Origin: Marinitoga lauensis
GTDB lineage: Bacteria; Thermotogota; Thermotogae; Petrotogales; Petrotogaceae
Reading direction: 5' to 3'
NCBI RefSeq assembly: GCF_004135675.1
Contig: NZ_QHLX01000003.1
Location: forward strand, 186,001 to 250,000
Length of the DNA stretch: 64,000 nucleotides
Numbering within the stretch: position 1 is the first letter of the stretch; the number at the start of each line of letters is the position of its first letter. A program made the translations under genes and the position numbers. This document shows positions 1 to 64,000 of this stretch, piece by piece. The notes below the pieces were generated by a model. It did not search any database and was not told the DNA's origin. It was given only the letters and a program-made list of their open reading frames with translations.

Positions 1-440
1 TTAGAGAAATACCAGGGTTAATGGAAGGAGAAAATAAACCAGATTATAATAGATGTATTAAAATTAGCAGTGATGGTGCCCTAAAAGAAATGAAAATACC
101 TGCTTTAATAGCTGTATTAACGCCTTTAATATCGGGCTTTATATTTGGAACTGATTTTGTGGGAGGATTATTGGCAGGAACTACTTTTAGTGGTGTAATG
201 CTGGCAATTTATACGGCAAATTCAGGAGGAGCATGGGATAATGCAAAAAAATATATAGAAAATGGTAATCTTGAAGGAGAAGGTAAAGGTACAGATGCAC
301 ATAAAGCATCGGTAGTAGGAGATACAGTCGGAGATCCTTTAAAAGATACAGTTGGCCCTTCACTTGATATATTAATAAAAATAATGGCAGTAACTTCTTT
401 AATTACTGTTTCTATATTTAAAATATATCATTTATTTTAA
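1..440 (+). CDS. hppA: Membrane-bound ion-translocating pyrophosphatase, C-terminal part
   Basis: The last ~145 residues of a membrane pyrophosphatase; the gene starts before the window and is open to its left edge. The enzyme hydrolyses PPi and pumps Na+ and/or H+ out of the cell. Visible family signatures are REIPGL near the left edge, the [12 protein letters not shown] motif (two Asp/Lys residues of the PPi site) and the [16 protein letters not shown] motif near the C-terminus, followed by a final membrane helix. The residue that separates K+-dependent from K+-independent enzymes lies upstream of the window, so ion type cannot be read here. It fits with the PPi-type phosphofructokinase at 8580-9602. 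Confidence 0.93.
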
Positions 441-457
441 TTCTGGGAGCGATTATT

Positions 458-3400
458 TTGGAAGAATTTCAATTTTTTTGAGAGAGACCACATTTGGTAA
501 GGAATATTTAAAGATAATAGATAATAAGACTTTCCGTGTAAGAGTCACGGAAAGCTTCTTTTTTCAATATGAAAGATATCTTAAAATATTGAAAACATTG
601 GAATCGTTGAATGAATTTGGAATAATTTTACCTGAAAAAATAGAGTATGATAATGAGAATTATTATATAAATTTTGAATATTGGAATGAAGTACCAATAA
701 CAGAAGTAGAGATTAGTGAGGAAATTTATTATAATATTTTATATACTGTTTTTGATATAGTAGATAGATTAACGCATTCTTCAAATATAATTATTCCATA
801 CATTTATTTAGAAGATATATTTATAGATGAAACCAACAATATTACTATGATTCCATCTATTTTTATTCCAGTAAATAATGAGAAAATAATTATAAATAAC
901 AAAAAAAATGAAGATGGAGTCATCGATTTGCTAATAAATTTTTCGGTAAAATTATATGACCTAATGAATAAACAATATGAAAGAATTGATAATTTTATTA
1001 ATATGTTAAAGAATGAAACCTTTGAATGCGTTCATGATTTGTATAATTTATTGACAAATTCGTTTGATTATAAAAATAAGAAAGAGAAAATCAGAGTTCC
1101 TCATTTTATAAATAGAGCTTTTGAAAGAGATAAAATCTTAAAGGTTATAGGGAAAAAACATATTTACATATATGGTAATCAACGTGTTGGTAAAACAAGG
1201 TTAATAAATTTTATGGAATTTAAGTTTAAAGAATTGGGATATACTATAATAAAGGCTTATAATATTAAGGATTTATTCCCTGGAGATATTATTGTTCCTG
1301 AAACCTTAAATGTATTCTATTTTTTAAAATTAATAGATCTAATGAAGACAAATCAAGAGGATTTTAAATTAATAATAATAGTTGATGATTATCAGGAAAT
1401 TGATATTAAATTCAAAAATTTTATTGAAGACATAATGAGTAAAAACTTTGAATTTCCTTTTTCTTTTATTTTGGTATCACATATTCCTCCTGCTATAAAG
1501 TTTGATAATACTGAATATATTGAATTAAAACCTTTTGGTATGAAAGAAACAGAGATATTATTAAAAATATTATTATCGAGTACATTTTTAAAGAAATATC
1601 CGGAAATAGTTGATATAGTATATAACATATCAGAAGGATATCCGGGAAATATTTTTCAAATAATAAAAGATTTAGTAATGCTAAAAATAATAAAAATTGA
1701 AGACGGAAAGTATGAATTTTATCCTGAGAATTTAAAGGATAAAAAAATAATAGATTTAGCAGTGGAAAAAATTGAGGGATACCTGAAAATATAAGGGAGG
1801 ATTTAAGATATATTTCTACTCTGGGTTTTAAGTTTAATGAAAATGAAATTAAACATCTCGAAAAATATTTAAGAAAATCATTTGACACCTCGATTTTATA
1901 TGCAATTGAAAAAGATATAATTCTCAAAGAAGATAATGAATATAGATTTTTTAATTTGATATATCAGGATTTATTTCATAATGGTTTATCGAAAAAAGAA
2001 AAGAAAATGATTCATATGTATTTATGCCGAAAAAGTGATTCTTTAAAAAAGAAAATATTTCATTTAAAAAGCTCTGGTAAAATAAGAGCAACTATAGCTT
2101 TAATTATAAAAAAAATGAAAGAAGCTTTATTTAAGTGGGAAAATTTGAGTTTTATAGATTACGGTTTTAATGAAATTAAAAATCTTACAGATAATATTCC
2201 TTATTCGGCAATAGGGATTTATCTTTCAAAAAAGTATTTTTTAATGAATATAGTGAGGATATAAAAGAATATATTGAGTTAATTAGTAAAAGCAATGTAT
2301 ATGGATATATAGCATATTTATTCTTAAAATTTTCAGATAAAGAAACATTAAATGATATGCTTATTAAGTGGATTAATGATGAAAAAACTACAGATTATAA
2401 AAAGGCGCTATACATTTATTATTATTTGAATATAAATTTTTCAAAATTGAAAAAAGAAGATGTTTACAATTATTATTTCAAGTTTGAAAATCTATTTTCA
2501 AAACACAATAATTTAAAAAAATTCAAAACCATTAAAGGTATGTTATTGAACATGCTTGGTGTAAAGATTGAAACAGAATTACCAGAATTATCTCTAAAAT
2601 ATTATAACGATGGATTAAGCATAGCTTTAGAAGTAAATTACAAAAGGCTGATTCAAATAATATATAGTAATATGGCTATACTATATGAAAGTTTGAATTC
2701 TAATCTTTCAGAATATTACAACAAAAAAGTTCTTGAAATTTCAGAGGAAATAGGAGATTATCAGACATATAATAGAGTATTAATAAATATTGCCAATAGC
2801 AAATTATACAAAGGAGAAATAAAAGAATTTTTTGAAATTATAAATAAAGCAGAAAAATATTCTAAAATAAATAACGATTTTAATAGCTATATACTTGTAA
2901 ATGATATAAAAAATTATTATTTTTTATATGCTAAAGATTATTATAACCTTGATAGTAATATAAGAAAAATGGAAGATTACATAAAGGATAAGCCATTTTT
3001 AAAAAATAATGTAGATGAAGTAAATGACAATATATATGTCTTAAAAGCAATGTTTGAAAAAGATAAAAGTTTTTTTGAGAACAAAAAATATAAAGAATTT
3101 ATATTGAAAAACGAATTTCTTATTAATTTTTATAATATTGTATTTGAAAACAATGAAAAAATTATTTATGATTCATGGCTATTTTTTAAAAACAATCCGT
3201 TGATTTATTTTAAAGAAGAATTAATAAATGTAGTTTCTGAAAAAATGGCAAATTATTCTTTTAATGATGAATATGAAAAATGGGCAATAGAATTAATTAA
3301 AGAATTTAAGGATAAGAAATTATCGCTGGCTTTGCTTTATGAAGGATTGGGATATTTTTATAATGTAAAAAGAGAAAAATTTAAATCTTTAAAGTATTTA

Positions 3401-4437
3401 AGAAAAGCACAAAAAATATATGATGATTTAATGATGAAAAATAAATTTGAAGAAATAAATCAATATTTAATGAGAGAATTTAATATTCCAACATTTATAT
3501 ACGAAGAAAATTATTCATTGGAATATAAGAGCGATCGATATTATTATCATAATCTGGTCTTGAGAATAAAATCATATGAGAAGATAAATAATTTAATTAT
3601 AGATTTATTGAAATCAGATTCTCCTAAATATCTTGTAAATAAAATAGGAGAACATTTAAGAGATATACTTCCAATAGATGAAATTTTAATAAGGATTATA
3701 ACCAATGATTATGAAGTTGAATATAACTTTAATTTTAAAGATGAAAACGAACTAAAAAAAGATCAATTTCTCATAAAACCGTTAAAATTATCATACATAT
3801 CAGATTATAAGGATTATAAATATTATATCTACCTGGCAAATTCAAATATTGAGTTGAGCCAAAAAGAAGCAGCAGAAATACTTGATAATATAATAATTAT
3901 TGAAGAAGTTCTTTATTCTATACTGGATAAAATAACACATTATGAGCATAGTATTTTAGATCCTTTAACAGGGGCATATACCAGAAGATATATGGAAAAT
4001 AAATTAAAAGAATTATATGGACTATATGAAAGATATAATTTTGATTTTTCTGTTATATTAATTGATCTGGATGATTTTAAAAAAGTGAATGATGAACACG
4101 GACACCAAAAAGGAGATGAAGTATTAGTCGAACTTGTAAAATCTTTAAAAAAACATCTAAGGGATTTTGATATGGTTTGTAGATATGGAGGTGAGGAATT
4201 TTTAATCATTTTGCCTAATACTAATCTTGATGATGCTGAGAAAATAGCTCAAAGGTTATTAAAGGAGATAAATAAAGATTTATTTGAAAATACTGAAATG
4301 AATATTACATGTAGTATGGGAATTTCTTCTATTTCAAATATTATTAAAGAACCAAAATTAAAATTATTGATAAAAATGGCAGATGAAGCACTTTACAAAG
4401 CAAAAAACAATGGAAGAATAGAGTTGAAGTTTTATGA
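458..4437 (+). CDS. Giant signalling protein: P-loop ATPase, TPR-like helices and GGDEF diguanylate cyclase (four frame breaks)
   Basis: One gene of about 1327 residues once four single-base losses are repaired (T-run 473-479, A-run 1786-1789, T-run 2237-2242, near 4415-4419). The start is TTG 458, eight bases after GGGAG. Order: an N-terminal ~200 residues faintly like a degenerate protein kinase; a P-loop NTPase module with Walker A GNQRVGKT and Walker B LIIIVDDYQ (STAND-like); a long helical TPR-like middle; and a C-terminal GGDEF domain (DPLTGAY, LIDLDDFKKVND, GGEEF). The GGEEF is a functional variant. RDFD lies exactly five residues upstream and matches the RxxD inhibitory site. It should make c-di-GMP from 2 GTP under control of the ATPase/TPR sensor. 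With the last repair the protein ends after NGRNRVEVL at 4437, just before the SD of the next gene. Confidence 0.85.
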
Positions 4438-4451
4438 GGGGAGTATAATTT

Positions 4452-5291
4452 ATGTTGCTGGACTTGCATTGCCATAGCACTTATTCTGATGGAACATTAT
4501 CACCACGACAGCTTATTAAAAAAGCAAAAAATCTTGGAATAAAAATATTTTCTATTACTGATCATGATACTATAAAAGGACAAATGGAAGCAATTGAATT
4601 TGCAAAAGAGTTGAATTTAAAATATATCCCAGGTGTTGAAATAAATGCAGAATTTCCAACACTTATGGATATTTTAGGATATAACGTTGATATAAAAAAC
4701 GATTACTTAAATTCAGTACTTGAAATTATATATAATAAGAGGATTGAGAGAAACAGGTTAATGATAGAATTATTAAAAAAAGAAGGTTTTAGAATTGATA
4801 TTGAAGATTTAGAAGGTTTATCCCTATATACTATAGGGAGACCACATATAGCAAGGATTTTATTAAAAAAAGGATATGGTACATCGGTATCTCAAATTAT
4901 AGAAACGTATTTAACAAGAGGTAAATCATGTTATATAGAAAGATTTAAATTTTCTCCAAGAAAAACAATCCGAGCTATAAAAAAAGCAGGTGGTTTGGCT
5001 GTTTTAGCACATCCTAAAAAGCTAAGATTGTCTAATATTCAACTGGAAATACTTGTGAATGAATTAAAAGACTATGGGCTTGATGGAATAGAGTGTTTTC
5101 ATTATTCAAGTGACCCGCATTATACTAATTTTCTAATAGATTTAGCAAGGAAAAATGGGCTATTGGTTACAGCAGGAAGTGATTATCATGGTTCAAACAA
5201 GCCTTATGTATCCCTGGGAGTTTACGTAGAAAATTTTGTTATTCAAGATACTATTAATTATTTTGTTACAAATTATTATAAAAAAAGCTAA
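4452..5291 (+). CDS. PHP-domain phosphoesterase, TrpH/YciV-like
   Basis: A 279-residue PHP-family metal-dependent phosphoesterase. Metal-ligand motifs are visible: DLHCHSTYSDG at the N-terminus, ITDHDT near residue 37, PGVEIN near 62, VLAHP near 186 and SDYHG near 244. This architecture matches the TrpH group (RNase AM/3',5'-nucleoside bisphosphate phosphatase-like enzymes), so activity on short RNA ends or pAp-type substrates is likely but not proven. ATG 4452 has GAGGGGAG upstream. After repair of the previous gene's end (4437) the two no longer overlap, so they are probably co-transcribed. Cytoplasmic; no signal peptide. Confidence 0.85.
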   Translation: MLLDLHCHSTYSDGTLSPRQLIKKAKNLGIKIFSITDHDTIKGQMEAIEFAKELNLKYIPGVEINAEFPTLMDILGYNVDIKNDYLNSVLEIIYNKRIERNRLMIELLKKEGFRIDIEDLEGLSLYTIGRPHIARILLKKGYGTSVSQIIETYLTRGKSCYIERFKFSPRKTIRAIKKAGGLAVLAHPKKLRLSNIQLEILVNELKDYGLDGIECFHYSSDPHYTNFLIDLARKNGLLVTAGSDYHGSNKPYVSLGVYVENFVIQDTINYFVTNYYKKS

Positions 5292-5364
5292 TAATTGTTC
5301 ATTATATGTCCGATATATAAATAGGAAAGTTTTTAACAGGAAAGGATTCCTATGGGGTGTAATT

Positions 5365-5748
5365 ATGGGAGAAATGAACAGAATAAATGGTGATTTTTCG
5401 AGTTTCATAGATTCTCTTACTAAGGATGTAGATCTTTCAAAAAAGAGTAGCCAGAAAACAACCACTATAAAAAATAGTACAAATAAAAATCAAGAACATA
5501 GAGTGTCAAATACTAATCTTGATACAAAGAAATTATCCAAAGTAATAGAAGAAAAGTTGAACAAATTAAAAGAAATATTTAAAGGTGAAGTAAAATTTGA
5601 AGTGAAAGACGATATAAATATGATAATTGTTAAAATTGTTGATAAGGATTCGAAAAAGGTTATCAGACAAATTCCTCCAGAAACAGCTGTGAAAATGGCA
5701 GAAATGCTGGATAAGCTGGAAGGCATTTTTCTCGATGAACGTGCGTAA
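5365..5748 (+). CDS. flaG: FlaG family flagellar protein
   Basis: A 127-residue FlaG protein. The first ~60 residues are Ser/Thr/Lys/Asn-rich and probably disordered. The conserved C-terminal part holds the typical KFEVKDDINMIIVKIVD strand and KVIRQIPPETAVKMAEML. FlaG affects flagellar filament length and is normally encoded beside fliD, as here. An open frame extends upstream to 5236 but overlaps the PHP gene; ATG 5365 with GGGGTG six bases before it is the better start. Its stop is 19 bases before fliD. Confidence 0.88.
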   Translation: MGEMNRINGDFSSFIDSLTKDVDLSKKSSQKTTTIKNSTNKNQEHRVSNTNLDTKKLSKVIEEKLNKLKEIFKGEVKFEVKDDINMIIVKIVDKDSKKVIRQIPPETAVKMAEMLDKLEGIFLDERA

Positions 5749-5767
5749 AATATGGAGGTGAGAAAAT

Positions 5768-7631
5768 ATGAGTGAAAATAGTTATCTCGGCTCTTTCCAA
5801 TTTGGAGGGTAGCGAGTGGCTTGGATACATCATCAATCATAGATCAATTAATGTCAGTAGAAAGAAAACCATTAGAAAGACTTCAAAATGAGTTTGATAC
5901 ATTACAATTAAAACAAAAAGCATGGAAAGAAGTTGATTCAAAACTCAGTGATTTTTGGGACTTTCTTGCAACATTTAAACTAAAAAGCAATTTAATACCA
6001 AAAAATGTTCAGGTAAGTGATGAAAATGTTTTATCTGCTACAGCTTCAACTTCAGCAAGTAATGTTAGTTTTAAAGTTAAAGTTAATTCATTATCATCGT
6101 CAACAGCTCTTACTCCAAATAATACGTTGGGGAATATACCTGATTTAACAACTCAATACTATCAATTAAATGGTAGAACTACACCAGTAGCAGGGACATT
6201 TACATTAAAAGCTTTAGATTCCTCAGGGAATATTTTAGAGAGTACCCAAATTAATTTTTCAGGAACTGATACCATTCAAGATATAATCAATCAAATAGAT
6301 ACAAATTCAACATATTTTACTGCTACGCTTGATAATGGAAAATTAAAAATAGAAGAAAAAGCTGGGATGGAAGGAACTGTATCGAAGGTTTTGTTAGGTG
6401 ATTCTTCCGATACGAGTAATTTTGTAGATGTATTTAATTTAGAAGGAGCAGATTTTGTGCCAGGTGGTGCAACTGCGGGTTATATTGAAAGTACTGTGCA
6501 TGCAGGTGCAATAAATACATCTAAATTATTATCTGATATAAGTTCTGATGTTGCTTCAGGTATAATAAGGATAAATGGAACAGAAATTACTGTTAGTTCA
6601 ACAGATTCATTGGGAGATTTAATCGCGAGAATAAATGCTTCTAATGCCAATGTGGTAGCCTGGTATGATGAAAATGAAGATAAATTAATGATTAGAAATA
6701 AAGAGGGCGGACCCCAATCAATTACTATAGAAGATGGTGATTCAACTGGGAGTAATAAAACAAATCTTTTAGATGATTTATCCTGGGTTGATAATTCTGG
6801 AAATTACATGGGAACTATTACTGCTGGTACTGCAGCAAATGTCGAAATTGATCTGGATGGAGATGGTACAGCAGATTTAACCAAAACAACGTGGGGAAAT
6901 ACTGTAGAATATAATAATGTTACATTAAATTTAAAATCTATATCCAGTAGCTGGGTGGATGTTCAGGTAACGCAAGATGCAGATGCAACATATGATAAAA
7001 TAAAAGAATTTGTAGATAAATATAATGAAATTATAGGATATATATATGATAAACTAAATGAAGAACCGGTAAAAGCCGAAAAAGGGCAAACATTATCAGA
7101 AGAAGATAAAATGAAAGGTGTATTAAAAGGAGACGAAAATTTACAGGATATTTTTTATAAATTAAGAGATATAGCATATGGAGTTATTTCATGGTCTTCA
7201 GATGTAAATGCTGAATATAATTCTTTGTATGATATTGGTATTAATTCTGGTGATGCTGGAGGTTCTTATGAAAATACGATGAAAGGTATTTTACAAATAA
7301 ACGAAGATAAATTAAAGTCAGCCATTCAAGATAATGCTGAAGAAGTTTGGAAATTATTTGCCTATGATGATGATAATAATAAAGGAATAGCAATACAGTT
7401 TAAAGATTATGTATGGGATACAACAAAATTTGGTGGAACTATAGACCAGATTTCTGGACAACTGGTACTATAGGTACAGAAATGAGAGACATCGCAAAAA
7501 GAATGACTTCTCTTGTTGATCAACTTCAGAGAAAAGAAGCATATTATTGGCAAAAATTTTCAGCAATGGAACAATCTGTGTCTCAAATGCAAGCTCAAGG
7601 TTCATGGATAGCAAGTGCTTTTGCAAAATAA
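5768..7631 (+). CDS. fliD: Flagellar filament cap protein FliD (two frame breaks)
   Basis: Flagellar hook-associated protein 2, the cap that folds flagellin at the filament tip. The start is ATG 5768 (AGGTG upstream). The first frame break is at the G-run 5807-5809; restoring one G joins MSENSYLGSFQFGG to VASGLDTSSIIDQLMSVER, the classical FliD N-terminus. A second loss at 7464-7465 separates the last ~60 residues (ending SQMQAQGSWIASAFAK), a typical FliD C-terminal coiled coil. The repaired length is 621 residues. Thr/Ser-rich beta domains lie between the two helical ends. It ends at a perfect 17-bp inverted repeat (7631-7669). Confidence 0.92.
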
Positions 7632-7669
7632 ATAAAATAAGGTAGGTGATTAACCTACCTTATTTTATT
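7631..7669. terminator. Bidirectional terminator between fliD and ribF
   Basis: A perfect 17-bp inverted repeat (7631-7647 with 7653-7669) around a 5-base loop, A-rich on one flank and T-rich on the other, so it can end transcription from both convergent genes. It overlaps the last codons of ribF. Confidence 0.88.
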
Positions 7670-8545
7670 TATGATTTTTCTTGCATTATCTTCATCTTTT
7701 ATCATTTGATTGATAAGTTCTTGCTTTGAATTAAATTTAATTTCGTCTCTAAGGAATTTTAATACTTCAACTTTTATAATTTTATTATATAAATCTCCAA
7801 AATAATCTAAAAAATAAACTTCAACCTTAGGTTCAGTTATTTTTTCATTAAAAGTAGGACGAAGTCCAATACTCATCAAACCGTAGTATTTATATGAACT
7901 ATCTTTAACTCCACCTTTTACTAAATATACGCCATAATGAGGATATATCACTTCTTCCTTATATCTTATATCGATATTAGCAGTAGGGAATCCTAATTTA
8001 AAGCCTATATGCCTATCCTCGTATACCGGCCCTTCAAGTATCCAATTTCTTCCCAATAAATTATTAGCTTCTTCAATTTTTCCTGATAGCAAAGCACGTC
8101 TAATAAATGTAGAACTTATTCTTGTTTCAGAAGTTTTTATATCTTTTAAAACTTCAACATAATAATTATTTTTATGTTGCTCTGCTAAAAGATAAGAAAC
8201 ATCACCTTTTCTTTCTTTTCCAAAAGTGAAATCTTCTCCGCATACTATGGCCTTCATTCCTTCTTTTAAAAGGAAATTTAAATACTCACCATGAGTTATA
8301 TGAATTACATTTGGTAATTCAAAAACCTCTGTTTCAAATCCCATATTTTGAATGATTTTCTCTCGTTCATATGAGGGCAAAATAACGCCTTTGAAATTTC
8401 CAAAGTATTTTGTTGCAGGATATTTCATAATATATGCTTTTGGGATTAAATTATTTTTTTTAGCAACTTCAAGTGTTTTTTTGAGAATAATTTGATGTCC
8501 TTTATGAACACCATCGAAAGTGCCTATAGTTACTGCATAGTTCAT
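7655..8545 (-). CDS. ribF: Bifunctional riboflavin kinase / FAD synthetase
   Basis: A 296-residue RibF. The N-terminal FMN adenylyltransferase domain shows TIGTFDGVHKGHQ (nucleotidyltransferase HxGH-like motif) near residue 7 and ISSTFIRRALLSGKIEEANNLLGR around 140-165. The C-terminal riboflavin kinase domain begins near 170 with GFKLGFPTANI (PTAN motif) and carries GVYLVKG. It converts riboflavin to FMN and FAD in the cytoplasm. No frame break is seen. It is downstream of the phosphofructokinase gene with a 34-base gap and probably shares its transcript. Confidence 0.94.
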   Translation of the reverse strand: MNYAVTIGTFDGVHKGHQIILKKTLEVAKKNNLIPKAYIMKYPATKYFGNFKGVILPSYEREKIIQNMGFETEVFELPNVIHITHGEYLNFLLKEGMKAIVCGEDFTFGKERKGDVSYLLAEQHKNNYYVEVLKDIKTSETRISSTFIRRALLSGKIEEANNLLGRNWILEGPVYEDRHIGFKLGFPTANIDIRYKEEVIYPHYGVYLVKGGVKDSSYKYYGLMSIGLRPTFNEKITEPKVEVYFLDYFGDLYNKIIKVEVLKFLRDEIKFNSKQELINQMIKDEDNARKIINKIR

Positions 8546-8579
8546 TACAAAAATTCACCTCTATATTTAGATTATATTA

Positions 8580-9602
8580 TTAATCAAAGAACAACTGAGC
8601 TAATTTATAATATTCAAATGGAACGAGCTTTTTAGTGGCCACACCATACTCAAGAGGAATAGACACAATTTGATTTCCTTTTAAAGCAACCATTCTACCA
8701 AAATCCTTTTCCTTTACAAGTTTCATGGCTTCTACACCATATCTTGTTCCGAGAATTCTATCAAATGCAGTAGGAGTGCCACCTCTTAATAAATGCCCTA
8801 ATACAACTGATCTTGTCTCATAACCTGTTTTTTGTTCAATTATTTCAGCTAAATAATGAGCAATTCCTCCAAGCCTAATGTGTCCAAAAGCATCGATAGT
8901 GGATTTATCTGCAACTACCTGTTCCAATTCTGTTGGTTTAAATCCTTCTGCTACAGCTATTATCATATATTTTTTTTCTTTCATTCTCTTATGCACATAG
9001 TTTACAATTTCATTTATTGTCATTGGAAATTCTGGTATCAATATTAAATGAGCACCAGCTGCCATACCAGCTTCTATCGTTATCCAACCAGCTTCTCTTC
9101 CCATTAATTCGACAATCATAACTCTTTGATGTGATTTTGCAGTAGAATGTAATCTGTCGATAGCATCTGCGCCAACATTTACAGCTGTATGAAAGCCAAA
9201 AGTATAATCTGTATTTGAAACATCATTGTCTATTGTTTTTGGAACACCAACAACAGGATACCCCAAACTGGATAATTTAGCTGCAACTGATAGAGTGTCA
9301 TCTCCTCCTATAGCTATTAATGCATCCATCTTCATTTCTTTAAAGTTTTTTTCAAGCAATTCTCGACTTTCTTCATCTTTAAAAGGATTAACTCTTGATG
9401 TTCCTAATATAGTTCCACCTAATATATGAATACCTTCGACATCATCATTATCCAATTTTATCATATCTTTTGTAAGCATGCCTTTCCATCCATTAAGAAT
9501 GCCATAAGTTTCATATCCTTCGCCTGCTGCATGAACAATACCCCTTATAACAGCATTTAGACCAGGACAATCTCCGCCGCCAGTTAATATTCCTACTCTC
9601 AT
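8580..9602 (-). CDS. 6-phosphofructokinase, probably pyrophosphate-dependent
   Basis: A 340-residue PfkA-family enzyme that phosphorylates fructose 6-phosphate. The N-terminus has TGGGDCPGLNAVIRG; catalytic PKTIDND is at 121-127 and MGREAGW near 166. The phosphoryl-donor site reads GGDDT (99-103) rather than GGDGS, and residue 122 is Lys rather than Gly. In this family Asp at E. coli position 104 plus Lys at 124 indicates PPi use. The sequence resembles the compact group III PFKs. PPi dependence is inferred from these two residues. No frame break. A plausible promoter lies on the minus strand at 9669-9697. Confidence 0.9.
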   Translation of the reverse strand: MRVGILTGGGDCPGLNAVIRGIVHAAGEGYETYGILNGWKGMLTKDMIKLDNDDVEGIHILGGTILGTSRVNPFKDEESRELLEKNFKEMKMDALIAIGGDDTLSVAAKLSSLGYPVVGVPKTIDNDVSNTDYTFGFHTAVNVGADAIDRLHSTAKSHQRVMIVELMGREAGWITIEAGMAAGAHLILIPEFPMTINEIVNYVHKRMKEKKYMIIAVAEGFKPTELEQVVADKSTIDAFGHIRLGGIAHYLAEIIEQKTGYETRSVVLGHLLRGGTPTAFDRILGTRYGVEAMKLVKEKDFGRMVALKGNQIVSIPLEYGVATKKLVPFEYYKLAQLFFD

Positions 9603-9668
9603 TTTTCTCCCTCCCCTATTTTTAAAATAATTTCAATAAGAATTAATAATAATATATATTTTTATTTA

Positions 9669-9697
9669 ATTATACCAGAAAAAATGTTTATTGGAAA
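9669..9697 (-). promoter_or_regulatory. Candidate sigma-A promoter of pfk-ribF
   Basis: On the minus strand a perfect TATAAT (9674-9669) lies 17 bases after TTTCCA (9697-9692), a 4/6 match to TTGACA. It is 67 bases upstream of the phosphofructokinase start and back-to-back with the cheX/atp promoter. Confidence 0.55.
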
Positions 9698-9710
9698 AAT
9701 TATTATAATG

Positions 9711-9739
9711 TTGTAATTTAGTTAAATTTATAGTATAAT
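9711..9739 (+). promoter_or_regulatory. Sigma-A promoter of the cheX-atp operon
   Basis: TTGTAA (9711-9716), a 17-base spacer, then TATAAT (9734-9739), followed by an AAGGAGG ribosome site and the cheX ATG at 9770. I see no other strong promoter before atpB, so this probably drives the ATP synthase genes. Confidence 0.7.
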
Positions 9740-9769
9740 ATTTGTGAAATATATAAAGGAGGATTTTTC

Positions 9770-10239
9770 ATGAACGTAAAAGTTATTAATTCGATATTGG
9801 ATGCTTTTTCAAAAACATTTAAGATGGCAACAAATAATATGGATATTGTAATTCAAAAGCCAGTTGTGGATAAAGGAGACAACAGATCTTATGAAGTTGT
9901 TGTTACTATAGGCTTTATAGGGGATCTTGATGGAATATTCATATGGGATTGTCTGTTGAATCAGCAAAGGTTATAGTTTCTCAAATGATGATGGGTATGC
10001 CTGTTGAAAAATTAGATGAAATGAGTTTAAGTGCTCTTGGTGAATTGGGAAATATGATTTCTGGTTCTATTGCTATGAATTTAGAAAAATTAGGGTATAA
10101 AATAAACATTACACCACCTTCAATAATGCATGGGAATAACATTATTTTTATAAAAGATGGTATATCTTTAAGATTTCCTATGAATATTGATAATAAATTT
10201 TCTGAGGAATTTTTTGTAGTTTTAAAAAGTTCAATATGA
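9770..10239 (+). CDS. cheX: CheY-P phosphatase CheX (one frame break)
   Basis: CheX removes phosphate from CheY-P during chemotaxis. After restoring one G in the run 9945-9947 the protein is 156 residues. It contains the single ELGN (ExxN) catalytic motif in the helix SALGELGNMISGS, as in CheX; CheC has two such motifs. AAAGGAGG precedes ATG 9770. Its TGA overlaps the ATG of the next gene (ATGA at 10236-10239), so it is translationally coupled to the ATP synthase operon. Confidence 0.88.
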
Positions 10240-10528
10240 AAGATCATAAGATAGATGTTAAGATTTTTGCTAATCTTAACCTGATTCTTTTTTTGCATTA
10301 ACTGTATTAGCAAATATATTTATTGGATATTTAATAGGTTATGGTTTATCTTCCTTAACAAATAATAACATTTGGAAGATAGTATTTTTATTTTTAGGTA
10401 TAATTTCTGGTTTATATAATGGCATAATGGAATTACTAAAGGAGGCGGAAAAGCAGGATAATGAACTCAGAACTAAAAAAGAAAGCAAAAGAAATAATAA
10501 TAAAAATAATAATTCTTTCGATAATTGA
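10236..10528 (+). CDS. atpZ: AtpZ-like ATP synthase accessory membrane protein (one frame break)
   Basis: A short membrane protein of 97 residues after restoring one T in the T7 run 10288-10294. It has two hydrophobic helices around LILFFALTVLANIFIGYLIGYG and WKIVFLFLGIISGLYNGIMELL, then a Lys/Asn-rich tail. The size, two-helix layout and place just before atpI match AtpZ, which helps assembly or Mg2+/Ca2+ uptake for F-type synthases. The ATG overlaps the cheX stop and the 3' end overlaps atpI by 68 bases. Confidence 0.7.
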
Positions 10529-10799
10529 ATTTTTAAGTTTGTTATATTTTTATAAAATTACTGCGTTATTTATTTTTCTTGGTAGTGTCGGAGCGATTGC
10601 GGGAATCTTAATGATAACTGAGGAAATTAAAACATTATTAACAAAACCCAAACGTAAAATTTTAAAAGGTTATATAATTAGATACGCTTTTTTTGGTATA
10701 ATCCTACTTGTTGCAGGGCTTTTTTCAAGTGAAGGATTGTTTTTAACTTTTTTAGGTTTAATGAATATGAAGTTTGCAGCACTCATTTCACCAAAATAA
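10461..10799 (+). CDS. atpI: ATP synthase subunit I (AtpI)
   Basis: A 112-residue membrane protein with four predicted helices, just before the a subunit. AtpI proteins help assemble the c ring; position and topology are the basis of the name since sequence conservation in this family is low. GGAGGCGG lies upstream of ATG 10461. The frame appears intact. Confidence 0.68.
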   Translation: MNSELKKKAKEIIIKIIILSIIEFLSLLYFYKITALFIFLGSVGAIAGILMITEEIKTLLTKPKRKILKGYIIRYAFFGIILLVAGLFSSEGLFLTFLGLMNMKFAALISPK

Positions 10800-10814
10800 C
10801 AGGGAGGAATACAT

Positions 10815-11638
10815 ATGACTCAAGGACAGAAAAAGACATTATTAACTCTTTTTTTGATTTATGTGGGGTTGGGACTAATTAATTTTATATTTTTCCCTTC
10901 AGCAGATTTAGAAGGTGTTGGGTTAAGATGGGTATATTCATTTGGAGATACTCCAACTTTTTGGAATACTATCAATCCAATGACAGTTATTATGTCAGGA
11001 GTTATTATACTGATATTAATTATTTTTGCTGCTGGAGTAAAATTTGAGTTAATACCTAATAAAAAACAGGCCTTAGTTGAATCATTGCTTGGGTATTTTT
11101 GGGAATTAGTTGAAGATGCTGTCCCAAATCCAAAATATAGAAAGCCTATTTATGTAATTGCTACAACATTATTTTTGTATATTTTGATAGCTAATCTTTT
11201 ATCTGGTATGCCAGGTATTAATGTTTCTCCAGTGAATGATGGATTAAAAATAGCTTTGTTTACAGATACGTGGTATACTCCAACATCTGATTTAAATACA
11301 AACGCAACATTTGCTGTAATGGTTCTTATTATCAGTCATATTTTTGCTGCATCGGCTAAAGGAATAGTTAATTGGCTAAAAATGTTTATTGAACCAACAC
11401 CATTGTTATTACCATTAAATTTAATTGGAGAATTGGCAAAACCTGTATCCCATTCATTGAGGTTGTTTGGTAATATTTTTGGTGGAGGAATTTTGGTTCT
11501 TATTATCAGTTATATGTTAAAGTATTTTGTTTTGCCTATATTTTTATGGGATTTTTTGGGATTTTTGTTGGATTAATACAGGCATTTGTTTTTTCTTTAT
11601 TAGCAATAGCATATATGGGGTCTTTACTTGAAGAGTAA
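10815..11638 (+). CDS. atpB: F-type ATP synthase subunit a (one frame break)
   Basis: The stator a subunit that forms the two ion half-channels. The repaired length is 274 residues; the break is at the T-run 11562-11566. The essential Arg helix is visible in LNLIGELAKPVSHSLRLFGNIFGG, and the repaired tail LIQAFVFSLLAIAYMGSLLEE is the typical last helix. ATG 10815 has AGGGAGG upstream. Confidence 0.94.
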
Positions 11639-11688
11639 ATATAGCTAAAATTTGTATCATATTATAATAAAATTTATTAAGGAGGTAG

Positions 11689-11991
<303 letters not shown>

Positions 11992-12034
11992 TTGTGATTA
12001 CGGGGTAAGAATCCCCATAAAAGGGGTGTAAAGA

Positions 12035-12525
12035 GTGTTAGATTTTAATTTTACATCAATACTTAACTTGGTAGGTTTTACTGTATTAGCCTATTTCTTA
12101 TGGGTTATGTTATATAAACCTTTTTTTGAAATAGCAGATAAAAGAAAACAAATTGTCGAAAGTGAATTAAATCAATCAGAAAAATTAAGAAAAGAAGCAG
12201 AGGAAAAATTACAAAATGCCAATAAAGAATTAGAAGAAATAAGATCCAAAAAGAAAGTATTATAAAAGAAGCAGAAGAATTAGCAAAAGATATAGTTGCA
12301 AATGCTAAAGAAGAAGCTATAGCAGAAAAATCAAGAATTATTGCAAGTGCAGAAAAAGAAGCAAAGGAAATAAAGGAAGAGGCTTATAAAGATATTCAAA
12401 ATAAAGTAGTTTCACTCTCAATTGCAATTGCTTCAATGATATTAAAGAAAAATGTAGACGAAAAGGTTAATGAAGAATTTATAAAAAGAGCATTTGAAGC
12501 ATTAAGTAAGGGTGAAAAATTATGA
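12035..12525 (+). CDS. atpF: F-type ATP synthase subunit b (one frame break)
   Basis: The peripheral stalk subunit. One N-terminal membrane helix (ILNLVGFTVLAYFLWVMLY) is followed by a long charged coiled coil. The start is GTG 12035 with AAAGGGGTG upstream. One A is lost in the run 12248-12252; the repaired protein is 163 residues and ends at TGA 12523-12525, overlapping the atpH start. Confidence 0.92.
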
Positions 12526-13096
12526 AAAACTCAATATCTTTAGCTACAAGATATGTAGAAGCCTTTTATGAATATCTTTCAAAAGAGAACAAGCTAAATA
12601 AGCTTGATGAATATGTTCAGGCTGTAAAAAAAATAGTTGAAAGAATTGAAAAAGATAAAATGTTTTATGACTTAATTGGTAATCCTTTATTGCCAAAGGA
12701 TTATATAGTTATGCAGATAGTTAAAACCGCTGAAATCGATGATGCTGACTTCAATAAATATATTGAAGCTTTAGTATATAAAAAAGACAATTGATGTTAC
12801 CAATGATATATACATTATTGGAAAGAAAAAATAACGAATTAAAAAAATTAATAAAAGTAAAGATAATAACACCTTACAAATTACAAGAGAAAGCAGTAAA
12901 TGAATTAAAGAATATTATAGTTAAAAAAACTGGAAGAAATGCAATTTTGAATGCAGAAATAGATGAAGATTTAATTGGAGGATTACAATTACAGTTAGAA
13001 GAAAAAATCTTTGATTATTCAGTAAAAGGAATCTTGGAAAAAATCGGACGCGAGTACGCTTCCAAGCGGGGTGATTTGTTTGAGAATAAATCCTGA
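12522..13096 (+). CDS. atpH: F-type ATP synthase subunit delta (one frame break)
   Basis: The delta subunit, joining F1 to the peripheral stalk. The repaired length is 191 residues, with the break in the A-run 12780-12785. The N-terminal helical domain starts [13 protein letters not shown]; the C-terminal domain has the family motif [14 protein letters not shown]. The ATG overlaps the atpF stop, and the 3' end overlaps the chosen atpA start by 17 bases. Confidence 0.92.
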
Positions 13097-14596
13097 TGAG
13101 CTTGAAAAAGTTATTGAGGAACGCATAAAATCATATGAATCAGGTGAAATTAAGGAAGTTGGATGGATAATTCAAGTTGGTGATGGCATAGCCAGAGCAT
13201 ATGGCTTAAAAGATGCTATGGCCAGTGAATTGGTTGAAATACATACTGATTCTGGTGATATTGTAAGTGGTATGGCATTAAATCTTGAAGAAGATAATGT
13301 TGGTATAATAATTTTAGGTAATTATAGGCTTATAAAAGAGGGTAATAAAGTTGTTAGAACAGGTAAGATTGCAGAAGTACCTGTTGGTGAAGAGCTATTA
13401 GGAAGAGTTATTAATCCACTAGGTGAACCATTGGATGGAAAAGGACCAATAAATGCAAAGCACACAAGACCAATAGAATATAAAGCACCAGGTGTTGTTT
13501 TAAGAAAACCTGTTGATACGCCGTTACAAACGGATTAAAAGCTATTGATACAATGATTCCTATTGGAAGAGGACAAAGAGAATTGATCATTGGAGATAGG
13601 CAAACAGGTAAAACTGCAATTGCTATTGATACAATAATAAACCAAAAAGGTAAAGGTGTTTATTGTATTTATGTTGCAATAGGTCAAAAAGCTTCAGCAG
13701 TTGCAAGAACAGTAGCAAAATTAGAAGAATATGGTGCCATGGAATATACAACAGTTGTTGTTGCAAGTGCAAGTGATCCAGCATCGTTATTGTATTTAGC
13801 TCCTTATGCTGGTGCAGCTATGGGTGAATATTTTATGTTCAGTGGTAAAGATGCTTTAGCAATCTATGATGATTTATCAAAACATGCTGCTGCATATAGG
13901 GAATTATCACTTCTTTTAAGAAGGCCACCAGGACGTGAAGCTTATCCAGGAGATGTTTTCTATTTGCATTCAAGATTACTGGAAAGGGCAGCAAGACTTA
14001 ATGAAAATTATGGTGGAGGCTCATTAACAGCGTTACCAATTATTGAAACACAGGCAAATGATGTTTCGGCATATATTCCAACCAATGTTATTTCTATTAC
14101 AGATGGACAAATTTACCTTGAACCATCATTATTTTATGCTGGTCAAAGACCTGCTGTAAATGTTGGTTTATCTGTTTCAAGGGTTGGAGGAGCCGCTCAA
14201 ATAAAAGCAATGAAGCAGGTAGCTGGTAGTTTAAGGCTTGATTTGGCTCAATATAGGGAATTAGAAGCATTTGCTCAATTTGCTACAGAATTAGATGAAT
14301 CTACAAGAAAACAATTAATCAGAGGTGAAAAACTTTCTGAATTATTAAAACAAGGGCAATATGTTCCAATGGAAGTTGAAGACCAGGTTGCTGTGGTGTT
14401 TGCTGGTGTTAACGGTTATTTAGACGATATACCAACATCAAGCATAAGTAAATTTGAAAAAGAATTCTTGCAATTTTTGAAATCCAATAGACCATCAATT
14501 TTAGAATCAATAAAAACTAAGAAAAAGATTGATGATGAATTAGATAAGGAGCTTAGAAAAGCTATTGAAGACTTTAAAGCAGCTTTTCAAGCTTAA
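13080..14596 (+). CDS. atpA: F-type ATP synthase subunit alpha (one frame break)
   Basis: The non-catalytic nucleotide-binding subunit of F1. The repaired length is 505 residues; one G is lost at 13532-13533, splitting TPLQT from [15 protein letters not shown]. Walker A is GDRQTGKT; the Arg finger region is [11 protein letters not shown] chose TTG 13080 ([11 protein letters not shown]) because GGGGTG lies seven bases upstream; GTG 13071 is the alternative. Confidence 0.95.
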
Positions 14597-14610
14597 GGTG
14601 GTGACATCTT

Positions 14611-15447
14611 ATGAGTCGTGGAAAATTAAGGATTCTTAAACAACGCCGTGCTTCAACGCAATCAACAATGAAAATTACAAAAGCAATGGAGATGGTTGCA
14701 GCTGCAAAAGCGAATAAAATAGTTAAAGAAATTACGGCGTTGAAGGATTATGCCTATTATGCAGAAAAAATAATGAAAAAAATAGCACCAGTTGAAAACA
14801 GTATATATACTTCAAATAAAGAAGGAACATTAATAGTTGTAGTAACTCCTGATATGGGGTTGTGTGGAGCATTTCCCATGGAATTAACTAAGTTAGCAAA
14901 TGATATAGCTAGCAAGACAGAGGATTTCATAGGATTTTATAATATAGGGTCAAAAGGTGAAATAGAATTAAAACATTCAGGTAAGTTATTATTATCAAGA
15001 ACAAAATTGTATGATGTTCCAAAACAAGAGGATGCAGAATATATATTAGATGATATTTTAGATATTGTTGAAGAAAAAAACATTGGAAAAGTTAAGGTAG
15101 TGTATGGGGCATTTAAAAATGCTTTGATTCAAAAGCCTGAAGTTGTAGATTTATTGCCAATAAATTTTGAAGGAGCTATGGATCCAAGATTTGAATATGA
15201 ACCAGATTCTAAAGAATTGTTTGAAGAAGCAGCATTTTTATATTTATTATCTAAAATGTATTTGATTATATATGAAAACAAAATCAGTGAATTATATGCC
15301 AGAAAAAATGCTATGCATAATGCTACGGATAATGCAAAGAATTTAATTGAAAAGCTTACACTTGCATATAATAAGGCAAGACAGGCGTCAATTACACAGG
15401 AATTAATTGAAATAGTAAATGGTGCTCAGGCATTGCAGGAAGAATAA
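14611..15447 (+). CDS. atpG: F-type ATP synthase subunit gamma
   Basis: The central rotor shaft, 278 residues, intact. The N-terminal helix RRASTQSTMKITKAMEMVAAAK and the C-terminal helix AMHNATDNAKNLIEKL with ARQASITQELIEIVNGAQAL are the conserved gamma termini that form the coiled coil. AGGTGGTG precedes ATG 14611. There are 14 bases after atpA and 16 before atpD. Confidence 0.97.
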   Translation: MSRGKLRILKQRRASTQSTMKITKAMEMVAAAKANKIVKEITALKDYAYYAEKIMKKIAPVENSIYTSNKEGTLIVVVTPDMGLCGAFPMELTKLANDIASKTEDFIGFYNIGSKGEIELKHSGKLLLSRTKLYDVPKQEDAEYILDDILDIVEEKNIGKVKVVYGAFKNALIQKPEVVDLLPINFEGAMDPRFEYEPDSKELFEEAAFLYLLSKMYLIIYENKISELYARKNAMHNATDNAKNLIEKLTLAYNKARQASITQELIEIVNGAQALQEE

Positions 15448-15463
15448 TATTGGGGTGTAATAA

Positions 15464-16873
<1,410 letters not shown>

Positions 16874-16883
16874 GGAGGGGAAA

Positions 16884-17278
16884 ATGTTTGATTTAAAAAT
16901 TGTAACCCCAGAGGAATTAAAGCTGAAATGAAAGCAAAATATGCTGAATTTACTACAGTAGAAGGTGGAATGGGTGTATTAACCAATAGATTACCTATAG
17001 TTGCAAAATTAAAAGTTTCACCTTTAATAATAAAAACAGAAGATGAAAAAGAAGAATTATTTGCCATTCATGGTGGTATAGTAGAAATGGATGGAAAAGA
17101 AATGGTTATTTTAACAACAGCTGCTGAAAGACCGGAAGAAATTGATGTTGAAACTGCGATGAAATCAATAGAAGCTGCTAAAGCTAAATTGAGTCATGCG
17201 GCAAATACTGCAGAAAAAGCAAAAGCTCAGGCAGAAATAGAAAAAAATATGGTAAGAATATCAATAGTAAAAAAATAA
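16884..17278 (+). CDS. atpC: F-type ATP synthase subunit epsilon (one frame break)
   Basis: The epsilon subunit, 131 residues after restoring one C in the run 16906-16909. The N-terminal beta-sandwich begins MFDLKIVTPRG and shows TTVEGGMGVLTNRLPIVAKL; the C-terminal two helices hold the Ala/Lys-rich regulatory segment. TAAGGAGGGG precedes ATG 16884. It is the last gene of the operon, followed directly by a terminator. Confidence 0.93.
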
Positions 17279-17303
17279 GGAAGGTTTTTACCTTCCTTAT
17301 TTT
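17271..17303. terminator. Terminator after the atp operon
   Basis: An inverted repeat AATAAGGAAGGT / ACCTTCCTTATT around a T-rich loop, followed by a T-run. The symmetrical A/T flanks suit bidirectional use, and the next gene is convergent. Confidence 0.85.
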
Positions 17304-17313
17304 TAATAGCCAA

Positions 17314-17352
17314 TGCCGGGGTAGGTAGCCTGTAGGTTAGCCTGGTAGCCGG
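17314..17352. repeat. GC-rich imperfect tandem repeat between convergent genes
   Basis: A ~39-bp patch far richer in G+C than its surroundings. It reads as 2.5 units of a 12-13 base element: GTAGGTAGCCTG (17321-17332), GTAGGTTAGCCTG (17332-17344) and GTAGCCGG (17345-17352), bounded by CCGG at both ends. No gene or known RNA is evident. Confidence 0.6.
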
Positions 17353-17394
17353 TAAAATTTTGTGTAAGTCCTATGCTTGATTTTTATTTTACCA

Positions 17395-19915
17395 CTATTT
17401 ATCCTTATCTGCATAAATTATATTATTCCTGATAAATGCTATTCTATAACCTTCGATATATTTTATATTATCTATGTTATACTTTGAGGTATATGAGTTT
17501 ATCAGTTCAGCATTTTCTATATTATATATCATTATTCTTTTTCCATCTGTTATTATCAATTCATTTTTACTTATATCCATCGTTTTTATTTCTTTTAATG
17601 GATGTATTATTATATTTTCTAATTTACCATTTAATATATTGTATATGAATATGTTTGATTTTATATCTTCAATTAATATTTGATAATCATTTTTTAAGAT
17701 AATTACTTTTTTTATTGGATTTAATATTGTTATTGATCTTATATACGCTTCTTTTTGTAAACTGTGTATTAATATTCTATTTCCTGGTTTTGAGTTTATA
17801 CTTCCACTTAACCCATTATACGATATTATGTATTTGTTATCATTGGATAATTTTATTGCCTGTACTATTCCATAATGACCTGTATACTTTTTTATTTCTT
17901 TTTTGGCTTTATAATCATATTTTACTATTTCATAATTTTTATTCCATAATATATGTATTCTCCATCAAAATCTGCTATTTTCTGTATTTTTTTATCTTTA
18001 TACAATAATTTTCCTGTGTTTATATTATATAGTTCAATTGCTCCATTTTCACATGAAATAAATAATTTATCTTTTATTATTTTTATTTTTGACAGATAAT
18101 CTTCTAACTCTTTTTTAAAAATTATTTGTCCTTCTTTTTTTATTGTTAATTCTGCATATTCATTTTCTATTATTTCATATCCATTTTGTATATTATAATA
18201 TTTTATATTTTCTTCATATTTTTTATATTCTTTTAAATTTATATTTTTATAATCAACATCTTTTCTTTTTGATTTTTCATTATCTTCTAAAAGATAGAAA
18301 TTTATATAATCATCATCACTTTTTATGAGATATTTTTCTGTCAAAATTACTTTGTTTTTCACAGGATCAAATCCTGCATTTTTTTCATATTCTACTTTAA
18401 AATCTTTTAAATTTATTTTTCGAATTATTCCTTTTTCATATAATATATATAATGCCTGTATTTTTTTATTTGTTGATATATCATGTATATATTCATTATT
18501 ATTAATATTTTTTATAATTTTTAAAGTGTTTTTTTCCAATATACTTAATTCATCCATTCCAGAAAGGATTATTATATATTTTTCTGTTTCAACAATTTTT
18601 CTAATAGGTTCATCTGATATTTTTATAATTTTATTTTCTGTTATTATATTTCCATCTGTTGTTCCATATATTATATTCCCATCTATTTCTTTTATTGTAG
18701 AAATATATTTATTATAATCCATTGTTTTTATGTGTTTCCCGGTATATAAATTATATTTTCTTATTTCTTTTCCATTAATTAAATATATTATCCCCTTTTT
18801 TTCAAAAATATAGCCCAGGCTTATATTTTTCATTTCATTATCAATTTTATATAACTTTGTTTTTTTCTGTAAATCATACAAATTCAGATTTAATATACCA
18901 CTATTCTTTGTTAATAAATAATCTTTTGAAATTGCAACAAAGCTACCATTATACAAATTTAATTTATTTTCTTTTAAATTGTATATTGATGTGTGTGAAT
19001 ATATATTACTATTTATCTTATTCAATATAATATTATTATTTGTATCAACAAAAAAGTTCCAGTTATATACATTTTTTATTTTTATCCATTTTTTAAAATC
19101 TATATTTAAATTATTTATTTTTTTGCCTTTGAAAAATTCAAAAAAATTTTCCATATAATTAAATTCTATATTTTCAAATTTTAACCATTGTATCCATTTA
19201 ATCATATATGGCATTACATACTCTTTAAATTGATTTTCATCCATTTTTTGTATATTCACATAAAAATTTTTGAAATTATCTATTCCATAATGTTCAATAA
19301 AAAAACCTATAAAAGATGCTCCAAATGTATATCCATTTTTCCAGTTTAAAAATATTTTTTATATAACTCATCATAAGTCAGATTTCTATATTCTGAAGAG
19401 TATTTAAGCATATATTTAGCATAAAAGTGATATTTTGAGCTTAAATCGAGACCATCATTAATATATTTGAACCAATTTGCAAGGCCTTCTTTAAAAAAGG
19501 AATTTTCTCCTTTTAAAATATACGAATCAATAGCATGTACAATTTCATGTTTTAAATTAACAGGCGTTCCAAAAATTACCTTATTATTCCAGAATCCACC
19601 GGCTTGATATTCTGATAATCCTATTATTTCTTTTCTTGTATCAAATAAAATTATAGGAATTTTTTTATTGAATATTTTTATTTTAAAAACCTTTATCAAA
19701 CTATCTATTTCCTTTTGATAATATGATGCGATTTCAACGATATAAGGAGCAAAATTAGTGTTTTTCTCAAAATATATTTTTAAATTTTTAATATAATATT
19801 TTGCATAATTATTTCTAGCATAATTATATATAAAATCTATTTTTTGCTTATCAATTTTTATACAAAAACTTATAGTAATAAGAATAATATATAATATTAT
19901 AAAAATTCTTTTCAT
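17395..19915 (-). CDS. Secreted gluzincin metallopeptidase with beta-propeller, copy 1 (two frame breaks)
   Basis: About 840 residues after repair of two losses (A-run 19348-19352 and C-run 17944-17945). I chose ATG 19915 (MKRIFIILY) because AAAAGGAG lies just upstream. An N-terminal signal helix is followed by a zinc-protease domain with HEIVHAID near residue 140 and downstream FFKEGLANWFKY supplying the third ligand Glu; this HExxH...EGLA layout fits the Peptidase_MA-like gluzincins. The rest is a long run of WD40/PQQ-like strands ('GKHIKTMDY', 'NGAIELYNINTGKLLY', 'TGHYGIVQAIKLSNDNKYI'), probably a propeller. Substrate unknown; probably acts outside the inner membrane. It is the downstream member of a tandem pair with 20014-22579. 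Confidence 0.75.
17520..18745 (-). repeat. Homogenised duplicate segment, copy 1
   Basis: Nearly identical to 20142-21367. Identity ends abruptly at 18745 on the 5' side of the gene (right after GGTAT), is essentially complete over 18085-18745, and decays gradually toward the 3' end of the gene. Confidence 0.9.
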
Positions 19916-20013
19916 AAAAAATCTCCTTTTAAAAATCATACCGTCTTCAACAGCTCATATTTTAATTTTATAAGTTTACAAAAATAAATTTAAAATTCTA
20001 AAATCTTTTTATG

Positions 20014-22579
20014 CTATCTACTTTCCTCACAAATATAAATTATATTATTACTAATAAATGCTATTTTATTATCTTCTATATATTTTATATTGTCTATGTT
20101 ATACTCTGAGAAATATGATTTCATCAGTTCACCATTTTCTATATTATATATCATTATTCTTTTTCCATCTGTTATTATCAATTCATTTTTATTTATATCC
20201 ATCGTTTTTATTTCTTTTAATGGATGTATTATTATATTTTCTAGTTTACCATTTAGAATATTGTATATAAATATATTTGATTTTATATCTTCAATTAATA
20301 TTTGATAATCATTTTTTAAGATAATTACTTTTTTATTGGATTTAATATTGTTATTGATCTTATATACGTTTCTTTTTGCAAACTGTGTATTAATATTCTA
20401 TTTCCTGGTTTTGAGTTTATACTTCCACTTAACCCATTATACGATATTATGTATTTGTTATCATTGGATAATTTTATTGCTTGTACTATTCCATAATGAC
20501 CTGTATACTTTTTTGTTTCTTTTTTGGCTTTATAATCATATTTTACTATTTCATAATTTTTATTCCCATAATATATGTATTCTCCATCAAAATCTGCTAT
20601 TTTCTGTATTTTTTTATCTTTATACAATAATTTTCCTGTGTTTATATTATATAGTTCAATTGCTCCATTTTCACATGAAATAAATAATTTATCTTTAATT
20701 ATTTTTATTTTCGACAGATAATCTTCTAACTCTTTTTTAAAAATTATTTGTCCTTCTTTTTTTATTGTTAATTCTGCATATTCATTTTCTATTATTTCAT
20801 ATCCATTTTGTATATTATAATATTTTATATTTTCTTCATATTTTTTATATTCTTTTAAATTTATATTTTTATAATCAACATCTTTTCTTTTTGATTTTTC
20901 ATTATCTTCTAAAAGATAGAAATTTATATAATCATCATCACTTTTTATGAGATATTTTTCTGTCAAAATTACTTTGTTTTTCACAGGATCAAATCCTGCA
21001 TTTTTTTCATATTCTACTTTAAAATCTTTTAAATTTATTTTTCGAATTATTCCTTTTTCATATAATATATATAATGCCTGTATTTTTTTATTTGTTGATA
21101 TATCATGTATATATTCATTATTATTAATATTTTTTATAATTTTTAAAGTGTTTTTTTCCAATATACTTAATTCATCCATTCCAGAAAGGATTATTATATA
21201 TTTTTCTGTTTCAACAATTTTTCTAATAGGTTCATCTGATATTTTTATAATTTTATTTTCTGTTATTATATTTCCATCTGTTGTTCCATATATTATATTC
21301 CCATCTATTTCTTTTATTGTAGAAATATATTTATTATAATCCATTGTTTTTATGTGTTTCCCGGTATCAATACTGTATTCTTTAATTTCATTTATTTTTT
21401 CTCCATTTACTACTATTAATTTTTTTTCATTTTCTAATATAAATATAGATGGAATTATATATTTATAATTTATATTTAATTTTATCTTTTTATTTGTGTT
21501 ATTTCTATCAAAAATATAAAATGAATTATAATCTTCAAATTTTACTATATAATTTTTTGAAACTGCTAAAGGAATTGAATCATAAATCTCTATCTTTTTA
21601 TTATTTAAATAATATATGAAACCACTTCTTGTAGAATAATCTAAATTAAAAATCAATGTATTTAGCTGCGAATTAAAATAAAAATTATTTGTAATATTTT
21701 TTATTGAATATAATTTTTTTAGTTCCATGGTATCCGTAAAATTATGATTATAGTATTTAAAAATCATTTTATAGTAATAATTACCTTCAAAATATGTCTC
21801 TCCCAGCCATTTAAGCCAGTTTTTAGCATATTCTTTTAATTTTTCCTCCAGCATTTTTTCTGAAAGGATTCCAGATTCCTGATATAATTTCTTTAGTTCA
21901 TTATAACCATACTTTTTTGTAATAAAATCAAAAAATGAAATACCAAAAGTATAACCATTATTATAATTAAAGAAAATCTTTTTAAACTTCTCATTAAACG
22001 TCAAATCTTTAAATTCGTCAGAATCTATTATTATTTTTTTATTATTTTATTATAACTATTTATAACATATGGATTATCATACCATCTAAACCAACTTGCA
22101 AAAGCTTCATCTATATATGGAACTCCACTTTTACCCCATAATATACCACATAAACCATGAACTATTTCATGCGGAACAGCCCATATGGTTGAAAAAATAA
22201 AGGTTTTAATTTTATCCTTATCCATTATCGCTGTAGTAAATGACGCATTCTTGTTAGAAAATGCCAATTTATCTGCATCATTATTAATAATGACAATAAC
22301 AATTTTTTCTGGGATTTCTTTTTCTTTAAATACTTTAATAAAATAATCTACCTCATCCTGAAATAATTTTGCATAAACAGCAATATGTTTTCTAAATGGA
22401 GAATCTTTTTCAAAATAAATCTCTAGATTTTGTGTTTCATATTTAACATAATATTTTTGTGCATAATCATATAATGAATGCAATTTATTTTTATCGATTT
22501 TTACATATCCATATAGTATATTACCAAATAAGATTATAATCAGTAAAAACAAAATTTTTAAGTATTTCAAAACATCCAC
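20014..22579 (-). CDS. Secreted gluzincin metallopeptidase with beta-propeller, copy 2 (two frame breaks)
   Basis: Paralogue of the next gene, about 855 residues after repair (T-run 22034-22040 and T-run 20329-20334). It has an N-terminal hydrophobic signal; ATG 22579 or TTG 22570 could start it, the latter better spaced from GGGGTGG. The zinc site HEIVHGLCG and downstream YIDEAFASWFRWYDNP are conserved. The protease domain and first propeller strands differ clearly from copy 1, whereas the segment below 21367 is almost identical to it. No domain links it to a known substrate; a surface-protein processing role is only a guess. Confidence 0.75.
20142..21367 (-). repeat. Homogenised duplicate segment, copy 2
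   Basis: Partner of 17520-18745. Among the few differences are two homopolymer-length changes (CCC at 20565-20567 against CC at 17944-17945; T6 at 20329-20334 against T7 at 17707-17713), each of which breaks the frame of one copy only. Confidence 0.9.
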
Positions 22580-22951
22580 CCCTTTCCCTTTTATGAATTA
22601 AAAATTTTAATTATATTACAATTAAAAAAAATACATATATTGTGAATTTTATAACTTTATAAGTCGCAAATTATAAATGATTTATATTTTTCGTTATAAT
22701 AGACATACTAAAAAATTTTTTTACTTATTTTATTCAAAATAATTTTATCAAAAAAACAGCAACATTAACGTAAATTTGTGGTAAATTTCTCTTTTCGTAA
22801 ATCTAATAAATTTACACCTTTATTATATCAACTGATATATTTTTATTGTTAAATTTTAGTTTATAGAAAGCTTTATATTATCAATTTCTTCGATGTTAAT
22901 ATATTTTTATATAGTAAATATTTTGAAATTTTTTACTAATCTAATACAAAT
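22580..22951. other. AT-rich intergenic region with GTAAATTT repeats
   Basis: There is no convincing gene in this ~370-bp stretch. It must hold the promoter of the metallopeptidase pair (minus strand), but I see no clear -35/-10 pair. It contains three direct copies of GTAAAT(TT) at 22770, 22781 and 22797 and one inverted copy at 22808-22815. Confidence 0.5.
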
Positions 22952-22976
22952 AAGGGACCTGCAAAACAGGTCCCTT
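22952..22976 (-). terminator. Terminator of the rpoBC operon
   Basis: A perfect 10-bp stem (22952-22961 with 22967-22976) around CAAAA, 31 bases past the rpoC stop on the minus strand, followed by a T-rich stretch. Confidence 0.85.
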
Positions 22977-23007
22977 AGGTTATTTACTATTTACTATTTA
23001 TTTTTTA

Positions 23008-27741
<4,734 letters not shown>

Positions 27742-27759
27742 TTACCCTCCTTGAGGGAT

Positions 27760-30700
27760 TTATAATTTATCTACATCTAATTCATTACCGTCTTCATCAA
27801 ACAAACGAACATCTAACATTAACCCTGTAATTCTTTAACTAAAACTTTGAAACTTTCAGGAATACCAGGATCTGGTAAATTCTTTCCATTTAATATGGCT
27901 TTATATACTTCATTTCTACCTTTAATATCATCTGATTTATATGTTAGCATTTCTGTTAATGTATGCGCAGCACCATAAGCTTCTAATGCCCAAACTTCCA
28001 TTTCACCGAATCTTTGACCACCAAAATGTGCTTTACCACCCAATGGCTGTTGGTGAATTAATGAGTATGGACCTGTAGAACGTGCGTGCATTTTATCTTT
28101 TGCAATGTGAACCAATCTTAACATATACATGTATCCAATAGCAATTGGATAATCAAAAGGTTCACCTGTTCTACCGTCTCTTAACACGATTTTTCCACTT
28201 TCAACTTCTGGAGTGTCTCCTAAATCAAGTCCATATTCTTTACGAACTTTATCCAATTCATCCATTCTATTATTTTTTCTTGCTTCATATAATGCTTTCA
28301 TAATTTCTTTTTCTTTTGCACCATCAAATATAGGAGTAGCAAAATGTTTTCCTGTTAATTTTGCTAACCAACCAAGATGCATTTCCAATACCTGCCCAAG
28401 GTTCATACGTGAAGGAACACCTAAAGGACTAAGTATCATTTCAATTGGTTTTCCATTTGGTAAGAAAGGCATATCTTCTTTTCTTAAAATATTTGAAACA
28501 ACACCTTTATTACCGTGCCTACCAGCTAATTTATCTCCAACGTTTAACGTTTTCTTTGAAGCAATATATACTTTAACATATTGATTTACACCAGTTTCAA
28601 GGTCAGGAATATCTTTTCTTGTATATACTTTTACATCAATAACTCTACCTTCAATTCCATGAGGAACAGTTAATGAAGTATCTTTAACGTCTTTACCTCT
28701 ATCTCCAAAAACTGATCTAATTAATTTTTCTTCTGGAGATGTTTCTGATTCACCTCTTGGAGTTACTTTACCAACTAAAATATCTCCTGATGTAACGTAA
28801 GCGCCAACTCTAACTATACCATGTTCATCAAGATTTCTTAATGATTCTTTTTTTACATTTGGAATATCTGCTGTAATTTCTTCAGGACCTAATTGCGTAT
28901 CCATAGCTTTGGTTTCATATACTTCAATATGTAATGAGGTAAATGTATCTCTTTCGAGCAATTCTTCATTTACAAGTATAGCATCTTCAAAATTATAACC
29001 TTCCCATGGCATAAATGCTACAAGTACATTTTTACCCAATGCTAATTCTCCCATATCTATTGCCGGTCCATCAGCAAGTGGAGAACCTTTTTCTACAATT
29101 TCACCTATTTCAACAATAGGTCTTTGATTTATAGTCGTATCCTGGTTTGATCTAATAAATTTCCATAATGTATATTTATCCTGAACTGGATTTCCATAAT
29201 TATCCAATATATCTTTTCCATTTTCATCTATTCTATTAATTATAATTGTTTTTGCATCAACATAGGATACTCTACCTCTATGTTTTGCCTTGATTACATA
29301 TCCAGAGTCTCTAGCAGCTAACCATTCAACACCAGTTCCTACAAAAGGAGCTTCTGTAATCATTAATGGAACAGCCTGCCTTTGCATGTTAGAACCCATC
29401 AAAGCACGATTAGCATCATCGTGTTCAAGGAATGGGATTAATGAAGTTGAAACACTAACAATCTGTTTTGGTGTAACAGCAATAAATTCAACATCTTCCC
29501 TATGAACATATGTAACCTTACCAGCATGTCTGATTTCAACGTATTCTGCTTTAATCATTCCATTTTCATCTATTTCAACAGAAGCAGGAGCAATAATTTT
29601 TTCTTCCTCCTGATCTGCAGTTAGCCAATAGGCTCCCTTTTCATATAGAACTTTCCCGTTTTTAACCCTATAATATGGTGTTTCTAAGAAACCAAACTCA
29701 TCAACTCTTGCCAATATTGCCAAAGAAGTAATCAAACCTATATTTGCTCCTTCTGGTGTTTCAATTGGACACATTCTTCCGTAGTGTGAATGATGAACAT
29801 CACGAACCTCGAATTTTGCATGTTCTCTTTTTAGCCCACCAGGTCCAATAGCAGATAATCTTCTTTTATGAGTCAATTCAGACAATGGATTAACCTGATC
29901 CATAAATTGAGAAAGTTGACTTGTTGCAAAAAACTGATTGATAGTTGTCATTATTGCTCTTGAATTTATCAAAGAATTTGGATTTAATTTTTGAATATTT
30001 GGTATGATACTCAATTTTTCACTTAGAATAGGCAGCATTTTAGAGAATGATCTTTCGAATTCAATTTGCATCAATTCTCCAACTGACCTAACACGTTTAT
30101 TACCTAAATGATCTCTTGTATCAAGTAATTCTGGATTTTCTTTCATTTCTAATAAATGTCTTGAAGCTAACACGAGATCAAGTTTGGTTAATATTCTCTC
30201 CTCTTTATGAGGATATTCAATATCTTCACCCTTTTCAATTATTTTTCCTTCGACTTCAATTAAATATTTTTTATAAACATCTTCCATTCTATTAACTATT
30301 TTTTTCCTACCAATCATTGAGAAGTCGAAAGTATTCGGGTTAAAATATAAATTATTAATATAATCAGTTGCAATATTTACTCTAGGAATTTCACCAGGTC
30401 TCAATTTTTTGAATAATTCTTTATAAGCATCTTCGGGAGTTAGGATAGAATCTTCGGATTCATAACTTTTTTTAAACAGGTCTAACGTATTTTGAGCAAC
30501 AATATGAGCTACTGTTATTTCTGAAACTCCTAATTCAAGCAATTCATCAACAATTTTTTCTGTTAATCTAACACCTCTATATGTTTTTGTATCTTTATAT
30601 AAATCTGAGCTTTCTGGAACTGCTATATCTGAAAGTATTGTTATATTTTTTTCCAGATATTCAGTCAAATCATAATTTAAATTGATTTTATGAGGATATA

Positions 30701-31367
30701 AATCTAAAATAGCGAGATCAGAATCATATCCTAAAGCTCTTAAGAATAGGAAATAATTAAATTTTCTTTTCCTATCAATTCTGATTTGTAAAAAATCTTT
30801 TCCTGGATTTGGGTTATAGATTATTTCCAGCCATGCACCTTTAACTGGTAGGAAATGAGCAACAAAATATGGTCTTGTTTGTTTAACACTTTTTTGTTCT
30901 TCGCTAACAAAATAAACACCAGGAGATCTAACGAGCTGGTTTACAACAACTCTTTCTGCGCCATTAATAATAAATGTACTTCTATCTGTTATTTTTGGGA
31001 TATTACCAAAAAATAAAGAATCACTGGGTTCAATAATTTCCCCAGTACTATGATCTGTTATTCTTATTTTAGCTTTTAATGGAACAGTATAAGATAACCC
31101 TTTTTCTTTACATTCCATTTCTTCAAATATAGGATCTTCCGTCCAAACTTCTGTAAACTCCAGAGAGATTTTAGCTTTTCTTTTTCCTTTTAATTCAACT
31201 GTAACAGGAGAGTATTTGTCTAAAACCTCTTTAACACCTTCTTTTACAAACCAATCAAATGAATCAAGTTGAATTTCCAATAAATCATGGAAAAGTGAAA
31301 TGTCCTCTTTAACCTTACCAAAAAAATGCCTTTCTCTTTTTCCCACCTTTAACACTCGGGTGTTCAC
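27760..31367 (-). CDS. rpoB: RNA polymerase subunit beta (one frame break near the end)
   Basis: About 1202 residues. The uninterrupted frame stops at 27819 after VLVKELQG, but adding one base to the CCC run 27823-27825 continues it as [20 protein letters not shown] to a stop at 27760, which is the normal RpoB C-terminus. The rifampicin-pocket region reads [21 protein letters not shown], with Val where E. coli has Asn518. Also visible is [18 protein letters not shown]. It lies 22 bases before rpoC, so the two are co-translated. Confidence 0.97.
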
Positions 31368-31412
31368 AAAGAATCACCTCGTCTTCCTAATTTTTTTATT
31401 AGCAAAACAATA

Positions 31413-31438
31413 CCGCATCAGACTTTAGTCTGATGCGG
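31413..31438 (-). terminator. Hairpin between rplL and rpoB
   Basis: A nearly perfect 12-bp inverted repeat (CCGCATCAGACT / AGTCTGATGCGG) in the rplL-rpoB gap. On the minus strand no clean T-run follows at once. It probably attenuates rpoBC relative to the ribosomal genes or acts as an RNA-processing site. Confidence 0.7.
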
Positions 31439-31478
31439 ATAAATTATATCATATAAAAGTTTATATTTCTTTAAGAAA

Positions 31479-31862
31479 TTACTTCAATTCTACTTCTGCG
31501 CCAGCTTCTTCTAATTTCTTTTTAAGTTCTTCAGCTTCGTCTTTTGTAGCTCCTTCTTTAACAACTGCATCTGGAGTTCCTGCTTTTTCTACTAAATCTT
31601 TAGCTTCTTTTAATCCTAAACCTGTAATTTCTCTAACAACTTTAATTACATTTATTTTCTTTGCACCAAAGCTCTTTAATACAACATCAAATGAATCTTT
31701 TTCTTCTGCTGCTGGAGCTGCTGCACCTGCAACTGGAGCTGCTGCTACTGCAACTGGAGCTGCTGCTGATACTCCAAATTCATCTTCTAAAGCTTTTACT
31801 AATTCTGCTAATTCTGCTACAGTCATTTCTTTAATTGCTTGAATTAATTCTTCTCTTGTCAT
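31479..31862 (-). CDS. rplL: Ribosomal protein L7/L12
   Basis: The 127-residue stalk protein. The N-terminal dimerisation helix pair ([17 protein letters not shown]), an Ala/Pro-rich hinge and the C-terminal factor-binding domain ([23 protein letters not shown]) are all present. AGGAGGTG precedes ATG 31862. It is the last ribosomal gene before rpoB; frame intact. Confidence 0.98.
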
Positions 31863-31895
31863 TCCAATACACCTCCTGAAAATATTTAAGTATTA

Positions 31896-32441
31896 TTATT
31901 TTTCTTTTTCTTCTCTTATAGCATTCAAAGCATATAAGAACTTTCTTAAAATTCCGCCTAATGCACCAACCAAACCTGAAATAGGAGCATTTAAGCCACC
32001 AACCAACATAGCAAGCAACTGTTCTTTTGAAGGTAATTTTGCCAATTCTTCTGCTTCTTCAGCAGTGAATGTTTTACCTTCTAAGATGCCAGCTTTTATA
32101 ACTGGAACTTCTAATTTGTTTTTCTTTTTAAATTCTACTAAAGTTTTTAAAGCTTCAATAGGATCTGCGTCTTTAGTATATAAAAGAGCAGTGTTTCCTT
32201 CTAAATATTTTTCATATTCTTCTAAATTTAAACCTGCATTTTTTATTGCAGTTTTAATCAAAGCATTTCTAGTGATTTTAAAATTAACTTTGTTTTCAAA
32301 ATTTTTATATAATTCACTTCTAAATGCATTTGATTGTGCTACAGTCATACCTTTAAAATCAACAAAAACAACTATTGAAGAATCTTTGAAAACACTTTCC
32401 AATTCTTTTAACAACTCAGCCTTTTGAGCTCTTGTTAACAC
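31896..32441 (-). CDS. rplJ: Ribosomal protein L10
   Basis: A 181-residue stalk-base protein that binds 23S rRNA and the L12 dimers. Family features include the start LTRAQKAELLKEL, VVFVDFKGMTVAQ and a long C-terminal helix for L12. GAGGAGGTG lies upstream. With L12 it is expected to repress its own mRNA through the leader at 32459-32593. Confidence 0.97.
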   Translation of the reverse strand: MLTRAQKAELLKELESVFKDSSIVVFVDFKGMTVAQSNAFRSELYKNFENKVNFKITRNALIKTAIKNAGLNLEEYEKYLEGNTALLYTKDADPIEALKTLVEFKKKNKLEVPVIKAGILEGKTFTAEEAEELAKLPSKEQLLAMLVGGLNAPISGLVGALGGILRKFLYALNAIREEKEK

Positions 32442-32458
32442 CGACTCACACCTCCTCT

Positions 32459-32593
32459 AAAAAAATCTGCGGTCCCGAGGACCGCAGAAGCGCTAAAACA
32501 TTATTGTTTTATTCTTCAGCGTACCTCGGCAGGCGGGTATCCACCACATTATATATTACCTGCTGTCTTCAGTACTTATTCATTTACGTGAGT
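32459..32593 (-). ncRNA. L10 leader with terminator/attenuator upstream of rplJ
   Basis: This 170-base rplA-rplJ gap has a structured, GC-rich stretch (32513-32575 on the plus strand) followed on the minus strand by a 9-bp hairpin (32487-32479 with 32475-32467) and seven T residues (32465-32459), right before the rplJ ribosome site. Its position and form match the ribosomal protein L10 leader family, here ending in an intrinsic terminator. L10/L12 binding would set read-through. Confidence 0.72.
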
Positions 32594-32622
32594 ATTATAA
32601 CACAAGATTTATTACTTTTCAG
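32594..32622 (-). promoter_or_regulatory. Internal promoter for rplJL-rpoBC
   Basis: On the minus strand TGTTATAAT (extended -10, core at 32599-32594) lies 17 bases after CTGAAA (32622-32617). It starts just inside the 3' end of rplA and would transcribe the L10 leader. Confidence 0.6.
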
Positions 32623-33313
32623 TTAAAAATTCAGAAACGTTTAATTTCAAACCAGGACCCATTGTTGGAGCTAATGAAACTTTTCTAATAAATTTACCCT
32701 TTGCTCCAGATGGTCTCATTTTTTCTATTTGTTGTAAAGCTTCTACAATATTTTCTTTTAATTTATCTGTTTCGAATGATTTTTTTCCAACAGCAATATG
32801 TAGATTTCCAGTTTTATCATTTCTTACTTCAATTTTTCCAGCTTTAAAGTCTTTTACTGCATCAGCAACATCATTTGTAACTGTTCCTGATTTTGGAGAT
32901 GGCATTAATCCTCTAGGACCCAAGATTTTACCTAATCTACCAATTTCTCTCATCATATCAGGTGTTGCAATTGCAACATCAAAATCTGTCCAACCACCCT
33001 GTACTTTTTGAATGAATTCATCTGAACCAGCATAATCTGCTCCAGCGTCTAAAGCTTCTTTTACTTTATCACCTTTAGCGAAAACCAAAACTCTAACTTT
33101 TTTACCTGTTCCGTGTGGTAAAGAGATATTGCCTCTTACCTGTTGATCATTTTTTCTTGGATCAATACCTAAAACCATATGCAATTCTATACTTTCATCA
33201 AATTTGGCAGTGGCCAATTTTGGTATTATTTCTAAAGCTTCATCTAATGTATAAAATTTTTCTCTATCAATTAATTTTTTTGCTTCTAAGTATCTTTTAC
33301 CATGTCTTGACAT
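32612..33313 (-). CDS. rplA: Ribosomal protein L1
   Basis: 233 residues, intact. It starts [21 protein letters not shown] and has the RNA-binding segments [22 protein letters not shown] and [12 protein letters not shown]-like strands of L1. It forms the L1 stalk on 23S rRNA. It follows rplK by 13 bases and is transcribed with it. Confidence 0.98.
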
Positions 33314-33326
33314 TCACATACACCCC

Positions 33327-33754
33327 TTAACCTTCTACTACTTCAATGCCCATATTTCTTGCAGTACCTTTTATGATTTCCATAGCTGCTTCAATTGTTC
33401 TTGCATTTAAATCGGGCATTTTGATTTCTGCAATTTCTTTTACCTGTGACATAGTGATCTTTCCTACAATTTCCCTACCAGGATTTGAAGCACCTTTTTT
33501 AAGTCCAGCTGCCTGTAAAATTAAAAAAGAAGCTGGGGGGTTTTTAAAGTAAATGTAAATGATCTGTCTTCAAAAACTGTAATTTCAACAGGAATAATCA
33601 TTCCGGCTTTATCTGCAGTTGCAGCGTTAAACTTTTTACAGAATTCCATTAAGTTAACACCATGTTGACCTAATGCAGGACCAACTGGTGGAGCAGGTGT
33701 AGCTTTACCTGCTGGCAATTGCAATTTAACCATTCTAGCAATTTTCTTTGCCAT
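33327..33754 (-). CDS. rplK: Ribosomal protein L11 (one frame break)
   Basis: 142 residues after adding one base to the G6 run at 33535-33540. The first part ([26 protein letters not shown]) is the conserved N-terminal domain; the separated part ending [24 protein letters not shown] is the rRNA-binding C-terminal domain. The join reads [20 protein letters not shown], as expected for L11. Confidence 0.97.
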
Positions 33755-33800
33755 ATGTTTCCCTCCTTTGTGGTATTAGCGGAGTAATCCTCCACTATTT

Positions 33801-34859
33801 TTAATCAATTTTTTCTATTTCTGTTAAGCCTAATTCTACCTCAGTCTCTCTTCCAAACATATTAATTGTAACTTTTACTGTTTGCTTATGTAAATCAATA
33901 TTGGTAATTTTTCCAGTAAAGAATTCAAATGGTCCACTAACAATCCTTACATGTTCTCCTATTTCATAGTCTGCTCTTAATTTGCTTTCTTTCATTTCGT
34001 AGCTTTCTTCACCTGTTAATCTTAATAAAGCTTTTACTTCTTTCGTTTTTAATTGAACAGGAGTGCCACCTATATTAATAAAATTAATAACATAAGGGAT
34101 GTTTTTTACCATTTCCTGAGTTTCTTTGTTTAAAATCATTTCTATAAACATATATCCAGGAAATAACCTTGAAATTCTTGTTTTTAGTATTATAATTTCT
34201 TTTCTACTTGCAAAATCTCTAATTTCAACTTTTCCTGAAGATTTAGATTTATATTGTCTTTTATTACCCAAAATCTGTCCTTTTTCTACATATGTTCCCT
34301 TTTTAAAAGCTGCAGAATCAAAATTATCTTTAAATATTAAATATACATCATTTGAATTTGATTCTGTTTGAATAACAACTCTTTTCATTTTCTCAATAGA
34401 GATAATAATACCATCAAGATCAGCTTCATATCCCTCAGCTTTAGCTAAAGGAATACCTGCGTGTATTCTTGAATTTACTTTTAAACCACCAATAATTTTA
34501 GCGCTTTCTGGAATCAAAAAAGTTTTAGTAAACTTCTTATCTTTCGTCTCTACAATTATTTTTCTAAAATTCTTAACCTCGACAATAGTTCCAGAATTTT
34601 TTACGACAACAGGTGGTTCTTCTGCAAGCAAATCACCTTTTTTTACATTTTCTCCATTTTTTACAAAAACAGAAGCATCTTCAGAAACAACAAGTCTTTC
34701 AATTTTTTTATTGGTTAAGTCAATTTCACTTTCTTCTGGTATCAATATTTTACCAAACATATTTTCTTTCTCATATAATTTGGCTTTTTCTTCAATTAAT
34801 TCTTTAACTTTGTATTCCATTCCAGAGAAAGTTTGTAAAATATACCATTTTTTACGCAT
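33801..34859 (-). CDS. nusG: Transcription factor NusG with large inserted domain
   Basis: 352 residues against ~180 in most bacteria. The NGN domain starts KKWYILQTFSGMEYKVKELIEE, is interrupted at about residue 50, and resumes near 230 with RLFPGYMFIEM; the KOW domain follows (GEHVRIVSGPFEFFTGKI). The ~180-residue insertion is rich in beta strands and Lys. An insertion of this size is known in Thermotoga maritima NusG. It modulates elongation, pausing and transcription-translation coupling. Intact frame. Confidence 0.95.
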   Translation of the reverse strand: MRKKWYILQTFSGMEYKVKELIEEKAKLYEKENMFGKILIPEESEIDLTNKKIERLVVSEDASVFVKNGENVKKGDLLAEEPPVVVKNSGTIVEVKNFRKIIVETKDKKFTKTFLIPESAKIIGGLKVNSRIHAGIPLAKAEGYEADLDGIIISIEKMKRVVIQTESNSNDVYLIFKDNFDSAAFKKGTYVEKGQILGNKRQYKSKSSGKVEIRDFASRKEIIILKTRISRLFPGYMFIEMILNKETQEMVKNIPYVINFINIGGTPVQLKTKEVKALLRLTGEESYEMKESKLRADYEIGEHVRIVSGPFEFFTGKITNIDLHKQTVKVTINMFGRETEVELGLTEIEKID

Positions 34860-34882
34860 GTCTATTCACCTGCTTTTCAACA

Positions 34883-35113
34883 TCATTGAGTAGCGCCAGT
34901 ACCTAAACCACTTTTAATGCCGATTAAAGGATAAATAACTTTTGAAAAGAAGTTTAATAATCCATAATCAGCAATAAATAAATATAAAGATACAAATATT
35001 AGTATAGCTAATACTATCAACGTTGAATTTAAAGCTTCTTTTTTGTTTGGCCATTTAACCTTTTTAGATTCTTGCATAACAGAACTTAAAAATAACCAAA
35101 ATTTCGACATCAA
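34883..35113 (-). CDS. secE: Preprotein translocase subunit SecE
   Basis: 76 residues with a single membrane helix (STLIVLAILIFVSLYLFIADYGLLNFF) preceded by the amphipathic KKVKWPNKKEALNST segment typical of SecE. It sits between rpmG and nusG in the usual bacterial order, 23 bases before nusG. Intact frame. Confidence 0.95.
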   Translation of the reverse strand: MMSKFWLFLSSVMQESKKVKWPNKKEALNSTLIVLAILIFVSLYLFIADYGLLNFFSKVIYPLIGIKSGLGTGATQ

Positions 35114-35138
35114 AACACCCCCAAAATTTAATCATGAC

Positions 35139-35153
35139 CCCCTAAATTAGGGG
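35139..35153. repeat. Short palindrome between rpmG and secE
   Basis: CCCCTAA / TTAGGGG around a single A. It has no T-run on the minus strand, so it is not a clear terminator; it could be an mRNA processing or pausing hairpin. Confidence 0.4.
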
Positions 35154-35184
35154 TTGATTTCCTTTTTTAGAAAACTTTTACATT

Positions 35185-35349
35185 TTATATTTTTGATTCA
35201 ACATGTAAAGTGTGTTTATTGCAATGAGGACAATATTTTCTAAATTCTAACTTTTTTTTAGAAGTTCTTTTTCTTTGTTTGTAATAATTTCTTCTATTGC
35301 ATTCAGTACATTTTAGCGATACGGTTAAAACAGGACTTTTTGCTGCCAT
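35185..35349 (-). CDS. rpmG: Ribosomal protein L33
   Basis: A 54-residue L33, starting at ATG 35349 and ending HTLHVESKI at 35185. Zinc-ribbon cysteines are CTEC and CPHC. The Lys/Arg stretch YYKQRKRTSKKKLEFRKYC is typical. GAGGTG lies upstream. It lies between the tRNA genes and secE, as in many bacteria. Confidence 0.95.
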   Translation of the reverse strand: MAAKSPVLTVSLKCTECNRRNYYKQRKRTSKKKLEFRKYCPHCNKHTLHVESKI

Positions 35350-35385
35350 TTTATTTCACCTCGCATAACATTATAATTAATGAAA

Positions 35386-35471
35386 TGGTGGTGAGGGAAG
35401 GATTCGAACCTTCGAAGGCAATCCGCCAGCGGATTTACAGTCCGCCCCTTTGGCCACTCGGGCACCTCACC
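35386..35471 (-). tRNA. tRNA-Tyr(GTA), CCA encoded
   Basis: An 86-base tRNA with a long variable arm. Acceptor GGTGAGG/CCTCACC, anticodon GTA (complement of 35436-35438), T arm GAAGG TTCGAAT CCTTC, and encoded CCA. All stems pair; no base loss evident. Confidence 0.97.
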
Positions 35472-35490
35472 ACCGGTAAGTAAAAAAATA

Positions 35491-35566
35491 TGGAGCCGAC
35501 GAAGGGACTTGAACCCCCAACCTGCTGATTACAAGTCAGCCGCTCTGCCAATTGAGCTACGTCGGC
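35491..35566 (-). tRNA. tRNA-Thr(TGT), CCA encoded
   Basis: A 76-base tRNA: acceptor GCCGACG/CGTCGGC, anticodon stem GCTGA/TCAGC with loop CTTGTAA (anticodon TGT), T arm GGGGG TTCAAGT CCCTT, discriminator T and encoded CCA. It is the first transcribed element of the tRNA-ribosomal-RNAP operon. Confidence 0.97.
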
Positions 35567-35582
35567 AACTCATCCGTGGGTT

Positions 35583-35611
35583 ATTATACCAGATAAAAAC
35601 CGTGCTGTCAA
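35583..35611 (-). promoter_or_regulatory. Consensus sigma-A promoter of the tRNA-rpmG-...-rpoC operon
   Basis: On the minus strand: TTGACA (35611-35606), exactly 17 bases, TATAAT (35588-35583). Both hexamers match the consensus at every position. It lies 17 bases upstream of tRNA-Thr. Confidence 0.9.
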
Positions 35612-35885
35612 TTACTTAACGATTAAGAAGTTATTACTCATTTGCAACATTATATCACTAATAAATGAACACGGATTTATTTTGTGACAGTGAAAAAAAT
35701 TTCATAGTATATCCGAGCATACTTACGCATACTCATGCATACTCACGCATACTTATAATAATTTTATTTAACAGTGAAAAATTTATCATACTCATAAAAA
35801 TTCATGAATTTTCAAGTTTTTATTTTTTTATTACATCGAGTATAATATTAAGGGGTTTTAAAATTTTTTTGTAGGAGGTTTTACA
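35612..35885. other. arcA upstream region: phased decamer repeats, palindrome and -10 box
   Basis: No gene is supported here. It holds four 10-bp repeats GCATACTYAY (35717-35756), two similar ACAGTGAAAAA...TTT boxes near 35686 and 35771, a perfect 16-bp palindrome AAAATTCATGAATTTT (35797-35812) and TATAAT at 35841-35846. AGGAGG precedes the arcA ATG. This is a likely control region for arginine catabolism. Confidence 0.55.
35717..35756 (+). repeat. Four 10-bp tandem repeats GCATACTYAY
   Basis: Units start at 35717, 35727, 35737 and 35747, differing only at the two pyrimidine positions. The period equals about one helical turn, so a bound protein would stack on one face of the DNA. Confidence 0.85.
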
Positions 35886-37087
35886 ATGAGCATTAACGTT
35901 TATTCTGAAGTTAAGGATTTAAAAAGAGTTTTATTGCATAGACCTGGTTTAGAATTGGAAAATATGGAGCCAGATTTATTAGAGGAACTATTATTTGAGG
36001 ATATACCTTATTTAAAAAAAGCACAGCAAGAACATGATTATTTTGCTGAAATTTTAAGAACAAATGGTGTTCATGTTGAATACGTAACAGATTTATTGGC
36101 TACAGCATTAAGTGAAGATGAAATAAAAAAACAATTTGTCAAGGAGTATCTTGATTTAAGTGAAGTTAAAAATCAATATATATTAAAAGCATTGGAAGAA
36201 TATCTTTTGAGTTTTGATACAAAAGGAATGATTAACAAAATAGTTAGTGGTGTTAGGATAAATGAGTTTAAATTAAAGAAAGAAAATTTTTCGACAAAGG
36301 TAAGAATGAATAAACAGTTTTATTTATTACCTTTACCTAATTTATATTTTCAAAGAGATCCCATAGCTTTTGTTGGAAAAGGGATTGTAATAAATAAAAT
36401 GATGACTAAGGCGAGGAGAAGAGAGTCATTGTTTATGAAATATGTCGTGAAATATAATAAAGATTTTGAAGGTACTCCAATATATTATGATATGAATAAT
36501 CATTTCGCAATTGAAGGTGGGGATGTTCTTGTTTTAACGGATAAAGTTTTGGCAATAGGAATATCTCAAAGAACAGAGCCAGAAGCAGTGGAAATATTGG
36601 CAAAAAAATTATTTTTTGAAACGGATGAAAGTTTTGATACAATACTTGCAATTAATATTCCTAAGAAAAGAGCATATATGCATTTAGATACTATTTTTAC
36701 AATGGTTGATAATGATAAATTTTTAGCACATTCAAAATTGGAATCCAGCTTATTAGTATACGTTATTAAAAAAGGAGAAAAAGATCTGGAAGTAATAGAA
36801 GAAAAAGCTTCTTTAGAAGAAATATTACAAAAATATATGAACAATGGAAAAATAAAAATTTTAAAATGTGGTGGAGAAGATGAAATTGCAGCTAAAAGAG
36901 AGCAATGGAATGATGGATCAAATGTATTGGCTATTAAACCTGGCGTTGTAATAGCTTATGATAGAAACTATGTAACCAACACTTTATTGAGAGAAAATGG
37001 AATTAATGTTATAGAAATACCATCAAGTGAATTATCCAGGGGCGTGGTGGTCCAAGATGTATGTCCATGCCTATGAATAGAGGCTAA
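35886..37087 (+). CDS. arcA: Arginine deiminase (one frame break at the catalytic end)
   Basis: Converts arginine to citrulline and ammonia. The repaired length is 400 residues. Family motifs: LLHRPGLELENM, LPLPNLYFQRDPIA, IEGGDVLVL and MHLDTIFTMVD. As given, the frame ends SRGVVVQDVCPCL; adding one G to the run 37039-37042 gives SRGRGGPRCMSMPMNRG, with the nucleophilic Cys, and a stop at 37085-37087. AGGAGG precedes ATG 35886. The antiporter gene follows after 29 bases, so both are in one unit; arcB and arcC are not nearby. Confidence 0.94.
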
Positions 37088-37116
37088 TGTTAGTAATTTT
37101 AATAGGAGGTGGTGGT

Positions 37117-38524
37117 GTGAGTAATAATAAAGTTTTGGGGTTGTTTGCATTGACCATGATTGTTATTGGTTCAATGATAGGTGCCGGGATATTTAATTCC
37201 CCTGCCGATTTGGGTAGTGTTGCCAATCCAGGTGCTATTTTAATAGGATGGTTAATTACCGGATTTGGAGTTTTTGCTCTTGCTATGGTTTTTCAATTTT
37301 TATCTTATAAAAAACCGGAGCTTGAAGGTGGAATCTATTCTTATGCAAAAGAACAATTTGGTGAATTTGTCGGATTTAATTCTGCCTGGGATATTGGTGG
37401 TCAGCATTACTTGGGAATATTGCTTTTTTTGCCGTTATAATGAAAATATTAAGTGGCTATTTTCCTGTGTTAGAACAGAATAAATTTATTGCATTGGTAT
37501 TTTCAAGTATTATTTTGTGGGTATATCATTTCTTAATCATCAGTGGTATAAGAACAGCAGGATTTACAAATGCAATTTTAACTATTTTAAAATTAGTTCC
37601 ATTGTTTTTAGTTGCAATCCTTTCTCTTTTTGCATTCAATCCGGATTTAGTAAAAGGAATTTTCTTTTCAACTAAATTAGCTGCAACTGGTGAAACATCT
37701 TCAATATTTAACCAGATTAATAATAGCTTTGGAACAATGCTATGGGCATTTATTGGTATAGAAGGTGCTGTGGTTTTATCAAATAAAGCCAAATCACAGA
37801 AAGATGTTGGAAAAGCAACAGTAATTGGTTTTCTTATTACTTTAGTGATTTATATAGCAGTTTCAGTATTTACAATGGGAGTTGTACCTCCTTCAGAATT
37901 GGTAAATTCGACATCTCCTTTGGGAACAGTTTTAAGTAAAATAATGGGAAAACCAGGACAATATATTTTAGATTTTGGTTTCTTATTTTCTGTTTTTGGA
38001 GCATTATTAAGTTGGTTGTTATTAACAGCAGAAATTCCATATATAGCTGCTGTTAAGGATAATGTTTTTCCAAAAAAGTTTGCAGAACAAAATGAGCATG
38101 CAACACCAGTATTTTCATTAACAGTAACTAATATTATAACTCAGATATTTTTATTAACTCTTTTATCAGACACTTTACAGAATGTATATAATACTATATT
38201 TTACATTGCTACAACAACAATATTGCTACCTTATTTCTTTTCAGCAGTATTTGGAGTAAGGGTAGCAAATGAAGAGAATAATGGCTTATATAAATTTTTT
38301 GGTTGGGTTGCTGTAATTTATACTGCCTGGGTAATTTATGCAGTTGGTTGGATTTATATTATTACGGCATTGGTAATATATTCATTTGGTATTTTTGCAT
38401 ATCCTATAGCAAAGAAAGAAAAAGGAGAAAGCTTAACAGGGCTCAGAAAACAATCTATGGTTTAATGTGGATCGTTTCGATAATTGTTATAATATTAGTA
38501 GCAACAGGGAAATTAGTTGTTTAG
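37117..38524 (+). CDS. arcD: Arginine:ornithine or arginine:citrulline antiporter, APA family (two frame breaks)
   Basis: A membrane antiporter of about 469 residues and ~12 helices after repair at 37388-37390 (GGG) and 38435-38436. The N-terminal MIVIGSMIGAGIFNSPADLG is the substrate-binding GxG motif of the APA superfamily. GTG 37117 with AGGAGGTGG upstream is the likely start; ATG 37087 is an in-frame alternative that overlaps the repaired arcA stop. Linkage to arcA indicates arginine exchange; ornithine or citrulline as counter-substrate cannot be decided. Confidence 0.85.
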
Positions 38525-38552
38525 AAATATTATAAGCTTTTAAAAATCAATG

Positions 38553-38595
38553 ATACCTCCAAAGTAGTTATTAAACTACGAGGAGGTATTTTTTT
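38553..38595 (+). terminator. Terminator after arcAD
   Basis: Outer stem ATACCTCC/GGAGGTAT with an inner GTAGTT/AACTAC hairpin, followed directly by a run of seven T residues. Confidence 0.88.
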
Positions 38596-38636
38596 GTGTT
38601 ATAATGTTATGTTATAAACATAAAAGGGTGATTGTA

Positions 38637-40369
38637 GTGAAAAGATCCTTTCTTTTTTATTCGTTTTATTTATTTACACTTTTATTTTTTCATTTCCAAA
38701 TGATTTAATATTGTTATTTGGAAATCCGCATTCACACACATCATTTTCTGATGGAGAACCTGGATCGGTTCCTTCTGATGCATACAAATATGCAAGAGAT
38801 ATAGCAAATTTAGATTTTCTAGCAGTAACAGATCATGCATATTATTTTGAAGCAGATTATAATGGAAGAGATAAGTTTGATGTTATGAAAGATATGGCAA
38901 ATAGTGAAACAACGGATAATTTTGTTGCTATTGCTGGTTTTGAATGGACAGCAGGTAGTGGTCATATTAATGTATATGAATCAAAAAGTTGGACAAGTAG
39001 GAACGTAAAAACTACAACAGAAGAATTTTATGACTGGATAATTAAAGAAAAAGCATTAGCACAATTTAATCATCCAATATCTATGTTTGGAACATTTAAA
39101 GATTTTGAATACTATCCGGAAGCAGATTTATATATTAATATGATTGAAGTTGGAAATGGGAGTTGGGCAAGAAATGAAACTATAAATGATGAGATGTTTG
39201 GGAATTATATGAATGCACTAAAGAAAGGATGGCATGTAGGAGCAACTATTGGCCAGGATAATCATGTTGCAAATTGGGGAACTGGCAATGATTCAAGGAC
39301 AGCAGTTTGGGTAAAAGAAAAAAATAAAAAAGAAATACTAAATGGATTTAAGAATAGAAAAACTTATGGAACAGAAGATAGAAATGCCAAAGTTTGGTTA
39401 GAAACTAATGATGCAAAAATGGGAGATATTGTGCATTATACTAAAAGGCCTGAAAAAATTGTTTTAAAGGTATTTTATGAAGATCCTGACGGAGAAGATA
39501 TAAAAAATTTAAATATATTTACACCAAATAAAGAATATACGTTTAATAATTTACCATCTTCTTTTGAAAAGGAAATAGAAATACAGGTTGATTCGAATTA
39601 CTTTTTTGTTTTTGCCAGATTGGATCAATATGATGATGAAAGTATAGTTACTTCTTCTATATGGTATGAGCCAGAAAACAGTATTAGAATTTTTGAGATG
39701 CCTAAAATAAAGATGTATAAAAATTCTAATAATAATTATAATTTCTATGTATATAATATTTCATCAAAAAAATCTCTGGCAGATATAAAAATATATATAG
39801 ATGATAATTTAGAATATGAAAATAAATTCCTTTTAGGTTCATTTGAAAAAAGATTATTAAAAACTGAGCTGAATTTACCCGATAAAAATGTTGTACATAT
39901 GAAAGTTTATATTAATGATTTTTTATGGTACGAAGATGATATTCATTTAGAGAGTAAAATCAAAATAACTTCTTTAAATGTTAATGCTGGATTTTTAGAA
40001 AAAAAGTATGTTATAAGTAATAATTTTGAGAATGAATCAAAAGTCATTTTAATACGGGCAAGTTCATTGGAGGATACTTCAATATTTGACAAAATAAAAG
40101 AATTTTCTAAAAATAAAAGAATTGGAATTATATTGGATAAAATTAATAAACAGGTGTTACAATTAATTCCATCTAAATATATAGTATCTGAAAAAATTTT
40201 TAAGAATGAAAAATTAAATAATTTATATTATAATGAGGGTTTTATTATTACTTTTAAAAACAAAAAGAGAGGTTTTGTTATAAATAAAAATTATATTATT
40301 TTCCCCGGAAATCCTTTTGAAAATGATAGTAATGAAACATTTATTAATAGACTGCTAAAAATTAAATAA
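38637..40369 (+). CDS. Exported PHP-domain protein, CehA/McbA type (one frame break)
   Basis: 577 residues from GTG 38637 after restoring one T in 38686-38691. A signal-like N-terminus (KRSFLFYSFYLFTLLFFSFPN) leads straight into GNPHSHTSFSDG, the metal-binding start of the PHP fold; further ligands lie in AVTDHAYYFEAD, GFEWT, QFNHP and IGQDNHVANWG. The C-terminal ~270 residues look beta-rich and are not recognised. CehA-type enzymes act on phosphoesters outside the cytoplasm; the substrate is unknown. It is flanked by terminators, so probably a single-gene unit. Confidence 0.78.
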
Positions 40370-40388
40370 TAATATTATCTAAATTTTG

Positions 40389-40417
40389 GTGAACTGCTTT
40401 GTCAGTTCACTTTTTTT
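40389..40417 (+). terminator. Terminator after the exported PHP gene
   Basis: GTGAACTG / CAGTTCAC 8-bp stem with a six-base loop and seven T residues. Confidence 0.92.
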
Positions 40418-40444
40418 ATACTACTTTCATTAATGATATATGCC

Positions 40445-40488
40445 AGTTTATCAGAAATGATTTTTATTTGTTTATGATAAATGATAAT
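40445..40488 (+). promoter_or_regulatory. Candidate control site of the 40509-46543 operon
   Basis: Two direct copies of (A/T)GTTTAT at 40445 and 40469, 24 bases apart, just before GATAAT (40483-40488). LytTR regulators bind direct repeats of similar length and spacing, and a LytTR protein is encoded downstream. This is a weak match. Confidence 0.3.
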
Positions 40489-40508
40489 ATTTTGTTGGAG
40501 GTGAAAAT

Positions 40509-41210
40509 ATGAGAGAGTATTGGTACTTTTTGCCATTAGTAGGGGTTATATTTATACTTATGGCATTTCAAATAAGTGATTATAGTATAAAAGAAAATAC
40601 AGCTATTCCTGATAAAATAGCAGATTTAAAAGGGATTACTGAAATAGAACTTGATGGTTTAAACGTTAATATAAAATTTGATCCAGAATCAGATAAGATT
40701 TTTTATTCTGATATTTTAAAAACAAGAATTATAAATAGCAAATTAAAGCTTGATAGTATGGGAAAAGGTAAGAATATGGAAATTGTTATTGGATCGAAAA
40801 ATAAATTCAATAGTATAAAAATAAATGGTTTAAATATTCAAATTAGTGGGAAAATAAATTCTGAAAATTTCAATATCGATGGAGCCAATGTTATATTTAA
40901 AGATAATACATTTTTTAATAGTAATGAAATAATAATAAATGGTACAAATGTGGTTATTAAAGGATTATATGATACAAATATTATTGATATTAGTGGTATT
41001 TCTACAAACATCGATATTAAAGTAATTAATTGTAAAAATATCAGATTTGATGGAATATCCATAAATGCAAAAATTGAATATAAAGATATATGGGAAGGAA
41101 TCAGAACTATTAATTTCGATGGAATTTCCAATAATGTTATTATAAAAATGAGAAAAGATAATAAAGGTGAAGTAAAAAGTAATAAAAAAATGAAAATTAT
41201 AAGATATTAA
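40509..41210 (+). CDS. Membrane-anchored beta-repeat protein (adhesin-like)
   Basis: A 233-residue protein with one N-terminal membrane helix (WYFLPLVGVIFILMAFQI) and an outer part built from short repeats of the form I-x-(I/F)-(D/N)-G-(L/A/T/I)-x-V/I, seen at least six times (ELDGLNVNI, KINGLNIQI, NIDGANVIF, IINGTNVVI, RFDGISINA, NFDGISNNV). Such spacing suggests a small beta-solenoid, as in DUF4097-type putative adhesins. TTGGAGGTG precedes ATG 40509. It is the first gene of a tightly packed operon with a two-component system and an ABC exporter. Function unknown. Confidence 0.65.
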   Translation: MREYWYFLPLVGVIFILMAFQISDYSIKENTAIPDKIADLKGITEIELDGLNVNIKFDPESDKIFYSDILKTRIINSKLKLDSMGKGKNMEIVIGSKNKFNSIKINGLNIQISGKINSENFNIDGANVIFKDNTFFNSNEIIINGTNVVIKGLYDTNIIDISGISTNIDIKVINCKNIRFDGISINAKIEYKDIWEGIRTINFDGISNNVIIKMRKDNKGEVKSNKKMKIIRY

Positions 41211-41232
41211 AAAATTTAAAGGAGGGATTAGT

Positions 41233-41876
41233 ATGAAAAAGGTAATTTTAATGGCTGTTTTGGCTTTGTCTTTAACGATGTTTTCGATTAATTTTGGTGG
41301 TGGCGGATATATGTTTAATTATATTCCTAAAGATCAGGTTTCACAAATTAATCCATTGAAAAAATATGTGAACTTTGATGAAGTAATTTTACATGGTGGT
41401 GGTGGAATAGGAATTATGCCTAATGGTTCATATATGGGGGTGAAGGTTATAGTGGAGAAGTAGTAAATGGCAATTACAAATTAATAATTTCCCAGGGATA
41501 TTTTACTTTTGGAAAACACATAAATATATTTAAGGTGCTGGGGCTCAATATTGGAATGGGAATTGGTGGTGGAGAAACAATTATTAGTAAGAAAGTAGAA
41601 GAATCCAGAAGTAGTAAAACAGTAGACGATTTTGTTAATGATGTAAATTCTGTACCTTATGTGATACAATTAAAAAGAGATGAATTATCTGTTTCGCCTA
41701 AAGCAAGTCTTTATTTTAATATTATGGATTTTGTTAGTTTTTTTGTGGAAGGAAGGTTTACATATAATTATTCACCTGAAAATTGGAAAATAGAAGGGAT
41801 ATATACTGTAACTGATAAATTACCAAATTATAATTACTATTATTCGTTTGGGGCAGGTATTATGTGGGGGTTCTGA
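41233..41876 (+). CDS. Small outer-membrane beta-barrel-like protein (one frame break)
   Basis: 214 residues after adding one G to the run 41436-41440. A cleavable signal peptide (MKKVILMAVLALSLTMFSINF) is followed by Gly-rich and alternating aromatic segments (FGGGGYMFNY, FVEGRFTYNYSPENW, YYYSFGAGIMWGF) ending in Phe, typical of a small beta-barrel. AGGAGGG lies upstream. It follows the beta-repeat gene by 22 bases and its stop overlaps the next ATG. Confidence 0.65.
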
Positions 41877-42439
41877 TGAAGAAATGCATTATAGTTATTA
41901 TTTTATTAATTTTATCAATAGGAACATTTTCAAATAATAGTATTAATATACTAAATGCATATCTGAAAAATTTTGATTCTTTTACTAAAAAAGAGTTAGA
42001 TAATATTTTGAAGAGTTTCAATAATGCTAAAAATATGGATAATTTGTTGAAAATAATTCACGGTAGTATATTGGTAAAAAAATCCAGATATGAATGGTTT
42101 TTTCCTTTAAAATATTATTATATATACGCAGGTATGCTGGAAATGAAAGAGGTTGTTAAAAGCGATTTTGACAACCTCATTTATCGTTATATACGTGGAA
42201 AAACAGCATATGAAATTATTAATTATGATTTTTCCAGAGAAATATTTATAAATGATTTTGAATATATATATATTAGGGCTAATGAAAAATTTAAAGAAAA
42301 TTATGATTTTGGTGAGATATTATTTAAGCTTTCTAAAATATATAAACATAATAATCTAGAAAGAAGTAAAAAATTACTTGGAGAATTAAAAGAATATAAA
42401 AACTCTTATTATTACAGGATGATATATGATGAGAAATAA
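41876..42439 (+). CDS. Exported protein of unknown function
   Basis: About 187 residues from ATG 41876 (MKKCIIVIILLILSIGTFS), which overlaps the previous stop. It has a signal peptide and then a helical, Lys/Tyr/Asn-rich sequence without recognised domain; the pattern resembles short helical-repeat proteins. Its 3' end overlaps the kinase gene by 14 bases, indicating translational coupling. Function not known. Confidence 0.6.
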   Translation: MKKCIIVIILLILSIGTFSNNSINILNAYLKNFDSFTKKELDNILKSFNNAKNMDNLLKIIHGSILVKKSRYEWFFPLKYYYIYAGMLEMKEVVKSDFDNLIYRYIRGKTAYEIINYDFSREIFINDFEYIYIRANEKFKENYDFGEILFKLSKIYKHNNLERSKKLLGELKEYKNSYYYRMIYDEK

Positions 42440-44162
42440 AAATTTATATAAAATATTGTTAGAAAATCAAATAGGGTCACTGCTCGTGGTATTATTAATA
42501 TATATATTCTCTCCATATTTTAATTTATGGTATGGTATTTTAATTGCAGAAATTTTTTCAAATTCCATAGGTCTAATCTATTATATTCTTCAAAGATTTT
42601 TAAAAATATTTGTGAAAATAGAAATAAGATTTCTGGATAAAATAGTTAATATTTTGATTTTGATTTTTAGTATTTTTTCTGGTATAGTTATTTCAGAGTA
42701 TATAATGTCGAATCTTCTTGCTTTTAATGTTTTTCCATCATATAAATATCTATTTTTAATAACTATTGTTATTCTTCTGTTTTTAATATTTTCTATTATT
42801 ATTATATATAAAAAGTTAAATGAAGAAATAAGAAAAAACGAAAGGTTGAAAAATGAAAAGTTAAAGGCAGAATTAGTATCACTAAGATCAAAACTAAACC
42901 CACATTTCTTATTTAATACATTAAATACTTTACTGGAAATAGGTCAGGAAAATTCGGAACAAATGGAAAAAATTATAATAAATCTTTCAGATATATATAG
43001 AAAGATATTATATTCTTCAGATAAGGATCTTGTCTCTTTGAATGAAGAAATAAATTTAATAAAAGAATATCTTGAGATAGAAAAAATTAGATTAGGAAAT
43101 AGATTAGAGTGTAAATTTGACATAGATGATAATCTAAATGAATTTAAAGTACCACCTTTGATATTGGAACCTATTGTTGAAAATTCTATAATTCATGGAA
43201 TCTCGAAGAAGAAAGAAGGAGGAAAAATAAGTGTTTCTGCTTTTAGAAAGGGAAATACTGTAATATTTGAGGTTGTGGATAATGGTATAGGAAAAATTAA
43301 TGATATAAAATTCGGTTTTGGACTTATAAGTATAAAAAATAGGTTGGCATTAACATATGATAATGCAAAAATTGAATTTGAACAGAATAAACCATCAGGA
43401 ATAAAGGTAATAATAAAAATCGGGGATGAAAATATGTTAATAAAAAGTATTATTATTGAAGATGAAGAGCATTCTTTAAATAGATTAAAAAAGCTTTTAG
43501 CTAATTTTGATTATATTAATTTAATTGGAGAAGCAAAATCAGGTAAAGAAGCTATTGACCTGATAGAAAAGAATAGGCCTGATTTAATATTTCTTGATAT
43601 CAATTTACCGGAAAAAAATGGATTTGATATATTAAAAGAACTTTCTTATGAACCATTAGTGATTTTTGTCACCGCTTATCAAGAATATGCTATAAGAGCA
43701 TTTGAAGAAAATGCTGTTGATTATTTATTAAAACCATTTGACTTAAAAAGACTAAAAATATCCATTGAAAGAGTAATAGAAAGGAAACAGGTAATAAATA
43801 AATCTTTATTGGAAAAAATTAGTCATAGTAATTATTTAAGAAAATTTTCGGTAAAGGATAGAGATATAATTTTAATTATTCCAGAAGAAGAAATATATTA
43901 TTTTAAAGCAGAAGATAAATATGTTTTTTTATGTACTAAAAGTGAAGAATACTATTACGATGATACATTAAAAAAATTAGAAGAAGCTCTTGATCCAGAA
44001 AAATTTATAAGAATACATAAAAGTTATATTATCTCTGTTGATCATATAAAAAAATTCAAAAAGTTTTTTGTAAGAGATTATATAGTAGAATTAGATAATG
44101 GTATAGAATTAAAAATAGGTAGAAGCCATTTACATCATATAAAAGAAAAATTTAAATTCTAA
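42426..44162 (+). CDS. LytS-type histidine kinase joined to a LytTR response regulator
   Basis: A single open frame of 578 residues. The kinase part has four membrane helices (to ~130), a coiled linker, the His_kinase box LNPHFLFNTLNT (~157-168), an N box VENSIIHG and a DNGIG G box. From MLIKSIIIEDEEHS (43434) follows a complete REC domain (LIFLDINLPEKNG phospho-acceptor, VTAYQEYA, LLKPF) and a LytTR DNA-binding domain (FIRIHKSYIISVDHI). In most genomes these are two genes. One extra G in 43422-43425 would end the kinase as KIGG and let the regulator start at ATG 43434, so the fusion may be an artefact. It probably senses envelope state and controls the neighbouring exporter. Confidence 0.85.
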   Translation: MMRNKNLYKILLENQIGSLLVVLLIYIFSPYFNLWYGILIAEIFSNSIGLIYYILQRFLKIFVKIEIRFLDKIVNILILIFSIFSGIVISEYIMSNLLAFNVFPSYKYLFLITIVILLFLIFSIIIIYKKLNEEIRKNERLKNEKLKAELVSLRSKLNPHFLFNTLNTLLEIGQENSEQMEKIIINLSDIYRKILYSSDKDLVSLNEEINLIKEYLEIEKIRLGNRLECKFDIDDNLNEFKVPPLILEPIVENSIIHGISKKKEGGKISVSAFRKGNTVIFEVVDNGIGKINDIKFGFGLISIKNRLALTYDNAKIEFEQNKPSGIKVIIKIGDENMLIKSIIIEDEEHSLNRLKKLLANFDYINLIGEAKSGKEAIDLIEKNRPDLIFLDINLPEKNGFDILKELSYEPLVIFVTAYQEYAIRAFEENAVDYLLKPFDLKRLKISIERVIERKQVINKSLLEKISHSNYLRKFSVKDRDIILIIPEEEIYYFKAEDKYVFLCTKSEEYYYDDTLKKLEEALDPEKFIRIHKSYIISVDHIKKFKKFFVRDYIVELDNGIELKIGRSHLHHIKEKFKF

Positions 44163-44175
44163 CGGGGGTGTTTTT

Positions 44176-44928
44176 GTGATTAAAGCTAAAAATTTAGTAA
44201 AAAAGTTTGGTGACTTTATTGCAGTAGATAATGTAAATCTAAACATTAAAAGCGGGGAGATTTATGGATTTTTAGGACCAAATGGCGCTGGTAAAACCAC
44301 GACAATTAGGATGTTAACAGGAACATTGAAACCTACAAGCGGAGAAATAGAAATACTTGGTATGGATATGAAAAAAAATGAGATAAAAATAAAGGCAAAT
44401 ATAGGGGTAGTTCCTGATGAGCCAAAAATGTATGAAAATTTAAAAGGGTCAGAGTTTATTGAATTTATTATGAATATATATGAAGTTGATAAAGATGAAT
44501 CAAAAAAACGCCTTGATGAAATTTGTGAAGCATTTGAAATAGATTATCTTGATTCGTTTATAGGTGATTATTCTCATGGAATGAAACAAAAATTAATGGT
44601 TGCATCTGTTTTGATGCGAAAACCAAAGGTTATATTTTTAGATGAACCAACTGTTGGATTAGATGCAAAATCTGCAAAAATATTAAAAATGTTATTGGAA
44701 AAGTATTCTAAAGAAGGAGCAACAATATTTTTAACAACACATATTCTGGAAATTGCAGAAAAAATGTGTGATAGAATTGGAATTATTTCTTCTGGTAAAT
44801 TAATTGCAGAAGGAACTTTAGAAGAATTAAAAGCTCTTTCAAAGACATCTGAAAAACAATCACTTGAAGATTTATTCCTTGAATTAACAGGTGCAGGTGA
44901 ATTAGATGATATTATAAAAGAACTTTAG
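44176..44928 (+). CDS. ABC exporter ATP-binding protein
   Basis: A 250-residue ABC ATPase, intact. Walker A GPNGAGKTT (~37), signature YSHGMKQKL (a variant of LSGGQ), Walker B VIFLDEPTVGLDA, H-loop TTHILE. This is the type paired with ABC-2 permeases. The start is GTG 44176 after GGGGGTG, 13 bases after the regulator; the permease follows after 10 bases. Confidence 0.92.
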   Translation: MIKAKNLVKKFGDFIAVDNVNLNIKSGEIYGFLGPNGAGKTTTIRMLTGTLKPTSGEIEILGMDMKKNEIKIKANIGVVPDEPKMYENLKGSEFIEFIMNIYEVDKDESKKRLDEICEAFEIDYLDSFIGDYSHGMKQKLMVASVLMRKPKVIFLDEPTVGLDAKSAKILKMLLEKYSKEGATIFLTTHILEIAEKMCDRIGIISSGKLIAEGTLEELKALSKTSEKQSLEDLFLELTGAGELDDIIKEL

Positions 44929-44938
44929 GGGTGATTAT

Positions 44939-46543
44939 ATGAAAAACAAAATATGGTTGATATTAAAATATTCATATCAAAATAAAATAAGGCCTAAAAA
45001 GAAAAAAGATGGGACATATAAAAAGTCCAGTCCTTTAAATGCATTAATTGCTTATTTAGTTCCAGCGGTTATATTCGGAGCATCATTATCGCCTATTTTG
45101 TATATGATGTTTAAAGACCTAAATATTCCTTTTTCTCAGTTTGGAATTGATTTACCATGGAGTATGCTTGATGTAGTATTTTCTATGTGGTTTTTATTAA
45201 TGGGATTTATGTTTTTTATCAATTATTCTCCCGCTATTGTTGCCAATCTATATGAAAGTGATATGACACAAATATTACTTTCTATGCCTTTAAAACGTTC
45301 GGATATCTATATTTCCAGTGCAATAGATAGTCTTGTTATGGCAGGATTACCGCTTGGTATGATGATTCCTGTGTTTGTAATATATGCCATTATCGCAAAA
45401 ACCAATATATTTTTTTCAATATTAGCAGGTTTGGGATATATTTTAATACTTTTATTAATTTCAAATTTAGGTGGAGTTTTATTTTCAAAATTTTTAACTA
45501 AAACATCTGCCAAAAGAATGACAATGATAATGTATTTTATAAGTATATTTCTGTATGTGGGAATAACTAATATTATTCCGAGAATAATGGAAAATGCTTC
45601 TCCAGCACAGGTTGCAGAGTCCTTAAAGAAATTATCTTCATTATTGTTGAATTATGCATGGCCACACACATGGGTAATATTAACTATGAAAGGCAATTTT
45701 TTAGCTTTGACTATGTTATTATCTGTAATTATAATATTGGGATATATAGTATTTACAATTTCTAATTCATTGGAACTAACAGTATCACGTAAAAAAGGCA
45801 AAAAGAAAAATTATGAAATAAAATTCAAAACTTCAAGATTTCCAGCAATTAAAAAAGACTTTAAATTATTATTTAGAGATTCTCAAACGTTTTTTCTTAT
45901 ATTATATCCAGTATTTTTACCACTTATTTTTGTTTTCACATCTTCTGGTTCTGATGTTATGAGTTTTGTTTTTATAATGATTGCATCTATATATGCAGCA
46001 ATGCTCTCTATTTTTTCCATTTCTTATGAGGGGAAAATATGGCCAATGCCAAAGCTTTTTCCTATTAGTATGGGAAATATGATATTTTCAAAAATTATGT
46101 TACCTATTTTGATTTTCTCTATTGAATATATAGCAATAGCATTATTATCTTTTATTTTTGGGAAAGCAACATGGGTAATTTTTGTAATGATTATACCGGT
46201 AATTACTCTGATTGTATATTCCTCAGTTTTAGGAGTTAGTATGTATTTGAAGAATCCAAAAAGAGATTTATCTCAGAAAAATATTATTAAAGGTAAGGAA
46301 GTAATGTATCTTGAAGGGGTTATAATGGGATTTAGTTTTGGTATTTTTATTCCAGGCAATTTATATATACTGTCTTTTGAAAATCCTCAATTAAAAAGTA
46401 AGTTTATTGATTTTCTATTTGATTCAAAACTTTTATATCATTTGGTGGGAGGATTTTTGCCTATATTTTTATTGATTTTAATTATATATTTAACAGGAAA
46501 AGAGATAAATAAAGTAAAAGAAAGAATGTTGAAATGGGAGTGA
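44939..46543 (+). CDS. ABC-2 type exporter permease
   Basis: A 534-residue integral membrane protein with ~12 predicted helices; an internal repeat of the six-helix ABC-2 fold is likely. The N-terminal KYSYQNKIRPKKKKDG is cytoplasmic. The substrate cannot be read from sequence. It is the last gene of the operon starting at 40509 and is followed by a terminator at 46627. Intact frame. Confidence 0.85.
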   Translation: MKNKIWLILKYSYQNKIRPKKKKDGTYKKSSPLNALIAYLVPAVIFGASLSPILYMMFKDLNIPFSQFGIDLPWSMLDVVFSMWFLLMGFMFFINYSPAIVANLYESDMTQILLSMPLKRSDIYISSAIDSLVMAGLPLGMMIPVFVIYAIIAKTNIFFSILAGLGYILILLLISNLGGVLFSKFLTKTSAKRMTMIMYFISIFLYVGITNIIPRIMENASPAQVAESLKKLSSLLLNYAWPHTWVILTMKGNFLALTMLLSVIIILGYIVFTISNSLELTVSRKKGKKKNYEIKFKTSRFPAIKKDFKLLFRDSQTFFLILYPVFLPLIFVFTSSGSDVMSFVFIMIASIYAAMLSIFSISYEGKIWPMPKLFPISMGNMIFSKIMLPILIFSIEYIAIALLSFIFGKATWVIFVMIIPVITLIVYSSVLGVSMYLKNPKRDLSQKNIIKGKEVMYLEGVIMGFSFGIFIPGNLYILSFENPQLKSKFIDFLFDSKLLYHLVGGFLPIFLLILIIYLTGKEINKVKERMLKWE

Positions 46544-46626
46544 AACAGTATTCTAAGTAATTCTTAAGGAAATTAAGATATAATATTATTACAACCCTTA
46601 AAATAAATAACAAACAGACAAATTTA

Positions 46627-46650
46627 GCTCCCATCAGGGAGCATTTTTTT
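46627..46650 (+). terminator. Terminator of the 40509-46543 operon
   Basis: GCTCCC ATCA GGGAGC, an A, then seven T residues. It is 84 bases after the permease stop; a TATAAT at 46655-46660 just behind it may belong to the moxR promoter. Confidence 0.88.
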
Positions 46651-46706
46651 ATGATATAATTTTTTGTGGGTAATAAAATATAAATATTAATAGAAAGAGG
46701 TGGGGT

Positions 46707-47638
46707 ATGGTTACAACAGATTTATCCAAAAAGATTATAGATAATGTGGGGATAGTTATTAAGGGGAAAGAAGAACAAATAAAAATGGTATTAGCAGTAT
46801 TTTATTCTAATGGTCACGTGTTGCTTGAAGATGTTCCAGGAACTGGTAAAACTATGTTAGCTCGTGCTTTAGCGAAATCATTTGATTTAAATTTTAAAAG
46901 AGTACAATTTACACCGGATCTATTACCAAATGACTTAATAGGATTATATATATTTGATAAAAATAAAAATGAATTTATACTGAAAAAAGGTCCGATTTTC
47001 ACAAATATACTATTAGGAGATGAAATTAACAGAGCTACTCCAAGAACACAGTCGGCATTGTTAGAATCATTAGCTGAAAATCAAGTATCAATTGATGGGA
47101 TAACACATAAATTGGAAGATAATTTTTTTGTCATTGCAACACAGAATCCAATAGAATATGAGGGGACATTTCCGCTGCCAGAAGCACAATTGGATAGGTT
47201 TATGATAAGGCTCAATCTTGGATATCCAGATTTTGAAAATGAGATTAATATGTTAATATCCCAGGAAAAAGAACATCCAATAAATAAAATAAATAAAGTT
47301 TCTAATAATGAGGAAATAAGAAAAATAAAGGATGAAATAAAAAATGTACATGTTTCTGAAGAAATAAAAAAATACATAGTAGATATAGTAAATCGAACAA
47401 GAAATCACAAAGATATAAAGATAGGAGCCAGTCCGAGAGGCTCAATTGCATTAATGCAGTTATCTAAAAGTATTGCAGCTATTGAAGGAAGAGATTTTGT
47501 TATTCCAGATGATGTAAAAAAGATAGCCCTTATGTTCTTGCGCATAGAATAATATTAAAAGCAGAAGCAAAAATAAAAAAAGTATCAACATATAAGTTAA
47601 TAGGTGAAATATTAGAAGAAGTTAAAGTGATAAAGTAG
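46707..47638 (+). CDS. MoxR-family AAA+ ATPase (one frame break)
   Basis: 310 residues after repair near 47531-47537. Walker A DVPGTGKTM (~48), Walker B LLGDEINRATPRTQSALLESLAE, sensor 1 ATQNPIEYEGTFPLPEAQLDRF. The repaired C-terminus is LMVLAHRIILKAEAKIKKVSTYKLIGEI. MoxR ATPases act as chaperones for metal or cofactor insertion, usually with a DUF58/VWA partner, as here. AGAGGTGGGG precedes ATG 46707. Confidence 0.92.
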
Positions 47639-47646
47639 ATGATAGC

Positions 47647-48890
47647 ATGAAATATAAAATTAAAAGTCTGGTAATAATGACAGTAATATCAATATTATTT
47701 AATCTATTTTATTTTAGCAATTATACAATATTGCTATTAGCTCTTGTAGGTTTCGGCTGGTATGAGTTTTTTCAAAAGAAAAAAGTATTTAAAAATTTAG
47801 ATATTAAATATGATATAGAATATGAAAAATGTTTTATTGAGGAAGAAGTTGAATATAGATTATATTTAACAAACAATTCAGATGAAGACATAATTATAAC
47901 AGTTTCTCCGTCTAACTTATTAAGTAGATTAAGACCACCTTTTCAAAAAATCAAATTATCAGCCAATGAAAAAAGAAATTAGTATTCGTTACCTCTTTTG
48001 GAACACGTGGAATAAAAGAGATAGGGTATATAAGTATTAATTATAAAACTCCATTAGGATTTGAATTCTGGAAAACAAAAAAAGTGGAAAAAACCATAGA
48101 AGTATTGCCAGAATTTATTTATTCTGAATTCAATAAAGAAAGTTTAAAAAAATTATTGCCCGGGCAAAAATCTAATATAAGGGTATTAGAAGATGTAACT
48201 TACGTAGAAAATATTGATGAATATAATAATGAGCCTATGAATAGAATAAATTGGAAAATCTCTGCAAAATACGATAAATTAATGGTAAAAAAATATTCTC
48301 ATACATCTACGGGAAAAATATATATGTTTGTAGATTTAAACCTTCCAGACGGAATTCCTAAAAATAATGTTTTCTGGAAAAGTGAAAGAAAAATATATGA
48401 GGAGTATGCACTAAAAGCAGCTGCAAGTATTATCAGGTATCAAAAAATGAAACATGAAGATGTAAATCTGGTATTAATAGGGAAAGAAGTAAAAAAATAT
48501 TCTTCAAAGGAATGGCTTGACTATTTTGATCTATTATCCAGTGCAAAAGGTACAAATGATCCAGAATTTAGATTAGATACAATAATAAAAGAAGATATAC
48601 CTTATTTTACCTATGAGGATACAGTAATAATAATTTCTATACATTTAACAGATGAAATTATTCCAGACTTAATAAGAATAAGAGCAAAAGTTTCAAAGGT
48701 TGTAGTATTAATAATGCCATATGGATTCAGGATTGAAACAGAAGGCAAGTTAGATATAAAAGAACATGATATGTTTAGAGTTGAAGCAATAGATCTTGAA
48801 AAAAAGGCTGTTTTATTGGAAGAAAACCATATAATAGTAAGATTAGTATCTCCAAATAGTTCTTTAACAGAAGTATTTGAAACAATATAA
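47647..48890 (+). CDS. DUF58 domain protein (one frame break)
   Basis: 414 residues after repair around 47969-47978. Two N-terminal membrane helices, a beta domain (IEEEVEYRLYLTNNSDEDI), then the DUF58 core with VLPEFIY, INWKISAKYDKLMVKKYS and IYMFVDLNLPDG, the latter being a VWA-like strand. It starts eight bases after the moxR stop and ends just before the next gene, forming the classic MoxR-DUF58 unit whose exact task is unknown. Confidence 0.87.
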
Positions 48891-48905
48891 ATGGAGGGGA
48901 TTTCA

Positions 48906-50294
48906 TTGAAAAATCAAAGGGTATTATATTTATTATCTATATTTTTAACCTTTGTGCCTTTTAATTTCCATTCTGGAATAGTGATTTTTTTACTGGGAAT
49001 TTTATTTTCCTTTTTATTTATTAGAATAAGAAAATTTGGAATGCCATATTATATAGCTTTTTTGTCTTTAGCAGGTATATATACTCTGGTATTTTTTCTT
49101 TTAAATGCAACAGGATCAAAAAATTTACTTTATAGTTTTAATTTAATTGCTATTGTAGTGTTGTCTTATTATTTGCCGCTTAACCCTGGAGACATTATAA
49201 AATTTACATTTATATTTTTGATATCTATTATATTATTAAGAAATTTGATTAATCCCATATTTCCACTTATAACTTTTATTGTTTCACTTATTGAATTATT
49301 TAAAGAACAAAAAAATAAGAAAATCTTTGTTTCACTTTTTTCTATATTTATAATATTTAGTTTGTGGAATTTTAATACATATTATAATCCATTTAAAGAA
49401 TTTCATCTCTCACCAGATACTCAGTTATTAAAAGAAAAAAATTAGAAAATGAAAAATAAATGAAATTATAAAAGGTAATAATTATAATGTTAAAAAAACA
49501 GTTGTAGAAAAAAGAAGAAAGAATATACAGGAGATATAAATGTAGAAGAAAAATCAATGATTCAGTTGAATAATAAGGTTATAGATGTTATAGTATTGAT
49601 AAATATCTTTATAGGTGGAATAATATCTATTATCCTAGCAATTATTACGTGGAAATTATTTACAAAGAAAGAAAAAAGAAAAATAATAATTTCACTTATA
49701 ATATTTTTTTCAATATGGGCATTAATGGGAACAGGTATAGCATATATGAAAAGAGGAAGATTGCCTCTGGATAAAAGTGAGTTATTCTCTGGTAACGTTA
49801 ATACTAATGTTCAAAATAAAACTATTGATGCAAATTATTCAGGACACCAAATGAATATATTTAGAGAGATAGCGGCTTCACCAAGAACGGCATTTATAAA
49901 ATTATATCAGGAAATAAAATGGATCTTTTTTATAGTATCCATTTTGCTTGGTATTACTGCTGTAATATTTATTAGAAAATTTTTTATTAATCAAGAAAAA
50001 GAGGAAAAGGAAATAGAAAAATTCTCTATCGATAAACTTGATTATGAAGATATACCCTATTTAATAGAAGAAGGATATAAATATATCAGAAAAAGATTTT
50101 TCAGGATATTTTCGTATTTAACTCCTTATGAATTACTAAATAAAATACAATATCCTGAAGAATTTAAACTTTTAACAAATCTATTTGTTTTAAAAGAATA
50201 TGGTGAAAAAAACTATGAATATACGGAAGAGGAAATAAAAAATATAATAAAGAAAAGCATAAACTTTTTAAAGAAAATAGTAGTTATTAAATAA
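48906..50294 (+). CDS. Membrane protein of the MoxR-DUF58 operon, DUF4129-like C-terminus (frame breaks)
   Basis: About 463 residues if the frames are joined (A-run 49435-49441 minus one base; A-run 49508-49513 apparently minus two). The start is TTG 48906 with GGAGGGG upstream, rather than ATG 48891. The N-terminal part has five or six helices, then a short charged exoplasmic region, one helix near 49600, another near 49950, and a cytoplasmic tail SYLTPYELLNKIQYPEEFKLLT...YTEEEIKN resembling DUF4129. In TgpA-type proteins a transglutaminase core lies between such parts; no Cys-His-Asp core is visible here. Confidence 0.6.
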
Positions 50295-50445
50295 AAATTA
50301 AGAAACTATTTCCTTCCCATTTTAAAAGTGTGAGGGTTAATGAAAGAGAAAAGATAAATGTTAAATAACATAATAGTTCGGATACCGAATTGTATAAATT
50401 AAAATATATAATTAAATTGAAATCATTAAATGGGGAGGGAGAAAA

Positions 50446-50583
50446 ATGAAAATAATAAAAAACTTTTTAAACAAGAAATTAGGATATATGGAGAATAAAG
50501 TTTCAGAAAGTGAAATTGATAGTTTAGTAGAGAATTTTAAAGAGGAAGCATTAGAATTATATATGAGTAATAACATAATATAA
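50446..50583 (+). CDS. Small protein of unknown function
   Basis: A 45-residue frame, MKIIKNFLNKKLGY to ELYMSNNII, with a strong GGGGAGGGAG ribosome site eight bases before ATG 50446 and a terminator straight after its stop. It is amphipathic and charged with no membrane helix. The ribosome site makes it a credible gene; function unknown. Confidence 0.5.
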   Translation: MKIIKNFLNKKLGYMENKVSESEIDSLVENFKEEALELYMSNNII

Positions 50584-50610
50584 GAAGCCCAGATTAAAGG
50601 GCTTCTTTTT
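50582..50610 (+). terminator. Terminator between the small gene and the convergent DUF190 gene
   Basis: AAGAAGCCC / GGGCTTCTT stem followed by T residues. It overlaps the last codons of the DUF190 gene on the minus strand. Confidence 0.82.
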
Positions 50611-50913
50611 CTATTCTGACAGTACTTACATCCCAATAAACTGCAAGTCCATCAAAATTGCATTTTTTAATTTCTTCAATTAATTTTCTAATCTTTTCTT
50701 TTTCATCGATAACTTCTATTATAATTGGTAAATCTTCGCTCAAAGTAAAAAAATCTGCTCTATGAACATGATGTTTTTCTCCAAATCCATAACGCCTTTA
50801 AGTACAGTTACACCTTTTAAACCGTGATTATAACATAATTTAACTATGTGCTTATATGCAGGCTCATGACCACAATGGTCACTTTCACCCAAATAAATTC
50901 TTAAAAAATTCAT
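50594..50913 (-). CDS. DUF190 protein (one frame break)
   Basis: 106 residues after restoring one base at 50787-50788. Visible: [67 protein letters not shown]. These match DUF190, a PII-like fold protein often encoded with CrcB. Its ATG overlaps the crcB stop (ATGA). A role in fluoride response is inferred from this linkage only. Confidence 0.85.
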
Positions 50914-51286
50914 GATCCCATCCTCCCCAGCGCATATCCTAAAAAAGCAAATAAAAGTCCCAGGATAATACTAATTGATAAATATAACAAAGAATATAAC
51001 GTAAAAGATTCTTCACTTAATACAATAGTTTCATACATGAAAGTAGAAAAAGTAGTAAAAGAACCTATAAAACCAGTTGCGAAAAATAACATAAAACTTT
51101 TAGGAAATTCTAATTTATATATACCTAAAGACATTAAAAAACTTAAAACAAAAGCACCTAAAATATTTACAAATAGAGTTCCATATGGCATATTGCCAAG
51201 AGAAAAAGAGAATTTATATATTTTGATACTAAGTATCTTGAAATGGCACCCAGAAAACCACCAAGGCCTATGTATATTAAAGTCAT
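50910..51286 (-). CDS. crcB: Fluoride channel CrcB/Fluc (one frame break)
   Basis: 125 residues after repair at the A-run 51203-51207. Four helices; GGFLGAISRYLVSKYI at the N-terminus, the conserved Asn in GTLFVNILGAF and GFIGSFTTFSTFMYET, which carries the Phe and polar-track residues of the fluoride pore. As a homodimer it lets F- leave the cell. GGAGG precedes ATG 51286. No fluoride riboswitch is visible in the short gap to the HU gene. Confidence 0.92.
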
Positions 51287-51307
51287 AATTAAACCTCCAT
51301 TAAACTT

Positions 51308-51333
51308 AAACGGAGCCATCTGGCTCCGTTTAA
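51308..51333 (-). terminator. Terminator after the HU gene
   Basis: TTAAACGGAGCC ATCT GGCTCCGTTTAA, a 12-bp stem with tetraloop immediately after the HU stop on the minus strand; crcB starts 22 bases further on. Confidence 0.85.
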
Positions 51334-51334
51334 A

Positions 51335-51607
51335 TTATTTTACTCTGGCTTTTAATTCTTTACCAGCTTTGAATTTAGGTACTTTTCCACCAGGAATTTC
51401 GATAGCTTCTTTTGTTTGTGGGTTAACACCTTTTCTTGGTTTTCTTTCTACAACTTCGAATGTTCCAAATCCAACAATCTTAACGCTTTCGCCTTTTCCT
51501 AAAGTTTCGGAAACAACTTCAACAAAAGAATCAACAAATAAAGCAGCTTCTTTTTTTGTAACATTAACTTTTTCAGCTAATGCACTAACGAGTTCCTTTT
51601 TGTTCAT
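51335..51607 (-). CDS. hup: HU-family DNA-binding protein
   Basis: A 90-residue nucleoid protein, intact. MNKKELVSALAEKVNVTKKEA, GFGTFEVVERKPRKGVNPQT (DNA-binding arm with the intercalating Pro) and KVPKFKAGKELKARVK at the C-terminus are standard. It bends and compacts DNA as a dimer. A good promoter lies at 51649-51677. Confidence 0.97.
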   Translation of the reverse strand: MNKKELVSALAEKVNVTKKEAALFVDSFVEVVSETLGKGESVKIVGFGTFEVVERKPRKGVNPQTKEAIEIPGGKVPKFKAGKELKARVK

Positions 51608-51648
51608 ACATGCACCCCTATATATTGATATAAACGCATTTCAAAGGA

Positions 51649-51677
51649 ATTTTACCACATTTTTGGCTTAAAATCAA
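51649..51677 (-). promoter_or_regulatory. Sigma-A promoter of hup
   Basis: On the minus strand TTGATT (51677-51672), 17 bases, TAAAAT (51654-51649), 42 bases before the start codon. Confidence 0.7.
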
Positions 51678-51836
51678 GCAGTAATGTAAATTTTAGCGTT
51701 TTTTACTATGTAAAAATTCTTAATTCATTTTCAATTCTTTTCTTTTTAAAATAATACTAAAAAACACGTCACTATTTAGAAACCACTCAGGACTGGAAAT
51801 GTAATATTTCTTTTGGTACAATATATTCGGTCGGTT

Positions 51837-51910
51837 GGGACGTGGTGCAGTTGGTTAGCATGCCGGTCTGTCACACCGGTGGCCGCGGTTCGAGTCCCGT
51901 CGTCCCGCCA
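51837..51910 (+). tRNA. tRNA-Asp(GTC), apparently missing three bases
   Basis: Anticodon GTC at 51870-51872 in loop CTGTCAC with stem CCGGT/ACCGG; D arm GTGCAGTTGGTTAGCAT; CCA encoded. Only six acceptor pairs can form (GGGACG/CGTCCC) before G73, and the T stem reads GCGG against CCCGT. Adding one G at 51837-51839, one G at 51887-51888 and one C at 51904-51906 would restore a standard 77-base tRNA. This fits the homopolymer losses seen elsewhere. Confidence 0.93.
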
Positions 51911-51911
51911 T

Positions 51912-51941
51912 AAAAAACTCCGGAATAATCCGGGAGTTTTT
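51912..51941 (+). terminator. Terminator after tRNA-Asp
   Basis: AAAAACTCCGG with CCGGGAGTTTTT, ending in T5. The two arms differ by one C/G, again consistent with a lost base in a CCC run. Confidence 0.85.
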
Positions 51942-52022
51942 GTTATATATATAATAATCGAAAATTATATAAAAATACAGCTTAAATCAAATTCGATTTG
52001 CAGACTTATGTTATATAAATTA

Positions 52023-52046
52023 AAATCCCGGCAAAAGCCGGGATTT
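52023..52046 (-). terminator. Terminator of the Ompβ gene
   Basis: AAATCCCGGC AAAA GCCGGGATTT, 10-bp perfect stem, 15 bases past the stop on the minus strand. Confidence 0.88.
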
Positions 52047-52060
52047 ATTATTTAAAAATA

Positions 52061-53622
52061 TTAGAAGCTTACTGAACCTTTTACGTATGCATTCCAGTAG
52101 AAAGATTTTCCGCCATATGTAGCATTGCTTAAGTGTAATCCAGATGTAATAGCATCATTTGGTGTGTAAGTTACATCTGCTGAGTATAAGAAATCAGCTG
52201 GTTCATTGAATGTTTCTTCAAAGTAATTTCCATCACTGTCAGTATCACTAAAGTTCTTTAATGATAAATCTACAGCAACTTTATCCATAGGTTTAACAGA
52301 TACTGTAACCATATAACCTAAATTATTTGTAGCATCTTTTGTAGCTGCATGTAATTTATACCATACATCACCTGATACTGTAACCATATCTGCTTCATAA
52401 CCAGTTTTTACATGAATATCAACAGCATATTCATCAGAAACTTTATCCAATGCAACTGAACCTAAAGTAACATCATAACCTGCTGAAACAGCGTCCATTG
52501 TTGTAGAACCTGATACTTTTGCTGATAAGTTTAATGGAGAAGCAATTTCTGTTCCATCAGCTTTAGAAACTTTTACACTTTCAATATTGAATAAATCATG
52601 AATTTTATTTGAGTATTCAACTGCATATGTATATGTCATATCTCCAGGTAATGGTAATGTGATTTTATCTGTTAATGATAAGCTTCCAGCTATTCCAAAA
52701 TCTGCTGATAAATCAGCACCAAAAGTAACTTTTGTTGCATCTGAAACAGGTCTAATGAATTCTGGTAATGTAGCTGATTTTGCGTAATCAAATGTCATAT
52801 GAGGAGTTACTGTAAACATACCTGATTCAAAATCTTTTGAATAGCTTGCAGATAACAAATATGCTGATGAACCATCATGAGAACCAAAGAATAAATCAGC
52901 TGTTAAACCTGCTAAAGCATCTTTTCCAGTTGTTTCAGCAGATACAGCGAATCCTGTTTTTGTTGCAGGACCAGCAACTGCTAATCTTGTTGAATCTGCT
53001 GACCAAGCAGCAACTGTTAAATCAGCATCAATCATAGAAACGGATAATGATTTTTTAGCTGCTAATAAATCACCATTTAACATTGTTGGATTATCTACAT
53101 GTGTAGCATCTGTATCAACATCATAACCAGATGTTAAATCAACATATAATACATCAGCGTCAAAACCTTTTAAAGTAACTGCTGCATATCTGTCACCTAC
53201 TACGGGCAATTGAGCATTTCCATCTGAATCATAAGTGTTGTATATAATATATTTTGAATAATCTAACATACCACCGTTGTTAAATAAAACTTTTACCATG
53301 TTGTCTTCGTATGTAATGCTTTTTAAAGTCAATGCAGGAACAGTATCCTTTGCCAAAGTAGATACATCTCCACTTAAAACAACTGATAACATACCTTCAG
53401 TTTTTCCACCATATGTAGCTGAATAACCACTTGAAAAAGCTGTAGTAACTTTTAATGAATTTGTTAAATTCAAATCCAAACCATTTTCATCAAAGCCAAC
53501 TTCAAAACCAACACTACCTTCAAAAACTGGTTAGTAACTGACAATGTTGCAGGCACTTCTGTAGCTGCAAATGCAGATACCAATAAAGCTAATGCCATGA
53601 CTAAAGCGAAAATCTTCTTCAT
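52061..53622 (-). CDS. Outer-membrane beta-barrel 'toga' protein, Ompβ-like (one frame break)
   Basis: 520 residues after restoring one base in the A-run 53522-53526. Signal peptide MKKIFALVMALALLVSAFAA, then a long sequence of alternating polar/hydrophobic strands separated by Asp/Gly/Ser turns and ending in SFYWNAYVKGSVSF with C-terminal Phe. This is the profile of the trimeric Ompβ of Thermotogae sheaths. It lies next to the Ompα gene, as expected for that pair, but has its own promoter and terminator, so expression can differ. Confidence 0.8.
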
Positions 53623-53674
53623 TCAAACAACCTCCTTAAATATAATTTAATTTGATTTGATATAAACTGTAATT

Positions 53675-53703
53675 ATTCTATCATATTCGTAAATAAAAGT
53701 CAA
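53675..53703 (-). promoter_or_regulatory. Promoter of the Ompβ gene
   Basis: On the minus strand TTGACT (53703-53698), 17 bases, TAGAAT (53680-53675). It lies 53 bases before the start codon; AGGAGG precedes the ATG. Confidence 0.7.
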
Positions 53704-53749
53704 GAGTTTTTAACGTTAAATTAATTAATCAAATGATTATAAATTACCA

Positions 53750-54753
53750 CTATTTCATTACAAATGGAACTACTAATGCAATACCTGCCAATGCTACCCC
53801 ATAATAGCTAACATATTTGTCTTGTTTACTTTTTCTTCATTAGCAGCTACTTTTCCTTCAACATTAGTCATTCTATCGGATAAATCATTAGCTAAATATT
53901 GAACTTTCAATAAATCACCAGGAACATTAGATAATTGTGAAGATAGATTGTCTAATTGGTCTTGAAGATCTAACATATCTTCTGAAACCATATCAGCATT
54001 ATTATAAGCTTTATATGCAACTTTCTTAAGTGTAGCAAGTTCATCATTTGCCTTTTTTAAATCTTTTGATAATTCTTCAACAGAAGATGTATCCGCTTTT
54101 TTAGCAATTAATGCTTTTATTTCACTATGTTCTTTAGCGTTTTGGCCAGCAACATAATCTAAGTCTGATCTTAATGTATCTAATTCTTCCCATAACCCAT
54201 CAATGTTTTCGATGTTAACAGAAACATCATCTTTTAATTTTGGCAATGAATTTAATTTGTCAGATAAATCTAATACAGTATATTTTAGTTCTAAATAACT
54301 TCTTGAGCTATTAGCTTTTAAAGTGCTTAAACCGTTTCCTAATGCATTAACTTTTTTTGTTAGGTTAATTAATACATTTTGATTTGCTGTTACTGCAGAT
54401 TCAACAGCACCTAATTTTACGCTTAAAGCTTTGTTATCTTCCATAGCTTTTGATTCTACTGAAGCTAATTTTTGTTCAAAAATTTTCATAACTGTTTCTA
54501 CTCTCTTTATATCCTCTGCTTTTGCTAATACAGGATCATTTTCAACATAAGTTAATGTGTCTGATAATAATACAGCAATTTCGGCTTTTGTCAAAACAAT
54601 GTCAGGATTGAAGTTATCTTCCATTGGAAGGATACCCCTATTTGCTAAATCCATAATGTAATCATATGCCCAATGATCTTCGGGAACATCTTTAAATGCA
54701 AAAGATAATACTCCGAAAAGAACTAATGCCAATACTAAAAGTGTTTTACGCAT
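53750..54753 (-). CDS. Ompα-like SLH/coiled-coil periplasmic spacer (one frame break)
   Basis: 334 residues after adding one base to the C4 run 53797-53800. Signal peptide (MRKTLLVLALVLFGVLSFA), one SLH domain (FKDVPEDHWAYDYIMDLANRGIL...LTKAEIAVLLSDTL), ~200 residues of heptad-like coiled coil, and a C-terminal helix restored by the repair (MLAIMGVALAGIALVVPFVMK). This matches Ompα, which binds the cell wall through SLH and anchors in the outer sheath by its C-terminal helix, spacing the 'toga' from the cell. Confidence 0.88.
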
Positions 54754-54837
54754 ACGCTCTACCCCCTCTTTTAAATTTTGAATTTTTGATTATTAAAACG
54801 CACTAATTATATTATACTATAAAATACTAAAATTCTA

Positions 54838-56027
54838 TCAATTAGTATTTAGTTTAAAAAATCGTCTTTTCCCAATTCTTAAGACTTCATCGCCATTAAT
54901 TTCTAATAATTGGAAAGGATCATCGATTTTAACATCATTAATTTTTACAGCACCTTGATTTATAAGTCTTTTCGCTTCGCTTCTACTGGAAACAGATTTT
55001 GTTTTCATTACTAAATCGATTGCACTTATATTTTTTTCAACAATAATTTCTTTCATTTCGTCTGGAATATTTTTTTTCTGGAAAACTTTTATAAATTCAT
55101 TTTGAGCATATTCTGCTTTTTCTTCATTGTGAAAGAATTTAACGATTTCGTAAGCTAAACGCATCTTAACATCTCTTGGGTTTATTGAGTTATTTTTCAT
55201 TTTTCTTCATATTCTTTTATTTCATTTTCACTTACATCGGTTGCTAATCTCATATATTTTATTATTAATGTATCTGGTATTGACATAACCTTTCCGTACA
55301 TATCAAATGGTTCATCTTCAAAAGCAATATAATTATCATATGATTTACTCATTTTTAAATTTCCATCAGTGCCTTCAATTATAGGCATAGTTAAAACTAT
55401 TTGAGGCTGTTGACCATAAGCTTCTTGAATTTTTCTTCCCACAAGAAGATTGAATAATTGATCGGTCCCACCTATTTCGACATCTGCTTCAACCATTACT
55501 GAATCATAAGCCTGTGCCAAAGGATACATGAATTCAGAAACACTTATAGGTTCATTGTTAGCCAATCTCTTTGCGAAGTCATCCCTTTCAAGCATTCTTG
55601 CAACTGTATAATTGGAAGATAATTTTATAACATCGTAAAAACTCAATTTATCCAACCATTCACTATTATATCTAATTTCTGTTTTCTCAGGATCCAAAAT
55701 TTTAAATGCTTGTTTTTTGTATGATTCAGCATTTTGTTCAACTTCTTCTTTTGTAAGCATTGGTCTGGTTTTTGAACGACCAGAAGGGTCACCAATTCTT
55801 GCAGTAAAATCTCCGATGATTAAAACTACCTGGTGACCTAAATCTTGAAATTCTCTTAATTTTTTTAATACAACAGCATGACCCAAATGCAAATCAGGCC
55901 TTGAAGGATCAACTCCTAATTTAATTCGTAAATTTTTTTTGGATTTTAAACGCTCTTTTAAATCTTCTTCTGTTATTAAATCTATCGTATTTCTTTTTAT
56001 GATGTCAAATTGCTTTTCAAAATCCAC
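54838..56027 (-). CDS. tyrS: Tyrosyl-tRNA synthetase (one frame break)
   Basis: 396 residues after adding one base at the T-run 55200-55204. Class I signatures: HLGH in PDLHLGHAVVLKKL and KMSKS in NLKMSKSYDNYIAF. A C-terminal S4-like RNA-binding domain is present (SSRSEAKRLINQGAVKIND). It charges tRNA-Tyr, whose gene is at 35386. The break falls between the catalytic body and the anticodon-binding part. Confidence 0.96.
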
Positions 56028-56034
56028 TATTCAA

Positions 56035-56274
56035 TCACCTCGCAAGGAGTGCTGCTGTTACAAAACATGAAATCATAAATAAAACTCCAGTCCATAATGC
56101 CATTTTTGCAGCTGGATCAAAGCCTTTTTCCCTGCCGAACATTGTGTGTGCAGCACCAGAACCGAAAGCTCCACCCAATTCTGCGTTTTTTTGCATTCTG
56201 TGCAAAGCAAAATAAATCAAAGCAATAGATAATACTACATGAACTATAACTGCTAATATTGTTAAAATTGACAC
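56035..56274 (-). CDS. secG: Preprotein translocase subunit SecG
   Basis: 79 residues with two membrane helices (ILAVIVHVVLSIALIYFALH and ALWTGVLFMISCFVTAALL) separated by the Gly-rich segment GGAFGSGAAHTMFGREKG, as in SecG. It increases SecYE export efficiency. Seven bases before tyrS. Intact. Confidence 0.93.
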   Translation of the reverse strand: MSILTILAVIVHVVLSIALIYFALHRMQKNAELGGAFGSGAAHTMFGREKGFDPAAKMALWTGVLFMISCFVTAALLAR

Positions 56275-56470
56275 TTCATCTGCCTCCTTTTCCCTTTTTC
56301 TGCATACATCTCAAAAAATATTATACACTAAAACTTTTGATAATTCAAGTAAAAAATGAATTTATTAAAAAAGTCATGATGATGTTTTTATGAAGTTAAA
56401 TTATGTGAAATGGATTTTAAATATAATATTGTTAAAATTTATTAGAAATATATGGACGGGAGGTGTATTA

Positions 56471-56682
56471 ATGCCAATATACAGATATGTTTGTGAGAAA
56501 TGTGGACATGAATTTACAGTAATGCACGGTATGAGTGAAACACCAGAAGTTTTTTGTGAAAAATGTGGAAACTTAGCTAAAAAAGGAATAGGAAGGGTAG
56601 GTATTTCTTTTAAAGGAAGTGGTTTTTATATAAATGATTCAAAAAAATCCAGTAATTCAGTATCATCAAGCGAAAAAAATAA
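56471..56682 (+). CDS. FmdB-type zinc ribbon protein (frame break at stop)
   Basis: A ~70-residue zinc ribbon: MPIYRYVCEKCGHEFTVMHGM...VFCEKCGNLAKKGIG, with CEKC and CEKC. GGGAGGTG precedes ATG 56471; the longer frame from 56390 lacks a ribosome site. As given, the frame reads on through the following terminator. Adding one A to the run 56673-56679 stops it at 56680-56682 (SSSEKK), just before the hairpin. Function unknown; this family is common beside amide/regulatory genes. Confidence 0.85.
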
Positions 56683-56702
56683 GGCGGTTTTAACCGCCTT
56701 AT
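56682..56702. terminator. Bidirectional terminator
   Basis: AAGGCGGTT / AACCGCCTT stem between the convergent FmdB-type and S1-domain genes, A/T-rich on both sides. Confidence 0.8.
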
Positions 56703-56717
56703 ATCCCCACTAAATTA

Positions 56718-57089
56718 TTAAATGTTATCTTTTCCCTTGCCACCTCTTTTCTTATCGAGTCTTTTTGAATACTCGGATAACTTTCTGTCGCTGTCTCTCA
56801 AGAATCTTGTGAGTTTCTTTTCAAACTCGTCATCTTTCTTTTCTTCCTGGACATCTTCAGTTTTCAAGGAGAGCTCTACTTTACCGTCTTTTGTTTTTCC
56901 AATGATTTTTCCTTCGAGTTCTTGACCAACTTTTAAAAAGTCAGAGATGTTTTTTACATAGTCATTTGAAATCTTTGAAATGTGAATAAAACCTTCTTCA
57001 CCAGATTCTAGTGTAACAAAAGCTCCGAATTTTTTAATGTCTTTTACCGTTACTTTCACAGTTTCGCCAAATGCCATACTTTTAGCCAC
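56718..57089 (-). CDS. S1 RNA-binding domain protein
   Basis: A 123-residue protein starting at GTG 57089 (AKSMAFGETVKVTVKDIKKFGAFVTL), with GGAGGTAG upstream. Residues 10-80 form a single S1 domain (FGAFVTLESGEEGFIHISKIS, DGKVELSLKT); the tail is highly charged and Lys-rich. Similar small S1 proteins bind ribosomes or mRNA. It lies 57 bases after the start-proximal neighbour rpmE and is probably co-transcribed. Confidence 0.85.
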   Translation of the reverse strand: MAKSMAFGETVKVTVKDIKKFGAFVTLESGEEGFIHISKISNDYVKNISDFLKVGQELEGKIIGKTKDGKVELSLKTEDVQEEKKDDEFEKKLTRFLRDSDRKLSEYSKRLDKKRGGKGKDNI

Positions 57090-57145
57090 AAATACTACCT
57101 CCATAAAATAATTTATATATAACAATATGGGAGGTTATCCTCCAC

Positions 57146-57361
57146 CTATGAGTTGAGAAATTTTGCGTATTTGTTCTTGAATTTTTGAACTCTTCCTTCT
57201 GTATCGATAATTTGAGAGCTTGTTTCACCCAAATAAAATGGATGACATTTTGAACAAACATCAACACGGAAATTATCTTCTGTGCTGTAAAGCTGATGTT
57301 CAGCACCACAAGCACACTTTACAGTGATGAGTTTCATTTCAGGGTGTATTCCTTTTTTCAT
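57146..57361 (-). CDS. rpmE: Ribosomal protein L31
   Basis: About 71 residues from ATG 57361 ([22 protein letters not shown]), with GAGGTG upstream. The zinc-binding cysteines CAC and CSKC mark the zinc-containing L31 form. It belongs to the large ribosomal subunit. A GTG at 57370 would add three residues. Intact. Confidence 0.95.
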
Positions 57362-57466
57362 GTTATTCACCTCTATATTATAATATTTTTGTCTGACAAA
57401 TTATAACATATTCTCTTTTCTTAGTCAAGAAAGAATTTATATTTTAATAAACAATTATATTAAAAT

Positions 57467-58236
57467 TTAATTATTAGAAATGGTGATAACTAAAATCTCT
57501 GGAGGTGAAAAAAGTCTGATATTAAACCATGCCCCGAGTCCCTATTTATATACATCAATTTATTATTACTAAACTTTTTTTCTCCACGCATATAAAATGC
57601 ATACTTTTTCAAAAATAGTTTGGTTATAAAAGGAATGTAAACCTGACCGCCATGGGTATGACCTGCTAAAATAAGGTTTGCCTGATCAAAAGCTTCTTTG
57701 TTATAAAATATTGTATCAGGAATATGTTCCATTACTATTGTATAACTTGCATTTGTTGTATCAGCATAAGATAATTTTTTATAGATTGGTAGTCCTATGA
57801 GTTTTAGTGTGAAATTACCATAATACAAGCTTATAGAATTATCATTTATTAGGTGTATGTTGTTGCTATTATATACATCATTTACCATATTTAAATCGTA
57901 ATAATCCCAATTTCCATAAACAGCATACACTGGAGCAATTTCACTTAATTTTTTAAAAAATATATTTAAACTATTTTTGTCAGTATTTTTTACAATAGAA
58001 TCTCCAGTATAAAGAATTAAATCAGGTTGTTCTTTTTTTATTTCATTTAAGATTTTATCATGAAAAAAAATATATTTATATATGTGTAAATCTGTGATAT
58101 CAATAATTTTTATTGGCTTTTTAATATTTTGCTTTATACTTAGGTAACTTTTTTTTATTGAAAAAGGTTCAATAAAAAAGGCATAAATGATAATCAAAAA
58201 AATTATAAATAAAATAGTTTTTGTAAAATTTTTCAT
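57467..58236 (-). CDS. Membrane-anchored metallophosphoesterase, YkuE-like (one frame break)
   Basis: 256 residues after adding one base to the CCC run 57540-57542. An N-terminal membrane helix is followed by the calcineurin-like core: IDITDLHIY, LYTGDSIVKN, YAVYGNWDYYD, LILAGHTHGGQVY. The repaired C-terminus NRGLGAWFNIRLFSPPEILVITI is the usual ending of this family; the unrepaired frame ends after an unrelated tail. The Asp/His/Asn residues bind two metals. Substrate unknown. Confidence 0.9.
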
Positions 58237-58402
58237 GCAATCACCTTATCTGAATAAATGTTTAAATTTTTTAAAATAATTATGAATATTTAATTCTTAT
58301 TTGATATTATACCAGATTATTATAAGTTATAACATTTATTATTTTATGTTAAAAATGATAAAATAAAATTACGACTATATTAAATATAGGGAGGAGATAC
58401 CC

Positions 58403-59476
58403 ATGGAAACAGTGGCTATTTTAAAGTTAAAAGATGAAAAGATTGAAATAAATACAAATACGGTCTTTCCAGTTATTTTATCAGATGTTATGTATGAAGG
58501 AGATCTTGATTTAATGATGGCAGATTTGAAAACGAAGGAGAAATTAATGACGGAAGCAAAAAAAATAAAGATTATTTCAGAACATATTTCTGGAATTTCT
58601 TCTAATTTTGTTACAAAACCTTTCATATTTTCTGAATTTCTTTCCTATTTAAAAGAATTTAATTTAAAGCCTTCCGATTTTAATCATGCTACATTAAATG
58701 AATTATACGATATAATATTGGATTATGCTGATCATCATAATTTTGATGAATTAAAAGAAATAGTTAAATTTATGATTGAAATAGATCCGAACTATACACC
58801 AGCATATGAAATACTTGGTTCAGTGCTGGTAGAAGAAGGCAATTTGGAAGAAGGGAAAAAATATTTAGAATTAGCCATTAAACAAGATCCATGGAATGTT
58901 GCAGCATTATCGGAATTAGGTGAAACGTATTTTAATCTTGGTGAGTTTGAAAAGGCTGCCGAGATCTGGTTAAAAGAAGTGGAGTTAATGCCTGAGAACA
59001 CAGTTACATATTTTATGATAGCTGATGCATATAGGCAATCAAATAACTTTGAAAAATCGGCAAGAATATTAGAAAAGTTTTTAAATAAATATCCAAAGAG
59101 TATTTTAGCCAAATATGAATTGACAGAAATTTATAAAAAGTTAGGTAGAAGCATAGAAGCAGAAGAGTTGAAAGAAGAGATATCAAACTCACAGCCTGAA
59201 TATGTAAGTGATGTTGAAATATGGGCAAAAATAATGTTCCAAAATGAAAAATATGAAAAGGTTGAAAAGTTTATAAATAAATTTTTGGATAAAAACAAGG
59301 AATATGAACATTTTAAGATATTATTGACAGTTCCACTTTTAAAATCCGGTAAGAAAGAAGAAGCAAGGCTAATGATCAGAGAAATTAAAGAAAAATTCCC
59401 ATGGTATTATTATGGAATGAAAAATATTTTAGACGAAATTTTGGATGAAGATGAAAAAGCTATACTCATTGATTAA
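58403..59476 (+). CDS. TPR-repeat protein
   Basis: A 357-residue cytoplasmic protein. The first ~110 residues are not recognised; from about 120 on there are at least five TPR units (PAYEILGSVLVEEGNLEEGKKYLE, AALSELGETYFNLGEFEKAAEIWLKEVELMPEN, VTYFMIADAYRQSNNFEKSARILEKFLNKYPKS). It is a scaffold for protein contacts; the partner is unknown. GGGAGGAG precedes ATG 58403. Its end overlaps the prepilin peptidase gene by 32 bases. Confidence 0.85.
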   Translation: METVAILKLKDEKIEINTNTVFPVILSDVMYEGDLDLMMADLKTKEKLMTEAKKIKIISEHISGISSNFVTKPFIFSEFLSYLKEFNLKPSDFNHATLNELYDIILDYADHHNFDELKEIVKFMIEIDPNYTPAYEILGSVLVEEGNLEEGKKYLELAIKQDPWNVAALSELGETYFNLGEFEKAAEIWLKEVELMPENTVTYFMIADAYRQSNNFEKSARILEKFLNKYPKSILAKYELTEIYKKLGRSIEAEELKEEISNSQPEYVSDVEIWAKIMFQNEKYEKVEKFINKFLDKNKEYEHFKILLTVPLLKSGKKEEARLMIREIKEKFPWYYYGMKNILDEILDEDEKAILID

Positions 59477-59954
59477 AGAAGATTTTAGTCTGATAAAAAA
59501 AGCGTTTTTGAAAAATAAAAAAATTATACTCCCGATTTTTTCGGGAGTTATTTTTGCTATGATTATGGGAAAAATAGATATTGTTATAATATTGTTAGCC
59601 TGTATAGCATTTGTAGATTTTAATACATTATATATTCCAGATGTTTTAAATTATTTAATTATATTGATAGGGTTAATGAAATTTAATAGTTTTTTTATAT
59701 TTATAGGAATATTTCTTATCTCATTTCTATTTTACTATGCCAGAAGAGATGCATTGGGATATGGAGATATAAAGCTCATATTTGGATTATCATTGAATTA
59801 TGGACCTAATGTATTTTCTATAATTATTTTTTCTGTTTTGATATCATATATATTTGAAAAGAAAGGTAAAATTGCATTCGGTTATTATTTATTCTGGGGA
59901 ACGATTATTGAAAAGATCTGGTTTTTCAATTTCAATCCATTCTCCTTCTTTTAG
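59445..59954 (+). CDS. Type IV prepilin peptidase-like protein without methylase domain
   Basis: 169 residues, six predicted helices. The two catalytic Asp motifs of A24 aspartyl peptidases are visible: FVDFNTLYIPDVLN (~60) and ALGYGDIKLIFGLSL (~107), followed by GYYLFWGT. The N-terminal methyltransferase domain of PilD is absent, so it resembles the short TadV/FlaK-type enzymes that cleave class III signal peptides of pilins. The start overlaps the TPR gene; its last 66 bases overlap the convergent pseudouridine synthase gene. Confidence 0.82.
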   Translation: MKMKKLYSLIKEDFSLIKKAFLKNKKIILPIFSGVIFAMIMGKIDIVIILLACIAFVDFNTLYIPDVLNYLIILIGLMKFNSFFIFIGIFLISFLFYYARRDALGYGDIKLIFGLSLNYGPNVFSIIIFSVLISYIFEKKGKIAFGYYLFWGTIIEKIWFFNFNPFSFF

Positions 59955-60587
59955 ACTATCAGGAAGTTGAAGTTTTCCTATAGCTGTTCTTTTCAGATCA
60001 ATAACTTCAAGATTTACTGCTTTCATCATTCTTTTTATTTGATGAAATTTGCCTTCTGAAATTTTTATTATAATAATATTTTCATTTGCTTTTTCCACAA
60101 TTGCAGGTTTTGTTTTAAAGTCTTTTAGTTGAATTCCACTTTCTAATTTTTTAATTTTTTCTTTTGTAATATTACCAGATACTTTAACTTCATATGTTTT
60201 ATATATATTTTTCTTTGGAGAAATAATTTTATGAATTAATTCTCCATCATTGGTTAAAAGCAATAAACCATGAGCATCTTTATCTAATCTTCCTGCAATA
60301 CTCAATTCATCTTTATATTTGTGATCTATTAATTGTAGAATATATTTATCTCTTGGATCGTATGTGGAGGATAGATAACCAATTGGTTTATTAATAATGA
60401 TATATATTAATTTATGTCCTTCTATTTTTTTACCATTAAATTCAACAATATCATTTTTAGTCACTTTAAAATCGATTTTTTTAATAGTTTTGCCGTTTAT
60501 TTTTATTAAACCGCTTTTTATTAGTTTTTTTACTTCGCTTCTGGAACCTATTTTTGCATTGGCTAAGAATTTATCCAATCTTTCCAT
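59889..60587 (-). CDS. Pseudouridine synthase, RsuA/RluB family
   Basis: 232 residues. An N-terminal S4 domain (MERLDKFLANAKIGSRSEVKKLI), the catalytic motif SIAGRLDKDAHGLLLLTNDG with the Asp nucleophile, and EGKFHQIKRMMKAVNLEVIDLKR. It modifies a uridine in 16S or 23S rRNA; the exact target is not certain. One base separates it from the ABC gene upstream, so both share a transcript. Confidence 0.93.
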   Translation of the reverse strand: MERLDKFLANAKIGSRSEVKKLIKSGLIKINGKTIKKIDFKVTKNDIVEFNGKKIEGHKLIYIIINKPIGYLSSTYDPRDKYILQLIDHKYKDELSIAGRLDKDAHGLLLLTNDGELIHKIISPKKNIYKTYEVKVSGNITKEKIKKLESGIQLKDFKTKPAIVEKANENIIIIKISEGKFHQIKRMMKAVNLEVIDLKRTAIGKLQLPDSLKEGEWIEIEKPDLFNNRSPE

Positions 60588-60588
60588 A

Positions 60589-61517
60589 TTATGATCTTCC
60601 TTTTATTATATAAGAATAAACATCTTCTAAGGATATTTTCATATTTCTGTACACGCATTTTATGTTGTATTTTTTTATGAGTTCGTCAAAATGTTCAATT
60701 TTTAATTTGGTTTCTATTATTGCAGTTGTTGAAGAAATAATTTTTAGTCCAGATATTATTTCTTCATTTTTTAATGCCTCTAAATTGGAAAGATATTCAG
60801 AGCTTTCTAATTCAACTTCTATTATAGATAGTTCATTTTCAAACTTTTTCATAATGTTTATCATTTTATCCTGAGCAATAATTTTTCCATTAACCAATAT
60901 AGCAATTTCTGAGGCAATTTGTTCAACTTCCCACATATAATGTGAAGAAATAAGAATAGTTTTACCTTTTTTTAGGTTTTGATCTAATATATATTCTCGT
61001 ATGAATCTGGAAGTTTCTACATCTATAGCAATAGTTGGTTCGTCTAATAATAATAGTTTAGGATTTTTTATAAGAGAACGGGCAATATTCAATTTTTGCT
61101 TATTTCCAGAGGAAAGATTTTTAGTTAATCTATGTTTATATTGTGATAATCCAAAATCTTCCAGAAGATTTAATGCTTTTGATTTTAAATCATTTTTCAC
61201 ATTACTAATTTTTCCAAATAATATTAAATTTTCATATGGGGTTAATTCATCTTCTAAAACAGTATAATCTGATACAAGACTGATAAGATTTCTAACTTTA
61301 CTCTTTGCTTTTACAACATCAATTCCAAAAGCTTTCACTTCACCTGAAGAGGGTAATATTAATGTGGAGATTATTTTCATTAAAGTTGATTTTCCAGCAC
61401 CATTCGGACCTAATAATCCACAATTTTTTTTGTTTCTATTTCAAAGTCAATATTATTTAAAGCAATAACATCCCCAAATTTTCTGGTAACGTTTTTCATT
61501 TCAATAGCTTTATTCAT
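60589..61517 (-). CDS. ABC transporter ATP-binding protein (one frame break)
   Basis: 309 residues after adding one base to the T8 run 61424-61431, which cuts the gene just before Walker A (LLGPNGAGKSTLMKI). Signature NLSSGNKQKLNIARSL, Walker B LLLLDEPTIAIDV, H-loop SSHYMWE. The C-terminal domain is that of export-type ABC ATPases. No permease gene lies beside it in this window. GAGGTG precedes ATG 61517. Confidence 0.9.
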
Positions 61518-61525
61518 AATACACC

Positions 61526-61975
61526 TCACATATCATATTTAATACTTTTTCTTATTCTTCTTTCAAGATCACGTTTTGCAATGTCTTCTCTTTTATCATA
61601 TAGTTTTTTTCCTTTAACAAGAGCGATTTCCACTTTAACAAGACCTTTCTCGTTAAAATACATTTTTAATGGGACAATTGTTAGCCCTTTTTCTTTTACC
61701 TTTTGATCTAGCCTTAAAATTTCATATTTATGCATTAACAATCTTCTGGGTCTTTCCGGATCATGATTAAATAATGAAGCATTTTTATACTGGCTAATAT
61801 GGGCATTATATAGATATATTTCACCTTTTTCTATTTTGCAAAAGGCATCTTTTAGGTTAACTCTGCCTTCACGTAAAGATTTTACTTCTGAGCCTTTTAA
61901 TTCAATTCCAGCTTCATATTTTTCCAGTATATGATATTGATAGGTGGCATGTTTATTATTGGTTATTATTTTCAT
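61526..61975 (-). CDS. smpB: SsrA-binding protein SmpB
   Basis: 149 residues, intact. [40 protein letters not shown] and [17 protein letters not shown] are SmpB signatures; the C-terminal [22 protein letters not shown] is the tail that enters the decoding site. It works with tmRNA in rescuing stalled ribosomes. The start overlaps the disA stop by four bases. The ssrA gene itself is not in this window. Confidence 0.97.
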
Positions 61976-63063
61976 TCAAATTCCTCCATTTCAGAAGAGA
62001 GTTTTTCTGAGAATTCATTCTTTCTCTTTATAGCTCTATTAATTCTTTCAGCACGTTTTTTACCTATTCCAGGAACATTTATTAATTCTTCCATATTTGC
62101 TTTCATTAAGGTATCTAAATTTTTGAATGTTTCAACAACATTTCTTACAATAATCGATGGTATTCTTGTAGAATATAATAACCTGAATCCTCTGGGTGAA
62201 ACAAAAAATTCTTCAAGATCGTTTTCTGTTTCAATATCATATCCTAATTTTTGGGCAATTATTTTCATATTTAAAAAATCCTCTGTTTTTAATCCACTGA
62301 ATAGATTTAGTGAGTCTTGAGGATATTGATAATCCAATAAATTTTTTGAATAGTCCATAATTAAGGCTCCAAGATATCTTGGGGTAATTCTATAAATTTC
62401 ATTTATTTCAAGTCTTGAGCTTTCAGCAGCTTCGCCTAATTCAAGTAAATATTTTTCAGCTTTTTCAGCAACTTTTAAGGTCATAAAACCTTTTGATATA
62501 GCTTCAACCACGTTTGACAATATAACTCTATTTTCCATTTCAGCTATATTAATTTCTGATAGTAATTCAAAGAAACTTTGTTTATAACGTTGAGCTACAG
62601 CAATTTCCTGATTTAATCTTGGCAATATTATAATTTCTGGATATAAAACTCTGCTGTTATTTCCTTGATATATTGAAACCTGGTTTCTTCTTTTTGATAC
62701 AGCAATAAGTATTTCGTTGGTTTGTTTAGCCATTCTTTCTGCAGTTCTATGGCGCATTCCTGTTTGAAAACTCGGAATATCACTTGATGGATTTAGTTGG
62801 GCATTAGCATATAAAATTTTAGTAGCATCTTTATTTAAAACAATAGCACCGTCCATTTTAGCTAATTCATATAGTCTTTCAGGTTCAAAATCTGTATCTA
62901 TAATAAAACCAAGTTGAATTAATCCCCTTTCTAAATGTTCTTCAGCATTATCTGTTAAGAATATTAATGCGCCAAGATTTGCAGAAATTATTAAATCTAT
63001 ACCAGTTCTCAATTTTTTACCTGGTGCTAAAGAGCTAAGTATTTCAGAGAATGTATTTTTCAT
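61972..63063 (-). CDS. disA: Diadenylate cyclase DisA
   Basis: 363 residues, intact. The DAC domain has [20 protein letters not shown] (~75) and [11 protein letters not shown] (~108), the two c-di-AMP active-site motifs; a helical linker follows, and a C-terminal helix-hairpin-helix domain ([19 protein letters not shown]) binds branched DNA. It makes c-di-AMP from 2 ATP and is inhibited at DNA junctions. Its place directly after radA is a common arrangement. Confidence 0.96.
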
Positions 63064-63077
63064 AGAATCACCTCTTT

Positions 63078-64000
63078 TTATGAAAAGAATTTTTTAACTA
63101 AGCTACTTAAACTGCTGATTTTTAAGGTGTTTGTTGTTTTATTTTTTGAAATAGGAATAACTATGTTTTCTACTCCTAATTTTCTGGCAAAATCAATCCT
63201 TTTTTCCAGATCTCTTATATTTCTAATGTTTCCATCTAAGCCAATTTCTCCTAAAACGACTATAGATTCGTTTGTTGTTATATCAAATAATGATGAAAGC
63301 AATGCATATGCGATAGCAAGATCACTTGAAGTATCCGAAATTTTGAAACCACCAGAGGTGCTTAAAAAAATATCTTTCGATTCAATAGGTAACCTTAATT
63401 TTTTACTTAAAACAGCAATTATCATAAGCAATCGGTCAAGTGGAGCACCTGATGTAACTCTTCTTGGGTTACCATACACAGGTTTACTTACTAAAGCCTG
63501 TATTTCTATGGGGATTAATTTGCTTCCTTCTTTAACTATAGTTAAAACATTTCCTGATGCATTTTTATAATCTTTTAAAAAATAACTGGTATATTCAGAA
63601 ATAGGTTTTAATCCTTTTTGAGTCATTTCAAACATCAAAATTTCATCTGTTGGGCCATATCTATTTTTCAAAATTCTCAGCATGCGTAATCCTGATGCTT
63701 TTTCTAATTCGAATTGTAATACTGCATCCACCATGTGTTCTAAAATTTAGGTCCAGCTATAATTCCGCCTTTGGTTACATGACCAACTATTATCAATGTA
63801 ATGCCTCTTTTTTGCAATATTCAGAAAGGTATCTTGTAACTTCTTTTACTTGCAACACACTTCCGGCATATGAAGAAAAATTATCCGATTTAATGGTTTG
63901 TATGGAGTCAATAATTAAAAAATTAGGTTTGTTTTCAAGCTTTTCCAGTAAAGCAACTATTTTTTCCAGAGAATTTTCAAAAACTAATCCGATTTTATTT
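63078..64000 (-). CDS. radA: DNA repair protein RadA, partial (two frame breaks)
   Basis: The C-terminal ~308 residues; the N-terminus with zinc finger and Walker A lies beyond the right edge. Breaks at T-run 63808-63813 and A-run 63742-63745. Visible: FLIIDSIQTI (Walker B), [29 protein letters not shown], the RadA-specific KNRYG motif and the C-terminal Lon-like domain (STSGGFKISDTSSDLAIAYALLSS, GEIGLDGNIRNI). It promotes branch migration in recombination. Ends 14 bases before disA. Confidence 0.94.

Follow-up and report, generated by a model that had tools for sequence, protein, structure and literature searches.

Partial concerted evolution of two tandem peptidase-propeller genes in Marinitoga lauensis and a congener, probably by gene conversion

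Two adjacent genes of Marinitoga lauensis encode exported peptidase-like proteins whose protease halves are strongly diverged and whose 3' halves are nearly the same. Very probably, gene conversion has led to partial concerted evolution of the pair, and has done so anew in each of two lineages, with 5' edges that almost coincide. The genes lie on the minus strand of the 64,000-nucleotide stretch of DNA analysed here (the window), gene A at 17395-19915 and gene B at 20014-22579; B possibly starts with a TTG at 22570, as it does in the congener G003. In the following, G000 denotes the genome of the window, and A' and B' denote the counterparts of A and B in G003. Each protein has a hydrophobic N-terminal signal-like segment, followed by a gluzincin-like half and then by a strand-rich, propeller-like half that is the same in both. 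The HExxH motif and a downstream Glu ligand are present in A (HEIVH...KEGLANW) and in B (HEIVHGLCG...DEAFASW), the third ligand being assigned from its spacing.

How is the similarity between A and B distributed? The DNA of the protease halves is only about 55-60% identical (roughly 50-66% in sliding windows), and that of the 3' halves is 97% identical. BLASTN of A against B gives a single strong block of 1360 bp with 97.4% identity and essentially nothing upstream of it. The block covers 17413-18771 in A and 20035-21393 in B, both on the minus strand, and decays toward the 3' end. Within it lies the longest exact match between the genes, 655 bp at 18091-18745 in A and 20713-21367 in B (minus strand). 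Its 5' edge is sharp, with 8 mismatches in the 20 positions just before it and none in the 100 positions just after. The homologous half has 38 mismatches; were they evenly spread, the probability of finding none in the first 655 bp would be about 8e-12. Toward the stop codon the identity decreases from 98.7% to 98.5%, 94% and finally 85% (differences of 1.3, 1.5, 6 and 14.9%). The original prediction had described tandem paralogues with a signal peptide, a gluzincin-like motif, a sharp edge at 18745/21367 and more than 600 bp of near-identity, and all of this holds, the near-identity being exact over the 655 bp.

Relatives of A and B were searched for in 61 genomes. They are encoded by the genome of the window and four congeners, plus one marginal match outside the family, and both genes are present in two genomes only, G000 and G003. 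A class-wide profile search gave, outside the genus, only one marginal match (G014, E 7e-4). A scan of the genome contig collection with B and with an alignment found no relatives, and there was no match in the plasmid and phage collections. The genome of G003 is a single contig of 2.44 Mb, in which both genes are intact and in tandem (L027:5600-8152 and 8591-11140). Here A' and B' share an identical block of 1314 bp that reaches exactly to the stop codon, while their 5' halves differ by about 45%, so that the sliding identity has the same shape as between A and B. The 3' halves of G000 and G003 differ from each other by about 13%. Comparison of the locus in relatives, proposed beforehand as a check, thus brought to light a second homogenised pair with its own species-specific sequence.

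The two halves of the genes tell different histories. In the tree of the 5' halves, B and B' are separated from A, A' and the genes of G001 and G004 with support 100/100, and a tree joining A and B within the genome of the window is rejected (p-AU 5e-68). In the tree of the 3' halves, A groups with B (98/99), and A' with B' and the G001 gene (100/100). Synonymous sites show the same conflict. The dS of paralogues is about 1.1 in the 5' halves, and in the 3' halves it is 0.000 in G003 and 0.009, then 0.091, in G000. For comparison, the dS of orthologues is 0.33 in the 3' halves, 0.55 in rpoC and 0.52 in atpD. Only in the 3' part does a gene resemble its paralogue in the same genome more closely than its orthologue in the other, at synonymous sites too. 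The half-gene trees and the dS within and between genomes indicate that in both lineages homogenisation is younger than the split of the species. The conflicting trees, the contrast between dS near 0 and saturation, and the independent repeat in a second species all bear out gene conversion, which had been one of the two readings suggested at first; the proposed sliding-identity and synonymous comparisons likewise revealed a divergence that is far from uniform along the genes.

Could strong purifying selection or codon constraint alone keep the propeller halves alike, with no exchange at all? The propeller half is indeed constrained (dN/dS about 0.3 against G003). Yet this explanation can hardly be credited, since it is refuted by synonymous sites, which are identical within a genome and diverged at a dS of 0.33 between genomes. 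Another explanation is a recent duplication of the whole gene, after which a foreign protease half replaced the 5' half of the second copy. It would likewise leave the 3' halves identical and the edge sharp, and in G003 the segment preceding B', which comprises a radical-SAM gene tail and a precursor, duplicates the one preceding A' at 95% identity. But both 5' halves are orthologous across the species (100/100), and a remnant of the radical-SAM tail between the genes is also common to both, so the pair must predate the species split. Moreover, one recent event cannot yield different identical blocks in two species. Recent duplication is therefore very unlikely, and the state of window A at the edge, described next, also counts against it.

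The 5' edges in G000 and G003 are only 35 bp apart in the alignment. There are 11 sites in these 35 bp which separate A' from B', and window A is B-type at 9 of them; at the remaining 2, window A again equals window B. The A genes of three congeners are A-type at the edge. From the B-type bases in A it follows that the last tract in the window was copied from B into A and extended 35 bp past the edge of G003, with A as recipient and B as donor at this edge. Where does the edge lie in the protein? In a low-confidence model of a 559-residue B fragment, the strands set in at about residue 108, where the strand-rich region begins, and the edge falls at about residue 213. According to this model, the edge is inside the propeller-like region, about 100 residues past its start, and off the junction of protease and propeller, so that the first roughly 100 residues of the strand-rich region would have diverged along with the protease. 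The idea of a module swap that keeps one propeller is thus right in that the 3' propeller part is homogenised, and wrong about the border, which in this model is not a domain junction. Most plausibly, the edge marks where usable homology stops rather than the boundary of a functional module. An edge that is shared but shifted by a few dozen bases would be expected if exchange stops where similarity becomes too low.

The mechanism we propose is as follows. A and B would be old tandem paralogues, the 3' halves of which are kept alike by recurrent gene conversion, presumably through RecA-type homologous recombination. The 5' halves would have diverged past the similarity that recombination requires, and the sharp 5' edge would then be the border between recombinable and non-recombinable sequence. 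Such a border would be inherited, which would place it at nearly the same position in two species. The latest tract in the window would have been copied from B into A over at least 655 bp, and the graded 3' part would be left by older or shorter events. The two independent homogenisations, the donor direction at the edge and the conserved edge itself are established by the comparisons above.

The gradual drift toward the 3' end needs a separate account. It was rightly noticed in the window, where identity falls from the tract to the stop codon; it is not a general property of the pair, for in G003 the identical block continues as far as the stop. Over the final 168 bp, A and B differ from their G003 orthologues by 23-29% (identity about 71-77%). 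Since orthologues diverge there too, the drift is in part that of a generally faster-evolving end. The copies in G003 are identical up to the stop codon, so the remainder of the rise must come from older or fewer exchanges in the window.

An assembly artefact, in which the identical block was copied or collapsed in assembly or polishing, had been named in advance as one of two outcomes that would refute the reading. The assembly of the window is indeed unpolished and partly redundant. A and B are each interrupted by two 1-bp deletions, and the frame-breaking indels against G003 amount to 0.5-1.1 per kb across rpoC, the atp genes, A and B alike. One contig of 8.4 kb in G000 (C14, L018) repeats 20550-28628 of the window with 87 gaps and only 4 mismatches, and it starts inside the A/B repeat. 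Likewise, contig C8 ends in sequence that recurs at the start of C7 (99.8%, no mismatches). Many 1-bp indels, redundant contigs and a contig that begins within the repeat are what one would cite in favour of an artefact, and short-read polishing could have removed a few differences between A and B. Three observations speak against it. The same architecture is found in the single-contig G003, with species-specific sequence; the window retains 38 differences between A and B 3' of the tract; and C14 independently joins the tract to the flank that is unique to B, so the indel errors do not explain the tract. Taken together, mis-assembly is highly improbable.

The same data settle two further points. 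C14 reads through the frameshift in the protease half of B (L018:1107-2024), and the indel density in A and B equals that in rpoC and the atp genes. Thus the broken frames are sequencing or assembly errors, and a reading of A and B as pseudogenes was rejected. C14 was also considered as a third genomic copy and rejected as a redundant contig. The proposed look for further propeller copies elsewhere leads to a third peptidase-propeller paralogue, on contig C17. This paralogue is diverged (about 39% identical) and single-copy, at C17:3844-5517 (L012) in G000 and at L031:3482-6076 and L030:5299-7884 in congeners. In G000 and G003 its neighbours on the two sides are fructose-bisphosphate aldolase and a YigZ-like gene; in G002 it lies elsewhere, not linked to a peptide cluster.

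Are the two proteins still in use, and has the protease part been diversified, as the prediction supposed? Against G003, the protease halves of A and B have dN/dS of about 0.3-0.4. These values, calculated from the sequences, indicate that both genes are kept under purifying selection in the genome of the window and, being so constrained, are probably still used. The protease halves are ordinary diverging orthologues, and their diversification finds no support. As for the family, A and B have no match to a curated peptidase family in Pfam or NCBIfam, and a PDB sequence search with full-length and protease-half profiles gave nothing informative. A 193-residue model (pLDDT 63) has many gluzincins among its best Foldseek matches (LTA4H, APN, tricorn F3), none of them below E 0.14. 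The propeller half has many WD40-type Pfam matches at 1e-8 to 1e-3, every one under the curated cut-off, and its fold model is poor (pLDDT 44) and serves for strand positions only. The proteins thus appear to form a peptidase family that curated models do not cover and that is apparently restricted to the genus.

The neighbourhood in G003 gives a hint of their role. Between atpC and rpoC there are, in order, a radical-SAM/SPASM maturase, two short Cys-containing ORFs, A', a second, duplicated radical-SAM tail accompanied by another short ORF, B', an ABC-2 permease and an ABC ATPase. The maturase (L027:3720-5039) matches PF04055 and PF13186 above cut-off; its best curated match is the PapB ranthipeptide maturase NF047865 with 215.9 bits, under the 340-bit cut-off. 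The short ORFs (L027:5079-5243, 5347-5547 and 8319-8528) are candidate RiPP precursors. Such ORFs, 54-69 aa long and homologous to each other, number three in G003 and one each in G004 and G001, where they precede A; the three of G003 have about 45 initial residues in common, with a shared leader MSFKIIxLNEPGILSDSSDL..., and different tails. The arrangement in congeners appears to be a RiPP-like cluster, with peptide maturation as its putative function. The chances seem even that the exported zinc peptidases process or degrade a radical-SAM-modified peptide, presumably outside the cytoplasm, to which their motif, signal segment and neighbourhood point. The window locus has lost the maturase, precursors and exporter, and no precursor gene was found in G000. 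What it keeps are a 45-bp remnant of the radical-SAM gene tail between B and A (19955-19999, minus strand; 89% to L027:4928-4972 of G003) and a former upstream region (22589-22864, minus strand; 80%), whose counterpart in G003 and G006 separates atpC from the radical-SAM gene and which here runs straight into B. Perhaps A and B act on peptides from other radical-SAM/exporter clusters of G000.

Note that in the direction of transcription B comes before A in the window and A before B in G003, and that the window pair is inverted relative to atpC and rpoC in comparison with G003. These differences of order and orientation need further events beyond conversion. One possibility is a programmed exchange of cassettes, in which protease halves are swapped between homologous arms, with the radical-SAM tail and precursor upstream and the propeller downstream, so as to vary the specificity of the peptidase. 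G003 has homologous arms on both sides, the two 5' halves stand in opposite order in G000 and G003 with the radical-SAM tail still between the genes, and either protease of G003 is accompanied by a precursor of its own, distinct in its C-terminal tail. However, only two arrangements are seen, the genomes searched contain no additional silent cassettes, no recombinase or site was found, and the 5' halves evolve as normal orthologues, all of which makes such a programme distinctly improbable. In a wider form of the idea, the tandem pair would work as a recombining constant/variable system, with a homogenised propeller and exchangeable protease halves matched to precursor tails, whose arms let the halves swap places (B-A here, A-B in G003). 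We regard this as unlikely; if it were true, the propeller would be kept uniform by the need of both enzymes to recognise one conserved leader (or exporter).

Recurrent gene conversion, the preferred explanation for A and B, may also have counterparts nearby and at a distance. G001 has a single gene with an A-type 5' half (about 98% to A'), directly after the stop codon of which comes the exporter permease, as at B' of G003 and unlike A'. Judged by its sequence, it would be what a crossover between two 3' halves leaves behind; alternatively, it may represent a single-copy ancestral state. G006 has the same flanks, with contig breaks in the radical-SAM tail and in the last 120 bp of the propeller; repeats cause breaks of this kind in short-read assemblies. 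The ABC-2 permease and ATPase pair occurs at two distant loci (L027:11137-12683 and L065:7482-9028 in G003; L066 and L067 in G002; L062 and L063 in G000). The two copies are 98.9% identical in G003 and 98.4% in G002, and identity between species is 88-92%; the copies of G000 are 96.6% identical, with no resolved pairing apart from G006. Because the exporter genes also show this within-genome excess, homogenisation extends beyond the tandem pair, and the exporter genes of dispersed radical-SAM clusters seem to undergo concerted evolution over long distances. Beside the radical-SAM clusters there recur long ORFs with the motif TTTT(T)ILxELxRxELxxLY and the ending YYSFED[DN]ERxLxDxIIExF (L065, L066, L067, L028, L062, L063), which are possibly regulators of these clusters.

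What does the case add to what is known? It offers a clean, base-resolved example of partial concerted evolution in a bacterium, independent in two species and with a conserved tract edge. Since the two species share the edge, the case can test what sets the edges of conversion, a divergence barrier or selection. Another outcome is a peptidase family, as yet uncharacterised, that is linked to radical-SAM peptide clusters with homogenised, shared exporter genes. In the literature searched, no paper dealt with Marinitoga together with radical SAM or RiPP, or with peptidase or propeller. Gene conversion of bacterial paralogues and concerted evolution in biosynthetic clusters are already known, and what is new is an unusually clear case with a conserved edge.

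Metalloproteases are known in RiPP maturation, such as the M1 enzyme AplP and the M61 enzyme MfuP (PMC10885120). Like A and B, they are HExxH...E gluzincin-type peptidases encoded beside RiPP maturation genes. In contrast, A and B have no detectable sequence homology to them and carry a signal segment of their own and a C-terminal propeller-like half, and the maturase adjoining their relatives is of the radical-SAM/SPASM type, not a lanthipeptide synthetase. Maturases of the PapB type (NF047865), the sub-threshold best match of the G003 enzyme, are the nearest curated kind; the corresponding gene is found in congeners and absent from the window locus. Concerted evolution of domains has been described in PKS/NRPS biosynthetic gene clusters (PMC4256081), where sequences of a cluster group by genome through internal recombination and leave the same tree signature as A and B; here the setting is an apparent RiPP cluster, with a homogenised propeller-like peptidase half and dispersed exporter cassettes. 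Multiple gene conversion has been reported between bacterial release-factor genes (PMC4530459). Part of that paralogous pair is homogenised within genomes and the rest is divergent, as in A and B, while A and B differ in being tandem, apparently genus-restricted exported peptidases with a base-level edge common to two species.
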